Part shown: positions 1 through 64,000 of the stretch, one piece after another
How positions within the stretch are numbered: position 1 is the first letter of the stretch
Layout: each line of letters begins with the position of its first letter
NCBI GenBank assembly: GCA_002753735.1
Contig: PEAN01000006.1
Span: 1 to 64,000, forward strand
DNA length: 64,000 nucleotides
Source: Magnetococcales bacterium DCbin4
Lineage (GTDB): Bacteria > Pseudomonadota > Magnetococcia > Magnetococcales > UBA8363
Direction: 5' to 3'
Position numbers and translations under genes: made by a program
Notes under the pieces: generated by a model
The model's input: the letters and a program-made list of their open reading frames with translations, nothing else
What the model was told of the DNA's origin: nothing
The model's database searches: none

Positions 1-82
1 AAAGTCAAAACCCTGGGGGCAATCCCCCAGACCCCTTTTTTCTTTCAATAATTCCAATATGGAGGGGGTGCTGAATAGTTAC
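1..82. repeat. MITE-like palindromic element, right part (copy A)
   Basis: Right half of the dispersed element seen complete at 54810-55073; the left half lies outside the window. It has the arm hairpin (CTGGGGG, loop CAAT, CCCCCAG at about 13-30), a T-run, then a conserved segment ending in the terminal motif GGGTGCTGAATAGTTAC. That motif is the inverted repeat of the left end of the full copy. It sits just beyond the metG stop codon, where the hairpin plus T-run could serve as a terminator. Confidence 0.8.
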
Positions 83-125
83 CAATAATTTTACTTTGTC
101 ACTTGTTCGCTACGCATCACCCTGC

Positions 126-2180
126 CTACTTGATGCGCATTCCTGGTTGCGCCCCGGAATCGGCAGACAAGAGAAACAAACCTCCCGCCCCATCGCCAGC
201 CGCAAGCACCATCCCTTCCGAAACACCAAACTTCATCTTTCTTGGTTGCAGATTGGCCACCAAGACCACCAGGCGTCCCAATAATTGTTCCGGCATATAA
301 GCGGACCGAATCCCTGCCAGAACGTTGCGAACCCCCAAAGGGCCGACATCCAGAACCAATCGTAACAATTTGTCAGCCCCTGTCACCGTCTCAGCCTGGA
401 TGACTTTGGCCACCCGCAAATCGACCGCCATGAAGGAATCCATGTCGATGGTCTGAGATTCCGATGGTTTTTCATCAACCCGCTTCTCGGTCGCGACTGG
501 CAGCACCGGGACAGGGGAGGGGGCGGAATGGGCAGAAGGAGGGGTCTCTTCCATGGATGCGGCGACCATGGCGGCGACCTTTTTGGGGTCAACCCGTTGC
601 ATCAACGGACGAAATGGCTGAATGACGGTATCGGTGATCGGGAGCAGGGTGGCCGTCCAGTTCATATCCTGAAGGTTGAGAAAGACCCTGGTCTTTTCCG
701 CCATGGAAGGCAATACCGGATGCAACAAAACCATCAACAGCCGAAAAAGATTCAAGGCGACGGTACATGTCTCCTGCAACTCTTTCAGGTGGTTATCCCG
801 TGCCAAGGTCCAAGGTGCCTTTTCTTCGACATAACGGTTGGCATGATCCGCCAGGTTCATGATGGCCCGCATGGCTCGCGCAAATTCACGCTCATGATAA
901 AACTCGGCGATGGTTTTCATTTCATCCAAAAACAACTTGAACAGCCCCCGATCTTCAGGATAGTCCCGGGATAATTGCCCCTGAAAATGTTTATGGATGA
1001 AGCCGGCGGTACGCGAAGCCAGGTTGACGACCTTGCCCACCAGGTCGGAATTGACACGTTGGATGAAATCATCAAGGTTCAAATCGATGTCATCCACCCC
1101 TTTTCCCAGTTTGGCCGCATAGTAATAGCGCAGATATTCGGGATCGAGTTGTTGCAGGTAACTCCTGGCAGTAATGAAGGTTCCCCGGGATTTGGACATT
1201 TTTTGGCCATTGACGGTCAGGAAACCGTGGGCAAACACCCCGGTCGGGGTCCGGAATCCCGCCCCCTTGAGCATGGCAGGCCAGAAAAGGGTATGGAAAT
1301 ACAGGATATCCTTGCCGATGAAGTGATAGACCTCCACCTGATCGGGTTGACGCCAATAGCGGTCGAACTCAATGCCATGTTGCTTGAAGTAGCTCCATGA
1401 CGCCGCCATGTAGCCGACCGGGGCATCCAGCCAGACATAAAAATATTTGCCCGGGGCATCGGGAATTTCAAACCCGAAATAGGGACCATCCCGGGAAATG
1501 TCCCAGGCTTTCAAACCTTCGTTGAACCATTCAGACAGCTTGTTGGCCATCTGCACCTGCAAGGCACCCGAATGGGTCCATTCTTTCAGGAAGGATTCAA
1601 AATTGCTCAGATTGAAAAAATAATGTTCCGATTCCCGTTCTTCAGGGGGAGTACCGCACAGGGAACAACGGGCCTCATTGAGGTCAAGCGGTGAATAGGT
1701 TGCCGAACAAACTTCGCAGGAATCTCCATATTGGTCGAGCGCGCCACAGGAAGGACAACTGCCACGGATGAATCGATCCGGCAGGAAAATGCCGTCCTTG
1801 GCACAATAGGCTTGCATGACCGAAGCAGTATGGATGTGTCCCGCCTTGCGGTTGGCCAGATAGATTTCTTCACTGAGGATTTTGTTTTCCTCAGAGTTGG
1901 TGGAATGGTAATGATCGAATCCGATCAGAAAGTCCCGGAAGTCGGTTTTATGTTCAACGTAGATTCTCTCGACCAGTGCTTCCGGAGTGATCCCCTCGTT
2001 GCGTGCGCGGATCATGATGGGAGTTCCATGGGTGTCATCGGCACAAAAGTAGAGGCAATTCCGACCCCGAATTTTATGAAATCGGACCCAGATGTCGGTC
2101 TGGACATATTCCACCAGGTGACCCAGATGAATGGATCCATTGGCGTAGGGGAGGGCGCTGGTAACCAGGATGGGACGCAT
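126..2180 (-). CDS. metG: Methionyl-tRNA synthetase
   Basis: Cytoplasmic class I synthetase charging tRNA-Met with methionine. The N-terminus carries the HIGH-type motif (HLGH, near residue 19). Two zinc-binding CxxC pairs follow in the connective insert (CPSCG, CEVC, then CSLCG, residues about 140-175), and KMSKS lies near residue 328. After an anticodon-binding helical domain and a Pro/Ala-rich linker, residues from about 580 form a C-terminal Trbp111/EMAP-type tRNA-binding domain starting at the DLRVAKV segment. That makes it the long, dimerising form; 684 aa is normal for this type. It is transcribed alone, with a MITE copy behind its stop and a kilobase without genes in front. Confidence 0.97.
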
Positions 2181-2434
2181 GGTGGGAAAGCTCTCAGAGG
2201 TTTTCGGACAATCAGGACTATTGAAAATAACGACACAATCAGAAGGTTTCTTCGTGGACTTTCAGGGAAAAACACGAGAACCCCTTACGCAACCGCACTG
2301 TTTTGCCCGGGTGAGACGGAAACTGCAAGAACAATCGGATTCTTCCATTAAACGGCTTCCAGATTCTCCTTGCCGGTTCAACACGTTGAACCGCTCAAGG
2401 GTCTTTAGTGCGCGCATGTACCATAAAGGGAAAC

Positions 2435-2596
2435 CTGTTGCATGTCGAGGAACGTTCAAAGATTCATCCAAGGGTTCTCCACGGGGAGATCGACGCACAT
2501 GGAACATGCAGAAATCTGTGGCATGTTGTGGTGCGTCGAAGTGCATGGATTGCTTCATCCAAGGATTCTTCATGAGGGGATGGTCACTAATGGAAC
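2435..2596. repeat. Two degenerate tandem repeats of about 81 bp
   Basis: A block starting CTGTTGCATG at 2435 recurs, diverged, as CTGTGGCATG at 2516, a period of 81. Both contain the shared core TTCATCCAAGG followed by TTCT. Translated on the minus strand they give similar peptides (with HATGF and HATDF), which suggests an old duplication. Function unknown. Confidence 0.5.
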
Positions 2597-2839
2597 CTGT
2601 TACGCGTTCGTTGGGTTTCGCGATGCCAATCGGTTGGGATTTTTCATGAAGCACTTAGGGAACCGTGGTGTTTCCTGCCATTGGCAAAAAACACCAACAG
2701 ATCCCGGAAGGTTCCTTCAACGTTTTTCCCGACCCAAACCTGGAATCGGGCATTTTGATCGAAATGGAACGCCACTGGGCTCCATGGATGGCTGGCATAT
2801 TATTGAATTCCAAGTTGATTATTTTGTCCGCTCCGTCGA

Positions 2840-2867
2840 ATTTAACATAATACATCTTATGCGACCA
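2840..2867 (-). other. dif-like XerC/XerD recombination site 1
   Basis: Read on the minus strand this is an 11-bp XerC-type arm (TGGTCGCATAA), a 6-bp centre (GATGTA) and an 11-bp XerD-type arm (TTATGTTAAAT). The XerD arm is identical to that of the Escherichia coli dif site as I remember it, and the inner seven bases of the XerC arm also agree. The 11-6-11 layout is exact. It is inverted relative to a second site 61 bp away, with the XerC arms facing inward. No Xer recombinase gene is in the window. It is either the chromosomal dif or a copy carried by an integrated element. Confidence 0.75.
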
Positions 2868-2928
2868 ACTGCATGGTTAACGTGCGTGACCTTGTTACTG
2901 TAAGTTATCGGCAAAGATTTTGGGGGAA

Positions 2929-2956
2929 AAGTCGCATAAGGCACGTTATGTTAAAT
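2929..2956 (+). other. dif-like XerC/XerD recombination site 2
   Basis: An 11-bp XerC-type arm (AAGTCGCATAA), centre GGCACG and a XerD-type arm (TTATGTTAAAT) in perfect 11-6-11 spacing. The XerD arm is identical to that of site 1 and to E. coli dif, while the central hexamer differs from site 1 (GATGTA). Strand exchange between the two would therefore leave mismatches. A single strand of this locus can fold into a hairpin through the paired arms, with the centres unpaired. Confidence 0.72.
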
Positions 2957-3225
2957 TGATATCATATGAACCATTATTTTACGTTAATTCATGATTTTGT
3001 TCGTTTGATGCATGGGCCATGGAAAATCAAAAAATTAGTGTATCGGTTTGTCAAATAATGTATAATCTTTTCGACTTGATTGGAACCTTTTGGGAAGGTT
3101 ACGCTCCGAAGAGAAGTGGCAAACAGGTGAAACTTGACTTGGGGCAGGTGAATAACCCGGCAGACGGGTGTATACTGGTGTGTTGAAATGTATCAGTATG
3201 TCATCCCTTACAATGGCCCGCCAGG

Positions 3226-4956
3226 TTGATAAAAGATATGGGTAACACAAATATGGATTATTCCTCAAGCAAGAACGGAAGCCATATCCTGGATGGAAAC
3301 GGAAGTTCCCAGCATTCGGCGTCGGAACCGAACATGCATGATGTAGCCAATCTTCTGGCCCGGGTCGATAAACTCAACCAACTGGGAATTGCCCTTTCCT
3401 CAGAACGGGATACCCATAGACTATTGGAAAACATCCTTCTTGGGGCGAAGGATCTGACCAATGCCGATGCGGGTACCATGTATACCAAAACGGCGGAAAA
3501 CACCTTGAAGTTTGAGATCATCCGTACTGATTCGCTCAAAATCGCCATGGGTGGCACAACGGGTGTCAGCATCCCCTACCCCGCCCTTCCCCTCTACAAG
3601 GATGGACAGCCCAACCTGCAAATGATTGCGGCGGCGGCGGCTCTGCGCGATTGTACCATCAATATTCCCGATGCCTATGAAGCGGAAGGATTTGATTTTT
3701 CAGGAACCCGAAAATTCGACCAGATGACGGGATATCGTTCCAAATCATTTTTGACGGTTCCACTGAAGAATCATGAAAATGAAATCATCGGCGTATTGCA
3801 ATTGATCAACGCCAAGGATTTCAACACGGGTGCCATCAAATCATTCTCCGCCGCCGACCAACAATTGGCCGAATCCCTGGCATCCCAGGCGGCCATTTCG
3901 ATGACGAACCAGCGTCTGATTGAAAACCTGAAAAACCTGTTTGAAGCATTCATTCAGGCCATCGCCAACGCCATCGACGATAAATCGCCCTACACCGGTG
4001 GCCACTGTGAACGGGTTCCGGTATTGTCGGATATGCTGGCCCGAGCGGCGGCGCGCAGCAATGTCGGGGATTTGAAGGATTACAACCCCACGGAAGAAGA
4101 TTTCTATGAACTTCGCATCGCGGCGTGGATGCACGATTGCGGCAAGGTGGTCACCCCTGAATATGTTGTTGACAAGGCCACGAAACTTGAGACAATTCAT
4201 GATCGGATCCATACCGTGGACGCCCGATTTGAAGTGTTGAAACGTGACGCCGAAATCGAGTTTCTGAAGCAGAAGATCGCGGCACTGCAACAGGGGGATC
4301 CCGGCGGGATTGCCGCCCTGGAGGAGACCTTGCAGCAAAATCTGGCGCAAATCAAATCGGATCAGGCTTTTGTCCGGGAGTGCAATATCGGGGGTGAATT
4401 CATGTCCCCTGAGCGCCAAAACCGGATCAAGGCCATCGGGATGCGTCAATGGGTCAATGGCGTTGGGGAGCAGGTGAATTTTCTGACCGACAACGAAATT
4501 GAAAATTTGAATATTCCCAAGGGGACCCTGACGTCCGAAGAGAGACAAGTCATCAACCACCATGTGGTGGCAACCAAGAACATGTTGAAAAAACTCCCCT
4601 TCCCCAAACATTTGAGCCGGGTTCCCGAAATGGCGGGGTCACATCACGAAATGATGAACGGCAAAGGCTATCCCGATGGCCTCACCCGTGACCAGATGTC
4701 CATTGGCGCCAGAATCATGGCCATTGCCGACGTTTTTGAAGCCTTGACTGCGAACGACAGACCCTATAAACCGGCAAAAACCCTCTCGGAGTCGCTGAAA
4801 ATCTTGGGGTTCATGAAAAAGGATCAACACGTCGATCCAGATTTGTTCAAGGTATTCATCGACGAAAAGGTCTACATGGAATATGCCCAAACCTATCTGG
4901 ATCCCAAGCAGATGGACGAAGTTTCTCCTGAAAAAATTCCAGGTTATGATCCCTGA
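3226..4956 (+). CDS. GAF and HD-GYP domain protein, probable cyclic-di-GMP phosphodiesterase
   Basis: The N-terminal 45 or so residues look disordered. A GAF sensory domain follows (about 50-220), then an HD-GYP phosphohydrolase domain. Metal-ligand motifs are all present: GGHCERV, MHDCGK (near residue 303), INHHV, HHEMMNGKGYP (near 474) and IADVFEAL. HD-GYP enzymes degrade cyclic-di-GMP. Between the HD motif and the GYP motif there is an insertion of about 110 residues with a coiled-coil-like stretch, longer than in the minimal domain. There is no receiver domain. The start is TTG at 3226 or ATG at 3238. A CHASE2 protein follows 65-98 bp downstream on the same strand, depending on its start, so the two may be co-transcribed. 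Confidence 0.9.
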   Translation: MIKDMGNTNMDYSSSKNGSHILDGNGSSQHSASEPNMHDVANLLARVDKLNQLGIALSSERDTHRLLENILLGAKDLTNADAGTMYTKTAENTLKFEIIRTDSLKIAMGGTTGVSIPYPALPLYKDGQPNLQMIAAAAALRDCTINIPDAYEAEGFDFSGTRKFDQMTGYRSKSFLTVPLKNHENEIIGVLQLINAKDFNTGAIKSFSAADQQLAESLASQAAISMTNQRLIENLKNLFEAFIQAIANAIDDKSPYTGGHCERVPVLSDMLARAAARSNVGDLKDYNPTEEDFYELRIAAWMHDCGKVVTPEYVVDKATKLETIHDRIHTVDARFEVLKRDAEIEFLKQKIAALQQGDPGGIAALEETLQQNLAQIKSDQAFVRECNIGGEFMSPERQNRIKAIGMRQWVNGVGEQVNFLTDNEIENLNIPKGTLTSEERQVINHHVVATKNMLKKLPFPKHLSRVPEMAGSHHEMMNGKGYPDGLTRDQMSIGARIMAIADVFEALTANDRPYKPAKTLSESLKILGFMKKDQHVDPDLFKVFIDEKVYMEYAQTYLDPKQMDEVSPEKIPGYDP

Positions 4957-5054
4957 GCGCCCCATCAAGGTTGCCATGTATTTTCCCCTTCCAATCAGCA
5001 GGGTTGCATCTGGATCCATGATTGCCGACGGTATTTTCCAGTGAGGGGGATTTT

Positions 5055-7283
5055 GTGATTCACTGGCAGACGGGCCGATATCTGTTGCTGATCGGAACCA
5101 CCATTCTTTTCCTGGTCCATGGTGCCGGTGCCTTTCGCCTGCCCTTCCTGGAGCGCCTTGAATCGATCTACTACGATTTCAAGGTGCGTCATAGTGCATC
5201 CAATTCCAAGGATTCCCGGATTGTCATCATCGATATCGATGAAAAAAGCCTGGCGGGATTGGGTTCCTGGCCCTGGCCGCGTGACCGACTGGCAACCTTG
5301 GTGGATACCCTGTTCGATCATTATCACGTCGGCGTGTTGGGCTTCGACATGGTTTTTTCCGAAGCGGATGCCTCTTCGGGTTTGCCCTACCTGGAATCGC
5401 TGGCCAAAGGACCCTTGAGTCAGGATTCCATCTTCCTGACCCAGTTTCACAAGCTTCGCCTCACCTTGGATCGAGATCGAACCTTTGCCCAAAGTTTGCG
5501 TGATCGGCCAGTCATGCTGGGATTCAACTTCATGCAAACCTCATTTTCCGGGCTGGCCGATTCGGGCAAACTGCCACCTCCGATCATCACCTTGCATGAA
5601 CTTGGGCATGATGACATCAACGCATTCAAGGCTTTTGGTTATTCATCCAATATTGCAGAGATCGAGGATGCCGCTTCCGGCGCCGGATTTCTCGACAATC
5701 CGATGGTCGATTCCGATGGTGTTGTCCGGAACATCCCTTTGTTGCAAGTATTCAATGGTGCATTGTATCAATCCTTTTCTCTGGGGATCATCCGAGCCAT
5801 TCTCGGCGATCCCCCATTGACCCTGGGATTTCGTCCCAACGGTCGGCAAAATGCCAAAGAAACCTCTTTGGATTGGATTGCCCTGGGTCAACACCGAATT
5901 ACCGTCGATCCCCAGGGCGGAATATTTGTCCCCTACCGCGGCAAACAAGGGAGCTTCCCGTACTTTTCCGCCATCGATATTCTTGAACGAATCCCCGAAA
6001 AACAATCCCTTGATGCCGCCATTGTGCTGATTGGATCTTCCATTGGCAGCGAGTTGCGCCGACCCATCATCACCCCTTTTCAGCAGGGATTCCCAAATGT
6101 CGAAATTCACGCCAACATCATCAGCGGCATGTTGGATGGGACCTTTAAAAGCCGACCGGCACTCTATCCATGGACCGACGTCGCCCTGTTGGCGATCATT
6201 GGTATTGTATTCACATTGTTTTTCCCGCGGATTATTCTGATCTGGCGCTTTTCCGTGGTCTTCGTGTTTTCATGGGTGTTGCTGGCCGTCAATTTTTACG
6301 TTTGGCAAAGCTGGGACTTGCAGGTGCCATTGGTTCCGGCGCTGCTGTTGATGTTGCATCTGACATTCATCGACACTGCGTTTGAATGGTTTGGCGTGTC
6401 ACTGAAACGTAACAAAATGTGCAACAGCTTTGGGAAACACCTTTCGATCTCAATGATCGACGAACTGGTCCAGACCGGACATCTTTTGTCAACGAGCAGC
6501 GAGCAGCGCGAAACCACGGTGGTCATGGTGTCGGTACGCGACTTTTACCGATTGGCACACGATCTCAGTCCCGGGCAGTTGGAGCAATGGATCCATGGTT
6601 TCCTGACGCCATTGACCGAGATCATTCATCAATACCGGGGAACCCTGGGCCAGCACCATGGAGCGTCGATCCTCGCCTACTGGGGAGTGCCGGTTGATGA
6701 TGCCAAACACGGACGTAATGCCCTGTCTGCGGTCATGGCCATGATTGCCAAAATGGAAAAACTTGAAGATGAGTTTCAAATGCGTGGCTTGCCTGTCGTC
6801 AAGTGTATCTACGCCATTCAGACCGGTACGGTGACCTCCGGTGTCATGGGATCAGATTTTCATCGTGAATTCAAAGTCCTTGGAGAACCTGTCCAACAGG
6901 TGCAATCGATGATTTCCCTGGTTGAGGGCTATTCCACCCTCGTATTGGTGGGGAAAAGGACGAAGGCATCGGTTTCAGATATGGTTTTTCGGGAATTGGA
7001 TCTGATCGTTCTGGAGGAGTCGGATGAACCGGTATCCATCTATGAACCTGTCGGATTCCGGGATCAGGTGGGTGCCGAGAAGAGTTCACGTCTTGAATTC
7101 TATCACAAGACCATTGCCCAGTTCCGCAGAAAGGAATGGGATCTGGCGGAACAGGGATTCAAGAAAATGTTGCAGAAGGATCCAGAAGATCGGCAGTGTG
7201 AAATCTACCTGACACGGATCCGCCGGTTCAGGAAAACACCGCCTCCGATGGATTGGAATGGCACCTGCCGCCCCCCCGGATAG
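5055..7283 (+). CDS. CHASE2 sensor protein with a degenerate class III cyclase domain
   Basis: An N-terminal membrane helix is followed by an extracytoplasmic CHASE2 domain (containing SRIVIIDIDEKSL and GLGSWPWPR), then two or three membrane segments around residues 375-440. The C-terminal domain has the class III adenylate/guanylate cyclase fold (YRGTLGQHHGASILAYWG; GTVTSGVMGS). The family's two metal-binding Asp residues appear replaced, by Ser in VVMVSVRDF and by Ala in HHGASI, and the Asn/Arg of the VNLASR motif is gone (VQQVQS). Catalysis is therefore unlikely and a regulatory role probable. I prefer GTG at 5055 because AGGGGG lies five bases upstream; TTG at 5022 is the longer alternative. 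A short helical tail follows the cyclase domain. Confidence 0.88.
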   Translation: MIHWQTGRYLLLIGTTILFLVHGAGAFRLPFLERLESIYYDFKVRHSASNSKDSRIVIIDIDEKSLAGLGSWPWPRDRLATLVDTLFDHYHVGVLGFDMVFSEADASSGLPYLESLAKGPLSQDSIFLTQFHKLRLTLDRDRTFAQSLRDRPVMLGFNFMQTSFSGLADSGKLPPPIITLHELGHDDINAFKAFGYSSNIAEIEDAASGAGFLDNPMVDSDGVVRNIPLLQVFNGALYQSFSLGIIRAILGDPPLTLGFRPNGRQNAKETSLDWIALGQHRITVDPQGGIFVPYRGKQGSFPYFSAIDILERIPEKQSLDAAIVLIGSSIGSELRRPIITPFQQGFPNVEIHANIISGMLDGTFKSRPALYPWTDVALLAIIGIVFTLFFPRIILIWRFSVVFVFSWVLLAVNFYVWQSWDLQVPLVPALLLMLHLTFIDTAFEWFGVSLKRNKMCNSFGKHLSISMIDELVQTGHLLSTSSEQRETTVVMVSVRDFYRLAHDLSPGQLEQWIHGFLTPLTEIIHQYRGTLGQHHGASILAYWGVPVDDAKHGRNALSAVMAMIAKMEKLEDEFQMRGLPVVKCIYAIQTGTVTSGVMGSDFHREFKVLGEPVQQVQSMISLVEGYSTLVLVGKRTKASVSDMVFRELDLIVLEESDEPVSIYEPVGFRDQVGAEKSSRLEFYHKTIAQFRRKEWDLAEQGFKKMLQKDPEDRQCEIYLTRIRRFRKTPPPMDWNGTCRPPG

Positions 7284-7289
7284 TGATTC

Positions 7290-10103
7290 CTATGCCCCCT
7301 CCTCGATCAACAATCCCGGGGGCAAGGATTCACCATAAAGACTGACCTGATCGGCACGGACGACGGGATAGAATTCCAGCAATCGCGAAACCTTCAACGA
7401 CGACACCCCCGATTTTTCCAACTTGGAAGCAATTTTTTTCCGCAACGACCCAGAAAGATCCAAGCTGCGATTATCCACAACCCTGGCCGCCTGTAGAAAC
7501 AATGCGGTCATCTCCATACCTTGAGGACCCGACCAATCAAAAGATGAAAATGCCCCAAATGCCTGTTCCACCTTGTCGGGGGATACCACCACTTCAGGTC
7601 CGGCATGCAACGGGGTCCGGTTGAGCAACAATCCCAACGCATTCACATAGGGATCCGCATACTGTTTGCTTTTGAGCAATGCTTCAGCCCGTTCGATGAA
7701 CAGGTCGATCAATTCCGTTTTGATGTCATGACCCAACCGTTCCAAGGCCCCTGACAGGCGAATCAATTCTGGCGATGGACTTTTTGCGGTGCGCAAAGCA
7801 TGAAGTTCCGGGGAAAACAACCGTTCCTGTCGTTGTCGATCCAATCCTCCCGCCAACCGGCGCCAAAGGATGTATTCCTGTAACCGGATCCGTTTTCCCG
7901 GGAAGGCCGATCCGTTTTCCCGAAACCGCCACAGGTGATCCATGCGCGTTTCATCCATGACGGCACCAAAGCCGGGACGCAGAAAAAAGCCTGCCAGGAT
8001 CAACCAGGTTTCTTCATGATCGATGGAAAGGGAGCGATTAGGGAAACATCCCGCCAACACCTCCCAAAACCCGCGAACCACCACCCAGTTCCACTCCCCT
8101 TTGGGGCGGGCAAGGATTTCTTCCAAATTTTTGGTCAAACGGGTGGCCGTCAACTTGTCACGTTTGCCTTGCGGCTGGGAAAACATCTGCTTGATGCGTT
8201 CCCGGGCCAACGCCAATGCCTCGGGTGCGACGTTGGGTTGAGCCGTCACTTCAGCCGATTTTGACTGCTTAATCCCCCGGTTCGCCGCGCCCCCCTCATG
8301 CGGACGCAGATTGAATTCGAGGGGCCAGAATTGTTTCAAATCGGGGTGTTGACTGTGCAACACCACCTGGAGCAGACCCAATTCATTCTGTTCAGCGCTG
8401 ATGGTGACCGGAATGGTTTTTCCAAACCGGTTTGCCGTCGTTTCATCCAGTTGCACAATGGTTTCCAATGCCGTCAAAGGATGAAATTCTTTTTCATTCC
8501 AATCGACAAGACTGCCAGCGGTCATTTTTCCGCCCCGCAATGCATAATGGCTTTGGAACCGGACCGGACGATTGATGTGCAGTGACAAGGGCAGATCGGT
8601 CATGTCGAACCGTTCACCACTCTTGGCCCCTCGGGGGAGGATGCACACCAGGGAGGGGGGACCCGATTTTTTCTCATTTTTTTCCCCTTTGCGGTGCACT
8701 TCCATGAAAATGGCACGCGGTGCCCCTCCTTCGATCCGGTGTTCCTTGGCGTGGAGAATGCGGCCATAACGTGCCGCACCCAGGGCAACCGCCAAGTCGG
8801 GTTCCGGATTTTCCAAAGACAGCGGTTGACCACCCTCCTGCCAATGGGCGATGTGCTGCAACAAACGGGAACGGAGAAACTGGGGAATCAGGGAGCCGCC
8901 ATTGAACAAAACCGCATCCACCCGGGGTTGGCCATTGAGAAAGGCAGCCAAATGACGGGTCATGGCGCTGTCAGCGGCATAGGGGAGTCCCCACTCCTTG
9001 AATGCGCCACGGGGGGTCTCCGGCAGCGCATCGCGTGTACATTCGGGAAAGAATCCATCCAATAGAATCTGGTGAATTTCACCTCGGGTCATGCGGGCCG
9101 ACATGGCGCTGGCCAGCAAGGACGATCCCCGTCCCGAAATGGACAGGCTGAAAAATTCATCCAGCGGACCCTCGACCGCCAGCGCCTTTTCCTTCAGGTC
9201 GCGACAACGGGCTACCAGGTTGTCCCATTGCTGCCCGGTTAATTGCCCCTCGTCGCCGACGAGACGGGGTTGCAACTGGTGGGCGATGGCCAGATCGATA
9301 TTATCGCCGCCCAGGAGGATGTGTTCGCTGACGGCAACACGGCGAATGGAGGGTGGTTTCCCCGGCTGCCGTTCAAGGGCGAACAGGGAAAAATCGGAAG
9401 TCCCGCCACCGATGTCCACCACCAGGACACAACACTCCTGCTGCCGCTCCCCGGGGAGGCCCGACCACAATGCTTCCTGGGTCGGATGACGCTCCAACCA
9501 ACGATAAAATGCCGCCTGGGGTTCCTCGATCAAACGGACCCCTTTGGGAAACCCCGCTTCCCGGGCTGCCATCAGGGTCAAGCGTTGCGCCACCGCGTCG
9601 AACGATGCAGGAACTGTAATGGTAATACTTTGATTCTCGAATGAAAAATCATCACCAGAAGCAGCAAAGCGGTCATTCCACACCCCGCTGAAATAGTTGA
9701 GGATCAGCGCCAGGGCACGCAGAGGGGATATTTTTTCCTGATGACCGATCTCTTCGGAAGCAAAGGGGAGAAACGGTGCAGTGCGGTCAGCGGCATGGTG
9801 GCACAACCAGGACTTGGCCGAGTGGACCACCCGACCGGGGGATTGGGTCGCCTGGGCACGCGCCAGGTGGCCGATGATCCATGAATCCTTGCCCGCCCCC
9901 TTGCCGGCATATTGGGGCAACAATGCCGCCTCGGGCAGATACAGGAAGGAAGGCAGCGTGGAAGATTCACCGACATGCGCCCTTGAAAGCCATTGGACAA
10001 CGGGAAACACCTCACTGCCGCTCCCCCCCTGGAGGGGTTGGTAGGCCATGACGCTGCTGGTGGTGCCAAGATCGATACCGATGCTGAAACGGGCCTGGGA
10101 CAT
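7290..10103 (-). CDS. Hsp70-family protein with DUF3731-type C-terminal part
   Basis: The N-terminal half is an actin-like Hsp70 nucleotide-binding domain: phosphate motif GIDLGTTSSVMAY, the second phosphate motif VVDIGGGTSDFSLF near residue 228, and the adenosine-motif region LFNGGSLIP. The C-terminal 400 residues do not resemble the DnaK substrate-binding domain; they are largely helical and match what I know as DUF3731. At 937 aa it is much longer than DnaK (about 640). It is the last gene of a DUF2760-Hsp70-Hsp70 set, separated from the middle gene by a MITE copy. The start has AAGGG about five bases upstream. A specialised chaperone role is inferred; substrates are unknown. Confidence 0.88.
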   Translation of the reverse strand: MSQARFSIGIDLGTTSSVMAYQPLQGGSGSEVFPVVQWLSRAHVGESSTLPSFLYLPEAALLPQYAGKGAGKDSWIIGHLARAQATQSPGRVVHSAKSWLCHHAADRTAPFLPFASEEIGHQEKISPLRALALILNYFSGVWNDRFAASGDDFSFENQSITITVPASFDAVAQRLTLMAAREAGFPKGVRLIEEPQAAFYRWLERHPTQEALWSGLPGERQQECCVLVVDIGGGTSDFSLFALERQPGKPPSIRRVAVSEHILLGGDNIDLAIAHQLQPRLVGDEGQLTGQQWDNLVARCRDLKEKALAVEGPLDEFFSLSISGRGSSLLASAMSARMTRGEIHQILLDGFFPECTRDALPETPRGAFKEWGLPYAADSAMTRHLAAFLNGQPRVDAVLFNGGSLIPQFLRSRLLQHIAHWQEGGQPLSLENPEPDLAVALGAARYGRILHAKEHRIEGGAPRAIFMEVHRKGEKNEKKSGPPSLVCILPRGAKSGERFDMTDLPLSLHINRPVRFQSHYALRGGKMTAGSLVDWNEKEFHPLTALETIVQLDETTANRFGKTIPVTISAEQNELGLLQVVLHSQHPDLKQFWPLEFNLRPHEGGAANRGIKQSKSAEVTAQPNVAPEALALARERIKQMFSQPQGKRDKLTATRLTKNLEEILARPKGEWNWVVVRGFWEVLAGCFPNRSLSIDHEETWLILAGFFLRPGFGAVMDETRMDHLWRFRENGSAFPGKRIRLQEYILWRRLAGGLDRQRQERLFSPELHALRTAKSPSPELIRLSGALERLGHDIKTELIDLFIERAEALLKSKQYADPYVNALGLLLNRTPLHAGPEVVVSPDKVEQAFGAFSSFDWSGPQGMEMTALFLQAARVVDNRSLDLSGSLRKKIASKLEKSGVSSLKVSRLLEFYPVVRADQVSLYGESLPPGLLIEEGA

Positions 10104-10150
10104 GACAACCCTTAAAGATTATTATTGATATTCCATGCGTTTGACAAAAA

Positions 10151-10415
10151 AATTATTAAAAGAAAAAATGGGGCTTAAGGGATTGCCCCCAGGGTGTTGA
10201 TTTTGACTTTGATTTTGGTTTTATATCCCCCACAGGGGGTTTGGAAGACGAAGTCCCCCAAGGTTTTGACTTCAAGGATCGATCAAAACCATAAAAGAAG
10301 AACCTTGGGGGACTTCGTCCCCCAAACCCCCTGTGGGGGAAGTAAAAACAAAGTCAAAATCTAAAGTCAAAGTCCTGGGGGCAATCCCCCAGACCCCTTT
10401 TTTATATTAATAATT
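10151..10415. repeat. MITE-like palindromic element (copy B) with a long inner inverted repeat
   Basis: Outer arms AATTATTAAAAGAAAAAA and its inverted counterpart flank the conserved hairpins CTTAAGGGATTGCCCCCAGG and CCTGGGGGCAATCCCCCAG. Inside lies a second inverted repeat of about 37 bp (from CCCCCACAGGGGG near 10229 to CCCCCTGTGGGGG near 10337) with about three mismatches, so the element can form a large cruciform. It begins a few bases from the stop of the upstream Hsp70 gene and ends about 50 bp before the start of the next. It therefore sits inside the operon and brings terminator-like hairpins with it. Confidence 0.85.
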
Positions 10416-10420
10416 TGAGA

Positions 10421-12274
10421 CTATTCGGTCCGTACCTGGAATTCAATCTTCCATTTTTGCTCCGAACGGGTATGTCTCATCCAAAGTTCCAGGATTCCCA
10501 GTTCGGTCACCACCGCATTGATCCGGACCGGAACCATTTGTCCCGGCGACAGATCGGGCAATTGCGGCAGTTCAAGTTCCAGGGAATGGGTCTCCTCCAG
10601 ATCGCGCTCTGCATTGGGAAGAATCACCCCTGCCAGATCGCCGCCCCGAATGGCCGACGAAAAAAAACGGAAATGGACCTTTCCACCGGTGACCAAACCA
10701 AATTCTTTTTCCTCGACAATCAGTTCACTCCCCTCCTCCATACCCTGGGGAACGACACACAACGCCTTGACCGGAGGTTTGAATCCGGGAACGGCGGGCC
10801 GGGAAGATTCCAGTCCAACATAATAGGAACGGGCGGTTCCCGCCTTGATCCGCATGCCCTTGCCGGTTTGGCGATAATGACCATAGATGGCCGCCCCTCG
10901 GGCAACCGCCAGATCGGGTTGGAACCCCTCCAACAACCGGACCGGTGCACCACGCCAGGAAGAAAGCAGCTCCAATACCCTTTGCCGCAAAGGTTGGGCC
11001 TTGAAAACGCCACCGTTGAACAATACTGCGGTCGGGGCCAGGATGGTTTCCAACATGGCGTCGGCAGGGACCATCGCCTGAAGCGCGGGATTGGAACGAA
11101 CATTGGCAAGGCTTCGGGTCAAGAATCGCGCCAGTTGTTTACTGATGACCGGATCGGCGGCATAAGCGAGTCCGAATTCCTTCAGCCCGGCAGTACGGTC
11201 CTCCCTGGGGAGATCGGTCACCGCCACCTTGGGGAAAAACCCTTCCATGATCACCTGGGTCAGGGTATCCCGATCCAACTTGACGGTAATGGTTTTGGCA
11301 AACAGACTCGCCCCACGAGAAGGGATGGCGAGGGAAACATCTTCCAGGCTGTCGTCCTCGAACAGGCGTACCTTGGCCCGGCTCGCCGCATGGGTCAAAG
11401 CCAGGAATTGCCATTCATCAAGACGCTTCCCCGCCTCCTCCAGGCGCGCCATCAGGACATGCGCCAGTGCCAGATCCATGTTGTCGCCGCCCAGGAGGAG
11501 GTGTTCGCCGACGCTGATGCGTTCAAGTTGCAGTTCCCCCCCTTTTTCCGCCACGGCAATCATGCTGAAATCGGCGGTCCCACCGCCAACGTCGGCCACC
11601 AGAATGCAATCACCGGGATGTACCTGTTCCCGCCATTCTTTTCCTGCCTGGTCCATCCAGGCATAAAAAGCCGCCTGGGGTTCTTCCAGCAGGACAACCT
11701 GACCCAATCCCGCTTCCCGGGCCGCCTGGGCGGTCAGAGTTCTGGCAACTTCGTCAAAGGATGCGGGAACCGTCAGGACCACCTGGCCCTCTTGAAGATC
11801 ACGGTTCGTCCCCTGCAAGGATTGGGCATGGACAAAACCTTCACTGATCGCCTTGAGAATCAGTCGGGAACATTCAAACGGTGAGATGCGAATGTCGGAA
11901 AGTTCCGATTCCCAAGGCAGGATCGGTGCCTTCGGATCGACCTGGGGATGGGAAAGCCATGATTTGGCCGATACCACCAGCCGGTCAGGGACCAACGCGC
12001 CATGATCACGGGCAAAATGGCCGATGATGTGGGAACGCGCGGTTTCGACCTGCCAAGGCAATTGAATCGCCGAGGCGGGAAATTCATCATTGTGTGGCAG
12101 ATACAGGGCGGAAGGGAGCGTCTCTTTCTCCCCAATCTTGTTGGCGCCAAGAATTTGCGTCACAGGGGCAATGACAGTTGATCCGATCTCAGGATCGGCA
12201 ACGGCAATGACGCTGTTGCTGGTTCCCAGATCAATCCCCAGGATGAATCGATGGGTCATGGGAGATGGCTTCAT
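10421..12274 (-). CDS. Hsp70-family chaperone-like protein
   Basis: Actin-like ATPase of the Hsp70 superfamily with the phosphate motifs GIDLGTSNSVIAV at the N-terminus and LVADVGGGTADFSM near residue 200, and the adenosine-site segment VLFNGGVFK. The C-terminal part is short and beta-rich (ending near ELGILELWM), compatible with a reduced substrate-binding domain; about 617 aa in total. The start is unclear: ATG at 12274 or 12259 (just before THRFILGID) or a TTG at 12295, none with a good Shine-Dalgarno. It lies 58 bp behind the DUF2760 gene, and the larger Hsp70 protein follows after a MITE. This trio is conserved in several Proteobacteria. Confidence 0.9.
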   Translation of the reverse strand: MKPSPMTHRFILGIDLGTSNSVIAVADPEIGSTVIAPVTQILGANKIGEKETLPSALYLPHNDEFPASAIQLPWQVETARSHIIGHFARDHGALVPDRLVVSAKSWLSHPQVDPKAPILPWESELSDIRISPFECSRLILKAISEGFVHAQSLQGTNRDLQEGQVVLTVPASFDEVARTLTAQAAREAGLGQVVLLEEPQAAFYAWMDQAGKEWREQVHPGDCILVADVGGGTADFSMIAVAEKGGELQLERISVGEHLLLGGDNMDLALAHVLMARLEEAGKRLDEWQFLALTHAASRAKVRLFEDDSLEDVSLAIPSRGASLFAKTITVKLDRDTLTQVIMEGFFPKVAVTDLPREDRTAGLKEFGLAYAADPVISKQLARFLTRSLANVRSNPALQAMVPADAMLETILAPTAVLFNGGVFKAQPLRQRVLELLSSWRGAPVRLLEGFQPDLAVARGAAIYGHYRQTGKGMRIKAGTARSYYVGLESSRPAVPGFKPPVKALCVVPQGMEEGSELIVEEKEFGLVTGGKVHFRFFSSAIRGGDLAGVILPNAERDLEETHSLELELPQLPDLSPGQMVPVRINAVVTELGILELWMRHTRSEQKWKIEFQVRTE

Positions 12275-12332
12275 GGTTGGAATGAACACCGGCAAGCAAT
12301 CGACAGGATCAAAAATTCATGACCCCCGGGAA

Positions 12333-13022
12333 TCATTTGAGTTCGACCTGGGCAGGGGCAATGGCAGACAACCGTCCCCCCTGATCCTTGAGGGTCCGCG
12401 GCAGCTTGACCCGTTCGGTTTTCCATCCTTTATGCACCAGGGTTCCGGTAAAAGGGGGTTCACCCGTAATTTTTCCCAGGAGTTGATAAGTATCCGAAGA
12501 AAAACCGGCGGGAACGACAACTTTCGATCCTTCATTTTCGTTGCATACCGGAACAATATCAAAATGTTCCTTCAAGGCACCGCGACATCCTTCATGGATC
12601 ACCCGGGCCGCCGCACCCACCTGGGCATCTTCGTAGGAAACAATCTCTTCCATCAAAAAATCGACCAGTCGTCCCTTTTCCTGAAGGACGCCGAGAAATG
12701 CGACAATTTCCGCTTCGCAACGTTCCGTCCCGGGAAGCTCCGCCTGGGGTCGGACCGCTTCGGCCCGGGCTTTGGGCGATTTTGTGGTTCCCTTGGCGGG
12801 TTTGATCACGAAAATGGCAGGCAGCAATACAATGGCAAGCGCCAAAGCCGCCCACAACAGGTTTTCATGGTTTTCTTTGAGCAGTAAGACAACCCCTGAA
12901 AGGGGTTCATGATTTTTTTCGAGCCATGTGAGCAACTGGCCTGGGACCAGCGCCTCGGGCCTGAGCGCGGCCACCAGAAGAACGACAAGCACAAATACGG
13001 CGAAGATGGAAACAGATCGCAT
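12333..13022 (-). CDS. DUF2760 domain membrane protein
   Basis: 229 aa with two hydrophobic helices (residues about 4-20 and 57-73), then a soluble cytoplasmic domain containing ARVIHEGCRGALKEHF and GEPPFTGTLVHKGW, which identify the DUF2760 family. Members of this family are regularly encoded next to Hsp70-like proteins, as here, so it probably anchors or assists them at the membrane; that role is inference. AAGGGG lies about nine bases before the ATG. It is the first gene of the trio; a 135-bp gap separates it from the ricT stop. Confidence 0.85.
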   Translation of the reverse strand: MRSVSIFAVFVLVVLLVAALRPEALVPGQLLTWLEKNHEPLSGVVLLLKENHENLLWAALALAIVLLPAIFVIKPAKGTTKSPKARAEAVRPQAELPGTERCEAEIVAFLGVLQEKGRLVDFLMEEIVSYEDAQVGAAARVIHEGCRGALKEHFDIVPVCNENEGSKVVVPAGFSSDTYQLLGKITGEPPFTGTLVHKGWKTERVKLPRTLKDQGGRLSAIAPAQVELK

Positions 13023-13157
13023 CGCGGACAGCCCCTTCTCGACCCTGTTTAAAGTTTAGGTTTCTCCGGAATCATATGCCCCTTCATGATCATTCCGGCA
13101 TGACCGCCCCATCATAACACCCGAAGGACTTGATTAAAAGTCAGGGCCGTCTCTCCC

Positions 13158-14618
13158 TTAAGGGGTCGGTGCTGGCGTTTCCCTTGGACCTGAAGGTTTT
13201 TTTCTTCTCCGACGACGCTTTTTCGCCACATGCGGCGTGTTGCCTCGATCCCCGGCCCCAACAACCGCTTCATGACCCATGGATGGCAAATCGCCTTGCC
13301 GCTCCCGTTGATCCATTGCTTCGACCGCTCCAGCCACTCCCTGCACGGCAGAAGATTTTTTGCGGTTTCTTTTCTTCCTCGAGCGCCGTTTGGGTTCCCC
13401 ACGTTCAACCCCCTCCTCCGGCATGCGTGGTATTTCCTCCGGTTCGGTGACGACCGGAGGCGTCTGGAGGACCACCTCCTCTTCCCGTGGTTCCTCAAGG
13501 GGTTCCTGCGGCGATGGAACCTGTGCAGTCGCCGGTCTTTCGGGTAACAGATCGGTCGCCGGACAATTTTCCCGCGTGCCATCGGCAAACTGGCAAGTCA
13601 CATTCCCACGCAACGGTTGCACGCTGCGAATCACCACCTCCCGGCCATCCCGGGTCCAATAACTATTCTTCGGTGATGGCAATGACTCTCTAAGGTGGAC
13701 GTAGGTATCATTCTCATAGGCCAAACAACACATCAGGCGACCACAAACCCCGGAAATACCATCCGGATTCAATGATAGATCCTGATTCTTGGCCATCCGC
13801 ACCGAGACCGGATGAAATTTCTGCAAATATTGGGAACAGCAAAAATCTTTGCCACAATGTCCCACCCCCCCCAGCATCCGGGTTTCATCACGCACACCCA
13901 CATGCCGCATTTCCACACGAATACCCAACTGGTCGGACAAGGTTTTGACCAAATCACGAAAATCGATCCGTGATTCGGAAGTGAAATAAAAGATCGCCTT
14001 GGTTCCACCCGGTTGATAGATCACGCGCGACAGTTTCATCGGCAGTTGGGCCTGCCGGATCAATTCCCGACCCAACACCTTGGCCTTGAGTTCTTTTTCG
14101 AGCCGATCACGTCCTTGTTCCGCTTCCTTCTCCCCAAGTTTGCGGACAATCCTGACAATACGGCCGGGGTAGGGTTTACGCGGATCATTCTTGCCGGAAT
14201 AAACGGTATTGGACACAAAGACGACCTGCCCTTCCGATTCGCCTTCCCTCGTTTGCACCAGCAGACGATCACCGGAAGTCAGATCGGGCAAGCCCGCCAC
14301 CAATCGATACACCATGCTGGATCCCTGCAAACGAATCCCCAGGATGCGCCGTTCCCCGCGTCCCGAACGGGATGACACCGGGCGATGATCCTGCCTGGCT
14401 TCGTTCTCCAGAGGAGACGAACTGATCTCTTCCATCGTCGATGGCGGCGGTTCCTCCCGATCTGCGGCATCTTCACGCACAACCACAGCCTCTTCTTGTT
14501 CGTCCGTGGTGTCGGTCACGGCATCGACGTGTTCCACATGTTCCCAATCCCCATGAAGGTCATCCAACCGGGGTTGGTGGGCGGAATCTTTCCGATCATC
14601 CTCAAGATCATCACTCAA
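13158..14618 (-). CDS. ricT: RicT/YaaT-like PSP1 domain protein
   Basis: The central domain (residues about 90-330) is the PSP1 domain, with the cysteine motifs GHCGKDFCCSQYL and GVCGRLMCCLAYEN. In Bacillus RicT these cysteines take part in iron-sulfur cluster binding in the complex that promotes RNase Y-dependent RNA processing. The first 80 residues are acidic; the last 130 form a disordered tail ending in Lys/Arg clusters (KRRSRKKRNRKK, KKRRRRRKK) that may bind nucleic acid. The start is a TTG overlapping the holB stop (TTGA). The holB-ricT neighbourhood also occurs in Firmicutes. The Ric complex partners are not in the window. Confidence 0.85.
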   Translation of the reverse strand: MSDDLEDDRKDSAHQPRLDDLHGDWEHVEHVDAVTDTTDEQEEAVVVREDAADREEPPPSTMEEISSSPLENEARQDHRPVSSRSGRGERRILGIRLQGSSMVYRLVAGLPDLTSGDRLLVQTREGESEGQVVFVSNTVYSGKNDPRKPYPGRIVRIVRKLGEKEAEQGRDRLEKELKAKVLGRELIRQAQLPMKLSRVIYQPGGTKAIFYFTSESRIDFRDLVKTLSDQLGIRVEMRHVGVRDETRMLGGVGHCGKDFCCSQYLQKFHPVSVRMAKNQDLSLNPDGISGVCGRLMCCLAYENDTYVHLRESLPSPKNSYWTRDGREVVIRSVQPLRGNVTCQFADGTRENCPATDLLPERPATAQVPSPQEPLEEPREEEVVLQTPPVVTEPEEIPRMPEEGVERGEPKRRSRKKRNRKKSSAVQGVAGAVEAMDQRERQGDLPSMGHEAVVGAGDRGNTPHVAKKRRRRRKKPSGPRETPAPTP

Positions 14619-15571
14619 AGAACTGCTCCCGAAATACGCAGAATCTTGATCAATATACCCTCAAGCAGCAAACGTCTGTTGACATTGAACGTCTCGGCCA
14701 GAGTAAACATTTCATTGGCAAACGCTGCGATCGACAACCATGCCCGTACCTGGTCGGGCCGCTCCCCCTCATGGACCCGCTCCCGTACTTGTTCCATCAA
14801 CCATCTGCGAACCCCGAACTGAACCAGATGCACGTTGGCCTGAGACCAATTTTCTGCAAAATTGCACAATGATGCCAAACGTCCCTCACGCAACAAACCA
14901 TCCAGTTCCGACGAAAGGCGATCACATTCCACCAATTGGCCATCCTTGACGAATTGCAAGGCAAACCCGAGATTGCCTTCCGAATAGTGCATCACCGCAT
15001 CCAGCCGATCCTCCGCCAATCCGACCTTCGCCTGGAGAATCCGGAAAAAATCCACCTTGGACAAGGATTGAAAATCATGTTTGACGCAACGGGAACGAAT
15101 GGTTGGCAACAAGATCCCCGGACGACTGGTAATCAGGACCAGAATGGAATTGGCGGGCGGTTCTTCCAGGGTTTTCAGCAAGGCATTGGCGGCGGCGGCA
15201 TTCATTTCCGCCGCATCATCGACAATCGCCACCTTCCATTCCGCCTCCATGGGGGTCAACGATAAAAAACGGGACAATTCCCGAACCTGATCGATGGAAA
15301 TCCGGGTTTTCCCCTCTTCCTTTTCCACCCATTGCAAATCCGCATGACATCGGACATCAATTTTATGGCAAACCTCACACCGTTGGCATCCACCCAAGGT
15401 TTCCCCACCACGCGTAACCGGACACATAAGAGACCGGACATATGCCTGGGCAACGGTCGCCTTTCCCACCCCGGAAGGGCCAATGAACAGGGAGGCATGT
15501 GGCATCGTCCCCGTTGCCAATCCCGCACGCAACCCCCGTATCACCTCTTGATGACCCAGAATTTCATTCAA
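14615..15571 (-). CDS. holB: DNA polymerase III delta' subunit
   Basis: Clamp-loader subunit of the AAA+ type. Walker A is GPSGVGKAT, with an Ala where the usual Thr/Ser pair begins. Four cysteines of the zinc module are visible (CPV, CQRCEVC). The sensor-1 region is VLITSRPGILLPTIRSRC, including the SRC motif. The frame stays open up to 15643 inside tmk, but family length and context favour the TTG at 15571, giving MNEILGHQEV. An AGGAGG at 15584-15589 within the end of tmk lies 12 bases upstream. The start overlaps the tmk stop, and the gene is followed by ricT with another TTGA overlap. Confidence 0.93.
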   Translation of the reverse strand: MNEILGHQEVIRGLRAGLATGTMPHASLFIGPSGVGKATVAQAYVRSLMCPVTRGGETLGGCQRCEVCHKIDVRCHADLQWVEKEEGKTRISIDQVRELSRFLSLTPMEAEWKVAIVDDAAEMNAAAANALLKTLEEPPANSILVLITSRPGILLPTIRSRCVKHDFQSLSKVDFFRILQAKVGLAEDRLDAVMHYSEGNLGFALQFVKDGQLVECDRLSSELDGLLREGRLASLCNFAENWSQANVHLVQFGVRRWLMEQVRERVHEGERPDQVRAWLSIAAFANEMFTLAETFNVNRRLLLEGILIKILRISGAVL

Positions 15572-16250
15572 CGTGGGAAAAAACCTCCTGTACTGCCACC
15601 CATACCTTCCGGGCGATGTGTTCCCTGGAATCAGTGGCATCAATCACACGAAACCGGGACGGACTTTCCTTGGCAAGGGTCACGAACCCCGCGTTGACCC
15701 GGCGCTGAAACGCAATCCCTTCCTGTTCAAAGCGGGTCTCCCGCACCTGCTCCGAAGAGCGTTTTTCAATGGAACGCCGTAAACCTTCCTCGGGTTCCAA
15801 AAGCAGCAGAAAGGTCAACCGTGGAACCAATCCACCGATGGCCCATTGCTGCAAAAGATCCAAAAAACAGCGATCCATCCCCCGACCAAATCCCTGATAA
15901 GCCAAAGTACTGTCCAGGAAACGATCACTCACCACCCACTGACCCTGGCGCAACGCAGGCTCGATCAACTGGCGGACGTGTTCGATACGTGCCGCCGTCA
16001 TCAGCAGCAATTCAGTTTTATCATTGATTTTTTCTGGCGCGCCCGATACCAGGAGTTGCCTGAGTTGCTCCGAGAACCAACACCCTCCCGGTTCCCTGGT
16101 ATGGACCACCCTGTGGCCCGATTGTTTCAGACGTTGCACCAAAAGCAAAGCCTGGGTCGATTTGCCGGAACCATCTCCCCCCTCAAAGGAGACGAATCCC
16201 CCCTTGGGCACCGTCATGATGCCACCCTGCCCTGCCTCCGCCAACATCAT
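15564..16250 (-). CDS. tmk: Thymidylate kinase
   Basis: Phosphorylates dTMP to dTDP for DNA synthesis. The P-loop is FEGGDGSGKST (residues about 22-32), followed by the TREPGG motif and DRFLDSTLAYQGFGRG for nucleotide-base binding. The ATG at 16250 overlaps the mltG stop (ATGA); an internal ATG at 16217 (MTVPKGG) would give the more usual 217 aa. It sits in the conserved order mltG-tmk-holB. Confidence 0.96.
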   Translation of the reverse strand: MMLAEAGQGGIMTVPKGGFVSFEGGDGSGKSTQALLLVQRLKQSGHRVVHTREPGGCWFSEQLRQLLVSGAPEKINDKTELLLMTAARIEHVRQLIEPALRQGQWVVSDRFLDSTLAYQGFGRGMDRCFLDLLQQWAIGGLVPRLTFLLLLEPEEGLRRSIEKRSSEQVRETRFEQEGIAFQRRVNAGFVTLAKESPSRFRVIDATDSREHIARKVWVAVQEVFSHVE

Positions 16251-17251
16251 GGAACACGTCTGCCCTGACGCTGATATCGATCCACATTCCGCTCATGCTC
16301 TTCCAAAGTCGATGAAAAAACATGCGAACCATTGCCCGTGGCAACAAAATAAAGCGCTTTCGTTGGCTCGGGATGGAAAACGGCATGAATCGATGCCTGA
16401 CCGGGATTACAGATGGGCGTTGGCGGTAATCCCTTGCGGGTATAGGTATTATACGGCGTCGGTGTGTTCAAATGCTTGCGGGTGATGTTGCCATCGAAAC
16501 CGGCAATCCCATAAATGACCGTGGGATCGCTCTGAAGCATCATATCCCGTTTGAGACGATTGTGAAACACCCCCGAAATCAAAGGTCGTTCCGTCCCCTG
16601 CCCCGTCTCCTTTTCGACGATTGAGGCCAGAATCAATGCCTGATAAGGAGGGAACGCAAACTCCTTTGGCCGCCCTTCCCACTCCTGCTGCAAAATTTTC
16701 CGGCTCTGCTCGATCATTCGACGGAGGATCTCGACCGCCGTATCATCGCGGCGATAGAAATAGGTACTGGGGAACAACCATCCCTCGACACTGCCCCCCT
16801 CCAAATGCATTTGCGCGACCCAATGGGGATCTGACAACAAATCCGGAGCTTCCTTCCACCCCTGCTTCACCATCAACGCAGCGATTTCCCTGGCAGAAAG
16901 CCCCTCTGGCACGACAAAACGATACTCCAGGATACCGAGACCCGTCTGCAGTTGCTTGAGGACGGTGCCAGGCAATCCCCCCTGCTCGAAACGATACTCG
17001 CCAGCGCGAACCCGCCCCTGGTCGGTCAGCCTGGCCAAGACCAATAACCAAAAAGCGGAAGAGATCACCCCCTCCGCTTCCAAAGCTTGCGCTGCCTTAT
17101 GTAGATTGAATCCCTTAGGGATCACTACAGTTTTTGTTTCAGGAACGGGGCGATTGACAAAGAAATAGAAGTCAATCCCCACCGCTCCCGAAAAAACAAT
17201 TGCTATCGCCAGCGCGATGGAAACTCCTTTCGCAAGCCACCCGTTGTTCAA
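16247..17251 (-). CDS. mltG: Endolytic peptidoglycan transglycosylase MltG
   Basis: Inner-membrane enzyme that cleaves nascent glycan strands and helps end their polymerisation. One N-terminal membrane helix (residues about 10-30) is followed by a LysM-like segment (TVVIPKGFNLHKAAQAL). The YceG catalytic domain has the active-site Glu in LASIVEKETG, plus QSDPTVIYG, TPYNTY and ICNPGQASI. 334 aa is the family norm. The start is a TTG overlapping the fabF stop. There is no pabC between fabF and mltG, unlike E. coli. Confidence 0.95.
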   Translation of the reverse strand: MNNGWLAKGVSIALAIAIVFSGAVGIDFYFFVNRPVPETKTVVIPKGFNLHKAAQALEAEGVISSAFWLLVLARLTDQGRVRAGEYRFEQGGLPGTVLKQLQTGLGILEYRFVVPEGLSAREIAALMVKQGWKEAPDLLSDPHWVAQMHLEGGSVEGWLFPSTYFYRRDDTAVEILRRMIEQSRKILQQEWEGRPKEFAFPPYQALILASIVEKETGQGTERPLISGVFHNRLKRDMMLQSDPTVIYGIAGFDGNITRKHLNTPTPYNTYTRKGLPPTPICNPGQASIHAVFHPEPTKALYFVATGNGSHVFSSTLEEHERNVDRYQRQGRRVP

Positions 17252-18489
17252 CGAAAACGCTTCAACAACAAGCTGGAGTTGGTACCACCGAAACCAAACG
17301 AGTTGGTCAGGGCATACTCCATATCGGCATCGCGAGCCGTATGGGGAACATAGTCCAAATCACATTCAGGATCGGGATTATCCAGATTGATGGTGGGCGG
17401 AACCTGTTTGTGATAGAGGGCCAACGCCGTAAAAATTGCCTCCACCCCGCCCGCTGCACCCAACAAATGGCCCGTCATCGACTTGGTCGATGAGATCATG
17501 AGCTTTTTAGCCCGAGCTTCACCAAACACCCGTTTCATCGCAACGGTTTCCACCACATCACCCAACGGGGTCGAAGTCCCATGGGCATTGATATAGTGAA
17601 CCAGATCCAGATCTGCCTGGCCATCCCGCAACGCATTCTGCATGCAGGTGGTCGCACCTGAGCCATCAGGCGAAGGAGCAGTAATGTGGTGGGCGTCCCC
17701 GGACATGCCGTATCCCACAACCTCGGCATAGATGACCGCGCCTCTTTTTTTGGCCATCTCCATCTCTTCCAACACCATGACCCCCGCCCCTTCGGCGATG
17801 ACAAAGCCATCGCGATCCTTGTCCCAAGGCCGGGAAGCCTGAGTTGGCGCATCATTGCGCGTGGAAAGGGCCTTGGCGGCGGCAAAACCACCAACCCCCA
17901 GTTCACAGATGGCCGCTTCCGCCCCACCGGCCAGCATCACATCTGCATCCCCCCGCCGAATCATGGCCATGGCATCGCCGATGGCATGATTGCCCGTGGC
18001 ACACGCCGTGACCGGCGCATGATTGGGACCTTTTAATCCATAAAGGATCGCCACATGACCCGAAATCAGGTTGATCAGGGACATGGGTATGAAAAACGGA
18101 GAAATCCGCCGCGGCCCTTTTTCCTTAAGCACCATGGCTTGGTTTTGAATCGCCGTCAGACCTCCGATTCCGGAGCCGATGGTCACGCCGATACGATGGG
18201 CGTTTTCCTCGGTCACCACAATCCCTGATTCCTTCCAAGCCATTTGTGCCGCAGCCACCCCAAAATGTATGAAAAGATCCATCTTGCGGAGTTCTTTTTT
18301 ATCAACCCAGTCCTCCGATTTGAAGTCCCGGCATTCACCAGCAATCCGGCTGGCATAATCGGTGGCATCAAATCGGGTGATCGTTCCGATTCCGGAACGC
18401 CCCGCAATCAAACCGGACCACGTCTCCCGGGTACCCACGCCAAGAGGGGTAACCAACCCAAGACCTGTTATGACCACTCGACGGTTCAC
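17248..18489 (-). CDS. fabF: 3-oxoacyl-[ACP] synthase II (KAS II)
   Basis: Condensing enzyme of fatty-acid elongation. The thiolase-fold Cys-His-His triad is visible: Cys in VTACATGNHAIGDA, His in NAHGTSTPLGD and His in SMTGHLLGAAGG. The GTG at 18489 (MNRRVVITGLG) gives 413 aa, the usual length. The frame extends upstream to 18516 but those residues are not family-like. It follows acpP and is coupled to mltG. Confidence 0.96.
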   Translation of the reverse strand: MNRRVVITGLGLVTPLGVGTRETWSGLIAGRSGIGTITRFDATDYASRIAGECRDFKSEDWVDKKELRKMDLFIHFGVAAAQMAWKESGIVVTEENAHRIGVTIGSGIGGLTAIQNQAMVLKEKGPRRISPFFIPMSLINLISGHVAILYGLKGPNHAPVTACATGNHAIGDAMAMIRRGDADVMLAGGAEAAICELGVGGFAAAKALSTRNDAPTQASRPWDKDRDGFVIAEGAGVMVLEEMEMAKKRGAVIYAEVVGYGMSGDAHHITAPSPDGSGATTCMQNALRDGQADLDLVHYINAHGTSTPLGDVVETVAMKRVFGEARAKKLMISSTKSMTGHLLGAAGGVEAIFTALALYHKQVPPTINLDNPDPECDLDYVPHTARDADMEYALTNSFGFGGTNSSLLLKRFR

Positions 18490-18555
18490 GTTCCTGGTTC
18501 TCCCTGTTTGTTGCAAACCGCTCCTCCCCGCAAGGAGAAGATACTGATGACACGG

Positions 18556-18792
18556 TCAGGAGGAATGTTTTTCGATAAATTCAATGGCTTGACGGACGGT
18601 TTGAATCTTTTCCGCCGCATCATCTGGAATTTCCATGCCGAATTCTTCTTCCAACGCCATGACCAGTTCCACCGTATCCAAAGAGTCGGCACCAAGATCA
18701 TCAACGAAGTTGGCGTCATCGGTCACCTGATCCGGTTCAACCTGAAGCTGCTCGATTACAATTTTTTTAACCCTCTCGGCAATAGTACTCAT
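18556..18792 (-). CDS. acpP: Acyl carrier protein
   Basis: 78-residue acidic four-helix protein carrying growing acyl chains. The phosphopantetheine attachment Ser is in [24 protein letters not shown] lies about nine bases before the ATG. It sits between fabG and fabF in the classical order and is the substrate carrier for most neighbouring enzymes. Confidence 0.97.
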
Positions 18793-18864
18793 TATTTTAT
18801 GTTCCCCTGTTTAAAGGATGATGTCCAACATGTCGTTCAACCTGGAGTCACGACGCATTCCAGG

Positions 18865-19602
18865 TCAACCCATATACATTCCCCCATTTACATGCAAGGT
18901 TTCACCGGTAATATAACGGGCTGAATCTGAAGCCAGGAAACAAACGGCATTGGCCACGTCCTCGGGTGTCCCCATCTCCCCCATTGGAACCCGGGAGAGA
19001 ATAGCCTCACTTGCCTTAAGATTCAACTTGTCTGTCATGGCGGATCGGATAAAGCCGGGCGCAACACAATTGGCGGTGATTTTGCGTGATGCAACCTCAG
19101 CCGCCAAACTTTTGGTCAACCCGATCAATCCTGCCTTGGAAGCGGCATAGTTGGCCTGCCCGGGATTACCCGTCAGACCCACGACCGAGGCAATATTGAC
19201 GATCCGACCGTAACGGGCCTTCATCATGTGTTTGATGACCATTCGGGTCAGGCGGAAGATGCTGGTGAGGTTGACCGCGAGCACGCTGTCCCACTCGTCA
19301 TCCTTCATGCGCATCATCAGATTGTCCCGCGTAATCCCCGCGTTGTTGACCAGAATATCAACCCTGCCAAAGACATCCATGACCTGATCGACCACCCGTG
19401 TCAGATCATCCAGGTTGGTCACATCGGCGGCGGTGGCGATTGAATCCGGAGAATCGACACGCACTTCCGCCAATGCTTCCATGATGGCTTGCGGTTCATT
19501 GCTGATCAGCATCAATCTGGCCTTGCGCGCCGCCATTTGCCTGGCAATGACCCGACCGATGCCGCTACTGGAACCGGTCACAATTGCAACACGCCCTTCC
19601 AT
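18865..19602 (-). CDS. fabG: 3-oxoacyl-[ACP] reductase
   Basis: Short-chain dehydrogenase reducing 3-ketoacyl-ACP with NADPH. The cofactor motif is TGSSSGIGRVIA, the structural motif NNAG, and the catalytic residues are Ser in IASVVG and Tyr-x3-Lys in YAASKAG. 246 aa is typical. The ATG at 19602 overlaps the fabD stop by one base (TGATG), indicating coupling; a GTG one codon upstream is also possible. Confidence 0.97.
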   Translation of the reverse strand: MEGRVAIVTGSSSGIGRVIARQMAARKARLMLISNEPQAIMEALAEVRVDSPDSIATAADVTNLDDLTRVVDQVMDVFGRVDILVNNAGITRDNLMMRMKDDEWDSVLAVNLTSIFRLTRMVIKHMMKARYGRIVNIASVVGLTGNPGQANYAASKAGLIGLTKSLAAEVASRKITANCVAPGFIRSAMTDKLNLKASEAILSRVPMGEMGTPEDVANAVCFLASDSARYITGETLHVNGGMYMG

Positions 19603-20579
19603 CACGCAGTCGCCCTTTGTGCCGACATTCTCCCCATCAACACGTCATCTTTCTGAATGGATTCGATGTCGCCAGGGACATTCACGCCATGAATCCGGGC
19701 ATCGCTTGCGATCCGTTTGAGCATGCCCGACAACACCCGTCCGGTTCCCAATTCAATGAAGGTATCCACGCCCAGTTCCAACAGGCGTTCCATGGAGTCC
19801 ATCCAACGGACCGGAGCCGTCACCTGCTCCACCAGGAGTTCCCGGATCTCGGCAGCACGCTGCACTTCCTTTCCGGTCACATTGGCGATGAGCGGCACAC
19901 GAAGGTCATGAATTTCGGTTTCCGCCAAGGCCCGTTCCATCACCCGGGCCGCCGGTTCCATCAATGGGCAATGGAACGGAGCCGCCACCACCAGGGCTAC
20001 ACAACGACGTGCCCCCCTGGCCTTGGCCAGTTCCAACGCACGATCCACCGCTTCCTTGTGACCTGAAATGACGATCTGGGCCGATGTATTATAGTTGGCC
20101 GGGACACACACCTTGCCTGTTTCGCTGGCCGCCTCGCGACACACTTCCTCCACCGCGGCAATCTCCATGTTCATCATGGCCGCCATCGATCCCTTTCCGG
20201 GAGGAACCGCTTCACGCATCGACTGACCACGCAACCGCACCAGGCGAATGGCATCCGCCGCAGAAAATCCACCTGCCGCTGCGATGGCAGCATATTCACC
20301 CAAAGAGTGACCCGCGACATAGTCGGGTTGCAACCCGGTCGTTTCCGTCAGATGTGTCATCGCCGCCAAACCGGTGGTCACCAGGGCGGGTTGCGCATTT
20401 TCCGTCCACGTCAGTTTTTCCTTCGGCCCCTCGAACATCAACCGCGTCAAGGGAAAGTCAACAACCTGATCCGCCAGTTTGAACAGGTCGGCAACCGAAC
20501 CACCGAGTTGGGCCAGCTCGTGACCCATTCCCACATCCTGGGCTCCCTGGCCCGGAAACAAAAAGGCAATTTTACCCAT
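19602..20579 (-). CDS. fabD: Malonyl-CoA:ACP transacylase
   Basis: Transfers malonyl groups from CoA to ACP. The N-terminal motif is FLFPGQGAQ, the nucleophile elbow GHSLGEYAA contains the active-site Ser, and the second conserved His lies in VAAPFHCPLM. The ATG at 20579 has AAGGA eight bases upstream; a GTG directly before it is the alternative. It is the first gene of the fabD-fabG-acpP-fabF-mltG-tmk-holB-ricT run; fabH and plsX are about 35 kb away. Confidence 0.96.
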   Translation of the reverse strand: MGKIAFLFPGQGAQDVGMGHELAQLGGSVADLFKLADQVVDFPLTRLMFEGPKEKLTWTENAQPALVTTGLAAMTHLTETTGLQPDYVAGHSLGEYAAIAAAGGFSAADAIRLVRLRGQSMREAVPPGKGSMAAMMNMEIAAVEEVCREAASETGKVCVPANYNTSAQIVISGHKEAVDRALELAKARGARRCVALVVAAPFHCPLMEPAARVMERALAETEIHDLRVPLIANVTGKEVQRAAEIRELLVEQVTAPVRWMDSMERLLELGVDTFIELGTGRVLSGMLKRIASDARIHGVNVPGDIESIQKDDVLMGRMSAQRATA

Positions 20580-20582
20580 CAC

Positions 20583-20918
20583 TCAATTCCTTGGGTTATG
20601 TGTGGCAGACAAATAAATGGACACGTCGAGAAAAAACATCGGCCCGTATACTCCGTCATCCCTGACCCAATTTCCTACAACACTTCCAGTTTGGACCAGC
20701 TGGTACCATGATTCACCCAACTCCAGTTCTACCAATCCCTGATCAACCAGTCCAATCCGGATGGGCCGTCCATTTCCAGGTCACCGTGCTGCACGCCAAC
20801 CTGGCGTTCTTTATTGTCATGCAAGTATAGGCCCATCTTAAGTCACGATAAGCCATTTGACCGGCATGACCACGCTTCCGACGGGAACAACCCGGCAAGC
20901 CTTTCAAACATCGTACGA
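20583..20918. other. Intergenic region between fabD and the NYN gene
   Basis: Upstream of fabD. I see no family-like coding sequence, tRNA or clear hairpin. It presumably carries the promoter of the long fab operon, but no -10/-35 pair stands out. Confidence 0.4.
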
Positions 20919-21464
20919 TCAAGAATGGTGACCGTGGCTTCCGCGAATCAATTCATCCTTAATATCATTCAACTCCATGAAATCGTCGGCTTGGCGACGC
21001 AATTCGTCGGCAATCATGGGTGGTTGTGTCAACAAAGAACTGATCACCGTCACATGTTTGCCTTGATCCTGCACCGCTTCCACCACACTGCGAAAATCGC
21101 CATCGCCGGAAAAAAGGACGGCATGATCATAATAAGGGGCCATCCGCAACATTCCCACAGCGATTTCAATGTCCATGTTACCCTTGGTCCGCTTATGCCC
21201 CGTCACCGGATCGACATATTCCTTGATTGGCTTGGTGATCACCGCAAATCCATTATATGCCAACCAATCAACCAGGGGACGAATGGGAGAGTATTCCTGA
21301 TCATCCCCGAGGGCAGTGTAATAATAGGCGCGAACCAGGCGACAGCGCTTTTGAAAGTAAATTAACAGCTTTTTATAGTCAAAATCAAACCCCAAAGAGC
21401 GAATGGCGGCATAGAGATTGGACCCATCGATAAAAATCGCTGCCCGTTCATCGGTGTGAAACAT
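20919..21464 (-). CDS. NYN domain (PIN-like) putative ribonuclease
   Basis: 181 aa, consisting of one NYN/LabA-type domain. Conserved acidic residues of the PIN-like active site are all visible: FIDGSNLY near the N-terminus, KGNMDIEIAVGML, and LFSGDGDFRSVVE. Related proteins cleave RNA, but the target of this one cannot be predicted. It lies 20 bp behind exbD on the same strand. Confidence 0.85.
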   Translation of the reverse strand: MFHTDERAAIFIDGSNLYAAIRSLGFDFDYKKLLIYFQKRCRLVRAYYYTALGDDQEYSPIRPLVDWLAYNGFAVITKPIKEYVDPVTGHKRTKGNMDIEIAVGMLRMAPYYDHAVLFSGDGDFRSVVEAVQDQGKHVTVISSLLTQPPMIADELRRQADDFMELNDIKDELIRGSHGHHS

Positions 21465-21484
21465 GTTTTCCTGCCTTTCAAATC

Positions 21485-21931
21485 TTAAAAATTCCCCTGG
21501 GTCGGACCCGCAGAGGAATCTTGATCCGATACCGGATGTATTGTGATGGCCAACCGTTTGGCACCCACAAAACGGGCCTCATCCAGGGCGAACACCACTG
21601 CGCCATGGGGTGTTTCCTTGTCCGCCTCCACCGCGATCAACCGTTCACTGTGACCGCCAGTGGCGTTAAGAAGTTCTTTCCGAAACAACGATGCCTCTAC
21701 CGCAACACCGTTGATGAGGAAATGCCCCGCTTTGTCAACCGCAATATTGATCCAAGCCGGTTTTCCTTCAATTTCAGCTCCCGTCCTGGCCTTCGGAGGA
21801 TCAATCTCCATCAATTGTTGCGGACTGAAACTGGTCGTAACCATAAAAAAAATCAATAATAAAAATACCACATCGACCAACGGCGTGATGTCCAACGTCA
21901 CTGAACGCTCGGTGCCACGCCTGAATTTCAT
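21485..21931 (-). CDS. exbD: ExbD/TolR-family biopolymer transport protein
   Basis: One N-terminal membrane helix with the functional Asp in ITPLVDVVFLLLIFFMV, then a periplasmic domain. With ExbB it forms a proton-driven motor energising outer-membrane processes through TonB or TolA. The ATG at 21931 (MKFRRG) is preferred for family similarity; TTG at 21973 or GTG at 21943 would overlap exbB. No TonB, TolA or TolB gene is nearby, so TonB- or Tol-type use cannot be decided. Confidence 0.88.
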   Translation of the reverse strand: MKFRRGTERSVTLDITPLVDVVFLLLIFFMVTTSFSPQQLMEIDPPKARTGAEIEGKPAWINIAVDKAGHFLINGVAVEASLFRKELLNATGGHSERLIAVEADKETPHGAVVFALDEARFVGAKRLAITIHPVSDQDSSAGPTQGNF

Positions 21932-21947
21932 CCCCTTGCGCACAGTT

Positions 21948-22595
21948 TCAGTTTTCCGATTTGATGTGTTCAACCACCGTCAAGGTGAACTGTTCCAATT
22001 CAGCCACATGGCGATCAATGGTCCTGTTGAAATAGCGGTGGAACGCCAGGGCTGGAATCGCCACCACCAGTCCCCCCACCGTCGTATAGAGTGCCTCGCC
22101 GATCCCACCCGCCAAAGCACCCGGGTCACCGACCCCCTGTACCGAAATGACGGAAAACACATCGATCATACCCGTCACCGTTCCCAACAAACCCAACAAC
22201 GGCGCAATGGCGGCGATGGTTCCCAACAAGGTGAGATACCGTTCAAGGTGGATGACCTCAATCCGACCACACTCCTCCACCGCCTCCTTGATGACACTGC
22301 GCCGCTCGCCCGCCAGGCGCAACCCACTCAAAACGATCCGGCCATAGGTACAATCGCACTGCACACACACCGCCATGGCCCTGTCGAGTTCACCCCGGCG
22401 CACCAGGGTTGAAATCTCCTTGACCGCCCGTTCCGGGATGACCCGTCCCCTGCGCAAGGCCCAGATCCGTTCGATGATGATCGCAAGGGCCACCACGGAA
22501 CAGATCCCGATGGGCACCATGACGACACCACCCTTGATGATCATCTCAAGCATGGCGCCCCGGGTATCGGGCATCGTACGGACCACCAGGCCCAT
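21948..22595 (-). CDS. exbB: ExbB/TolQ-family proton channel protein
   Basis: Three membrane helices: residues about 15-40, then two in the conserved block TLLGTIAAIAPLLGLLGTV and ALYTTVGGLVVAIPALAF. These form the pentameric stator around ExbD. 215 aa is typical. The start may be ATG at 22595 or one of the next Met codons; Shine-Dalgarno sequences are weak. Five 9-bp tandem repeats lie just upstream of the start. Confidence 0.9.
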   Translation of the reverse strand: MGLVVRTMPDTRGAMLEMIIKGGVVMVPIGICSVVALAIIIERIWALRRGRVIPERAVKEISTLVRRGELDRAMAVCVQCDCTYGRIVLSGLRLAGERRSVIKEAVEECGRIEVIHLERYLTLLGTIAAIAPLLGLLGTVTGMIDVFSVISVQGVGDPGALAGGIGEALYTTVGGLVVAIPALAFHRYFNRTIDRHVAELEQFTLTVVEHIKSEN

Positions 22596-22599
22596 TTAT

Positions 22600-22644
22600 C
22601 CACACCGGCCACACCGGCCACACCGGCCACACCGGCCACACCGG
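22600..22644. repeat. Five perfect 9-bp tandem repeats (CCACACCGG)
   Basis: Exact 5 x 9 bp array ending five bases before the exbB start codon, in its 5' leader. Because it abuts the translation start, slippage could change leader spacing. Otherwise no function is visible. Confidence 0.9.
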
Positions 22645-22786
22645 GTCCATCCCATCCGCACGAACCAAAGGCGCACGAGCCAACACCCGGGTCGGATGCC
22701 CATCCACCCATTCCAGAACCGCCAAGCCGTGATTGTTTGGATTGTTTGATTGGAGAAGGCATCGTTGAATGAAATGAAAGATGATT

Positions 22787-22861
<75 letters not shown>

Positions 22862-22928
22862 AAAAATAACCGATTATAAAATATCTATACAATACAACGG
22901 TGTCTTGAAACAAGACAGCCGTATCTAA

Positions 22929-23005
22929 TGGAGGCCGGGGTGGGATTTGAACCCACGAATGAAGGTTTTGCAGACCTCTGCGTTGGACCACTTCGCCACC
23001 CGGCC
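22929..23005 (-). tRNA. tRNA-Cys (anticodon GCA)
   Basis: Minus-strand cloverleaf with acceptor GGCCGGG, anticodon loop CTGCAAA, T-arm GTGGGTTCAAATCCCAC and encoded CCA. It lies between two identical tRNA-Gly genes, probably in one transcript. Confidence 0.95.
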
Positions 23006-23011
23006 ATGATT

Positions 23012-23086
<75 letters not shown>

Positions 23087-23216
23087 ATCACGACATCCTG
23101 TCTCACGTTCTGCCAAATTCCATGCAGCCAGTTGCAGAGCGTTCGATCCATCATCCTTTGGAGCGCATAATCTAATAAATTGATCGATGCACGTCAAGTA
23201 GATTAATTCCGTTGTT

Positions 23217-23765
23217 TTAATTATTCTTTTGAATTACAGGCCATGCTTCCACAAAATAACGAAAACCAGACCACAATGAGAAAGTGGTTGATAAATAAAG
23301 GAAAAAAAGTCCGATGTGTTGGAGTGGGATATCCATCAACCCATTCTGCACCAGCAACATCAAAATGGCGGTCATTTGAAATCCCGTTTTCCACTTGGCC
23401 CCACGGGAAACCGACACGGGCAGTCCAAGCCCCGCCATCCGCTCACGTAATGCCATGACCATGACCTCTCTTGCAAGTGTAATCATCACCAAAAGTAACG
23501 GTGCCCGTTGCAGACCGACCAGGAGGACCAAGGCGGAGATGACCAGAAGTTTGTCGGCGATGGGATCGAAGAAACGCCCGAAACTGGTGGCCAAACCGTG
23601 CTGTCGGGCGAAATAGCCATCCGCCCAGTCGGTCAAAGCCGCCAAGCCAAAGAAGGCGGTTGACAGGATCAGACCCCAGCGACCGGGAACGTAGGTACAA
23701 CCGACGAAAAACGGAATCAGGGCAATCCGCAGTGCCGTCAGGGAGTTGGGAAGATTCCAGACCAT
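23217..23765 (-). CDS. pgsA: CDP-diacylglycerol--glycerol-3-phosphate 3-phosphatidyltransferase
   Basis: Integral membrane enzyme making phosphatidylglycerophosphate, the precursor of phosphatidylglycerol and cardiolipin. The CDP-alcohol phosphotransferase signature is intact: DWADGYFAR followed by GRFFDPIADK. There are about four hydrophobic helices; 182 aa is typical. It follows uvrC closely, an association common in Proteobacteria, and precedes the tRNA cluster. Confidence 0.95.
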   Translation of the reverse strand: MVWNLPNSLTALRIALIPFFVGCTYVPGRWGLILSTAFFGLAALTDWADGYFARQHGLATSFGRFFDPIADKLLVISALVLLVGLQRAPLLLVMITLAREVMVMALRERMAGLGLPVSVSRGAKWKTGFQMTAILMLLVQNGLMDIPLQHIGLFFLYLSTTFSLWSGFRYFVEAWPVIQKNN

Positions 23766-23793
23766 GATTCATCCGAAAGATCATTTTTGCAGA

Positions 23794-25680
23794 TCATTTT
23801 TTCAAGTGCTGTTCGATACGCCGGGCAAGTTCCATGGAAATACCTTCGACGGTCATCAAAGAATCGATATCAGCCTCGCAAAGGGCCTTTACGGAACCGA
23901 ACCGACGCAAAAGCGCTTGTTTTTTCTTTGAACCGATTCCTGGTATGTCATCCAGCAGACTGCGACGCAATTCCTTCTTTCTGCGAACGCGGTGAAAGCC
24001 GATGGCAAATCGATGAGCTTCATCACGGATATTTTGTAACAGCAACAAAACCGGCGCATCGTGCGGCAGTATAATCGGCGCATCCCTTCCCGGCAAGAAA
24101 AGTCTTTCCCTGCCCGCATTTCTCTGGGGCCCTTTGGCGATGGCGCAAAACTGAATCCCATCCACCTGTAATTCGTCGGCAACCTCCAGGACGGCATTGA
24201 GCTGACCCAACCCGCCGTCCAAGAGGATCAGATCAGGCCACTGTGCGGCGATCTCCTGTTCATCAGCGCCTTCAGGTTGTTTCAGGGCCAACAACCGCCG
24301 CGAAAGGACTTCTGCCATGCGAGCCGTATCATCCGGCAGCGTTTCATCCTGAATGGCGTAACGGCGGTAGGCATGTTTCTGGAACCCTTCTGCCGAAAAG
24401 ACGATCCGGGAGCCCGAAGGTTGGGCATCCTGGAAATGGGAAATATCATACGCCTCAATCCGTTCGGGAACCTGATCCATTTCCAGGATGCGGGCCAGTT
24501 GCATCAGTTCCCGACCACGGGCGTTCTGGACGCCGATCCGCCGCAACAGCAGTTCGCCGGCGTTTTTTTCACCCATTTCCAGCAAAGTTCGTTTTTCACC
24601 CCGAAGCGGGCGCAGCATGCGCACCGACGATCCCCGTAAACGGGTCAGCACCGCCTCCAACCACTCCTGATCGGGCAGATCGACATTGATCAGGATTTCG
24701 GGTGGCGGCCAGGTGGCATCCTTTCCCCCGGAGCCCTGACCAAACCGGTTTTCCGGATTGGAATAATATTGGGCCAGAAACGATCCCATCACCTCTTCGA
24801 CCGCCACTTCCGCCGCATTTTCGGGAAAGAAACCGCGAGAACCCAGGAGGAGTCCATGGCGCACGAACAAAAACATGGCCACCACCACCCCGTCCTGTTT
24901 CAGGACGACTGCTGCATCGAGGTCGAGTTCGCGTGACAGATTCAGACGCCTGCGATCCTGAACCCGCTCCAGACAGTGCAGCCGATCCCGCAGGCGGGCC
25001 GCCTCCTCGAAGTCGAGGGCTTCCGCCGCCGCCCACATCGCCTGTTTCATCTCCCGTTCAATCGTCTTGTCACGCCCTTCCAGGAATGAAACCAAACTTT
25101 TGACCCGGTGGTCATATTCTTCCCGTGTTTCCCGCCCGCAACAGGGGCCGGTACACCGTTTGATCTGGAACTGCAGACAGGGACGGCTCCGGTTGGCAAA
25201 CTGTGCATCGGAACATTGACGGATTGGAAATACTTTCTGCAACCATTTGAGGGTATCACGAACCGCATGTACCGAAGGATATGGCCCGAAATACCGCCCG
25301 CCTTCCCTGCGGCTTCCGCGGTACAAGGACAATCTGGGGAACGGATGTCCGACATTCAGGTGGAGATAGGGATGGGATTTGTCATCCTTCAACAACACAT
25401 TATAGGGGGGCTTGAACTGCTTGATCAGGTTGGCTTCGAGGATCAACGCCTCGTTTTCGGTTCCGGTCAGGGTGAATTCCAACGACCGGGCCTGACGCAA
25501 CATGGCCGCAACCCGAGGTGCATGGGTACCGGAAAAGTAGGATCCCGTTCTTTTCTTCAGGCTTTTGGCCTTGCCGACATAGACCACCCGTCCCTGTTCA
25601 TCCAGGAACCGATAGACCCCCGGCCCATCGGGCAGGGATTCGGCAAACTGCTTCAAACCGCTTTGGGCATCCACCGTCAA
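23794..25680 (-). CDS. uvrC: Excinuclease ABC subunit C
   Basis: Makes both incisions in nucleotide excision repair. An N-terminal GIY-YIG domain (GPGVYRFL, VVYVGKAKSLKKR) is followed by a cysteine-containing linker (CLQFQIKRCTGPC), a UVR motif that binds UvrB (ALDFEEAARLRDRL), the RNase H-like domain with Asp in YDISHFQ and LILLDGGLGQL, and C-terminal helix-hairpin-helix motifs (IPGIGSKKKQALL). The frame stays open into lgt, but TTG at 25680 overlapping the lgt stop gives 628 aa, the family length. GTG at 25674 is the alternative. Confidence 0.95.
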   Translation of the reverse strand: MTVDAQSGLKQFAESLPDGPGVYRFLDEQGRVVYVGKAKSLKKRTGSYFSGTHAPRVAAMLRQARSLEFTLTGTENEALILEANLIKQFKPPYNVLLKDDKSHPYLHLNVGHPFPRLSLYRGSRREGGRYFGPYPSVHAVRDTLKWLQKVFPIRQCSDAQFANRSRPCLQFQIKRCTGPCCGRETREEYDHRVKSLVSFLEGRDKTIEREMKQAMWAAAEALDFEEAARLRDRLHCLERVQDRRRLNLSRELDLDAAVVLKQDGVVVAMFLFVRHGLLLGSRGFFPENAAEVAVEEVMGSFLAQYYSNPENRFGQGSGGKDATWPPPEILINVDLPDQEWLEAVLTRLRGSSVRMLRPLRGEKRTLLEMGEKNAGELLLRRIGVQNARGRELMQLARILEMDQVPERIEAYDISHFQDAQPSGSRIVFSAEGFQKHAYRRYAIQDETLPDDTARMAEVLSRRLLALKQPEGADEQEIAAQWPDLILLDGGLGQLNAVLEVADELQVDGIQFCAIAKGPQRNAGRERLFLPGRDAPIILPHDAPVLLLLQNIRDEAHRFAIGFHRVRRKKELRRSLLDDIPGIGSKKKQALLRRFGSVKALCEADIDSLMTVEGISMELARRIEQHLKK

Positions 25681-26453
25681 ACCTGCCGCTTCGCCCCGTG
25701 AATGAGGATGATCCCCGCCAATACCATCGGGACACACAACCATTGACCCATGCTCAATCCCATGGAGAGCAATCCCAGATGGGCATCGGGTTCGCGGAAG
25801 AATTCGATCACGAACCGGGCCGCGCCATAGCCCAACAAAAAAATGCCGAACAGGGCTCCCCGGCTTGTTTTCATCGCTCCCATCCACCACAGAATGGCAA
25901 ACAACACCACCCCTTCCAGGAACGCTTCATAGAGCTGGCTGGGATGCCGGGGCAGGGGACCCGAATGGGGAAAGATCATGGCCCAGGGGAGATCGGAAGT
26001 CCGTCCCCACAATTCACCGTTGATGAAATTGCCGATCCGCCCCAAAAACAATCCCACCGGAACGATGGGTGACACCAGATCTCCCAGGGTCAGGCAATGG
26101 ATCTTTTTTTTTCGGGCAAACAGGCAGATGGCCACCGCCACACCGAGCAAACCGCCATGAAACGACATCCCCCCTTCCCATATCTTGAACACGGCCGCCG
26201 GATTGGTCAGGTAGTAGGAAGATTGGTAGAACACGATGTACCCCAACCGCCCACCGAGGATCACCCCCGCCAGGATCCAGATCATGAAATCGCCCAGTTC
26301 CTCCCTGCTCAAGGTCAACGACATGCGGCGCGCTTGAATCTGCAACAGCGGCCAGCCCAACAGAAAGGCCAGGCTGTACATGACGCCATACCACCGGATC
26401 ACAAGCGGTCCGATGGAAAATACCACGGGATCGATTTCGGGATAGATGATCAT
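25677..26453 (-). CDS. lgt: Phosphatidylglycerol--prolipoprotein diacylglyceryl transferase
   Basis: Inner-membrane enzyme adding diacylglycerol to the lipobox Cys of prolipoproteins. About seven hydrophobic helices; signatures IRWYGVMYSLAF, GGRLGYIVFY, MSFHGGLLGV and the Lgt motif GRIGNFINGELWGR are all present. ATG at 26453 (MIIYPEIDP) gives 258 aa; the frame extends further upstream only because it overlaps pheA. The next gene, uvrC, overlaps its stop. At least one substrate lipoprotein is encoded in the window (43839-44441). Confidence 0.95.
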   Translation of the reverse strand: MIIYPEIDPVVFSIGPLVIRWYGVMYSLAFLLGWPLLQIQARRMSLTLSREELGDFMIWILAGVILGGRLGYIVFYQSSYYLTNPAAVFKIWEGGMSFHGGLLGVAVAICLFARKKKIHCLTLGDLVSPIVPVGLFLGRIGNFINGELWGRTSDLPWAMIFPHSGPLPRHPSQLYEAFLEGVVLFAILWWMGAMKTSRGALFGIFLLGYGAARFVIEFFREPDAHLGLLSMGLSMGQWLCVPMVLAGIILIHGAKRQV

Positions 26454-26457
26454 TGGA

Positions 26458-27300
26458 TCAGGGATCCATCGTATCGGGGCTTTCGGGATAACAACCAAGA
26501 ATTTTATAATTGCTGGTGAAAAACTCCAGCTCCTCCAGGGCCAGCCGACAGTGGGGATCGTCCGGTCGCCCCTGGAAATCAAGATGAAAATGATAACTCC
26601 AATGTTTTCCCGGAATCGGACGCGACTCCAGGCGGGTGAGGTTGACATTGTTGGTGGCGAAGCCCCCCAGACATTTGTACAGGGCGGCGGGAATGTTTCT
26701 GACCTCAAAGAACAGACTGGTTTTATGCGCCCCATCGTCCCGCGGAACCCATTCGGTACGTGAAATGACGAGGAACCGGGTGGTATTTTTTTTGTTTTCC
26801 TGAATGTCACGCATCAAAATATCAAGTCCGTACAACTCGGCACACAGTTCGGACGCGATGGCCGCTTCATGGGGTTCCCGACGTACCGCAAGGTCACAAG
26901 CGGCACCCGCCGTATCGTAGACCGAATTGCGGTTCCATCCCCGTTTGCGGATGTAGGCCCGACATTGCGCCAACGCCTGGGGATGAGACGCCACGGTATG
27001 AATGTTTTCGATCCGCGCCCCCTTGATGCCGAGCAGGCAATGGCTGACCTTGAGATAATATTCGCCAACGATATGAAGATGATGCGCTGCCAACAGATCA
27101 TAGCTGTCGCTGATGCCGCCCGCCATGCTGTTTTCGACCGGAACGACCCCAAGTTCCGCCGAACCTTCCTCCACCATGGTAAACACATCCTCGAAGGTTT
27201 TACATGGCACATACCGTTCTCCGGGAAACCGTTCCCGACACGCCTGTTCACTATAGGCTCCAGGCATCCCTTGAAAGGCAATACGACGCGTACCGTTCAC
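26458..27300 (-). CDS. pheA: Prephenate dehydratase
   Basis: Converts prephenate to phenylpyruvate in phenylalanine synthesis. The catalytic domain has FQGMPGAYSEQA, VPVENSMAGGISDSYDLL and the TRF motif in NTTRFLVI. The C-terminal ACT domain contains LTRLESRPIP, whose ESRP motif binds the feedback inhibitor Phe. There is no chorismate mutase domain, so it is the monofunctional type. GTG at 27300 with GGGAG upstream gives 280 aa; the open frame further upstream is not family-like. The 190-bp leader ends at a MITE copy. Confidence 0.94.
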   Translation of the reverse strand: MNGTRRIAFQGMPGAYSEQACRERFPGERYVPCKTFEDVFTMVEEGSAELGVVPVENSMAGGISDSYDLLAAHHLHIVGEYYLKVSHCLLGIKGARIENIHTVASHPQALAQCRAYIRKRGWNRNSVYDTAGAACDLAVRREPHEAAIASELCAELYGLDILMRDIQENKKNTTRFLVISRTEWVPRDDGAHKTSLFFEVRNIPAALYKCLGGFATNNVNLTRLESRPIPGKHWSYHFHLDFQGRPDDPHCRLALEELEFFTSNYKILGCYPESPDTMDP

Positions 27301-27490
27301 TCCCAGACTCCCATCCTGTAAAATGCAACCCGTACCGAACCACCGCGACCTCTTGTGCTTGTCTCCAGGTTCCTTATTGAAAGCAACCCCAGCCCTAAAG
27401 CAAGGAAAATTCCATGGCGACCTTGGTTTCATGGTGACCAAGAAAATAGGGTGGGATCCATCTTTAACGAGAATATCTCCGGGGACGGTT

Positions 27491-27683
27491 GACATTCAAA
27501 AAAACTATTGAAAGAAAAAATGGGGCTTAAGGGATTACCCCCAGGACTTTGGATTTTTATTTTAAATTTTACAGCCCCCACACCCCCTGTGGGGGCTGTA
27601 AAATCCAGAGTCAAAGTCAAAATCAACACCCTGGGGGCAATCCCTTAAGCCCCCTTTTTTCTTTTCATGATTTTTTGAATGTC
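27491..27683. repeat. MITE-like palindromic element (copy C)
   Basis: Short copy bounded by the perfect inverted repeat GACATTCAAAAAA / TTTTTTGAATGTC. Inside are the family arms (GGGGCTTAAGGGATTACCCCCAGG and CCTGGGGGCAATCCCTTAAGCCCC, split here by spacing) and a central hairpin of about 17-bp arms (TTTTACAGCCCCCACA). It lies between the divergent pheA and rsmJ genes, ending 14 bp before the rsmJ start. Confidence 0.85.
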
Positions 27684-27697
27684 AAAAGGTCCAAGCG

Positions 27698-28489
27698 TTG
27701 CCCTCCCCCCCAAAAACACCACACGCCATCTGGTACGATGATGCAACCTCCCTGGCACAGGCAACCCGTTGGTCGCAACAACTCGGTCTGCCCCTGACCC
27801 GGGACGATGCATTGCCCGAAGCCCAACCACTCCTCGTCTTTCATCAAGGACGATTGGAACTGCATCTGGGCAAACCTCGGCATAAGGGAGGCGTTTTTGC
27901 TGAATTTTCGGCACGCAAGACCCACGCCATCCAACGTCAGGAAGGAAAAAACGGCCTGCTGGCACGCGCCATCGGTTTGCGCAAACATCCAACCCCCAGG
28001 GTATTGGATGCCACGGCAGGACTGGGCCAGGATGGTTTTCTTCTGGCCTGTCATGGCTGCCGGGTACAACTGTGCGAACGCTCCACGATCATCGCCGCGC
28101 TCCTGGAAGACGGCCTGGAACGGGGTCTGGCTGATCCCGAAACCGCCCCCATCCTCAAGGAACGGATGCAACTACATGCCGGAGATGCAGGGGAATTCAT
28201 GCGCCAGAAAACCGGTTCCGATCCGGTCGATGTCGTTTATCTTGATCCCATGTTCACCAAATCCAACCATGCCGCCCTGGCCAAAAAGGAAATGCAATGG
28301 TTGCGGCTGCTGGTGGGGCAGGATGAGGATGCCCCCCATCTGCTGGACACCGCCATCGCCCATGCCCGACGCCGTGTGGTCGTCAAACGTTCCCTGAAAG
28401 CCCCGGTTCTCGGTGGCCGGACACCCCATTGTTCCATTCAGGGAACCACCATCCGTTATGATGTCTACCTCCCGGAGACCCCAACGTGA
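27698..28489 (+). CDS. rsmJ: 16S rRNA (guanine1516-N2)-methyltransferase RsmJ
   Basis: SAM-dependent methyltransferase of the RsmJ/YhiQ family. The SAM motif is VLDATAGLGQDGFLLACHG, followed by CERSTIIAALLEDGLER and the family signatures VVYLDPMFTKS, KKEMQWLRLLVG and RRVVVKRSLKAP. 263 aa fits the family. The apparent start is TTG at 27698, directly behind a MITE copy, so the promoter must lie within or across that element. It overlaps hrpA by four bases (GTGA). Confidence 0.92.
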   Translation: MPSPPKTPHAIWYDDATSLAQATRWSQQLGLPLTRDDALPEAQPLLVFHQGRLELHLGKPRHKGGVFAEFSARKTHAIQRQEGKNGLLARAIGLRKHPTPRVLDATAGLGQDGFLLACHGCRVQLCERSTIIAALLEDGLERGLADPETAPILKERMQLHAGDAGEFMRQKTGSDPVDVVYLDPMFTKSNHAALAKKEMQWLRLLVGQDEDAPHLLDTAIAHARRRVVVKRSLKAPVLGGRTPHCSIQGTTIRYDVYLPETPT

Positions 28490-31400
28490 ACGATTCCCGA
28501 CAGTGGCATCAGCGCATCAAACAATTGATCCGGTCCCTGGAATCAACCCTGGCCGTGGACCACGCCCGCTTGCGGCGCCGTTGTGAACAACTGGCGCACA
28601 AACGCCACGCACACCCCCTCCCCCTTCCTGAACTGGAACGGCTGGAACAGCAGATTAACGAAAGTATTGAACGTTATCGGCAACGTAATTTCATCGTTCC
28701 CGTACCACGTTACCTCTTGACCCTGCCCATCAATGAACATCGGCAGGAGATCATGCATATGATTTACGATAATCAGGTTACCGTAATCTGTAGCGAGACC
28801 GGTTCCGGGAAAACCACCCAACTTCCCAAACTGTGCCTGGAACTGAAACGAGGATCCCGCGGCTATATCGGGATGACGCAACCCCGACGCCTGGCCGCCC
28901 GTTCGCTCGCCACCTTTCTCTCCAAGGATCTGGGTTCAAACCCGGGGGAATGGGTGGGGTACAAAATGAGATTTGCCGACAAGGTCCGGGACACCTCCTT
29001 CATCAAGATCATGACCGATGGATTGCTGTTGGCGGAACTGCAAAGCGATCCATTGTTGCTCCACTATGACACCCTCATCATCGACGAGGCGCATGAGCGC
29101 AGCCTCAACATTGATTTTCTCCTGGGTTATCTGAAACAAATCCTTCCCAAGCGTCCCGATCTCAAGGTGATCATCAGTTCCGCGACCCTGGATCACGACA
29201 AATTTTCCCATCATTTCAACCAGGCGCCGGTCATGGCCATTCCCGGCCGGACCTATCCCGTGGAGGTCCGCTATCGACCCCTGCAATCGGATACGGACCC
29301 GGAAGCCGAGCAAGACCTGGGAGGGGCGATTCTGGGAAGCATCCAGCACCTGCATCAATCCCATGGGGCGGGCGATATTCTGGTTTTTCTCCCCGGCGAG
29401 GGTGAAATCAAGGAAATGGCGCTTTTTTTACGAAAACAATTGCAAAACCGTTACGAAATACTCCCCGTCCATGCCCGGCTGGCCGCCCGTGATCAGGATC
29501 GAATTTTTTCTCCCGGCACGCTGCCTCGCATCATTCTGGCCACCAACGTGGCGGAAACCTCGATTACCGTTCCCGGCATCCGTCACGTCATCGACCCCGG
29601 GTTGGCCAAGATCAAACGACAGGATCATCGTGGCGGCATTCAACGGCTCTCACTGGAAAAGATTTCCCGTGCCTCTGCCGATCAACGCAAGGGACGTTGT
29701 GGACGCACCGGTCCCGGGATCTGCATTCGTCTGTATTCCGAGGAAGACTACCTGTTACGTCCCCCTTTTACCGATCCTGAAATTTTGCGCACCGCCCTGG
29801 CCGCGACCATTCTGGGGATGAACGCCCAGGGGTTGGGAAACATCGAACAGTTTCCCTTCATGGACCCGCCATCCCCGTCGGCAATCCGGGAAGGATGGAA
29901 ACTGCTGACGGAACTCGGGGCGGTCAATCAGCGCGGTCAACTGACCCCCATCGGCAAACAGTTGGCCCGTCTTCCCGTTGATCCGCGCCTGGGCCGGATG
30001 ATCATTGCCGCCACCCATCTGCAATGCCTCGACGAACTGTTGATCATTGCCGCCGCCCTGAGCATCCCCGATCCCCGGGAATGGCCACTCACCCGCCTGC
30101 CCCGGGCAGAAGAACTCCATGGACGTTTTATCGACAAAAATTCCGACTTCATGATGTTTATCAATTTATGGCGGCACCTGGAACAATTGCGCCATACCTG
30201 TGCCACCCGGTCGATGTTCAATGCCGCCCTGAAAAAAGAATTCATCTCCGTGGGACGGGTACGGGAATGGTGGGAAATCTACGCCCAATTGAAAAACCTC
30301 ACCAAAAAAACGGGTCATGCCACCCTTCCGGTCGGTGAGGTACGTCACGCCCCGATCCACAAGGCCATCCTTACAGGCCATGTCGGCATGGTCGGACTGA
30401 AAAAACTGAAAAACGAGTTTTCCGGTTGCCGGGACACCACGTTTCACATCCATCCCGGTTCAGCGCTGTTCAAAAAGTCACCACCCTGGATCGTCGCGGC
30501 GGAATTGGTGGAAACCTCCCGCCTGTACGCCAGGACCTGTGCCCGGATCGAACCGGAATGGATCGAGGAAGCGGCCGGGGCCGCCTGCAAGCGGGATTAT
30601 TACGAAGCCCATTGGGACAACCAGAAGGGCTTGGTCATGGCTTTTGAAAAGGTTTCTTTTTGTGGACTCCCCCTGGTCACGAATCGCAAGATCCACTTCG
30701 GCCCCATCGATCCCATCGAGGCACGACGGATTTTCATTCAGGAAGCCCTGGTTGGACATCGACTCCAGACCAAGGCCCCCTTTTTGTCCCACAATCAAAA
30801 GATCATCGATGACATCCGGCGGGAAGAACACAAAACCCGCCGCCGCGACCTGCTGATCCAGGAAGCGGAATTATATGCCCTTTATGATCGTCACATTCCC
30901 GCCACCACCTATTGCGCCCGACATTTTCACCATTGGTTGACCCATGCCATCAAAAGCAATCCCCAGATTCTCCAGTTCGAGCGGCACGAATTATTGCGTC
31001 ACCCCGACCAACCTGAACTCCAGGAACAGTTTCCCGGTCACCTGACCATTGCCGGTCAAACCTTTTCCCTGGAATATCACTTCAATCCCGGAGCGGGTGA
31101 AGATGGTTTGAGCGTGCGGATTCCCCTGGCGGCCATCCACCAATGCCCACCTGATCTGTTTGAATGGCTCGTACCCGGGATGCTTCCGGCCAAACTGACC
31201 GCCATGTTCAAGGCACTCCCCAAATCATGGCGCAAACAGTTGGTACCGGTCCCCGAGACCGTAGCACTATGCCTGCAACATTTAGATCCCACGGCGGGAC
31301 AACCGTTGTCGCATGCCCTGGCCAAGGTACTGAAAACACATCGTGACCTTGACATTCCCCCCTCGGTATGGCGCGATCTGGTCCTGCCCGATCATCTGCG

Positions 31401-32400
31401 GATGAACTTTGTAATCATGGGTGAGGGCAATGAAAAGGTGCTGCATCAGGGACGAGACCTGGAAGCGTTGCAGGAATTGTTGGGGCCTCAAGCCAAAAAG
31501 GAATTCTCCGCCCTCCCCGGAACGGGAATCGAACAGTCGGGGATGACCCGATGGACCTTTGGCGACCTGCCGACGAGCGTTCCCATTCACACCCGGGGGG
31601 GGACCATTTTTGGCTTTCCCGCCATCGTGGACGAAGGTCAGAGCGTCAGCCTGCGGGTGTTGGATGATCCACAGCGGGCCAGGTCCACCATGCGGCGGGG
31701 TTTGATTCGTCTTTTCACCCTGCATCTGCCCCAGCAGGTCCGTCAATTACGCTCCATGATCAAATTTTCTCCGGGTGCGGTTTTGGTCCATCCACCCACC
31801 GGAAAGAAACGATCATTGACCGAGGAGGTGATCGATCTGGTGTTTGATCGCGTCTTCATCCAGGACTCGATGGAACCGCTGTATACCCGGGAACAGTTTC
31901 ACAAACGTTTGCAGGAGGGGCAGATGCGTGTGTTTCAGGAGGCGGAGCAGATCCGGAGCCTGGTGGAAACGATCCATGACGGCGTTCGCATCGTGCAATT
32001 GCACCTGAAAACAGAGCACACCAATCCCGGACTCAAGGCGATCATCCCCGAAGTGAAGGAACAATTGGAACAATTGATCCATCCGGGTTTTCTTTGGGCG
32101 ACCCCGTTTCACTGGTTGCAGGCGTATCCCCGGTATCTCAAAGCGATGCACACCCGTTTGGAGCGCAGAATGTTGGCCCCGCTCAAGGATGCGGAAAAAG
32201 CGGCGGTGATCAAACCTTTTCGGGATGCCTTGAATCTGGCGTTGTCACGAGGTGGAACACTGGCAGCGGATCCCGAGTTGGAACGATTTCGTTGGATGGT
32301 GGAGGAGCTTCGGGTATCGCAATTCGCCCAGGAGTTGGGCACGTTGATGCCGGTTTCCCAAAAACGGTTGCAGCAGCAATGGCAAAAGGTGTCATCCTGA
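28486..32400 (+). CDS. hrpA: ATP-dependent RNA helicase HrpA
   Basis: Large DEAH-box helicase, about 1,304 aa, the usual HrpA length. Motif I is SETGSGKTTQLP near residue 107, motif II is DEAH, motif III is SAT, and motif VI is QRKGRCGRTGPG. These are followed by the HA2/OB-fold regions (LGRMIIAATHL) and the long C-terminal DUF3418 domain. It is implicated in rescuing stalled ribosomes in E. coli. It starts with GTG overlapping the rsmJ stop. The C-terminus ends about 160 bp before MITE copy D. Confidence 0.96.
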   Translation: MNDSRQWHQRIKQLIRSLESTLAVDHARLRRRCEQLAHKRHAHPLPLPELERLEQQINESIERYRQRNFIVPVPRYLLTLPINEHRQEIMHMIYDNQVTVICSETGSGKTTQLPKLCLELKRGSRGYIGMTQPRRLAARSLATFLSKDLGSNPGEWVGYKMRFADKVRDTSFIKIMTDGLLLAELQSDPLLLHYDTLIIDEAHERSLNIDFLLGYLKQILPKRPDLKVIISSATLDHDKFSHHFNQAPVMAIPGRTYPVEVRYRPLQSDTDPEAEQDLGGAILGSIQHLHQSHGAGDILVFLPGEGEIKEMALFLRKQLQNRYEILPVHARLAARDQDRIFSPGTLPRIILATNVAETSITVPGIRHVIDPGLAKIKRQDHRGGIQRLSLEKISRASADQRKGRCGRTGPGICIRLYSEEDYLLRPPFTDPEILRTALAATILGMNAQGLGNIEQFPFMDPPSPSAIREGWKLLTELGAVNQRGQLTPIGKQLARLPVDPRLGRMIIAATHLQCLDELLIIAAALSIPDPREWPLTRLPRAEELHGRFIDKNSDFMMFINLWRHLEQLRHTCATRSMFNAALKKEFISVGRVREWWEIYAQLKNLTKKTGHATLPVGEVRHAPIHKAILTGHVGMVGLKKLKNEFSGCRDTTFHIHPGSALFKKSPPWIVAAELVETSRLYARTCARIEPEWIEEAAGAACKRDYYEAHWDNQKGLVMAFEKVSFCGLPLVTNRKIHFGPIDPIEARRIFIQEALVGHRLQTKAPFLSHNQKIIDDIRREEHKTRRRDLLIQEAELYALYDRHIPATTYCARHFHHWLTHAIKSNPQILQFERHELLRHPDQPELQEQFPGHLTIAGQTFSLEYHFNPGAGEDGLSVRIPLAAIHQCPPDLFEWLVPGMLPAKLTAMFKALPKSWRKQLVPVPETVALCLQHLDPTAGQPLSHALAKVLKTHRDLDIPPSVWRDLVLPDHLRMNFVIMGEGNEKVLHQGRDLEALQELLGPQAKKEFSALPGTGIEQSGMTRWTFGDLPTSVPIHTRGGTIFGFPAIVDEGQSVSLRVLDDPQRARSTMRRGLIRLFTLHLPQQVRQLRSMIKFSPGAVLVHPPTGKKRSLTEEVIDLVFDRVFIQDSMEPLYTREQFHKRLQEGQMRVFQEAEQIRSLVETIHDGVRIVQLHLKTEHTNPGLKAIIPEVKEQLEQLIHPGFLWATPFHWLQAYPRYLKAMHTRLERRMLAPLKDAEKAAVIKPFRDALNLALSRGGTLAADPELERFRWMVEELRVSQFAQELGTLMPVSQKRLQQQWQKVSS

Positions 32401-32560
32401 AGCCGGGAATCCGAATATTGAAGGCTCTTCTTAATTCTACTTTGTCACATGCATTAACTGGGGAGGATGGCTGGCAATTGACTGATATGCATAAAAAGGC
32501 TCTTCCAGCGTTAAATGTGGGTAAACACATCGTTTCACTGCAATGTGATGATTTTAAATT

Positions 32561-32710
32561 AATTATTGAAAGAAAAAAGGGGTCTGGGGGATTGCCCCCA
32601 GGGTGTTGATCCTGTTTTTGAATTTAAACAAAAAGGTTTCCATGCTTTAGCTTTTGACTTTGTTTCTAAAGTCAAAACCCTGGGGGCAATCCCCCAGACC
32701 CCATTTTTTT
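32561..32710. repeat. MITE-like palindromic element (copy D)
   Basis: Arms AATTATTGAAAGAAAAAAGG and the inverted counterpart ending in ACCCCATTTTTTT, with hairpins CTGGGGGATTGCCCCCAG and CTGGGGGCAATCCCCCAG. The interior segment at about 32612-32643 (TTTTTGAATTTAAACAAAAA) is shared with the full copy at 54810-55073. It lies between convergent hrpA and the esterase gene; the last dozen codons and the stop of the esterase are inside it. The 160 bp between hrpA and the element hold nothing recognisable. Confidence 0.88.
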
Positions 32711-33616
32711 CCAATGGCGATCCATGAAGGCCGCCATTTCCCTCAATGCCTCCCCCGACTCCGGAATCATCGATACCAAAGGAAAGGCATGAAACAACCC
32801 CCGCCATACCTTCAATTCAACCGATCCCCCAACATCACGAACCCGCTGGGCCAAAGTCACGGCATCATCCCGCAACATTTCAGTACTGTCCGCATGTAAC
32901 GACAACGGCGGCAACCCCGAAAGATCGGCCCATACCGGCGATACCCGTTCATGACGCCACAACGCGACATCTCCCGCTGCATCTCCCAGATAAATACCAC
33001 GCATCCATTCCAATTCCTCCAGCGTATACAAAACCTCACTGGCAGCATTTTCACGAATGGATGGCAGCGAAAAGGTAAAATCAAAATGGGGAGAAATACA
33101 GATCGCCCCCGCCGGAAGCGGTACATCCGCCGCCCTGGCCCCCAGCAACGTCGTCAACACCAGATTGCCGCCCGCCGACTCCCCGGCAATCATCAATGAC
33201 CCGGGATCGACACCCGTGGCCAACAGCCAGCGATAAACCGCCAAACAATCATCCACCCCAGCCGGGAAAGGATGCTCCGGGGCCAAACGATACGCAAAAT
33301 GCAACGCCCGAGCCCGGGAAATCTCCGCCAGACGCGCAACAAAAGCCCGATGCGTGGCCAGGGAACCATTATAATAGCCACCACCATGACAATACATCAG
33401 CGTCCGGTTGCCGATCATCCCCCGAGGGAGAAACCATTCCCCCGGGATACCGTTGCAGTCAACCTTTTGGACCGCAACATTTTTCGGCACCTTGATGCGG
33501 GCCATCCGCTGTTCCATCTCCCCCCGTTGCACAGCAATGTCTTTTTTGGAGGTCGTCCCCTTGGCCGCCACCTTTTTAACCAACCAGCGCAGAATACGTC
33601 CGCGAATACTGGCCAT
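32672..33616 (-). CDS. Alpha/beta hydrolase, hormone-sensitive-lipase type
   Basis: Esterase/lipase-like protein of family IV. The oxyanion-hole motif is CHGGGYYNGS, the nucleophile elbow GESAGGN, and the probable acid and His of the triad are in LSLHADSTEML and LFHAFPL. No signal peptide is seen, so it is probably cytoplasmic. The start is ATG at 33616, or GTG at 33628. The last residues (GSGGLPPGF) are encoded by the MITE, so the native C-terminus has been replaced or extended. Substrate unknown. Confidence 0.88.
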   Translation of the reverse strand: MASIRGRILRWLVKKVAAKGTTSKKDIAVQRGEMEQRMARIKVPKNVAVQKVDCNGIPGEWFLPRGMIGNRTLMYCHGGGYYNGSLATHRAFVARLAEISRARALHFAYRLAPEHPFPAGVDDCLAVYRWLLATGVDPGSLMIAGESAGGNLVLTTLLGARAADVPLPAGAICISPHFDFTFSLPSIRENAASEVLYTLEELEWMRGIYLGDAAGDVALWRHERVSPVWADLSGLPPLSLHADSTEMLRDDAVTLAQRVRDVGGSVELKVWRGLFHAFPLVSMIPESGEALREMAAFMDRHWKKMGSGGLPPGF

Positions 33617-33703
33617 GACAGGATCCACTTTCCTTTAAGACAATAGAAGACGACTCCAATCCGGGAAGGAGGATTTCCCTTCCCGGCAACCCCAACACCC
33701 GCT

Positions 33704-35383
33704 TCAGCGACTCAACTTTTTATAATGCACCCGATGCGGCTGCACCGACTCCGCCCCCAGGGTCTTGCGCTTGTACGCCTCATAATCCTGATAATTACCC
33801 TCGAAGAACACCACCTTGGACTCACCCTCGAACGCCAGGATATGGGTTGCAACCCGATCCAAAAACCACCGATCATGCGATACAACGACCGCACTTCCCG
33901 GAAAATCATTGATGGCATCCTCCAAGGCACGCAAGGTTTCCACATCCAGATCGTTGGTCGGTTCGTCCAAAAGCAATACATTGCCGCTGCTTTTGACAAT
34001 ACCCGCCAAATGAACCCGGTTGCGCTCCCCTCCGGAGAGGAACTTGACCTTTTTTTGCTGATCCGCCCCCTTGAAATTGAACCAGGAAACAAACGCCCGC
34101 GACGAGACCTCCTTGCCGCCCAGATTGATGTTTTCATTGCCGTCGGAAATCAACTCCCACACCGACTTCTCACCATCAAGGGAAGTCCGCGACTGATCCA
34201 CATGGGACAATTTGACCGTTTCGCCAATCTGAATGGTGCCGGAATCGGGTTTTTCCTCCCCTGTCAACATGCGCAAGAAGGTTGTCTTTCCCGAACCATT
34301 GCCGCCAATGACCCCCATGATCGCCCCACGGGGAAGGATGAACGAAAGATTTTCAATCAACAGATTGCCATCAAACCCTTTGGTCAACTCCTTGGCTTCC
34401 AACACGATATCCCCCAACCTGGGACCGGGGGGAATGAACAGACTGTTGGTTTCCCGCCGCGCCTCGCGGGATTGTGCCAGCATCGATTCGTACGATTTAT
34501 AGCGGGCCTTGCTTTTGGCCTGCCGGGCGCGGGCCGAAGATTGGATCCATTCCAACTCCGCCTTCAACCGTTTCTGCCGGGATTCATCCTCCCGCTTCTC
34601 CTGGGCCAGACGGGCCTCCTTCTGCTCCAACCAGGAAGAATAATTCCCCTTCCAGGGGATGCCACGGCCACGATCCAACTCCAAAATCCAACCCGCGACA
34701 TTGTCGAGGAAATACCGATCATGGGTCACCGCCACCACCGTCCCCGGATAATCCTGTAGATACCGTTCAAGCCATGCGACACTTTCGGCATCCAGATGGT
34801 TGGTCGGCTCGTCCAACAACAACATGTCCGGTGCCGACAACAACAAGCGGCACAAAGCCACCCGCCGTTTTTCACCTCCCGACAAATGTTGAATCTCCGC
34901 CTCCCAGGGTGGAAGACGCAAAGCATCGGCAGCGATTTCCAGTTTTCGATCCAGGTCCCACCCATCCAGGCGATCAATTTCATCCTGAAGCGCCGCCTGC
35001 CGTTCGATGAGTTTGGCCATCTCCTCGTCGTCGGTCACCTCCCCGAAGCGCATGCTGACTTCGTTGAACGCGTCAAGCAACTCCTTGAGTTTGCCAACCC
35101 CCTCCTCCACATTGCCACGCACATCCTTGTCCGGATTGAGTTGCGGTTCCTGCGACAGAAAACCGACGCGAATGTCAGGCGCGGGCCGCGCCTCGCCATT
35201 GATTTCGGCATCCAATCCCGCCATGATCCGCAACAGACTGGACTTGCCCGCCCCATTCAACCCCAGAACACCAATTTTTGCCCCCGGCAGAAAAGCAAGG
35301 GTAATGTTTTCCAAAATGACCCGCTTGGGAGGGACCACCTTGGTCACATTTTTCATGGTGAAAATATAAGTGTGTTTGGTCAT
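33704..35383 (-). CDS. ettA: Energy-dependent translational throttle protein EttA (ABC-F)
   Basis: Cytoplasmic ABC-F ATPase that binds the ribosomal E site and links translation to the ATP/ADP ratio. Two ABC domains carry Walker A GLNGAGKSS and GGNGSGKTT, signatures LSGGEKRRV and LSGGERNRV, and Walker B LLLDEPTNHLD and LLLDEPTNDLD. Between them lies the charged P-site-tRNA-interaction helix region (about residues 240-300). 559 aa matches EttA closely. Five bases separate it from the ilvE stop upstream, so the two probably form an operon. Confidence 0.96.
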   Translation of the reverse strand: MTKHTYIFTMKNVTKVVPPKRVILENITLAFLPGAKIGVLGLNGAGKSSLLRIMAGLDAEINGEARPAPDIRVGFLSQEPQLNPDKDVRGNVEEGVGKLKELLDAFNEVSMRFGEVTDDEEMAKLIERQAALQDEIDRLDGWDLDRKLEIAADALRLPPWEAEIQHLSGGEKRRVALCRLLLSAPDMLLLDEPTNHLDAESVAWLERYLQDYPGTVVAVTHDRYFLDNVAGWILELDRGRGIPWKGNYSSWLEQKEARLAQEKREDESRQKRLKAELEWIQSSARARQAKSKARYKSYESMLAQSREARRETNSLFIPPGPRLGDIVLEAKELTKGFDGNLLIENLSFILPRGAIMGVIGGNGSGKTTFLRMLTGEEKPDSGTIQIGETVKLSHVDQSRTSLDGEKSVWELISDGNENINLGGKEVSSRAFVSWFNFKGADQQKKVKFLSGGERNRVHLAGIVKSSGNVLLLDEPTNDLDVETLRALEDAINDFPGSAVVVSHDRWFLDRVATHILAFEGESKVVFFEGNYQDYEAYKRKTLGAESVQPHRVHYKKLSR

Positions 35384-35388
35384 TCACG

Positions 35389-36306
35389 TTATCCCAAAAA
35401 AGTCAGCCAGCCCTTATGCTGGTCGTCGCGCCCTTGAACGATGTCGAAAAACCGTTTTTGAATCGATTTCGTCACCGGACCCGCCGTGCCGATGCCGATC
35501 TTACGGCCATCCAACTCCCTGATCGGGGTGATTTCGGCAGCGGTTCCCGTGAAGAAGGCTTCATCGGCAATATACACCTCATCCCGGGGAAACCGTTGTT
35601 GCAACACCTGATATCCCATTTCCACCGCGAGCGTCATCACCGTATCCCGGGTAATGCCCGCCAATGCCGAGTCCAGTGGTGGCGTGATCAAGGTGCGGTT
35701 TTTCAAGATGAAGATGTTTTCCCCGGATCCTTCAGCAACATACCCTTCGGTATCCAACAACAGGGCTTCATCAAAGCCACAAGAAAGGGCCTCCGATTTG
35801 GCCAGGATGGAATTGGGATAGTTGCCAACCGTCTTGGCGCGGGTCATGGTGACATTGGGATGATGGCGCGTAAAGGAAGAGGTTTTGATGCGAATTCCTT
35901 TTTCCATCCCTTCCTCGCCCAGATAGGCACCCCACTCCCAGGCGGCAATGCTCGCGTGAACCTTGCACTTCTCGGGATTCAATCCCATGCTTTCCGCCCC
36001 GTAGTAGACGATGGGACGCAAATATCCCGATTGCAACCCATTGGCCCGCAACACATCCAGGCATGCCTGCTGCATTTCTTCCAGGGACCAGGGGATGGTC
36101 ATGCGCATGATGCGCGCCGATTGATACAGACGGGTCATGTGTTCCGGCAGACGAAACACCGCCGGTCCCCGAGGCGTCGCATAACATCGAATCCCTTCAA
36201 AGACGCCGCAGCCATAGTGGAGGGTATGGGTCAGGACATGCACCTTGGCTTCCCGCCATTCCACCAACGAACCGTCCATCCATATTTTTCCATCTCTGTC
36301 GTGCAT
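35389..36306 (-). CDS. ilvE: Branched-chain amino acid aminotransferase
   Basis: PLP-dependent fold-type IV transaminase for the last step of Leu, Ile and Val synthesis. The N-terminus IWMDGSLVEWREAKVHVLTH and the GVFEGIRCY segment are diagnostic; the PLP Lys lies in TRAKTVGNYPNS, with the later motifs EGSGENIF and TGTAAEITPI. ATG at 36306 gives 305 aa, the usual length; a TTG at 36333 would add nine residues. It is followed at once by ettA. Confidence 0.95.
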   Translation of the reverse strand: MHDRDGKIWMDGSLVEWREAKVHVLTHTLHYGCGVFEGIRCYATPRGPAVFRLPEHMTRLYQSARIMRMTIPWSLEEMQQACLDVLRANGLQSGYLRPIVYYGAESMGLNPEKCKVHASIAAWEWGAYLGEEGMEKGIRIKTSSFTRHHPNVTMTRAKTVGNYPNSILAKSEALSCGFDEALLLDTEGYVAEGSGENIFILKNRTLITPPLDSALAGITRDTVMTLAVEMGYQVLQQRFPRDEVYIADEAFFTGTAAEITPIRELDGRKIGIGTAGPVTKSIQKRFFDIVQGRDDQHKGWLTFLG

Positions 36307-36494
36307 GAAGCTGCTCACGGTGTCATCCTTCAATATAGAAATGTTGTCTGATATGAAGCCCCCAACCTGTCACCCCCCAAAGAACAGGACGACAAAGTGT
36401 TGGATTTTTGACGCACAGCCCAAATTTCGTTGCTTCCCACTGAATCAGCTCTGTTGTACCACTCCCCGGCCCCGCAACACCATATACGGCGGGT

Positions 36495-36510
36495 TGGTAC
36501 TGGTTTTGCA
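36495..36510 (+). promoter_or_regulatory. Sigma-54-type promoter before the gene at 36559
   Basis: TGGTAC, five bases, TTGCA: the GG and GC dinucleotides are exactly ten bases apart as in -24/-12 promoters. The predicted transcript start, near 36521, lies about 38 bases before the ATG. No enhancer-binding regulator gene is in the window. Confidence 0.55.
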
Positions 36511-36558
36511 GCGCTACAGTTACAAATCCCCCGTATCCAGGGTGCAAGGAGTGAATCT

Positions 36559-36975
36559 ATGAGTGAAGCCAATTCCGTCACATCGATGCTGACCTACAGC
36601 CTGAAAAATCTGTTCCGGGGGGGACAGGAATTCCCGCAACCATCCCGGGAGGAAGTATCAGGTTCGGGTCATTTTGAAAAGACCCTCTCTGATCTGGCCT
36701 CCACGCCCCGGGAACCCTCGGTCGTTTCCGAATTCAACCATGAAAGCGGAAATGCATCCCAGTTGCATGCCGATTCAAAGCCAGCGTCTCATGAAATGGC
36801 CTACGAATCGAACAAACCCATGACCAGTCATACCCCCACCAACCATTCGACGCTGACCTGGCAATTGGTTTCATCCACCACCGACATGGAACACAACGGG
36901 GACAGGGTACAAACAGCAGCCCTTCCATTGAAAGGCTATCGCATCTATTCACAGGCCGCACATCAGGGGGATTGA
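36559..36975 (+). CDS. Unknown small protein behind a sigma-54-like promoter
   Basis: 138 aa, polar and rich in Ser, Thr, His and Glu, with no membrane segment, signal peptide or known domain; probably largely disordered. The ATG is supported by AAGGAG seven bases upstream, and the reading frame upstream of it is not needed. It begins with MSEANSVTSMLTYSLKNLF, a possible short amphipathic helix. It lies upstream of another unknown gene and the ExeA/SPOR gene. I do not recognise it. Confidence 0.65.
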   Translation: MSEANSVTSMLTYSLKNLFRGGQEFPQPSREEVSGSGHFEKTLSDLASTPREPSVVSEFNHESGNASQLHADSKPASHEMAYESNKPMTSHTPTNHSTLTWQLVSSTTDMEHNGDRVQTAALPLKGYRIYSQAAHQGD

Positions 36976-37109
36976 CTCTGCCAAGGCAATCCTCAAGGCC
37001 GTTATCCATTCAGCCAATGATCATACATCAAGCTGACCATCAAATCATCGCCCGGATTCGAATATTCAAGACTGCATCCGGATCCGGCCAATCGGAGGAG
37101 ATGTGACCC

Positions 37110-37484
37110 ATGTCTGAACAACGCATCAACCCAGATCGTGATTTTTACAATCTTCTTGAAGGTTTGTCCCGTGAAGCCAAAACGGAACGGCTGGAATGTG
37201 CCGTAACCTTGCTGAAATCTTTGATTTCCGCCTTGCGGCATCACGATGTCGCCTCGGTGCCACCGGGATTCCTGACCGTGGACGGATGGTTCGACCTGTT
37301 GAACCATTGGGAAACCGTTCTCAACTCGTTCCCGAAACGCCAGGTCAATTATTCCATGTTGTTTTTCAAGGAGGTCCTGAACAGGCCGGAATTCAAGGTT
37401 CCCCCCATGTCTCCGCTCTTGACGGAACTGGCAACCCTCATGGAAAACTATTCCGAACATCTTGATTCCAAGGCAGCGGCGTAA
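37110..37484 (+). CDS. Unknown helical protein, 124 aa
   Basis: Predominantly helical, cytoplasmic-looking protein without a signal peptide or membrane helix. It has the segments DRDFYNLLEGLSREAKTERL and LLNHWETVLNSFPKR and no catalytic motif I can name. GGAGGAG lies about ten bases before the ATG. It may be co-transcribed with the unknown gene 135 bp upstream and the ExeA/SPOR gene 121 bp downstream. A perfect palindrome (GCTCCAC-TC-GTGGAGC, 37559-37574) lies in that downstream gap. Confidence 0.65.
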   Translation: MSEQRINPDRDFYNLLEGLSREAKTERLECAVTLLKSLISALRHHDVASVPPGFLTVDGWFDLLNHWETVLNSFPKRQVNYSMLFFKEVLNRPEFKVPPMSPLLTELATLMENYSEHLDSKAAA

Positions 37485-37605
37485 GCATGATTTCTCCTCC
37501 ATGAACCGATGCACTAAAGATCGACCGTTTTGAGCGCGTTGAAGACGTGTTATTGTATGCTCCACTCGTGGAGCTGTACGCCCCGGGTTCCAGGACCATA
37601 AAGGC

Positions 37606-39870
37606 TTGGCCAATAACACGGATTTGACCATGGAAGTGGCAATCAAACCGGACCATGTTGGCAGGCGTCTTGTGTCATCACAGCCAAAACGCCAGCAACA
37701 TTTTTTTCCGGTACCCAGTCACGCCCCAGTTTGGCGCGTTCTACGTACCTCCATCGTTCGTGGTGAGGGCGTCATCCGCATTTCCGGAGCCGCTGGTTCC
37801 GGTAAAAGCCTTTTTTTGCTGCGTCTTCAAGGGATTCTCCCGGAAAATCGCGACATGGCCCTGTTCCCGGAACCCGATGGCAATACCGTCCGGTTCATGG
37901 AACAACTCATCCGCGCCCTTGATCCCGATTGGGAATCCCTGGCACCCGATGGTCTCCCCACCGGTGATGACCTGCAGGAAGCGTTGGAAAAACGGGCGCA
38001 CCTGGGCAAGAAACTCCTCGTCGCCATTGATCAGGCCCAGCTACTGACCCCGGAACATGCCGCCCTGTTGGAACTGATGGTTCGTCACCATTCCCGGGAA
38101 CTCCGTCCCGTGCAGGTATTGTTGTGTGGCACCCATGAGCTGATCCCCCTGCTCGAAACCCCATCCTTCCTTTCCCTCAGGCAACTGCTCATCGGTTCGG
38201 GTGAAGTCACCCCAATGACCCGTAGCGAAGTATGGGACTACATCCACTTCCACTTGAAAAAAAATTGGGGTGACCATTACCGGGTTTCCTGGTTTGCCTG
38301 GGTTGAAATTTTTTCACGTAGTCAAGGAAATCCTGGCAAAATCAATGAGATTTTGAACCAGGTCGCCGCCCTGCTCAAAATCCGCCCCCAAAAGATCATC
38401 AGTCGTAACCTGGTGCGTAAAGCCATCGAAGGCAGGGCGTCCGAGGTGATGGAGCATCAACGATCCCCGGTTTTGCTCTGGAGCGTCATCGTCATCCTGT
38501 TTGCCGGAATCGGTTGGTCGGCAAGTCATTTCATATTTGGTCTTCTTGAGAAAAAGAATGATACTGTTCATCAGGTTACGGAAACCGTTCCCGTAGATGA
38601 AATTCTCAAGAAACCTGAACCTGAAAACAAGGGAAACACCCCCCCGGCAGTTGATGAAAAAACGGCTTCTACGGCCAAACCGGGATCCACAGGGACACCA
38701 TCACGGATCCTCTACAGCCCTGTTGCCCCACCCGAACAAAAAAAATCGACCCAGCCAGAAGAACCCTGGATCCCCAGAGACCGGAAAAACATGGCTGCGG
38801 AACCCCGTCCCAATCTTTCTGCTGAACCCAGGGAACAGCCGGCCAGGAATGAAACAAAAGCCATTGCAGAAAAAGAAGATGAGCAACAAACACCGACACC
38901 GGTAACCCCTTCGCCGCCACCCAACGAAAAAGTCAGCCCCCCTTCGGCATCGGCATCGGTATCGGAATCTGCATCTGCTTCATCCTCCAGCACCCCTGCA
39001 ACGCCCGCTCCCAGGGAAAAGGCGACGCCTGTTGTCACCAAATCGCGAGCGCTGGTCACACCGCCCGAACAACCCTCCAGTATCGAGAAAAAGGATCCTG
39101 CCGGGTCACCCAAAGCGGTTGAACCAACTTCGACTCCGACGGAAAAACAGTCCGCCGACAAGCCGGCATCAACGGTTGAGGAACGACCCGTTCCTGAACC
39201 CTATTCAACGCACGCAACATCACCGCCACCCCTTCCGGTCCCCCCCCCAAGGGCCGTTGCTCATCACCGTGCGACTACAGCGCCAGCGCCAACTCCAGCT
39301 CAAGCAGACCTCATCGGCAAAAGTGTGGCGGCCCTGATCGAAGGGACGACCGATACCTTGTTTTCCAACGGCACCCCATCCGATTCAGGTGCATCCACGA
39401 CCGAACCATCACGACCGATGCCCACACCGTTGAAAAGGAACCTGAAGAAAACGGTTCCAACCCCAGAGAAAACGGCACCCGCTCCGACACACGCCGTCCC
39501 ATCGCCAACAGTTGCTTCTTCCCATCCGCCCGATCCGGTCGCAACCAGATCAGCAGCGGGTCATGTGAATAACGATCCCGTCACCCAAAGTACCCCGCCT
39601 TTGGTCAGTGAAGAAAACCTGCGCGCTGCCGGCCAATTATTCGTTGTGCAGACGGGATCCTTCCTGAACCGGGAAAACGCCGAGCGTCTGGCTGCAACCA
39701 TGGCGGAAAAGGGATTGGATCCCTATGTCCATTTATTGGTTAAGGACAATAAAAAATGGTTTTCCGTCAGGGTCAATTATCGCGATAGCAAAACTGCGAT
39801 GCGAATGGCGGATCAAGTAAGAAAGGATGTCGGATTGCCAACCCAGGTAATCGATCTTTTTTACGAATAA
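37606..39870 (+). CDS. ExeA-like AAA ATPase fused through a membrane helix and long linker to a SPOR domain (DamX-like)
   Basis: Residues about 40-280 form an ExeA/MshM-type ATPase: Walker A SGAAGSGKSLFLL and a Walker B region LLVAIDQAQLL in which Gln stands where the catalytic Glu is usual. One membrane helix follows (SPVLLWSVIVILFAGIG, near 290), then a Pro/Ser/Thr/Glu-rich periplasmic linker of some 350 residues. The SPOR domain at the C-terminus (LFVVQTGSFLNRENAERL) binds denuded glycan at the division septum. The layout resembles DamX, though DamX itself is shorter. The start is TTG at 37606, or ATG at 37630. Septum-related function is inferred. Confidence 0.82.
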   Translation: MANNTDLTMEVAIKPDHVGRRLVSSQPKRQQHFFPVPSHAPVWRVLRTSIVRGEGVIRISGAAGSGKSLFLLRLQGILPENRDMALFPEPDGNTVRFMEQLIRALDPDWESLAPDGLPTGDDLQEALEKRAHLGKKLLVAIDQAQLLTPEHAALLELMVRHHSRELRPVQVLLCGTHELIPLLETPSFLSLRQLLIGSGEVTPMTRSEVWDYIHFHLKKNWGDHYRVSWFAWVEIFSRSQGNPGKINEILNQVAALLKIRPQKIISRNLVRKAIEGRASEVMEHQRSPVLLWSVIVILFAGIGWSASHFIFGLLEKKNDTVHQVTETVPVDEILKKPEPENKGNTPPAVDEKTASTAKPGSTGTPSRILYSPVAPPEQKKSTQPEEPWIPRDRKNMAAEPRPNLSAEPREQPARNETKAIAEKEDEQQTPTPVTPSPPPNEKVSPPSASASVSESASASSSSTPATPAPREKATPVVTKSRALVTPPEQPSSIEKKDPAGSPKAVEPTSTPTEKQSADKPASTVEERPVPEPYSTHATSPPPLPVPPPRAVAHHRATTAPAPTPAQADLIGKSVAALIEGTTDTLFSNGTPSDSGASTTEPSRPMPTPLKRNLKKTVPTPEKTAPAPTHAVPSPTVASSHPPDPVATRSAAGHVNNDPVTQSTPPLVSEENLRAAGQLFVVQTGSFLNRENAERLAATMAEKGLDPYVHLLVKDNKKWFSVRVNYRDSKTAMRMADQVRKDVGLPTQVIDLFYE

Positions 39871-39935
39871 CCACGATTCCGCCCAAGAATCCTTAAGAAT
39901 GCGGGCACACGTCTAAACCTTGAGTGGTACATACC

Positions 39936-40538
39936 ATGAAACATCATGGGCAATTGCGATTTTTCCGATTTGCCTGCCTGATCTGGGTTGGCATGATGAT
40001 GACCCACCCTCCCTTGGGGGGGGCGGTTGAGATCGAACGTCTCCATGTGGACCACAAGGAAAACCACTATTTTATTTTGGCATCGACCCTGGTGGCATTA
40101 TCCCCGCAGCAGGTTCATGCAGGAATTGTTGACATTGAACATCTGGAACGCTTGAGTTCCGACATCATCGACAGTCGTCTGATCGAACGCAAAACCAAGA
40201 ACAGGCTGATCGCCCGCATGAACCTGCGTTCCTGCATTATGGTTTTTTGTCTGGAACGCACGTTGACCGAAACCGTCATCATCAAGGATCGGGAAATTGC
40301 ATTCATCATCACCCCGGCGAAAAACGGTTTTCGTTCCGGGTGGGTACGATGGAAATTGTTGAACAGTGAACGAGGGACACGGGTTCTATATACGTCTGAA
40401 CTGGTACCCGACTTTTGGGTGCCGCCGATGGTTGGTCCATTTTTGTTGACGGGCAAGTTTCGTGACAATACGATTGAAGTCATGGAGCGGCTGGAACAGC
40501 AACATACTCCAAAAGCCAAAGAGGGGATGGAACCCTGA
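39936..40538 (+). CDS. Secreted START/SRPBCC-like lipid- or ligand-binding protein
   Basis: About 200 aa. A signal peptide (basic start, hydrophobic stretch CLIWVGMMM, cleavage probably near GGAVE) is followed by a domain patterned like SRPBCC/Coq10 proteins: substrate-pocket helices, TKNRLIARMNL and the terminal long helix GPFLLTGKFRDNTIEVMERL preceded by LVPDFWVPP. A role in binding a hydrophobic ligand in the periplasm is plausible. The ATG at 39936 is preferred to the one at 39924 because the basic residues then start the signal peptide. It lies 65 bp behind the SPOR gene. Confidence 0.65.
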   Translation: MKHHGQLRFFRFACLIWVGMMMTHPPLGGAVEIERLHVDHKENHYFILASTLVALSPQQVHAGIVDIEHLERLSSDIIDSRLIERKTKNRLIARMNLRSCIMVFCLERTLTETVIIKDREIAFIITPAKNGFRSGWVRWKLLNSERGTRVLYTSELVPDFWVPPMVGPFLLTGKFRDNTIEVMERLEQQHTPKAKEGMEP

Positions 40539-40664
40539 TCAGGCGGGAAGCATCATTAAAACGCCGAGGGATCATGATGATCCGTTGATCCCGAATCCAA
40601 TGTGGGCATTACGACCAACACTTCCTTCCCCGAGCAGGTGAGGAGACCGGAGATCCCATTGATC

Positions 40665-41897
40665 TCATCCCGGACGTCCATCAATCCGGGGTTGGGAAAG
40701 CATGGGGAGAAACTTCAAGAAAAAGATCAAAAAACAAAATACCCAGGCAATTCCAGCAAACGAAACCGCCCAACCATAATCGATGGGAGCCAAATCAAGA
40801 CGCAACAGGGCGGTCACGGTCATCAGGAGAAACATCGCCGCCATGGTCCTGTCGGGATTCAAGGGACGCCCCGTGTGCGCCAACGAAACACGAGTGACAA
40901 TCCCCAGAATGGTGACCCCAAACCCTCCGACCGTCAATGCATGAAGCGCTGTAGCAGGCATGATCCAATCGGTCAAAACCGCCACGGCACGAAAAACAAA
41001 CCCCGCCGCCAACCAGGCATAACCCAGATGCAATACCCAGATGATCGGCTGTCTCAAGGTTTTGTGAGGCTGCCATCCCACCAGGCGAATGGCATGAATG
41101 ATGGCCGTAACGACAAAGACGATCCCCGTGGCCCATAGATCCTGAAAAAAAATATCCACGATACACACCACCGCCATACTCCAGGTGGCCGCATGTTCGA
41201 TCACGGGCCAGGTTCGAACCCGGGCACCCGTTCCAAGACTGGACAGGGCATTCTGGGTGAACGATGGCAGCATCCGCCCGCCAAAAACAACGATCAACCA
41301 GAGAATTCCATTGATCCCCAAGCGCATTCCCGTTATCGACGTCTCCTGGGTAATGCCCATCCATTCCAGATGGAACAACAGATTGGCCACCCACAGCAAC
41401 CCCAACAAAGCGGGAAATACCCCCTGCTGATATTTACGGGTTCGAATCACGGGAAGGGTCACGGCAACGATCAAAGCCAACAAAAAACTCAAGTCCACAC
41501 ACGCCACAATCCACAATGCCCCTTCCGGTGCGAACCACATCAGAACCCGTCCCAACAACCAGATCCCCGCCAACGCCATCAAAGGGATCCCCGTCAGCGG
41601 TTTGGACTGGGTCCAATTGGTCACCGCCGTCAAAAGAAACCCCGCCGCCGCCGCCCCGACAAAACCGAAAATCATCTCATGGCCATGCCACCAGGAGGAT
41701 GGCAGCGAACCCGGACTTTCCAACGGGCCATACAGGATCATCAGCCACAGCGCCATGGACCATGCGCCCCACCCCAGTGCCAGGATGAAGAAAGGTCGAA
41801 AACCATAGGCGAAAAGAACCGGACCCGTCGGCGGTTCCGGTTCCCGGATCTGGTGCAATTGGGGTTGTATATTGATGGTCAAACCTTTTTTTTCCAT
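40665..41897 (-). CDS. NnrS family heme-copper membrane protein
   Basis: 410 aa with about 12 membrane helices. Family markers FAYGFRPFFILAL, WWHGHEMIFGFVGAAAAGFLLTA (split by spacing), HALTVGGFG and SLAHTGRPL are seen, including conserved His residues. NnrS proteins protect against nitrosative stress in denitrifying bacteria. No nitrite or nitric oxide reductase gene is in the window. It follows the methyltransferase gene by five bases and is probably co-transcribed with it. Confidence 0.9.
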   Translation of the reverse strand: MEKKGLTINIQPQLHQIREPEPPTGPVLFAYGFRPFFILALGWGAWSMALWLMILYGPLESPGSLPSSWWHGHEMIFGFVGAAAAGFLLTAVTNWTQSKPLTGIPLMALAGIWLLGRVLMWFAPEGALWIVACVDLSFLLALIVAVTLPVIRTRKYQQGVFPALLGLLWVANLLFHLEWMGITQETSITGMRLGINGILWLIVVFGGRMLPSFTQNALSSLGTGARVRTWPVIEHAATWSMAVVCIVDIFFQDLWATGIVFVVTAIIHAIRLVGWQPHKTLRQPIIWVLHLGYAWLAAGFVFRAVAVLTDWIMPATALHALTVGGFGVTILGIVTRVSLAHTGRPLNPDRTMAAMFLLMTVTALLRLDLAPIDYGWAVSFAGIAWVFCFLIFFLKFLPMLSQPRIDGRPG

Positions 41898-41902
41898 TTC
41901 AA

Positions 41903-42472
41903 TCAGACCTTCATTCCCACCAACATGGCTTCATGACGCCAACCCTGTGATCGATCCCCCACCGTTCCCTCCTCACGATAGACCAGCAGGCGCAATGGGG
42001 AGAACATGGATAACAATTCATTGATCCCAAGGAGATGTTCTGTTGATTTCGGCCCGACATCATCGTTTTTTTCACAGGTGAAGGTTTGGTAGAACAGAAC
42101 CCCCCCATGTTTCAGCGATGCCATCATCGGATCGGCCAACCTTCTGTCGAGAAAACGGGAAACGACCACGCAATCGAAACTCTCGGGCAACGGTGGCAAT
42201 GATACCACATCCCGTACTTCGGCACTCAGGGGTAATGATTGCGCCCGTCCCATTTCGTTGAGTCGCTGCACGGCGACCTCCGACAGATCCCAGGCCAGGG
42301 TCTCCAATCCGCGTTGCGCCAGAAACAAGGCATTGCCACCGAGACCACATGCCAGGTCCAACCCCTGGCCGGTCCGTGGCAACAGATGATGATATTCCGT
42401 CAACACCCGGGCCGGAGACGGAGCAATGGACAACCCGGAATAGCGGGCATTCCATGATTCACGATGAGACAT
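41903..42472 (-). CDS. Class I SAM-dependent methyltransferase, TehB-like
   Basis: 189 aa Rossmann-fold methyltransferase. SAM motif LDLACGLGGNALFLAQRG, acidic motif WDLSEVAVQRL, post-motif FDCVVVSRFLDRRL. The N-terminal SHRESWNARY resembles the TehB/thiopurine-methyltransferase group. ATG at 42472 is supported by GGAAGG about six bases upstream; the frame extends to 42583 but not in a family-like way. Substrate unknown. Coupled to NnrS. Confidence 0.85.
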   Translation of the reverse strand: MSHRESWNARYSGLSIAPSPARVLTEYHHLLPRTGQGLDLACGLGGNALFLAQRGLETLAWDLSEVAVQRLNEMGRAQSLPLSAEVRDVVSLPPLPESFDCVVVSRFLDRRLADPMMASLKHGGVLFYQTFTCEKNDDVGPKSTEHLLGINELLSMFSPLRLLVYREEGTVGDRSQGWRHEAMLVGMKV

Positions 42473-42598
42473 GACAAACCTTCCGGAAGGGTAGGATGTT
42501 CCCTGGTTTCCATGGCGCCAAAGCGGTACAGTGCCAGCCGCATCAATGGCATGTGCATAGACGACCGTTGCCGTCGAACCCAACCGTAGGAAACCATC

Positions 42599-43102
42599 AT
42601 GGAAAAACTGGAATCGATCATCGAAAAATGGTTGTTCGTGAGCCGTTGGCTCCTGGTTCCCCTGTACCTGGGATTAACTCTGATCTTTGTAGCCCTGGGA
42701 ATCAAATTTCTACAAGAAATCGTCCATCTGGCACCACAGTTATGGGCCATGAAGGAAACCGATCTGGTTCTGGCATCACTGACGTTGATCGACATGGTGT
42801 TGGTAGGCAACCTGTTGATCATGGTCATCCTGTCAGGTTATGAAAATCATGTCTCCCAACTCAACCTCGAAGCTGGCCAAGAACGACTGTCATGGTTGGG
42901 CAAACTCGATGCAGGGTCGCTCAAGGTCAAACTGTCCGCCTCCATCGTATTGATCTCATCGATTCATCTGCTCAAGGCATTCATGGACATCCAACAAATG
43001 CAAAACGACAAGTTGATGTGGATGGTGATCGTTCACATGACATTCGTTATCTCGGCCATCCTGATGTCCGCCATCGATAAAATGTCAGGGTCGCATCATT
43101 GA
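42599..43102 (+). CDS. YqhA/UPF0114 family membrane protein
   Basis: 167 aa with about four membrane helices. The family-specific stretch IDMVLVGNLLIMVILSGYENHVS is clear (given here in part: DMVLVGNLLIMVILSGYENH). UPF0114 proteins are inner-membrane proteins of unknown function. AGGA precedes the ATG. It is divergent from the methyltransferase gene and convergent with the DedA gene, five bases apart. Confidence 0.9.
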   Translation: MEKLESIIEKWLFVSRWLLVPLYLGLTLIFVALGIKFLQEIVHLAPQLWAMKETDLVLASLTLIDMVLVGNLLIMVILSGYENHVSQLNLEAGQERLSWLGKLDAGSLKVKLSASIVLISSIHLLKAFMDIQQMQNDKLMWMVIVHMTFVISAILMSAIDKMSGSHH

Positions 43103-43107
43103 GGTCA

Positions 43108-43683
43108 TCACAGCAGCTTCAACACGGCAAACCCGGATATAATCAAGACCACCACCGCCATCATGACCAATTTGAGACGTTTTTCGATGAATCCTCGAAT
43201 CGCCGGACCAAATTTCCACAACAAAACCGCCACCAGGAAAAATCTCATGGCCCGAGCCACAAAACTGGCAAAGGTAAACCGCAGCAGGTCAAAATCAAAC
43301 GCACCGGCGGCGATGGTAATCAGCTTGTAAGGAATGGGTGTTGCCCCTTTGATGATGATGACCCAGACACCGTACATATCCACCAATGGTTTGAAGGCAT
43401 GAAATTTCTCAGTCAGATGAAACATGTTGAGAATTGCAATTCCCAAAGTATCCATGAAGAAATGACCGATGGCATAGCCAAGATATCCCCCTGCCACCGA
43501 AGAAAGGGTACACACCATGGCGAGCCGGAACCATTTTCCAGGAGTCGCCAGGATCATGGGGATCAGCATCACGTCGGGAGGGATGGGAAAAATGGAACTT
43601 TCGATAAACGAAATCACCGCCAGCCACCATTCCGCATGCTTGTGGCCCGCTTTTTCCATTACCCAGAAATAAAGTTTCTGCAT
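43108..43683 (-). CDS. DedA/YqaA family membrane protein
   Basis: 191 aa. The N-terminal AEWWLAVISFIESSIFPIPP with PDVMLIPM and the later KGATPIPYKLITIAAGAF with ARAMRFF identify the DedA/VTT superfamily, YqaA branch. Members are linked to lipid flipping (undecaprenyl phosphate or phospholipid recycling) and membrane homeostasis. GGGG lies about nine bases before the ATG. Single-gene unit. Confidence 0.9.
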   Translation of the reverse strand: MQKLYFWVMEKAGHKHAEWWLAVISFIESSIFPIPPDVMLIPMILATPGKWFRLAMVCTLSSVAGGYLGYAIGHFFMDTLGIAILNMFHLTEKFHAFKPLVDMYGVWVIIIKGATPIPYKLITIAAGAFDFDLLRFTFASFVARAMRFFLVAVLLWKFGPAIRGFIEKRLKLVMMAVVVLIISGFAVLKLL

Positions 43684-43746
43684 CGTTGAAAATCCCCATC
43701 CTTAACTGAGCTGGTTAAACCGTCCCCCGCATATTGCTTTGCAAGT

Positions 43747-43762
43747 TGGCTTATTGTTTGCT
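43747..43762 (+). promoter_or_regulatory. Sigma-54-like promoter before the MORN-type lipoprotein
   Basis: TTGGC and TTGCT elements with GG and GC ten bases apart; three of the less conserved positions differ from consensus. The predicted start near 43773 leaves a leader of about 65 bases. Weaker than the other three candidates. Confidence 0.35.
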
Positions 43763-43838
43763 AAAAATCCAAAAAAGGGAGATCCTTGAACAAGTCAAGC
43801 CGACACCATCCAAACAGGTGTTTCAGGAGCAACCGTTC

Positions 43839-44441
43839 ATGCCGCATCCTTACAGCACATGCACCACCCGGGCCAGATCGTCGTATCGACTTGCCACCCT
43901 GCTCCTGATAGTGATGCTTCCGCTTTCCGGTTGCAAAGAAGTCACGACCTCCGACATCGAAATCCGCAAAGGTTTGGCCTATCTCAAGGATGGGTATGCC
44001 CTTTATTCTGGCCCAGTCAAGGAATTTTACAAAAATTCGGACGGTACGGATGGAAAATTGATGTTGGAAGGGACTTATAGCAAAGGTTTGAAAACCGATG
44101 TCTGGACCACCTATGGCTGGAATGGAGAAAAATCGACCGTCAAATACGAAGAAGGCTTGGAAGAGGGACTTGCCGAAGAATTCGATACCAATGGGATGGT
44201 TCAACGATCAATCAACTATACCAAAGGCAAACGTCACGGATATTCCAGTGAATATGATGCCAAAGGACAGATTATCAACCAGGTTTATTATCGTCATGGT
44301 TTCGCCGGACGGCCACCGCTTTCCCGCAAGATGGAAAACAAGGAAGAGGAAGCCGAAGAGATGAGTACCCGTGAACTTGAGGAAAAATTGTATGGGAAAC
44401 GGCAGAAATCGATGATCGACTACATCATGGAACTGTTTTAG
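43839..44441 (+). CDS. Lipoprotein with MORN/YwqK-type repeats
   Basis: 200 aa. The signal peptide ends in the lipobox LPLSGC, predicting lipidation of Cys by Lgt (encoded at 25677-26453). Repeats of the MORN-variant type follow (KLMLEGTYSKGLKTDVWTTY, KYEEGLEEGLAEEFDTNG, NYTKGKRHGYSSEYDAKG), as in YwqK-like proteins. A charged tail ends in a helix. ATG at 43839 has AGGAGC eight bases upstream; the frame upstream is not needed. Function unknown; the radical SAM gene follows after 14 bases. Confidence 0.85.
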   Translation: MPHPYSTCTTRARSSYRLATLLLIVMLPLSGCKEVTTSDIEIRKGLAYLKDGYALYSGPVKEFYKNSDGTDGKLMLEGTYSKGLKTDVWTTYGWNGEKSTVKYEEGLEEGLAEEFDTNGMVQRSINYTKGKRHGYSSEYDAKGQIINQVYYRHGFAGRPPLSRKMENKEEEAEEMSTRELEEKLYGKRQKSMIDYIMELF

Positions 44442-44455
44442 AACAGGAATCGCAG

Positions 44456-45331
44456 ATGCGTTACGAAGGTCCCGTCTACCGTCCTCCCAGTGAAGCGGAT
44501 TCGCTGTTGATCCAGGCCACGGTCGGTTGTCCCCACAACCATTGCACCTTTTGCATGGTCTACAAAAGCGGTCCCCGATATCGCGTCCGACCCGTCGAGG
44601 AAATCTGTGAAGACCTCGTCACCGCACGCCGCTTTCATGGAACCGATGTGCGAACTTTATTCCTGCCCGCCGGCAATACCATTGCCATGGACACGGACGC
44701 ACTGGTAACCGTCTGTCAGGCCGCCAGGGAACAATTTCCCCACCTTGAACGCATCACCGTTTACGGATCCTCTTCCTATATCCTCGACAAGGGGGTCGCC
44801 AACCTGATCCGTCTGCGGCAGGCAGGACTGAACCGTATCCATGTGGGACTGGAAACAGGTGATGATGAAACCCTCCTCCGGGTCAAAAAAGGATCGACCG
44901 CAGCAGAACAAATTCTTGCGGGACAATGGGTCAAGGAATCGGGGATGGAACTGAGCCTTTATGTCGTCCTGGGATTGGCGGGGGCAGAACGCTCCCTCCC
45001 TCATGCCGAAGCGACGGCTCAGGCACTCAACGCCATCAACCCCGATTTTATCCGTATTCGCACCTTCGTCCCCAAAAAGAAGACCCCCATGCTCAGAGAT
45101 TGGCAACAGGGACGATTCACCATGTTGGGCCCCCATGGCATCCTTGAGGAAATGCACCGCCTGGTCGAATTATTGCAGGTGAATTCTTTTTTTACCTGTG
45201 ACCATTACACCAACTATCTGCCCCTCCAGGGCCGACTTCCGGAGGCCAGAAAATCGATTTTGGCCGCCATCGAAGAAGGTTTCCAACGCCCTGAATCAAG
45301 CTATCGACCTTTCTTTATTGGATCAGAATAG
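44456..45331 (+). CDS. Radical SAM protein
   Basis: 291 aa. The cluster motif GCPHNHCTFCMVYK is CX4CX2C, the spacing typical of a particular radical SAM group with GCSHNxCTFC sequences, not the classical CX3CX2C. Barrel motifs LFLPAGNTIAM and RIHVGLETGDDETL follow. Homologues are annotated only as radical SAM proteins; substrate unknown. AGGAA precedes the ATG by seven bases. Close spacing to the lipoprotein gene suggests co-transcription. Confidence 0.88.
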   Translation: MRYEGPVYRPPSEADSLLIQATVGCPHNHCTFCMVYKSGPRYRVRPVEEICEDLVTARRFHGTDVRTLFLPAGNTIAMDTDALVTVCQAAREQFPHLERITVYGSSSYILDKGVANLIRLRQAGLNRIHVGLETGDDETLLRVKKGSTAAEQILAGQWVKESGMELSLYVVLGLAGAERSLPHAEATAQALNAINPDFIRIRTFVPKKKTPMLRDWQQGRFTMLGPHGILEEMHRLVELLQVNSFFTCDHYTNYLPLQGRLPEARKSILAAIEEGFQRPESSYRPFFIGSE

Positions 45332-45385
45332 CCGATTACGACCTGAGGCCGATTTTCTCACCCGAATGTGGACAAGGTGTTTTTT

Positions 45386-45697
45386 ATGACGACCCGGCGT
45401 TTTCCACGGCATCCCCAGCGCAAGACATCCACCACGGATTCCATGACGCAATGCCATGAACTGCACGCTTTAGCGGCATTGCGCCGATCACTCGGCGTCT
45501 CCCAGGAAGAGATGGCCGGGCGCCTTGGTATCGGTCAGGCAGCGATTTCGAAGATTGAAAACCGTGAGGATCCCCAATTGCACAGCCTCAAGCGCTACTG
45601 TGAAGCTTTGGGGGGACGGTTGAAACTGGTCGTGGAATTCCCCGCCAGTCCGCTACCCGCACCGATGCCGGTGACGGCACCCGACCCTTCCGTCTGA
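45386..45697 (+). CDS. XRE-family helix-turn-helix regulator
   Basis: 103 aa. The domain LRRSLGVSQEEMAGRLGIGQ-AAISKIENR is a textbook XRE helix-turn-helix, followed by LKRYCEALGGRLKLVVEF, as in HigA-type antitoxins. No toxin gene is adjacent, so it is an orphan regulator or orphan antitoxin. ATG at 45386 has AAGGTG upstream. A Pro-rich tail ends the protein. Confidence 0.85.
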   Translation: MTTRRFPRHPQRKTSTTDSMTQCHELHALAALRRSLGVSQEEMAGRLGIGQAAISKIENREDPQLHSLKRYCEALGGRLKLVVEFPASPLPAPMPVTAPDPSV

Positions 45698-45744
45698 TCC
45701 TCCCCAGCTCGAAAACAGCTCCCGGGATCCGACGGTATCCATTT

Positions 45745-46290
45745 TCAGGCCGCGAGCAACAGTTCCTCGCCGGTGGTATCCAATGGTTCTTCGGTGGCCG
45801 TAACGGGCAGAGTGGCAGTCGCGGGATCCGCAGCGGGAAGCGCCTCCGTTTCCACTTCCGACGGTGACCACTCTGAAGAAGCGGCCTCCTGCGGTACCGT
45901 CTGATACAACTCCTCCACCAGTTGCGACGTTTTTTCCAGCATGGCAAACAACATGGCCCACAATCCCTGCAACGTCGTCTCCTCGTCGTCATCTTTCTTG
46001 CCATGCGCTGTCGCAGAGACGGAAGGAACGTCCGTACCCCCCTGGGAAAGGAAGTGGGCACCACAGCAGGAAACCGGATTACGCTGTTGCAAAATGGACA
46101 ACAAGGCATCCAGACTGCCAGCAGCCTTGCCCGTTTCCTCTGAAGTCCCATCGCCCTGAACTTCGATCTCCGTTGCCTTGGCACTCATGGTTTGTGTCAA
46201 TATCGATTGAAACCCATCGTTTCCCTGGGAGGTGCCAAAGGTCGCGGTAGACTGCGTCAGGGTGATTTCCAGCATGGATACGTTGATCAT
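45745..46290 (-). CDS. Unknown protein behind a sigma-54-like promoter
   Basis: 181 aa, soluble, no signal peptide. The N-terminal half is Thr/Ser/Gly-rich, the centre has NPVSCCGAHF and a helix GLWAMLFAMLEKTSQLVEELY, and the C-terminal third is Ala/Pro/Glu/Thr-rich and probably disordered. ATG at 46290 (MINVSMLEITL) has a GGAGAGGG sequence upstream. The composition recalls flagellar hook-length or export-related proteins, but no motif supports this. I do not recognise it. Confidence 0.6.
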   Translation of the reverse strand: MINVSMLEITLTQSTATFGTSQGNDGFQSILTQTMSAKATEIEVQGDGTSEETGKAAGSLDALLSILQQRNPVSCCGAHFLSQGGTDVPSVSATAHGKKDDDEETTLQGLWAMLFAMLEKTSQLVEELYQTVPQEAASSEWSPSEVETEALPAADPATATLPVTATEEPLDTTGEELLLAA

Positions 46291-46359
46291 GAACCCTCTC
46301 CTCATGTTCCGTCCGTTGGCGGCGGCTTGTCTTTTTATATTCCTTCACGGGAATATGAA

Positions 46360-46374
46360 TCAATTACCGTGCCA
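46360..46374 (-). promoter_or_regulatory. Sigma-54-type promoter before the unknown gene at 46290
   Basis: On the minus strand TGGCACG, four bases, TTGA: a near-perfect -24/-12 promoter with one mismatch (A for the last C). The predicted transcript start, near 46348, is about 58 bases before the ATG. Confidence 0.55.
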
Positions 46375-46499
46375 ATAACGTAACCTAATGATAGATCAAC
46401 ATAATTCAACAATAAATTCCTTCCGGAGACTTTTTTTCAGTCCCGTTCAGGCAAAAGTATCCAGGAAAATGGATTGAGGTGGGCAAGAGTTGCCGGTCG

Positions 46500-46661
46500 G
46501 GAGGGAAAGACGGTTTTGGCAAAATAACATAACATTTTGCCTGCGGCTTCCTCCAGATTCCACCTCACGGTGGACACCCTTGCCGTCCGGCTAACAGTTC
46601 CCCTTGCTGGGCCTGTAGAGGACTTGCACCTCCAAGTGTGTGCGCCCTGCCGGGCGCACAC
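46500..46661 (-). mobile_element. Group II intron fragment (5' part of domain I)
   Basis: Read on the minus strand, the segment starts GTGTGCGCCCGG right behind a terminator T-run. It contains GGAGGTGCAAGTCCTCTAC, AGGGTGTCCACCGTGAGGTG and GAATCTGGAGGAAGCC, all characteristic of bacterial group II intron domain I as I know them. No reverse transcriptase or domain V/VI sequence follows, so only a remnant is left. Position directly downstream of a terminator hairpin is the known target of class C group II introns. The boundary near 46500 is approximate. Confidence 0.6.
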
Positions 46662-46662
46662 A

Positions 46663-46692
46663 TAAAAAAACCGGAAGAATTCTTCCGGTTTT
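46663..46692 (-). terminator. Intrinsic terminator of the AAEAPK-repeat gene
   Basis: Perfect palindrome AACCGGAAGAATTCTTCCGGTT followed on the minus strand by seven T. It lies 27 bp behind the stop codon of the minus-strand gene at 46719-47231. Confidence 0.85.
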
Positions 46693-46718
46693 CCTTGATT
46701 CCAAAGTCTTTGAGACGA

Positions 46719-47231
46719 TTATTTGGTGCCTTTGGCGGCATCGGCTTTGGGCGCAGCCCCATGGTGACCTTTGTGGTCGGCCTTGGGAGCAGCCGCAGCT
46801 TTGGGAGCTTCTGCTTTGGGGGCTGCTGCTTTGGGGGCCTCAGCAGCCTTGGGGGCCTCAGCAGCTTTGGGGGCCTCAGCAGCCTTGGGGGCCTCAGCAG
46901 CTTTGGGGGCCTCAGCAGCTTTGGGGGCCTCAGCAGCTTTGGGGGCCTCAGCAGCTTTGGGGGCCTCAGCAGCTTTGGGGGCGTCTACTTTGGCTGCCGA
47001 AGCACCCTGGGCATGGGGTTCTTCCTTGCCAAAGGAAAGAATGCCAATATGGGAATGGCCCATGCCGTGATAGAAATAATGGTGGCCATGCTGATCACAA
47101 CCACCGTAGGGAAAAATCGTCCAGCTGCTATCACAAGGAACGTGGGTCGCCATATCGTGCGCAGAAGCAGTATTGACGGCCAGCATCATGGCCGAAGCAC
47201 AGATGGCACCAAGAATTGCGGTTTTTTTCAT
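46719..47231 (-). CDS. Periplasmic AAEAPK-repeat protein with His-rich region
   Basis: 170 aa. A signal peptide ([19 protein letters not shown], cleavage after TASA) is followed by a mature N-terminus rich in His and Cys ([20 protein letters not shown]). Eight exact AAEAPK hexapeptides come next, then variants of them and a tail [19 protein letters not shown]. The Lys/Ala/Pro/Glu repeat should be extended and charged; the His clusters suggest metal binding, which is inference. GAGAGG lies before the ATG. It has its own terminator and is divergent from the DUF3047 gene. No homologue recognised. Confidence 0.75.
46837..46980. repeat. Eight 18-bp tandem repeats within the AAEAPK gene
   Basis: Units of GGCCTCAGCAGCTTTGGG (with CC/TT variants at one position), in frame with the gene and each encoding one hexapeptide. 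Near-identical units suggest recent expansion and possible length variation between strains. Confidence 0.9.
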
Positions 47232-47405
47232 TTGCAAGCCTCTCTCTGGTTGGAATAAAACCCTGATGGGCATTCGAGTGGTACGGTACTTCTGCTCCAG
47301 AAACCGTAGCAACATCAGGAATGGAATTCGGCAGTGAGGGTATTGGATTCGATCAGGAAAGGCAACCCGATTTGCTCTTTGGCAATCGGTCATGGAGGGT
47401 GGCAA

Positions 47406-48086
47406 ATGAAACGATGGATCATGGGATTGGTTGTGACGGGTGGCTTGGCCTGGATGGACGAAAGTCACGCAGCACGCCTCACCCTGGGAGATTTTTCTTC
47501 ACAAAATTTAAACGGTTGGCAACGGAAAAGTTTTCAGGGAGAAAATCAATGGCAGTTTGAACATGCGTCGCACGCCCCCGATCCTGACCTGTATCACCTT
47601 CGTGTGCAAAGCAATGACACCGCCGAAGGAATGATCCGCAAAGAAACCGTAGACTTGAAACAGTGGCCCATCCTGCACTGGTCATGGCGGGTTGCCCTGC
47701 CCTTACCTGAAGGCGCAGAACAAACCCGTGCGGGTGATGATTTTGCCGCCCGAATCGGTATCATCATCGCCGATGGCCCCTTCCCCTGGCAAACCTACAG
47801 CATCAACTACGTCCATTCCAGTACGCTGCCAGCGGGGACACATTGGCAGAGTCCCTATTCCGATCATGTCTTCATGCTGGCCGTTGCCCGCAATGGACAA
47901 GATCACAATGAATGGCAACATTTCCGCCGCAATGTCGCCATGGACTTCAAACAGTTGTTCAATCGTGACATCGACCGCATTCAGGCCGTAGCCATCATGG
48001 TCGATACCGATAATACCCATGGCAAGGCACAAACCTGGTTCGGCGACGTGTTCTTTTCGGATCAATCCCATCCTCCCACCCCCTGA
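47406..48086 (+). CDS. DUF3047 family secreted protein
   Basis: About 226 aa. A signal peptide (MKRWIMGLVVTGGLAWM..SHA) is followed by the DUF3047 domain, recognised by LHWSWRVALPLPEGA, TYSINYVHSS and AVAIMVDTDNTHGKAQTWFGD with the terminal DVFFS. The fold resembles carbohydrate-binding jelly rolls. GGAGGG lies seven bases before the ATG at 47406; the longer frame from 47334 is not favoured. Function unknown. Confidence 0.85.
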   Translation: MKRWIMGLVVTGGLAWMDESHAARLTLGDFSSQNLNGWQRKSFQGENQWQFEHASHAPDPDLYHLRVQSNDTAEGMIRKETVDLKQWPILHWSWRVALPLPEGAEQTRAGDDFAARIGIIIADGPFPWQTYSINYVHSSTLPAGTHWQSPYSDHVFMLAVARNGQDHNEWQHFRRNVAMDFKQLFNRDIDRIQAVAIMVDTDNTHGKAQTWFGDVFFSDQSHPPTP

Positions 48087-48432
48087 TCGTGATGATTAAT
48101 ACAGAATGTTTCATGAGACAAACTGTATCGGAACAAAATGACTCATCGGATAATATATTTTAGATTCAATTAGTTAGATAACGATTCAATCCAATACCCA
48201 ACGCAACACGAACTGTTGAAAAACACACAATGGAAAGTGCTTTATCCATTAAATTAACATATAATATGTGTTTATATTATAATTCATTGTAAATAAACAT
48301 ATTTCTAGCACGAACACCAATCCCGATGTGTGGCACGAAGCATGCGATATATTGAGTGACAGCACGCAGTATCCAACATGTGAACTGCGGTATTGGAATA
48401 AGAAAAACAAAAAAAGAGTGAGGAGTAGTGCC
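48087..48432. other. AT-rich intergenic region before the ankyrin gene
   Basis: Markedly AT-rich compared with its surroundings, with several short A/T tracts (for example around 48250-48300). It contains the sigma-54-like site listed separately. No coding sequence or RNA gene recognised. Confidence 0.5.
48331..48345 (+). promoter_or_regulatory. Sigma-54-type promoter before the ankyrin gene
   Basis: TGGCACG, four bases, ATGC: identical to the -24/-12 consensus except for one base in the -12 element, with GG and GC ten apart. The predicted start near 48357 gives a leader of about 75 bases. Confidence 0.5.
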
Positions 48433-49407
48433 ATGAAGACGGGACGTTTGAAATTGGTCGCTTCAGTGCTGGCGTTGACAGCGGGGGTGGCGATCTGGGC
48501 TGGGAAGCCGACGGAATCTTCACCCATGGTGTCCAATGAAATGGCGATGGCGGCCATGGATGGGAATATTAATGATATCAATCGTTTGCTGCGTGAAGGA
48601 TGGGATGTGAACCATGGTGGCAAACTGGGAAATACCACATTGATGTGGGCAGCGGAATATGGCCAAACCCGTGTCGTGAACAGCCTGCTTGCCGCCAATG
48701 CGGAGGTCAACGCGGTGAATCGTTGGGGTCAATCGGCGCTGACGCTGGCGGTACAATGGGGCAATGAAGAGATTGTGGACATGCTGTTGGCGCATGGTGC
48801 CGATGTGAAACACGCGGCAAACAACGGCAGCACGGCGTTGATGAGAGCGGCACAATACGATTTCGATAATCTGGTCCAAAAACTCATCGATCATGGTGCC
48901 GATGTTGCCCAACTCGACCATCAGGGTCGTTCCGCGTTGTTGGTAGCGGCCGAATGGGGTTCATTGAAAGCCACCGAACGTTTGTTGGCGGCGGGTGCCA
49001 ATCACAACCTTCAGGACAAAGCGGGATTCTCAGCTCTAATGCTGGCCGCCATGAATGGTCATGAAGGGGTGGTCGAGGCATTGTTGACCAAGGGAACCCG
49101 GGATATCGTACGCCATGAATGCGGCTGCACAGCACTCCACCTGGCAGCAGAAAAGGGTTATTCAGGAATCGTACAGACCCTGGTTGCCCATGGCGCAGAT
49201 GTCAACGCAGTCAATCAATGGGGCGTATCACCGTTGATGCTGGCCGCTGCCAACGACCGCTTTGATGTGGTCAAGATTTTGCTGTCTCATGGGGCCAACC
49301 CCACATTGAAGGATATCGATGGCAAAACCGTAGCTCGGCACTATGGCCGCACCAATGAAAAAACAGCCATGGGAAAACTGTTGGCAAAGGTGGGTGCCTT
49401 GATTTGA
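48433..49407 (+). CDS. Secreted ankyrin-repeat protein
   Basis: 324 aa. A signal peptide or N-terminal anchor (MKTGRLKLVASVLALTAGVAI) is followed by about eight ankyrin repeats of the standard 33-residue pattern (TLMWAAEYGQTRVVNSLLAA, ALTLAVQWGNEEIVDMLLAH, ALHLAAEKGYSGIVQTLVAH). These proteins act as protein-binding scaffolds; the partner is unknown. GAGGAG lies upstream of the ATG at 48433. A strong terminator follows. Confidence 0.88.
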   Translation: MKTGRLKLVASVLALTAGVAIWAGKPTESSPMVSNEMAMAAMDGNINDINRLLREGWDVNHGGKLGNTTLMWAAEYGQTRVVNSLLAANAEVNAVNRWGQSALTLAVQWGNEEIVDMLLAHGADVKHAANNGSTALMRAAQYDFDNLVQKLIDHGADVAQLDHQGRSALLVAAEWGSLKATERLLAAGANHNLQDKAGFSALMLAAMNGHEGVVEALLTKGTRDIVRHECGCTALHLAAEKGYSGIVQTLVAHGADVNAVNQWGVSPLMLAAANDRFDVVKILLSHGANPTLKDIDGKTVARHYGRTNEKTAMGKLLAKVGALI

Positions 49408-49462
49408 TTTCTTGAACTGCTGCCTCCCTCGACATCGTTGTCACGATTCGTCGGGTTTTTCA

Positions 49463-49496
49463 ACGGGTGCAACGTTTGGCGCACCCGTTTTTTTTT
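49463..49496 (+). terminator. Intrinsic terminator of the ankyrin gene
   Basis: Stem ACGGGTGC / GCACCCGT with a ten-base loop, followed by a run of nine T, 55 bp behind the stop codon. Confidence 0.85.
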
Positions 49497-49550
49497 ATCG
49501 AGAAATCAAACATTTTTTCTGAAAATATTGACATTCATATTGGTTATTAA

Positions 49551-49581
49551 AAGAAAAAAGGTCTGGAAGATTACCCAGACC
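49551..49581 (-). terminator. Intrinsic terminator of algH, resembling a MITE arm
   Basis: On the minus strand GGTCTGG, an eight-base loop, CCAGACC, then TTTTTTCTTTTAATAA. The flank TTATTAAAAGAAAAAAGG matches the outer arm of the MITE copies, so it may be a minimal relic of that family or the type of terminator it derives from. Confidence 0.7.
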
Positions 49582-49609
49582 TTCATATTTTTCAATCAGC
49601 GTTCCAACA

Positions 49610-50173
49610 TCAATTGGTCATGTGACTGCCCCAATCCACCAGTTTGGCGGGGTCGATTCCCATGATCTTCAACGCCGATTCCCAACGCGTATTGACCGGG
49701 GTTTCAAAAAGGATGTTGCGGTTCAACCCTGTCACCAGCCAGGCGTTTTCCTTCAATTCCGTTTCCAACTGACCACCCGCCCAACCCGAATATCCCAGGG
49801 CAAAAAGAAACCTCCCCGACGAACGTCCTTCAACCAGATGCCGCAGAATATCGGGGTTGGTCCCAAGAAACAAATTTTCCTCGACCTTAAGATTGCCCGG
49901 AATTTCCAAGAATTCTTCGTACAGGATGAACCCCCGATCCACCGCCACCGGTCCCCCCTGATAAACGATGGCCGAATCATGCCGGTTCCAATCCAAACCG
50001 AGTTGCGCCAGAATTTCCTGCATTGATGCGGGATGGGCCTGGTTGATGACCAGTCCCAACGCCCCTTCTTCATTGTGTGAACAAATGAACAGAACGGAAC
50101 GTTCAAAATTGGGATCATTCAGACTGGGCATGGCAATCAAGAATTTTCCCTCGAGGCTTTGACTCCGATCCAT
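49610..50173 (-). CDS. algH: AlgH/YqgE family protein
   Basis: 187 aa cytoplasmic protein of the UPF0301 family. Diagnostic segments: LEGKFLIAMPSLNDPNFERSV, YQGGPVAVDRGFILY and FALGYSGWAGGQLETEL. The molecular function is not firmly established; it was linked to alginate regulation in Pseudomonas. ATG at 50173 has GGGGG seven bases upstream (GTG at 50179 is the alternative). It follows mpl by 15 bp and probably belongs to its operon. Confidence 0.93.
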   Translation of the reverse strand: MDRSQSLEGKFLIAMPSLNDPNFERSVLFICSHNEEGALGLVINQAHPASMQEILAQLGLDWNRHDSAIVYQGGPVAVDRGFILYEEFLEIPGNLKVEENLFLGTNPDILRHLVEGRSSGRFLFALGYSGWAGGQLETELKENAWLVTGLNRNILFETPVNTRWESALKIMGIDPAKLVDWGSHMTN

Positions 50174-50188
50174 TCGCACACCCCCGAT

Positions 50189-51598
50189 TTACGAGTACAC
50201 TTCAGTCAGCCGATGATGCAACCGTTCATGAATGCCATCAAAGCCACCATTGCTCATGATGATACAATGATCGCCTTTCTTTAAATGATTTGTCAAATAT
50301 TCCGCAGCCTCCAGACCATTGGCGACGACACAAGCCCTGGGTTCCGGCCCGGAGTGCCCTTGATTGAGGTAATGCGCCACCGCATCCACATCCAACAGTT
50401 TGTCAGGGGCCATGCCACGCGGGGCGGGGCGGGCCAAGACCACAAAATCGGCCTGTGCCAGTGCGGGTGCCAACCGCTCCTGGTGTGCCCGGGAACGCAT
50501 GGTATTGGAGCGCGGCTCAATCACCACCCAAACCCGGTTCGAACCGACTTTGCATTTCAATCCATCGATGGTCGTTGCCATGGCGGTTGGATGGTGGGCA
50601 AAATCATCGTAGATTCGGATGTCTTCGACATTGAACCGTTCCTGAAGGCGCCGCGCCACCCCCTGAAACCGTTCCAATCCCTGCTTGATCATCGCCGGAT
50701 CGACCTGGTGATGCAGACAGGTCGCCGCCGCCGCCAGACCGTTGAGGACATTGTGCCGTCCCAACAATTCCCAATGAACCTGAAAAATTTCCCGCTGATT
50801 GTGAAACAAACTCCAATGTTGACCATCGGCACGGTTCAAACGGGCAGTATAGGCAACATCGTCCCGATTCAGGCCATAGGTCACCACCGGAGCATGTGCA
50901 CGCTCCGCCAGGCTTCGGATTTCAGGGTCATCCCAGTTGGCCATGACCTGGCCATTGGCAGGAACCAGGCGTAACAACAGGCGAAATTGGACCCGGATGG
51001 CTTCCAGATCGGGATAAATGTCGCCATGGTCGAATTCCAGGTTATGCAAGATCAATGTTTTCGGGTGATAATGAAGAAACTTGGGCCTCTTGTCAAAAAA
51101 GGCGGTGTCATACTCATCTCCCTCAATCACGACCCATTGGCTCTGGGGAAACCTGGCACCCACACCAAAATCCCTGGGAATACCGCCAATGAAAAAACCG
51201 GGCCGCAAACCCGCTTCATCCATCAGGCGGGCAATCATGCTGGTTGTCGTGGTTTTGCCATGGGTCCCCGTGACGACCACCGGATGCCGTCCCTCCAACA
51301 CGTTTTCGAACAACCATTGCCCCCCCGAACGGAAAGGAATGCCACGATTCATGGCCTCCTCCAGTTCCGGATTCCCCCGCGAGATGGCATTGCCAACCAG
51401 GACCATGTCGGGAACGGGATGCAGATTTTCAGCACGGAATCCCTCTTGCAGGGGAATCCCCAAATCACGCAGAAAAAGACTCATGGGAGGATAGACACCA
51501 TGGTCCGATCCTGTGACCACCCATCCCCGCTCCTTGGCCAGGGCGGCCAGACCCGCCATCGCGGTGCCACAAATTCCGATGATGTGCAAATGGGGCAT
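50189..51598 (-). CDS. mpl: UDP-N-acetylmuramate:L-alanyl-gamma-D-glutamyl-meso-diaminopimelate ligase
   Basis: Mur-ligase family enzyme of peptidoglycan recycling that joins recovered tripeptide to UDP-MurNAc. N-terminal IIGICGTAMAGLAAL and GSDHGVYPPMS (Mpl-specific spacing), ATP motif GTHGKTTTTSM, then the EGDEYDTAFFDKRPKF stretch and IYDDFAHHPTAM. 469 aa agrees with Mpl. Directly downstream of ampD (3-bp gap), which supplies the tripeptide: a recycling unit. Confidence 0.94.
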   Translation of the reverse strand: MPHLHIIGICGTAMAGLAALAKERGWVVTGSDHGVYPPMSLFLRDLGIPLQEGFRAENLHPVPDMVLVGNAISRGNPELEEAMNRGIPFRSGGQWLFENVLEGRHPVVVTGTHGKTTTTSMIARLMDEAGLRPGFFIGGIPRDFGVGARFPQSQWVVIEGDEYDTAFFDKRPKFLHYHPKTLILHNLEFDHGDIYPDLEAIRVQFRLLLRLVPANGQVMANWDDPEIRSLAERAHAPVVTYGLNRDDVAYTARLNRADGQHWSLFHNQREIFQVHWELLGRHNVLNGLAAAATCLHHQVDPAMIKQGLERFQGVARRLQERFNVEDIRIYDDFAHHPTAMATTIDGLKCKVGSNRVWVVIEPRSNTMRSRAHQERLAPALAQADFVVLARPAPRGMAPDKLLDVDAVAHYLNQGHSGPEPRACVVANGLEAAEYLTNHLKKGDHCIIMSNGGFDGIHERLHHRLTEVYS

Positions 51599-51601
51599 GT
51601 A

Positions 51602-52180
51602 TCATTTCTCCCAGATCAATGGCCAGTCACAAGAGCGGGCCGAAACACCCGGTTCACCCAGAAGCATTCTGAGCCGGGACCAATCGAACATGGGTCCTGG
51701 ATCCCATTTGCGTCCGGGGGCAACATGTTCATGGCCGACGATCCGATCCACGCCGAGCGCGGGGTAACGTCCTTGAAGTTGCGAGATCAAACCGGCCAGG
51801 GTTGAATATTGAGTGTCCTCGAATGGTGTCTTGGCATCCCCTTCCAACTCGATGCCGATGGAAAAATCATTGCACCCTTCGCGCCCTTCCCAGACGCTCA
51901 GGCCGGCATGCCACGCCCGCCGTTGGACCGGAACATATTGGGTCACATCACCCGAACGTTGGATGACAAAGTGAGCCGAAACCTTGAGCGTGGCGATTTC
52001 CTGGAAGAACGGATGGGCAGAGGGATCCAACTTCCCCATGAACAGGGCCTCAACATGGGGACCGCCAAACTCGCCCGGAGGAAGGCTGATGGCATGTACC
52101 ACGACCAGATCGATGGCAACGGCATCGGGTCTGGCATTATGATGGGGCGATGGGCAGTACCGGAATGCAGGAACCGTCAG
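51602..52180 (-). CDS. ampD: 1,6-anhydro-N-acetylmuramyl-L-alanine amidase AmpD
   Basis: Cytoplasmic zinc amidase releasing peptides from recycled anhydromuropeptides. [57 protein letters not shown] and [19 protein letters not shown] match AmpD along its length; zinc ligands His, His and Asp are present. No ATG, GTG or TTG is available near the expected start. The best candidate is a CTG at 52180 overlapping the stop of the NifU-type gene (CTGA), giving 192 aa. A far-upstream start would add unrelated sequence. Confidence 0.88.
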
Positions 52181-52401
52181 GGGACGTTCTCCACGGAAAC
52201 GACTTCCGGAATCCGCTCCTTGAGCACCCGCTCGATCCCTCCCTTGAGGGTCATGGTGGCTCCCGGGCAGGAACCACAGGCGCCGCGTAAACGTACATTG
52301 ACGACATTGCCCGGAGTCACGTCGACCAATTCGACATCGCCCCCATCTCTTTGCAGATAGGGCCGAATTTCTTGCAGGACCTTTTCCACGCGCTCGCGCA
52401 T
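52177..52401 (-). CDS. NifU C-terminal domain protein (iron-sulfur carrier)
   Basis: 74 aa, a stand-alone Nfu domain. [16 protein letters not shown] and [18 protein letters not shown] with the CxxC pair that holds a 4Fe-4S cluster. It acts as a scaffold or carrier in Fe-S cluster delivery. It precedes ampD with a four-base overlap and follows a tRNA-Glu gene. Confidence 0.93.
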
Positions 52402-52441
52402 AGTGACCCCGGAATGGAAAAATATGTTGCTTTAGGAATAA

Positions 52442-52517
52442 TGGCGTCCCGTAGGGGAATCGAACCCCTGTTACCGGCGTGAAAGGCCGATGTCCTAGTC
52501 CACTAGACGAACGGGAC
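52442..52517 (-). tRNA. tRNA-Glu (anticodon TTC)
   Basis: Minus-strand cloverleaf: acceptor GTCCCGT, D-arm TCGTCTAGTGGACTAGGA, anticodon loop CTTTCAC, T-arm CAGGGGTTCGATTCCCCTA, encoded CCA. Confidence 0.96.
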
Positions 52518-52661
52518 ACATAAAGAAGCCGGAGGCACTCAGGCAATCCGGTTGCAAGAACTCACCTCACCCAACACCATCATTGGTCGTGCTTGCGGTG
52601 CATACAGTAAAAGGAATCATCGCGATTGGCAACCCCATCTTTATCAAAAAATAAAAAAAAA

Positions 52662-53840
52662 TCAGATTTCCCTTTCCCCCCCGGGATGGACCCTGTGGTA
52701 AGCTGCCATTAAACCTTGAAAATATCGTTCCCGTGAATAAACCCGGCGCACTTTTTCCCATCCTTTGCGCCCCAACCGGGCGGCATGTTCCGGCTCCTGC
52801 CACAATGAAGTGATCCGTTCAGCCAATGCCTCGCCATCGCCCATGGGAAACAACCATCCATTGTCGCCATCATCGATGATTTCCCCAAGCCCCCCCACAT
52901 CCGATGCCACGACCGGCTTGGCCTGGGCCATGGCCTCCAGGACCGTCATCGGAAAACCCTCAAACCACACGCTCGGCAGCACCACCATACGGGCCTGGCG
53001 TATGAATCCCACCAGTGATGCGGGTGTCATGTGTCCCAGAAAACGGACATTTTCCGGAACCTGCCTGACCAGGGGGGAATCCTTGTCGAAGCCCCCCGCC
53101 AGGTGAAATGGAACCCGGGGACACCGGCGGGCGGCATGAAGCAGCACTTCGATTCCTTTTTCCTTGCTGATTCGACCCACATACGCACAATAATCACCGC
53201 CACCAGCGGTTGGGGGCGGCGGATCGGCAGGGAGGTCAATGGCATTGGGGATCACACAGATACGTGCTGCATCAAAACCTTCTTCAATCAACCATTGCTT
53301 TTGAAACCCGGTCAAGGTTGCAAACAGATGGACATGTCTCTTGAAATATCCCAATCGGTCCGCAGCCATTCCCCGCAGGGCATAGCCCAGGCTCTTGGCC
53401 CACTGCCCCTCGCAATTGTGGATGAAACATTGGTGCGGCTGACCACCGCGACAACGGACACAAATGGCCCCCTGATGCAGATGCAGTCCGGTTGGGCACA
53501 CCAGACGATAATTATGTACCGTCATCACAACAGGAACGCCGTGCAGACCGCATTCGGGCAGAATGGCAGGGGAAATCAGGGGGAAGAGGTTGTGTATATG
53601 AACAATATCTGGTTGTTCCCATTCGAGAAAACGACGAAACTTCCTTCGGGAGAACGGGTTGTGGATACCACTGAAAAAAGCTCGGACCCGCCCGAAAGGG
53701 AGGTTTTGAATTTCCGCACTGCCACGCATGAAGGTCACCACTTCATGCCCCCCTTCCTCAAGAACCGCTTTTTGGAACGCAACGACCGTCTCTTCCCCGC
53801 TGGGCCGGCCGTAGGCATTATGGACCAGTGCAATTTTCAC
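52662..53840 (-). CDS. Glycosyltransferase family 4
   Basis: 392 aa GT-B enzyme. The N-terminal domain has NAYGRPSGEETVVAF and DIVHIHNLFPLISPAIL; a cysteine cluster CVRCRGGQPHQCFIHNC occurs in the middle. The C-terminal domain has YVGRISKEKGIEVLL and the EX7E motif in EGFPMTVLEAMAQAKPVVAS. Likely role in surface polysaccharide or LPS synthesis; donor and acceptor unknown. GTG start preceded by AGGTGA. It stands alone, not in a polysaccharide cluster. Confidence 0.92.
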   Translation of the reverse strand: MKIALVHNAYGRPSGEETVVAFQKAVLEEGGHEVVTFMRGSAEIQNLPFGRVRAFFSGIHNPFSRRKFRRFLEWEQPDIVHIHNLFPLISPAILPECGLHGVPVVMTVHNYRLVCPTGLHLHQGAICVRCRGGQPHQCFIHNCEGQWAKSLGYALRGMAADRLGYFKRHVHLFATLTGFQKQWLIEEGFDAARICVIPNAIDLPADPPPPTAGGGDYCAYVGRISKEKGIEVLLHAARRCPRVPFHLAGGFDKDSPLVRQVPENVRFLGHMTPASLVGFIRQARMVVLPSVWFEGFPMTVLEAMAQAKPVVASDVGGLGEIIDDGDNGWLFPMGDGEALAERITSLWQEPEHAARLGRKGWEKVRRVYSRERYFQGLMAAYHRVHPGGEREI

Positions 53841-53944
53841 GGCATCACCTGAATGGTTGTCACAGAGACTACAAGATCAAAGAATAAAGAGCGCCGGATG
53901 CCCATACTGATCGACTCCAAACGCATCATGCGTGGAGAACTCCT

Positions 53945-54790
53945 GTGAGTGGCAAAAAACGTGACCGTCTGGATCAACGGGTCTGGACTGAAGGGTTCGC
54001 CGATACCCTGGAATTGGCCCAACGGCTGATTATGGCGGGGACCATTCTTGTCGATGACCACCCGGTCACCAAGCCGGGAACGCTGGTCTCCCATCAGGCG
54101 CGGTTGCGCCACAGAACGAAACCTTCCCCCTGGGTCTCGCGAGGTGGCATCAAACTGGCCCATGCCATCGACACCTGGTCGATCTCCCTGGCGGACAAAA
54201 CCTGCCTCGACGTTGGCGCCTCAACCGGAGGATTCACCCAGGTATTGCTCCATCATGGGGCCAACAAGGTGATTGCCATGGATGTGGGTTACGGTCAACT
54301 CGACTGGAAACTGGTCTCCGACCCCAGAGTCGTCGTCATGGACCGTTTCAACATCCGTGACCTCCAACCCAGCGATCTCCCCGAGGGAGTCGATTTTATC
54401 GTGGTGGATGTCAGTTTCATTGCCCTCACCCGCATTCTTTCCCCCCTGCACACGGTGTTGAACACCGGGGGAGAAGGAATTCTCCTGGTCAAACCTCAGT
54501 TTGAACTCCCACCGCACAAAGTCGCCACCGGTGGCATCGTCCATGACGAACACGCCCGGCAACAGGCGGTGACCACCGTGACCGACCAATGCCACGCTTT
54601 GGGATTCAAGGTCATCGCCGTCACCCCCGCGCCCGTCACCGGAGCCAAGGGAAACCAGGAATATCTACTTTATTTCTCATTAACCAAAAATAATCAGGGG
54701 TCTGAGGGATTGCCCCCAGAACTTGATGCCCTTCGGGCACGAGAAACCCATCACCTTGGGGGCTTCGCCCCCAACCCCCCTGAGGAATGA
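53945..54790 (+). CDS. tlyA: TlyA-type rRNA 2'-O-methyltransferase, C-terminus overwritten by repeat DNA
   Basis: An N-terminal S4 RNA-binding domain (KKRDRLDQRVW, AQRLIMAGTILVDD, KPGTLV) and an FtsJ-like methyltransferase domain (CLDVGASTGGFTQVLLHHGA, MDVGYGQLDWKL, VVDVSFIAL, LLVKPQFEL) are typical of the TlyA family, which methylates 16S and/or 23S rRNA in other bacteria. The family normally ends shortly after QEYLLYFSL. Here the last 30 or so residues from GSEGLPPE onward are encoded by MITE-like DNA. GTG start with GGAGAA five bases upstream. Confidence 0.9.
   Translation: MSGKKRDRLDQRVWTEGFADTLELAQRLIMAGTILVDDHPVTKPGTLVSHQARLRHRTKPSPWVSRGGIKLAHAIDTWSISLADKTCLDVGASTGGFTQVLLHHGANKVIAMDVGYGQLDWKLVSDPRVVVMDRFNIRDLQPSDLPEGVDFIVVDVSFIALTRILSPLHTVLNTGGEGILLVKPQFELPPHKVATGGIVHDEHARQQAVTTVTDQCHALGFKVIAVTPAPVTGAKGNQEYLLYFSLTKNNQGSEGLPPELDALRARETHHLGGFAPNPPEE
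54681..54790. repeat. MITE-like fragment within the end of tlyA (copy F)
   Basis: Contains the family arm GGGGTCTGAGGGATTGCCCCCAG (given here split: GGGGTCTGAGGG, ATTGCCCCCAG), then two further hairpins, GCCCTTCGGGC and TTGGGGGCTTCGCCCCCAA. It lacks the opposite arm. It lies in frame in tlyA and supplies its stop codon; the full element E starts 20 bp later. Confidence 0.75.
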
Positions 54791-54809
54791 CGCTTTTGTT
54801 AAAATTCAA

Positions 54810-55073
54810 GTAACTATTCAGCACCCCATTTGCATTGAAATTATTGAGAAAAAAAAGAGGGCTTAAGGAATTGCCCCCAGGGTGTTGACTTTGTTTTTGA
54901 ATTTAAACAAAAAGGTTTCCATGCGATACCTTTGACATTATTTTTTAAGTCGAAAACAAAATCAAAAGCAAAAATTGGAGCTTTTGATTAAAAGTCAAAA
55001 CCCCGGGGGCAATTCCTTAAGCCCCTTTTTTTCTTTCAATAATTCCACTATGGAGGGGGTGCTGAATAGTTAC
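54810..55073. mobile_element. Full-length MITE (copy E), 264 bp, with terminal inverted repeats
   Basis: The ends are the perfect 18-bp inverted repeat GTAACTATTCAGCACCCC / GGGGTGCTGAATAGTTAC. The similarity continues inward for about 80 bp as an imperfect inverted repeat including the hairpins around GGAATTGCCCCCAGGG and CCCCGGGGGCAATTCC. The interior is AT-rich (shared with copy D) and has no open frame. No clear target duplication is visible at the borders. It lies between convergent tlyA and fabH. It is non-autonomous, and no matching transposase is in the window. Confidence 0.85.
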
Positions 55074-55114
55074 CAGCCCCCTTCTTTTCCTTGATCATCA
55101 GACCCGTCAACCCC

Positions 55115-56116
55115 CTACCACCGCAGCAACGCCGAAGCCCAGGTGAACCCCCCGCCGAAGGCATCCAGCAATACGATTTGGTTGGGCTGAATCCGACCAT
55201 CCCGCACCGCCTCATCCAGGGCCAAAGGAACGCTGGCCGCTGAAGTGTTGCCATGATGATCAACGGTGACAATCACCCTTTCCTCGGGAATACCAATCCG
55301 TTTGGCAGTCGCCTGCAAAATACGCTTGTTGGCCTGATGGGGAATGAGCCAGTCCACATTGTCCACCGTCATACCATTGGCCGCCAGTGCCTCTTCGGCG
55401 ACGGCCCCCATCGCTTTGACCGCCTGTTTGAATACTTCATTACCCTGCATGTCCACAAACCCCAGGGCCTCATGCCGGACATCAAAACCACGCGGCCGCC
55501 CTTTCGATATACCACCCGTCACATGCAACAATTCCACATGACTGCCATCGGCATGCATGTGGGTGGACAGAATGCCCCGGGATCCACCCTCCTCGACCGC
55601 ATCCAAAACCACCGCCCCCGCACCATCACCAAACAAAATGCAGGTGGTCCTGTCTTCCCAATCAAGAATACGGGTAAACGTCTCTGCCCCGACCACCAAC
55701 ACCTTTTTAGACATCCCTGACCGAACAAACTGATCGGCAATACTCAGAGCATAGATGAAACCGGTACATACTGCCTGGATGTCAAATGCAGGTGCCTTGG
55801 CATTATGGGCACCGATCTTGTGCTGAACGATGGCCGCTGTCGCCGGAAACACCAGATCGGGCGTAGATGTGGCACAAATGATCAAATCCAGATCTTCCGG
55901 GGCACAACCCGCCGCCTCAAGCGCCCGCCGACCCGCATGGGTCGCAAGATCAGAGGTCATCTCCTCCTCGGCGGCGATATGGCGTTCAAGAATGCCGGTC
56001 CGGCTGGAAATCCATTCGCTGGTTGTATCTACGATTTTTGCCAATTCTTCATTGGTCATCCGTTTTTCCGGCAGGTAGGAACCTGTGCCAATGATCCTGG
56101 CCCGCGGTGCGTTCAT
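55115..56116 (-). CDS. fabH: 3-oxoacyl-[ACP] synthase III (KAS III)
   Basis: Starts fatty-acid synthesis by condensing acetyl-CoA with malonyl-ACP. The triad is Cys in IQAVCTGFIYAL, His in LIPHQANKRI and Asn in DHHGNTSAAS; the C-terminal segment is LLDAFGGGFTWAS. 333 aa is typical. ATG preceded by AAGGGG, overlapping the plsX stop by four bases (ATGA). In E. coli fabD follows here; in this window a MITE and tlyA follow instead. Confidence 0.97.
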   Translation of the reverse strand: MNAPRARIIGTGSYLPEKRMTNEELAKIVDTTSEWISSRTGILERHIAAEEEMTSDLATHAGRRALEAAGCAPEDLDLIICATSTPDLVFPATAAIVQHKIGAHNAKAPAFDIQAVCTGFIYALSIADQFVRSGMSKKVLVVGAETFTRILDWEDRTTCILFGDGAGAVVLDAVEEGGSRGILSTHMHADGSHVELLHVTGGISKGRPRGFDVRHEALGFVDMQGNEVFKQAVKAMGAVAEEALAANGMTVDNVDWLIPHQANKRILQATAKRIGIPEERVIVTVDHHGNTSAASVPLALDEAVRDGRIQPNQIVLLDAFGGGFTWASALLRW

Positions 56117-57135
56117 TCCATCCCCTTTCCATTATTGTGTATGGCGATGTGCGTTTTGATCGTCTGGTTGACCTTGTTGATCGTCAAATCCCGGGCCACC
56201 CGTATCGCCTGACCATAAGCATAACCATCCGCCGATCCATGACTCTTGACGACGACCCCATCCAAACCCAGAAGCATCGCCCCGTTATATTTGCGAGGGT
56301 CAAGCCTTTGTTTGAACCGGTTCAGCGATGGCCGCACCAACAGGTAGCCGATCCGGGACCAAACCGAGTGGTTCATGCTCTCCTTGAGAAAATGGGAGAT
56401 CATCCTGACCACCCCTTCACTCGATTTTAAACTGATATTTCCAACAAAACCATCACAAACAACGACATCAATATGGCCTTCATAAATATCGGTTCCTTCG
56501 ACATTACCGACAAAACGATCACCCAACGCCCTGCGAATCAGTTCCGCCGCCTCCTTGACCACCCCTGTCCCCTTGACATCCTCTTCACCGACATTCAAAA
56601 GACCGATTTTAGGCTGCTGCAAATGGAGGACCTGAGTCGCATAGATTTGCCCCATGATGGCGAACTGGCAAAGATTCCTGGCACTACATTCGACATTGGC
56701 ACCCAGATCGAGCATCATGGTTTTTCCCGTTTTGGAGGGAACCAGTGTTGCGATCGCAGGCCGGTCGATCCCCGGCAACATGCGCAGGACAAACCGCGAC
56801 GTTGCCATCAGTGCGCCGGTATTGCCTGCGGAAACCAAAGCATCCGCCGCGCCCGATTTGACCAGATCCACCCCGATCCGCATGGAAGAATTTTTCTTGA
56901 ACCGCAGCGCCTGAGCCGGTTCCTCTCCCATGCCCACCACTTCCGCCGCAGGCTGAATCTGAAAAAGTTCCCGGCTGGCTTGCGCCTTTTCCAACTCCGC
57001 CAGAATCACCTCTTCCCGACCGACAAGGATGAAGCGGGTATCCGGGAATTCCAAAGCCGCCTGGACCGCCCCTTCGATGACAGACGCCGGGGCATGATCG
57101 CCTCCCATGGCATCCAGAGCAATTCGAATATCCAC
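56113..57135 (-). CDS. plsX: Phosphate acyltransferase PlsX
   Basis: Peripheral membrane enzyme making acyl-phosphate from acyl-ACP for phospholipid synthesis. RIALDAMGGDHAPASVIEGA, SAGNTGALMATSRFVL, DLGANVECSARNLCQFA and VCDGFVGNISLKSSEGV are family motifs. 340 aa; GTG start at 57135. Sits between rpmF and fabH as in many bacteria. Confidence 0.97.
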   Translation of the reverse strand: MDIRIALDAMGGDHAPASVIEGAVQAALEFPDTRFILVGREEVILAELEKAQASRELFQIQPAAEVVGMGEEPAQALRFKKNSSMRIGVDLVKSGAADALVSAGNTGALMATSRFVLRMLPGIDRPAIATLVPSKTGKTMMLDLGANVECSARNLCQFAIMGQIYATQVLHLQQPKIGLLNVGEEDVKGTGVVKEAAELIRRALGDRFVGNVEGTDIYEGHIDVVVCDGFVGNISLKSSEGVVRMISHFLKESMNHSVWSRIGYLLVRPSLNRFKQRLDPRKYNGAMLLGLDGVVVKSHGSADGYAYGQAIRVARDLTINKVNQTIKTHIAIHNNGKGME

Positions 57136-57164
57136 CTAATGGTAATCCCGGTACCTGCTCAAGT

Positions 57165-57347
57165 TCAATCGACGCTCACGCTCACCACTTCCCGACCCGC
57201 ATACCAGCCGCATTTGGGGCAAACACGATGGGGCACCATCGGTTCCTGACAGTTGGAGCATACCGAAAGACTCGGAGGTTTGATCGCATTATGCGCCCGG
57301 CGGGCACCACGACGGGAAGAGGAAATTCGTTTCTTGGGTACAGCCAT
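57165..57347 (-). CDS. rpmF: 50S ribosomal protein L32
   Basis: 60 aa. Begins MAVPKKRISSSRRGARRAHN and carries a zinc ribbon with two CxxC pairs (CSNC, CPKC), so it is the zinc-binding form. AAGGAG lies seven bases before the ATG. The classical neighbour of yceD and plsX. Confidence 0.97.
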   Translation of the reverse strand: MAVPKKRISSSRRGARRAHNAIKPPSLSVCSNCQEPMVPHRVCPKCGWYAGREVVSVSVD

Positions 57348-57403
57348 GTTCGACTCCTTCTAAGATTTGAAATACCAGGAATATCCTGGTGCAATGAACT
57401 GAT

Positions 57404-57946
57404 TCACCCTGCATTTTTCCGGGAAAGATCCAGTTCCTTCAATTTGGAAAAAGGACCTTCACGGATACCGCCTTCACACTGGCAATCATCAAGATTGCGA
57501 TTGATCCCACACTGCGGACACAATCCCCGACAGTCGTCCGAACAGACCGGAATCATGGGGAGATCGAGCAAAATTTCCTCCTGGACCAGATCTCCGATGG
57601 CCAATTCGCCGCTGACCAGGCAGGTCAGATCGTCATCCATTTCCCTGGTCTTCTGGTCTTGAAAAGGATCGGACCCGACACAAAACAACCGATTGATCAC
57701 GCTTTTCTGTTCACGTTGAAACGGCTCGAGACAACGGGAACATTCATGGTGCATCCACCAGGTCAGAGTACCTGACACACACCATTGATCCCGGGAACGG
57801 GTAATCATGACATCGACCATGACCGGACGGGATGGAGCCAGATTATCCTTGAGCAATGGCAGATTGTCACTCGAAACTTCACCGGAAACATGTTTTTCCC
57901 GATGACTCTTCGCGTCCAACCCGATCACGAGTCCATCCAGGATCAT
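57404..57946 (-). CDS. yceD: YceD/DUF177 family protein
   Basis: 180 aa. Cysteine pairs CSRCLEPF and, near the C-terminus, CSDDCRGLCPQCGINRN mark the DUF177 family, whose members are linked to 23S rRNA accumulation or ribosome assembly and nearly always sit next to rpmF. ATG at 57946 follows GGGAGTGGGG; the upstream extension to 58033 runs into DUF2065 and is not favoured. Confidence 0.9.
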   Translation of the reverse strand: MILDGLVIGLDAKSHREKHVSGEVSSDNLPLLKDNLAPSRPVMVDVMITRSRDQWCVSGTLTWWMHHECSRCLEPFQREQKSVINRLFCVGSDPFQDQKTREMDDDLTCLVSGELAIGDLVQEEILLDLPMIPVCSDDCRGLCPQCGINRNLDDCQCEGGIREGPFSKLKELDLSRKNAG

Positions 57947-58007
57947 CCCCACTCCCTGTTCCTTCACCAAAACACCCCCCACCTTCTCCCCGCACCCGGC
58001 AGAGGAT

Positions 58008-58193
58008 TCAGGAACGTACCATGTACACCACACCCAATCCCACCGCCATCAACACCAAACCGGTCCGCCGCAATGATTCGTCGGAAAGTTCCGCCACGTT
58101 CATGATCCAGTGGCGCATTTTATCCGGGGCGATGAAGTAGGGTATCCCTTCCATGATCATCATCAAACCCACTGCGGTAATCAAATCGTTCAA
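58008..58193 (-). CDS. DUF2065 (YjeT-like) membrane protein
   Basis: 61 aa with two membrane helices. LNDLITAVGLMMIMEGIPYF, APDKMRHWI and SLRRTGLVLMAVGLGVVY match the DUF2065 family, small membrane proteins of unknown function usually found next to hflC, as here. The start is probably TTG at 58193, 13 bp behind the hflC stop; GTG at about 58217, overlapping hflC, is possible. Confidence 0.85.
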   Translation of the reverse strand: MNDLITAVGLMMIMEGIPYFIAPDKMRHWIMNVAELSDESLRRTGLVLMAVGLGVVYMVRS

Positions 58194-58206
58194 GGATTTA
58201 TTCCGT

Positions 58207-59079
58207 TCAAGGTGTACCACCGTCCCGGTCTTCCTGGAGAAAGCGGTAAAAACCGGAGGGTTGTACCAGCAAAGTGGTATCCTCTGCAAAGGCTTTTTGA
58301 TAGGCTTCCAAGGTTCGTTTAAATTCGTAGAACCGAGAATTCTTCTTGTAGGCTTCGGCATAGATGCTCGCCGCTTCCGCGTCGCCCGCACCACGGATCT
58401 TCTCGGACGTTTTGAAGGCTTCCGCCAACAGGATCTCCTTGTCCTTGTCGGCGGAGGAGCGAATCTTGACCGCCTCTTCCTCCCCCTCGGCACGATACTG
58501 TTTGGCCTGCCGTTCCCGTTCCGTCTGCATCCGCTTGAATACCGCCTTGGAATTTTCGGCGGGAAGGTCGGTTCTCTTGATACGAACATCCAATACTTCA
58601 ATACCATATTTCGACGATTGCAGATTGGCCTGGGTACGAATACGTGCCATGAGATCTTCCCGGGCACCGGCAACGATTTCCATCATGGTGAACTGACCCA
58701 ATACCTCACGCAGATTGGAATAGATGATATCGTTGATGCGGGAGGCGGCACCGATTTCATTACGGACCGTCTGGTAGAATTTCAAGGTATCAACGATCCG
58801 CCAACGGGAATAACTGTCCACCTTGAGGTTTTTCTTGTCCGCGGAAAGGATTTCCTGCGGCTCCTGATCGAAAACAAGCAATCTTTTCTCAAAGCTGTAG
58901 ACATCCTGAAGGAAGGGAATCTTGAAATGGAGCCCCGGTTCGGAAACCGAGCGCACCGGTTTGCCCAATTGCAGGATCAATACCTGCTGCACCTGATGCA
59001 CCATGAAGACGGATTGGGACAACAGGATGATTCCACCCACGATCAGGAAGGTCATACCCGTATGAAATTTTTTGTTCAT
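58207..59079 (-). CDS. hflC: FtsH protease modulator HflC
   Basis: Membrane-anchored SPFH-domain protein: one N-terminal helix (FLIVGGIILLSQSVFMV), then the band-7 domain (ILQLGKPVRSVSEPGLHFKIPF) and a long C-terminal helix rich in Arg/Glu/Ala. Forms the periplasmic cage with HflK around FtsH. ATG at 59079 overlaps the hflK stop (TGATG). About 290 aa, typical. Confidence 0.95.
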   Translation of the reverse strand: MNKKFHTGMTFLIVGGIILLSQSVFMVHQVQQVLILQLGKPVRSVSEPGLHFKIPFLQDVYSFEKRLLVFDQEPQEILSADKKNLKVDSYSRWRIVDTLKFYQTVRNEIGAASRINDIIYSNLREVLGQFTMMEIVAGAREDLMARIRTQANLQSSKYGIEVLDVRIKRTDLPAENSKAVFKRMQTERERQAKQYRAEGEEEAVKIRSSADKDKEILLAEAFKTSEKIRGAGDAEAASIYAEAYKKNSRFYEFKRTLEAYQKAFAEDTTLLVQPSGFYRFLQEDRDGGTP

Positions 59080-60161
59080 CACTTGGCTCCCTGGGGTTGA
59101 ATCGGATTGCCCGCGGAAGGATTGCCCGCCAAGGGGAGGAATGGAAGGACCCCCCGCGCCGCATCGGGATGCAGGATCACCTTTTTGGTTTTGCCCAGGA
59201 TCTCCTCCATGGTTTCCAGGTACAAGCGGGTTCTCGTGATCTCCGGAGCCTTTTCATACTCGTCCACCAAAGCCAGAAACCGGTTGACCTCGCCCTTGGC
59301 CCGGGCGATCTTGGTTGCCTTGTAGCCTTCGGCCTGTTGAATTTCCTGGGCTGCCTGCCCTTTGGCCCGGGGAATGATATCGTTTTTGTACCCTTGGGCC
59401 TCGTTGATGGAGCGTTCCCGGTCCTCGCGGGCACTGGCGACATCCTTGAAGGCGTGGATCACTTCCTGCGGGGGTGCCACCTGTTGGAGTTGGACGTTGA
59501 CGACAATGATGCCACTCTTGTAACTGTCGAGGATTTCCTGCATGGTCACCCGGGTGTTGGTCTGGATTTTTTCCTTGCCCGTGGTCAGCGCGGTATCGAT
59601 ATCATTGCGCCCGATGACCTGGCGAATGGCCGATTCAGCGGCATTGCGCACCACATTGTGGGGATCGTCGCTCGGATTGCGGACATTGAAGAGGAAATTG
59701 GCCGCCCCCCCTTCCTGGATGCGGTATTGGACCGACAGATCAATGTCGATGATGTTTTCATCTCCGGTCAACATCAACGATTCCGCCGAAACATCGGAAT
59801 TGGCGCGGCCGCGGCTGCGATAGCCGATTTCGATTCTTTGGATCTGGGTGACCTGCGGGGTGTAGACCGTTTCAATGGGATACGGCAGGTGAAAATGGGG
59901 ACCGGGATCGGTCGTTTCGACATAACGCCCGAAACGGACCACCACCCCTTGTTCATCAGGTCCGACGACATAGATCCCCGTCGCCATCCAAAGCAGGAAA
60001 GCGACCACTGCGATCACCGGCCAAAGCTGTCCACCCGGAATCCGGTCCATCAGCTTTTCCCTGGCAAGTCTGAAAATTTTTTCCAGGTCTGGAGGTTGGG
60101 GTGCGTTGGAACCCGATCCCCACGGACCCTGCTGTCCTCCTCCATTATTGTTCCATGCCAT
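59079..60161 (-). CDS. hflK: FtsH protease modulator HflK
   Basis: 360 aa. A Gly/Gln-rich start (AWNNNGGGQQGPWG), one membrane helix (LWPVIAVVAFLLWMATGIYV), then the band-7 domain (RFGRYVETTDPGPHFHLPYP) and long helices (RARGEVNRF-like, here ARAKGEVNRFLALVDEY). AAGGAG lies before the ATG. Operon with hflC and DUF2065. Confidence 0.95.
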   Translation of the reverse strand: MAWNNNGGGQQGPWGSGSNAPQPPDLEKIFRLAREKLMDRIPGGQLWPVIAVVAFLLWMATGIYVVGPDEQGVVVRFGRYVETTDPGPHFHLPYPIETVYTPQVTQIQRIEIGYRSRGRANSDVSAESLMLTGDENIIDIDLSVQYRIQEGGAANFLFNVRNPSDDPHNVVRNAAESAIRQVIGRNDIDTALTTGKEKIQTNTRVTMQEILDSYKSGIIVVNVQLQQVAPPQEVIHAFKDVASAREDRERSINEAQGYKNDIIPRAKGQAAQEIQQAEGYKATKIARAKGEVNRFLALVDEYEKAPEITRTRLYLETMEEILGKTKKVILHPDAARGVLPFLPLAGNPSAGNPIQPQGAK

Positions 60162-60271
60162 GATTCAACTCCTTGAAGTGCTGCCCGGTTTGTCTCCCGA
60201 GAGGACCCGAACCGGGAAACATCCACAAAAAATCCACTGAAATGCCTATGGATATTCTCATTTCCCACGGG

Positions 60272-60991
60272 TCAAGTAAAGGCACTATCCAGCGTGACCA
60301 ATCCCGCCATGGCGGCGATGGCGGCAGTTTCGGTGCGCAAAATACGGTATCCCAGGGACACCGCCATCGCCCCCCGATCCAACATCAACTGCCGTTCCCG
60401 GTCGGTCCATCCCCCCTCGGGACCCGACAGGATGGCCAAAGGTTGGTCGTGGCAACGCCGGTACCAGCTGGCCAGCGGGATTCCGGATTCAAGGATGTCC
60501 AGGAACGCCCGTTGTTCCACAACCGGATCCGCGAAAAACTGTTCCAAAGAGCGCGCCGGATGGAGTACGGGAATGATGGCCCGGCGGCATTGCCGGGCCG
60601 CCTTCAGCACGAAACGATCCCAGGCAGCGGTTTTGTCCTGTCCATGACGAACCCCACCAACGGCTGAAGACCGCTCCGAAATCAGGGGAAGGATCTCGGT
60701 TGCCCCCAGCTCAACCCCTTTTTGCAAAATCAGCAGCATTCGTTCCCGGTCGGGGATCACTGGACACAACCGCCTGGGCCGGGCAGGTTCGATGCCCGGC
60801 GGCAAGGGTTCGAAGACCACCGCCTCCCGGAGACCGGACAACAGACGGGCGCGAAAATAGCGCCCTTCCGGATCCACCACGGTCAGAATCTCCCCGGGGC
60901 GGGCCTGCCAACGGTCGAGCGCCTCCGCCATCCCCATGGCCAACGCAACCACCTGTCCCAGACCCGGAGGAGAATGCAAAAGGCGGATCAC
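60272..60991 (-). CDS. rsmE: 16S rRNA (uracil1498-N3)-methyltransferase RsmE
   Basis: SPOUT-fold methyltransferase with an N-terminal PUA-like domain. Motifs KGVELGATEILPLISERS, LSGPEGGWTDRERQLM and SLGYRILRTETAAIAAM form the knotted SAM site. 239 aa. GTG start overlapping the trmJ stop by four bases. Confidence 0.95.
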   Translation of the reverse strand: MIRLLHSPPGLGQVVALAMGMAEALDRWQARPGEILTVVDPEGRYFRARLLSGLREAVVFEPLPPGIEPARPRRLCPVIPDRERMLLILQKGVELGATEILPLISERSSAVGGVRHGQDKTAAWDRFVLKAARQCRRAIIPVLHPARSLEQFFADPVVEQRAFLDILESGIPLASWYRRCHDQPLAILSGPEGGWTDRERQLMLDRGAMAVSLGYRILRTETAAIAAMAGLVTLDSAFT

Positions 60992-61740
60992 GATTTGATC
61001 CGACCCCTCGATGCAATGGCCTCATGGAGGATCCCCCGCAGAATGGAAACCTCCCTGCGGTCGAGTGCCGCCCGGTGCAACAAAGCCTTGAGGCTGCCCA
61101 TCAGGTGCCGGCCATGGCCCGGTTTGATGAAATCGATCTGCCGCAACACCTCCTCCAGATGGATGAACAACCGGTTCATCTGATCGGCAGTGGCCAGAGT
61201 TCGATGCACCACTGGAACCAGACCTGCCGCCTGATCGGTCTTGGTCGCCAGCATGAGTTCATAGGCGATGACCATGACGGCATGCGACAGATTGAGTGAG
61301 CCATAGGGACCCGTGGTGGGAATGTTGCACACCACGTCGGCCCGATCCACATCCACCGTATGCAGACCCGTGCGCTCGGTACCAAACACAATCCCCCCCC
61401 GGGCCGTTCCCTCTTCCGCAAGTTCCACCCACCGGGCCGCCAACTGCCTGGGGGTCAGGACCGTCTGCCGCTGCCCCCGGGAACGATTGGTCGTCGCCGC
61501 GAGAAAATTCAAATCACCCACCGCTTCATCCATGCTGGCAAAAACTCGGGCACCCATCAAGATTTCCTGACCACTGGCCGCGAATTGGTCCGCTTCGGGA
61601 TGGGGAAACCGTTCCGGTGCCACCAGGCGCAATTCCGTCAATCCCATGTTGGCCATGACCCTTGCCGTCGCACCGATGTTTCCCGGATGACTGGTCCGGT
61701 CAAGGATGACCACCGGTTTTGCCTGTGACAAGGACGACAT
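60988..61740 (-). CDS. trmJ: tRNA (cytidine/uridine-2'-O-)-methyltransferase TrmJ
   Basis: SPOUT methyltransferase of the TrmH group, modifying position 32 of tRNA anticodon loops in E. coli. VILDRTSHPGNIGATARVMANMG (in part: SHPGNIGATARVMANMG), GIVFGTERTGL and NIPTTGPYGSLNLSHAV are diagnostic; a C-terminal dimerisation extension is present. ATG at 61740 (MSSLSQAKP) with GGGAGG upstream gives 250 aa. Coupled to rsmE. Confidence 0.94.
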   Translation of the reverse strand: MSSLSQAKPVVILDRTSHPGNIGATARVMANMGLTELRLVAPERFPHPEADQFAASGQEILMGARVFASMDEAVGDLNFLAATTNRSRGQRQTVLTPRQLAARWVELAEEGTARGGIVFGTERTGLHTVDVDRADVVCNIPTTGPYGSLNLSHAVMVIAYELMLATKTDQAAGLVPVVHRTLATADQMNRLFIHLEEVLRQIDFIKPGHGRHLMGSLKALLHRAALDRREVSILRGILHEAIASRGRIKS

Positions 61741-61988
61741 CGAATACGTGACCTCCCAGGGGATTTTTTTCATGATCGATTGCACGTTCCATGGACCTCT
61801 GCGCCGAAGAAAACGCTACGGGCGCCAACGAGAGACTTTGACCGAAATCCGGTTTGAATTCAATATTCCTTTCCACAAATGCAAAAGCAGTTCAAGATGG
61901 TGTGGGGCATGGTGGGGATTCATGGATCTTCTGACTTGGCCCAGGGGATGGAACAAAAAGTTGAAAACATTATGATCAGGTCAGGTTC

Positions 61989-63008
61989 TTGAAATACAGT
62001 AAAGGGTTTTTCAATCGTCTGGAAAACAGGAAACGGAAGCCTGCGGCGGTCCGTCGTCCCGGCGCGTCCAAGTCCAAGGTTGCCTCCCCCTCATCATCTG
62101 AAACAGGCCGGCGCTTCGGCCTGAAGGATCTGATGCTGCCCCTGATGTTCCTGGTGGCATTGGGCTGCGGTTGGGGTTTTTTATGGTTGTTGCAACCGGG
62201 GAATCCCCAAATTTCCTGGCAAGCCTGCCTGGAACATCAATCCGATGGCGTTTCTTACCCCACTCTGATCGAAATTCCCTCCGGTACCTATGAAATTCCT
62301 CAGAATTCACCCCTTCTGACCCCGTTCATGCAATTTCACGACAAACCCAATATCGTCCTGGAACGTCCACTGATCCTGCAAAACAGGGAAGTGGATCTGG
62401 AACGGTTCAAACACTATGTCCAGGAAGTCGAGAACATTCAGGATCCCGACGAACGGCAAAAACGGAAACTTCGCATCGGAAACCATTGGGAGAACAACGA
62501 TGTTCAGGACTCCCTCGTCCGTCACCTCTCCTGGGAGGGGGCCGTGGACTTCACCCAATGGTTTTCAAAGAAGACGGGGTGCAATTACCGGCTGCCGACC
62601 CGGGAGGAATGGGCCGCCGCCGTCATTCATCTGAACCAGGATGCTCAAGCGGAAATCAACGGTGCCATCGACCCCGAAGGGGTGATCAAAAATCTCCTTT
62701 TCGGTACCCGGGAATGGTCATTAACCTCTTGTGCCGATGGTTATTATCTCCTGGGAGGCGACGATTGGACCGCCTCCGCCGATGACCGGAAGGAGGTCTG
62801 CATGTCCGCCATGCTCGCCATGGGAGGTTTTCGTCTGGTATTGGATCCATCGTCAATTCCGGATCCAAAAGACCAGACCGATCCCCGGGGAACTGCGTTC
62901 AAAGGGAGCTCTCTCAAGATGGACGCAGCCTTGTCCCTGGACAAAACCCCGCTCCCTGGTGAATCCTCCAGGCCAGCATCTGCGGAACCTGTTCAGCCCG
63001 TTCAATGA
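61989..63008 (+). CDS. Membrane-anchored SUMF1/formylglycine-generating-enzyme-like protein
   Basis: 339 aa. A basic cytoplasmic N-terminus of about 45 residues is followed by one membrane helix (DLMLPLMFLVALGCGWGFLW), then an extracytoplasmic FGE-sulfatase-type domain: HLSWEGAVDFTQWFSKKTG, NYRLPTREEWAAAV, FGTREWSLTSC and MGGFRLVLD. Catalytic status is uncertain, since many such proteins are only binding modules. A Pro/Ser-rich tail follows. The start is TTG at 61989 with AGGTC upstream. The next gene, 63 bp away on the same strand, is a secreted SH3-like protein; both may belong to one envelope system. Confidence 0.78.
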   Translation: MKYSKGFFNRLENRKRKPAAVRRPGASKSKVASPSSSETGRRFGLKDLMLPLMFLVALGCGWGFLWLLQPGNPQISWQACLEHQSDGVSYPTLIEIPSGTYEIPQNSPLLTPFMQFHDKPNIVLERPLILQNREVDLERFKHYVQEVENIQDPDERQKRKLRIGNHWENNDVQDSLVRHLSWEGAVDFTQWFSKKTGCNYRLPTREEWAAAVIHLNQDAQAEINGAIDPEGVIKNLLFGTREWSLTSCADGYYLLGGDDWTASADDRKEVCMSAMLAMGGFRLVLDPSSIPDPKDQTDPRGTAFKGSSLKMDAALSLDKTPLPGESSRPASAEPVQPVQ

Positions 63009-63071
63009 AATTCATGTATTCTTTAAAAGTTGCTCCAATTGCTGTCATCAAGACGTGAGGCCAAATCGGAA

Positions 63072-64000
63072 ATGTTCATACCAAAGAAGATACCATTCAT
63101 GGCAGCCGTACCCCGTCGAACCTTCTCCTTGAAAACATTTCTCGGTATCCTGATCCTTCTGGCAGCCACTGGTGCCTTCCCCATGCCAGCAGACAGTGCC
63201 GAAGCAGAAACTGGAAATTGCGCCGAACTCGATATTTCCCGGTTCAAAAAGGACAACAAGCTCCAATGGTCCGGAATCGTCCGCGTACTGCGTCAGGACG
63301 CCGTCGTTTTTGCGGATGAACAAGGAACGAAGCGGGCAGGATTTCTCCTGTTCAATCAACAGGCCGAACTCCTCGATGGCAATGAGCGCCTATTCAAGAT
63401 CCGTACCTACCGCTACAAGGAACAACCTGAAACCACCGGTTGGGTCGCCCGGAAAGATCTTCTGTGCCGCAATCAGCCCATCAAAAGTGAAACCGGGCTG
63501 GAGATGAAATTCTTTATTAAAACCAACACCACCGCCCGATCCGAAGATCAACCTTCCCCCGATGAATCCACCATCTCCACGGTTCAAATCTTTCAGGATC
63601 CCGAGTTGAAGGATTGTGTCGGTGGTCAAGGCAACTGTCGTGAAGGGGCCTCACGTTTTCACATGTATTTCGTCTTCGACCAAACCGAAGAATCCTATCT
63701 CCTGGCGGATCGGTTCCGTCTGGAAGAGGATGATCTGTTGCTGGGATGGGTCGCCAAGAAAGATGGCTTTCTCTGGAACAACGCCTTCAGCATCCGCCCC
63801 CGGGAAGACCTGCTCTCCCCCGATGGTTCGGGTCCCGGGACCGTCTGCACCTATGAACAACTCAAGGATGCCGTTTCCCGTGACAAAAAAGCCTGCCACC
63901 CCATTCTGGGTGGTCGCGAATGGTTCAAGTCGGCCCTGAGAATTCCAGTTCTGGAGATGATCGATCAAAACAATCGACACATTTCTCCTGAAGGAGTGGG
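63072..64000 (+). CDS. Secreted SH3-like domain protein, cut by the window edge
   Basis: Open from ATG 63072 (or 63099) to the window end without a stop, at least 309 codons. A signal peptide (SLKTFLGILILLAATGAF) leads to a mature region with two SH3-like modules, the first ending GWVARKDLLC and the second containing LLGWVAKKDGFLWNNAF. The latter pattern resembles the SH3-like segment of large VWA-domain periplasmic proteins; the rest of the protein lies beyond the window, so the assignment is tentative. Codon use is like that of its neighbours. Confidence 0.72.
   Translation, partial: MFIPKKIPFMAAVPRRTFSLKTFLGILILLAATGAFPMPADSAEAETGNCAELDISRFKKDNKLQWSGIVRVLRQDAVVFADEQGTKRAGFLLFNQQAELLDGNERLFKIRTYRYKEQPETTGWVARKDLLCRNQPIKSETGLEMKFFIKTNTTARSEDQPSPDESTISTVQIFQDPELKDCVGGQGNCREGASRFHMYFVFDQTEESYLLADRFRLEEDDLLLGWVAKKDGFLWNNAFSIRPREDLLSPDGSGPGTVCTYEQLKDAVSRDKKACHPILGGREWFKSALRIPVLEMIDQNNRHISPEGV

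Follow-up and report, generated by a model that had tools for sequence, protein, structure and literature searches.

Two dif-like Xer recombination sites lie close together and in opposite orientation in one intergenic region of Magnetococcales bacterium DCbin4, which raises the questions of which one is the chromosomal dif and what the other is for. In the window (the whole stretch of DNA analyzed, 64,000 nucleotides), the two 28-bp sites at 2840-2867 and 2929-2956 are mutually inverted: their XerC arms point inward, and the 28-mers are separated by 61 bp. The features of the locus are as follows.

126..2180, minus strand: metG (methionyl-tRNA synthetase), left neighbour of dif; Pfam tRNA-synt_1g (E 4e-149) and synteny
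2840..2867, minus strand: predicted primary chromosomal dif, TGGTCGCATAA GATGTA TTATGTTAAAT, 18/18 specified positions; XerC arm TGGTCGCATAA 2857-2867, centre GATGTA 2851-2856, XerD arm TTATGTTAAAT 2840-2850
2868..2928, no strand: spacer of 61 bp, its length in 10-bp register with relatives, its sequence unconserved across species
2929..2956, plus strand: second, putatively accessory dif-like site; XerC arm AAGTCGCATAA, centre GGCACG, XerD arm TTATGTTAAAT; 18/18 arm positions
3226..4956, plus strand: GAF-HD domain protein, right neighbour of dif; Pfam GAF and HD_5, and synteny

The first-pass annotation had described two inverted 11-6-11 sites with inward XerC arms and unlike centres, 61 bp apart. 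This was confirmed by a re-scan, and 100 dinucleotide shuffles of the window gave no dif-like match. At ≤2 mismatches, the whole genome (4.52 Mb, 96% complete) contains only these two matches; at 3 mismatches one more appears, compared with 2 for a control pattern. Searches of the genome and of relatives found neither a scattering of the motif nor a better dif elsewhere, and in this respect the first-pass reading stands. A mobile, gene-carrying and multiple module of the Acinetobacter pdif type was rejected, because the genome has two sites only and no gene lies between them. The hairpin that the pair could form is only moderately stable relative to shuffles (z = -2.0).

To place the locus, 48 genomes of the class Magnetococcia, most of the compared genomes being metagenome assemblies, were sampled, and a dif match was found in 46. 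Protein searches and fetched loci show that metG and the GAF-HD gene are the usual neighbours of dif across the class, indicating that dif has kept its place throughout it, as one intergenic locus per chromosome conserved in relatives. A GATGTA or GATATA centre linked to metG is common to the class; GGCACG is no common dif centre there. In the complete relative G038, a single contig of 4,719,581 bp that is probably Magnetococcus marinus MC-1, the GC skew changes sign at 2.280-2.315 Mb and dif lies at 2.304 Mb. The site at 2840-2867, with centre GATGTA, is on sequence grounds the chromosomal dif, its terminus position being read in G038. The earlier proposal that one of the two sites is dif is thus borne out by the class-wide metG linkage and the skew flip.

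The genome encodes XerD, scoring above its cut-off, FtsK-gamma, and an XerC-like protein for which XerC is the best equivalog, yet below the cut-off (292 vs 335 bits). Contig 11 adds a third recombinase, XerC/XerD-like and 311 aa long, which is probably mobile; it was rejected as a dedicated partner of the pair because only 3/48 genomes of the class have one. Elsewhere in the class, G005 carries on contig 88 a second dif with centre TTAACA, away from metG and beside Fic-like and PIN-like genes, perhaps on a plasmid or genomic island.

The inverted second site is present in 18 genomes: both sites were read in 17, and in G020 the contig ends within the second site, after the first site and a spacer of 32 bp. 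All same-genus genomes with the locus assembled have the inverted partner, as does every assembled-locus genome of one clade of three genera in a metG+HD tree (support 84/95). A separate lineage, G015, also carries the pair and falls apart in the tree; two changes suffice to explain the distribution, the pair of G015 being apparently independent. Most lineages of the class have a single full dif. Every two-site locus in the class shows the XerC-inward geometry, and no direct or XerD-inward pair was found there. The second centre is unlike dif and ends in RCG in 6/7 same-genus (g1) genomes and in f6. Both sites have identical centres throughout the third genus and in G047 and G015, so unlike centres are unnecessary for the paired arrangement.

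Identical centres are also what gene conversion would leave, and an inverted duplication of dif, neutral or slowly decaying and homogenized in this way, was considered. In G047, the inverted repeat (4987-5101) runs ~14 bp past each dif site (GTCTCGTCTCTGGA), and it looks as though a recent inverted copy had been made of dif together with its flank. Both the extended repeat and the identical centres of G047 fit such a duplication. Every clade member that has the locus retains the pair, however, although the spacers are randomized, and in two families the second centre still ends in its own CG, which is unexpected under neutral decay. Phasing of the spacer length, described next, is equally unexpected, and we consider neutral duplication distinctly unlikely.

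The spacers of the 18 genomes measure 30, 31, 32, 40, 41, 42, 50, 52, 61 or 80 bp, and all 18 lengths equal 0, 1 or 2 modulo 10, that is, they follow ten-bp steps. The period-10 vector length is 0.88 and the best-fit period is 9.9. When lengths were shifted by ≤7 bp at random, none of 20,000 trials over all genomes reached 0.88; with each distinct length entered once, P = 0.00035-0.00085. The lengths come from related species and are not fully independent in these statistics; the 32-bp spacer of G020, read separately, fits the pattern. A shared spacer motif was also sought, and the sequences could be aligned only among close relatives, being unalignable between most species. Divided by 10.5 bp, the distances between centres (58-60, 68-70, 78-80, 89 and 108 bp) come out close to half-integers; by this arithmetic the site dyads would face roughly opposite sides. 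The phased distance suggests that two Xer dimers, whose binding is predicted, act as one assembly.

Phasing is not predicted by the main rival reading, in which the two sites are independent heterospecific difs, each recombining with its sister copy, the second being a redundant dimer-resolution site and the unlike centres serving only to bar cross-recombination. The near-perfect arms of both sites here agree with that reading, as do the unlike centres of f6 and of all g1 genomes but one; Vibrio cholerae chromosome II, moreover, uses a dif2 with centre CGTGCG (PMC3089051). Other lineages, however, have identical centres, several relatives have XerD half-sites only, and the second site of G045 combines a degraded XerC arm (CGCAACA) with a perfect XerD arm. 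We regard a redundant second dif as unlikely.

The half-sites form a pattern of their own. Relatives with a single dif carry seven exact TTATGTNAAAT XerD arms ≤150 bp from dif, in six genomes. This corresponds to 7 in 12.5 kb near single difs; the remainder of the loci, 267 kb, holds 1, and no copy lies at 150-700 bp from dif in single-dif loci. All seven point away from dif, and the pairs orient their XerD arms in the same way. What recurs is thus an XerD arm that faces outward, in some cases accompanied by an XerC arm. Dif plus half-site geometry occurs at 11/25 in the class and 0/234 outside it, where, per a 120-genome sample, only about one fifth of genomes match the strict dif pattern.

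The first-pass annotation proposed the footprint of an integrative element that exploits Xer, or an attP-like hairpin, with CTXphi as the parallel. The attP1 and attP2 sites of CTXphi are likewise dif-like, opposite in orientation, ~90 bp apart and unlike in their centres (PMC3089051), and phages encoding Zot are present in this genome as well as in some relatives. The search for filamentous-phage genes elsewhere thus found Zot-type phages, but a dif-like scan around the Zot loci revealed no convincing site and no link to the pair. The pair itself sits in the conserved metG/GAF-HD intergenic region, where housekeeping synteny is intact, no phage genes adjoin it, and inheritance across the clade is vertical. 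An insertion between hybrid dif sites was likewise not seen: there is no element between or beside the two sites, and the clade inherits the pair. A single-strand hairpin gives no reason to expect phasing. The footprint reading is largely refuted and must be considered very improbable. In another genome of the class (G036 contig 190, position 3774), a single dif-like site with centre TTTCGA lies among repressor-like and tail-fibre-like genes and is possibly an Xer-using phage element.

An invertible 61-bp segment, switched by Xer as a form of phase variation, had also been suggested. The inverted sites would permit it, the canonical-centre site is on the metG side in G000, G043 and G045 and on the HD side in G041, G044 and G046, and the assemblies of G020 and G024 break at dif. 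Such breaks, however, are expected at inverted repeats regardless, and the spacer has the same orientation in every close pair that can still be aligned (G041/G046, G020/G022 and G021/G022; all assemblies). The ~59-108 bp that separate the centres leave very little length for intramolecular synapsis by a tyrosine recombinase. The centres are also unlike, and we agree with the first reading that this speaks against inversion. The switch finds no support in the assemblies, and we hold it to be very unlikely.

Among 398 Pseudomonadota, the pair pattern was found in 11 genomes, all in this class, and 20 dif loci from other Pseudomonadota, read directly, showed no second site and one inward-facing half-site. 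In a scan of 84,980 species, this kind of pair turned up in Magnetococcales and, as dif modules, in Acinetobacter and a relative. Seven other genomes had it too; among their listed ORFs, no phage neighbours were obvious. In Pseudomonas anguilliseptica and a Pseudomonas MAG, the same oxidoreductase-like gene has an inverted dif pair at its end, with a spacer of 60 bp and TGTGAG as the second centre. No phage genes are obvious there, and this is likely an independent double dif. Isolated inverted dif-like pairs occur in Piscirickettsiaceae/Methylophagaceae, Desulfarculales, Chlorobiaceae, a gammaproteobacterial MAG and Porticoccus (L065, L072, L076, L085 and L087; spacers 54, 51, 73, 21 and 32). 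In the Acinetobacter and Alkanindiges loci (L063-L112), many Acinetobacter pdif pairs are separated by just 26-78 bp, an AT-rich and mostly homologous stretch that contains a terminator-like hairpin (e.g., CCTAGGCACTGGCCTAGG); they form gene-free C modules of 26-27, 44-46, 65 and 75-78 bp. Since these spacers are mostly homologous, their discrete lengths are no independent test of phasing. Dif surveys covering Proteobacteria and the open-access literature on duplicated or paired dif describe no such pair, which is weak evidence.

We propose a native double dif, to which we give an even chance: the GATGTA site would resolve chromosome dimers, and the inverted second site would be a selected accessory site that binds XerC and XerD in helical register with dif. 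Two XerCD dimers would most likely form one two-site complex with an XerD arm outward on each side. At a single dif XerD faces one side only, whereas at an XerC-inward inverted pair it would face both. FtsK comes along both chromosome arms; at the pair it would meet XerD first either way and stop or activate, the second site facing FtsK that arrives from the XerC side of dif. FtsK-gamma activates XerD through direct contact (PMC5052618). The short-range inverted orientation may guard the pair from deletion and, together with the unlike centres, would prevent the second site from recombining with dif. FtsK arrival has no obvious need of phasing, and the role of FtsK may therefore be unconnected with the phased complex. 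More tentatively, the locus may represent a dif class of two inverted, helically phased Xer sites that presents XerD first to FtsK on both arms in a higher-order complex undescribed for dif. Counted against the native double dif are the period of 9.9 rather than 10.5 bp, the identical centres in some genomes and the single-dif lineages.

The parallel with known Xer systems drawn in the first-pass annotation is correct. The locus resembles E. coli-type dif (XerC/XerD/FtsK) in its 11-6-11 site, its XerD arm TTATGTTAAAT, its terminus location (in G038) and the accompanying genes; it differs in having a further, inverted site at a phased distance. CTXphi has two inverted sites within ~100 bp as well, but its centres are longer (12 and 6-7 nt), its XerD arms are degenerate and it is a phage genome, whereas the pair here has 6-bp centres, perfect arms and clade-wide synteny without a phage. 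Acinetobacter C modules between pdif sites are also inverted, with internal XerC arms, unlike centres and in some cases very short lengths (26-78 bp); they are mobile, many per genome and built on related AT-rich spacers, in contrast to one fixed chromosomal locus with non-homologous spacers. In cer/psi with PepA/ArgR, a core recombination site is joined by neighbouring sites that give the synaptic complex its shape, and in Tn4430 TnpI-bound repeats act as such accessory sites beside the core. Unlike in these systems, the accessory element here is itself Xer-site-like and inverted.

As far as the sequences tell, distances that vary by single DNA turns favour a recombination complex of two parts over the scar of a virus. 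Inverted dif-like pairs are thus not always scars of phages, a caution for their annotation. Dif is customarily treated as a single 28-bp site, whereas one branch of the magnetotactic Magnetococcales bacteria carries a mirror-image second dif and conserves the two sites at whole-turn steps. This clade is a natural experiment on the control of FtsK direction, XerD contact and synapse geometry.
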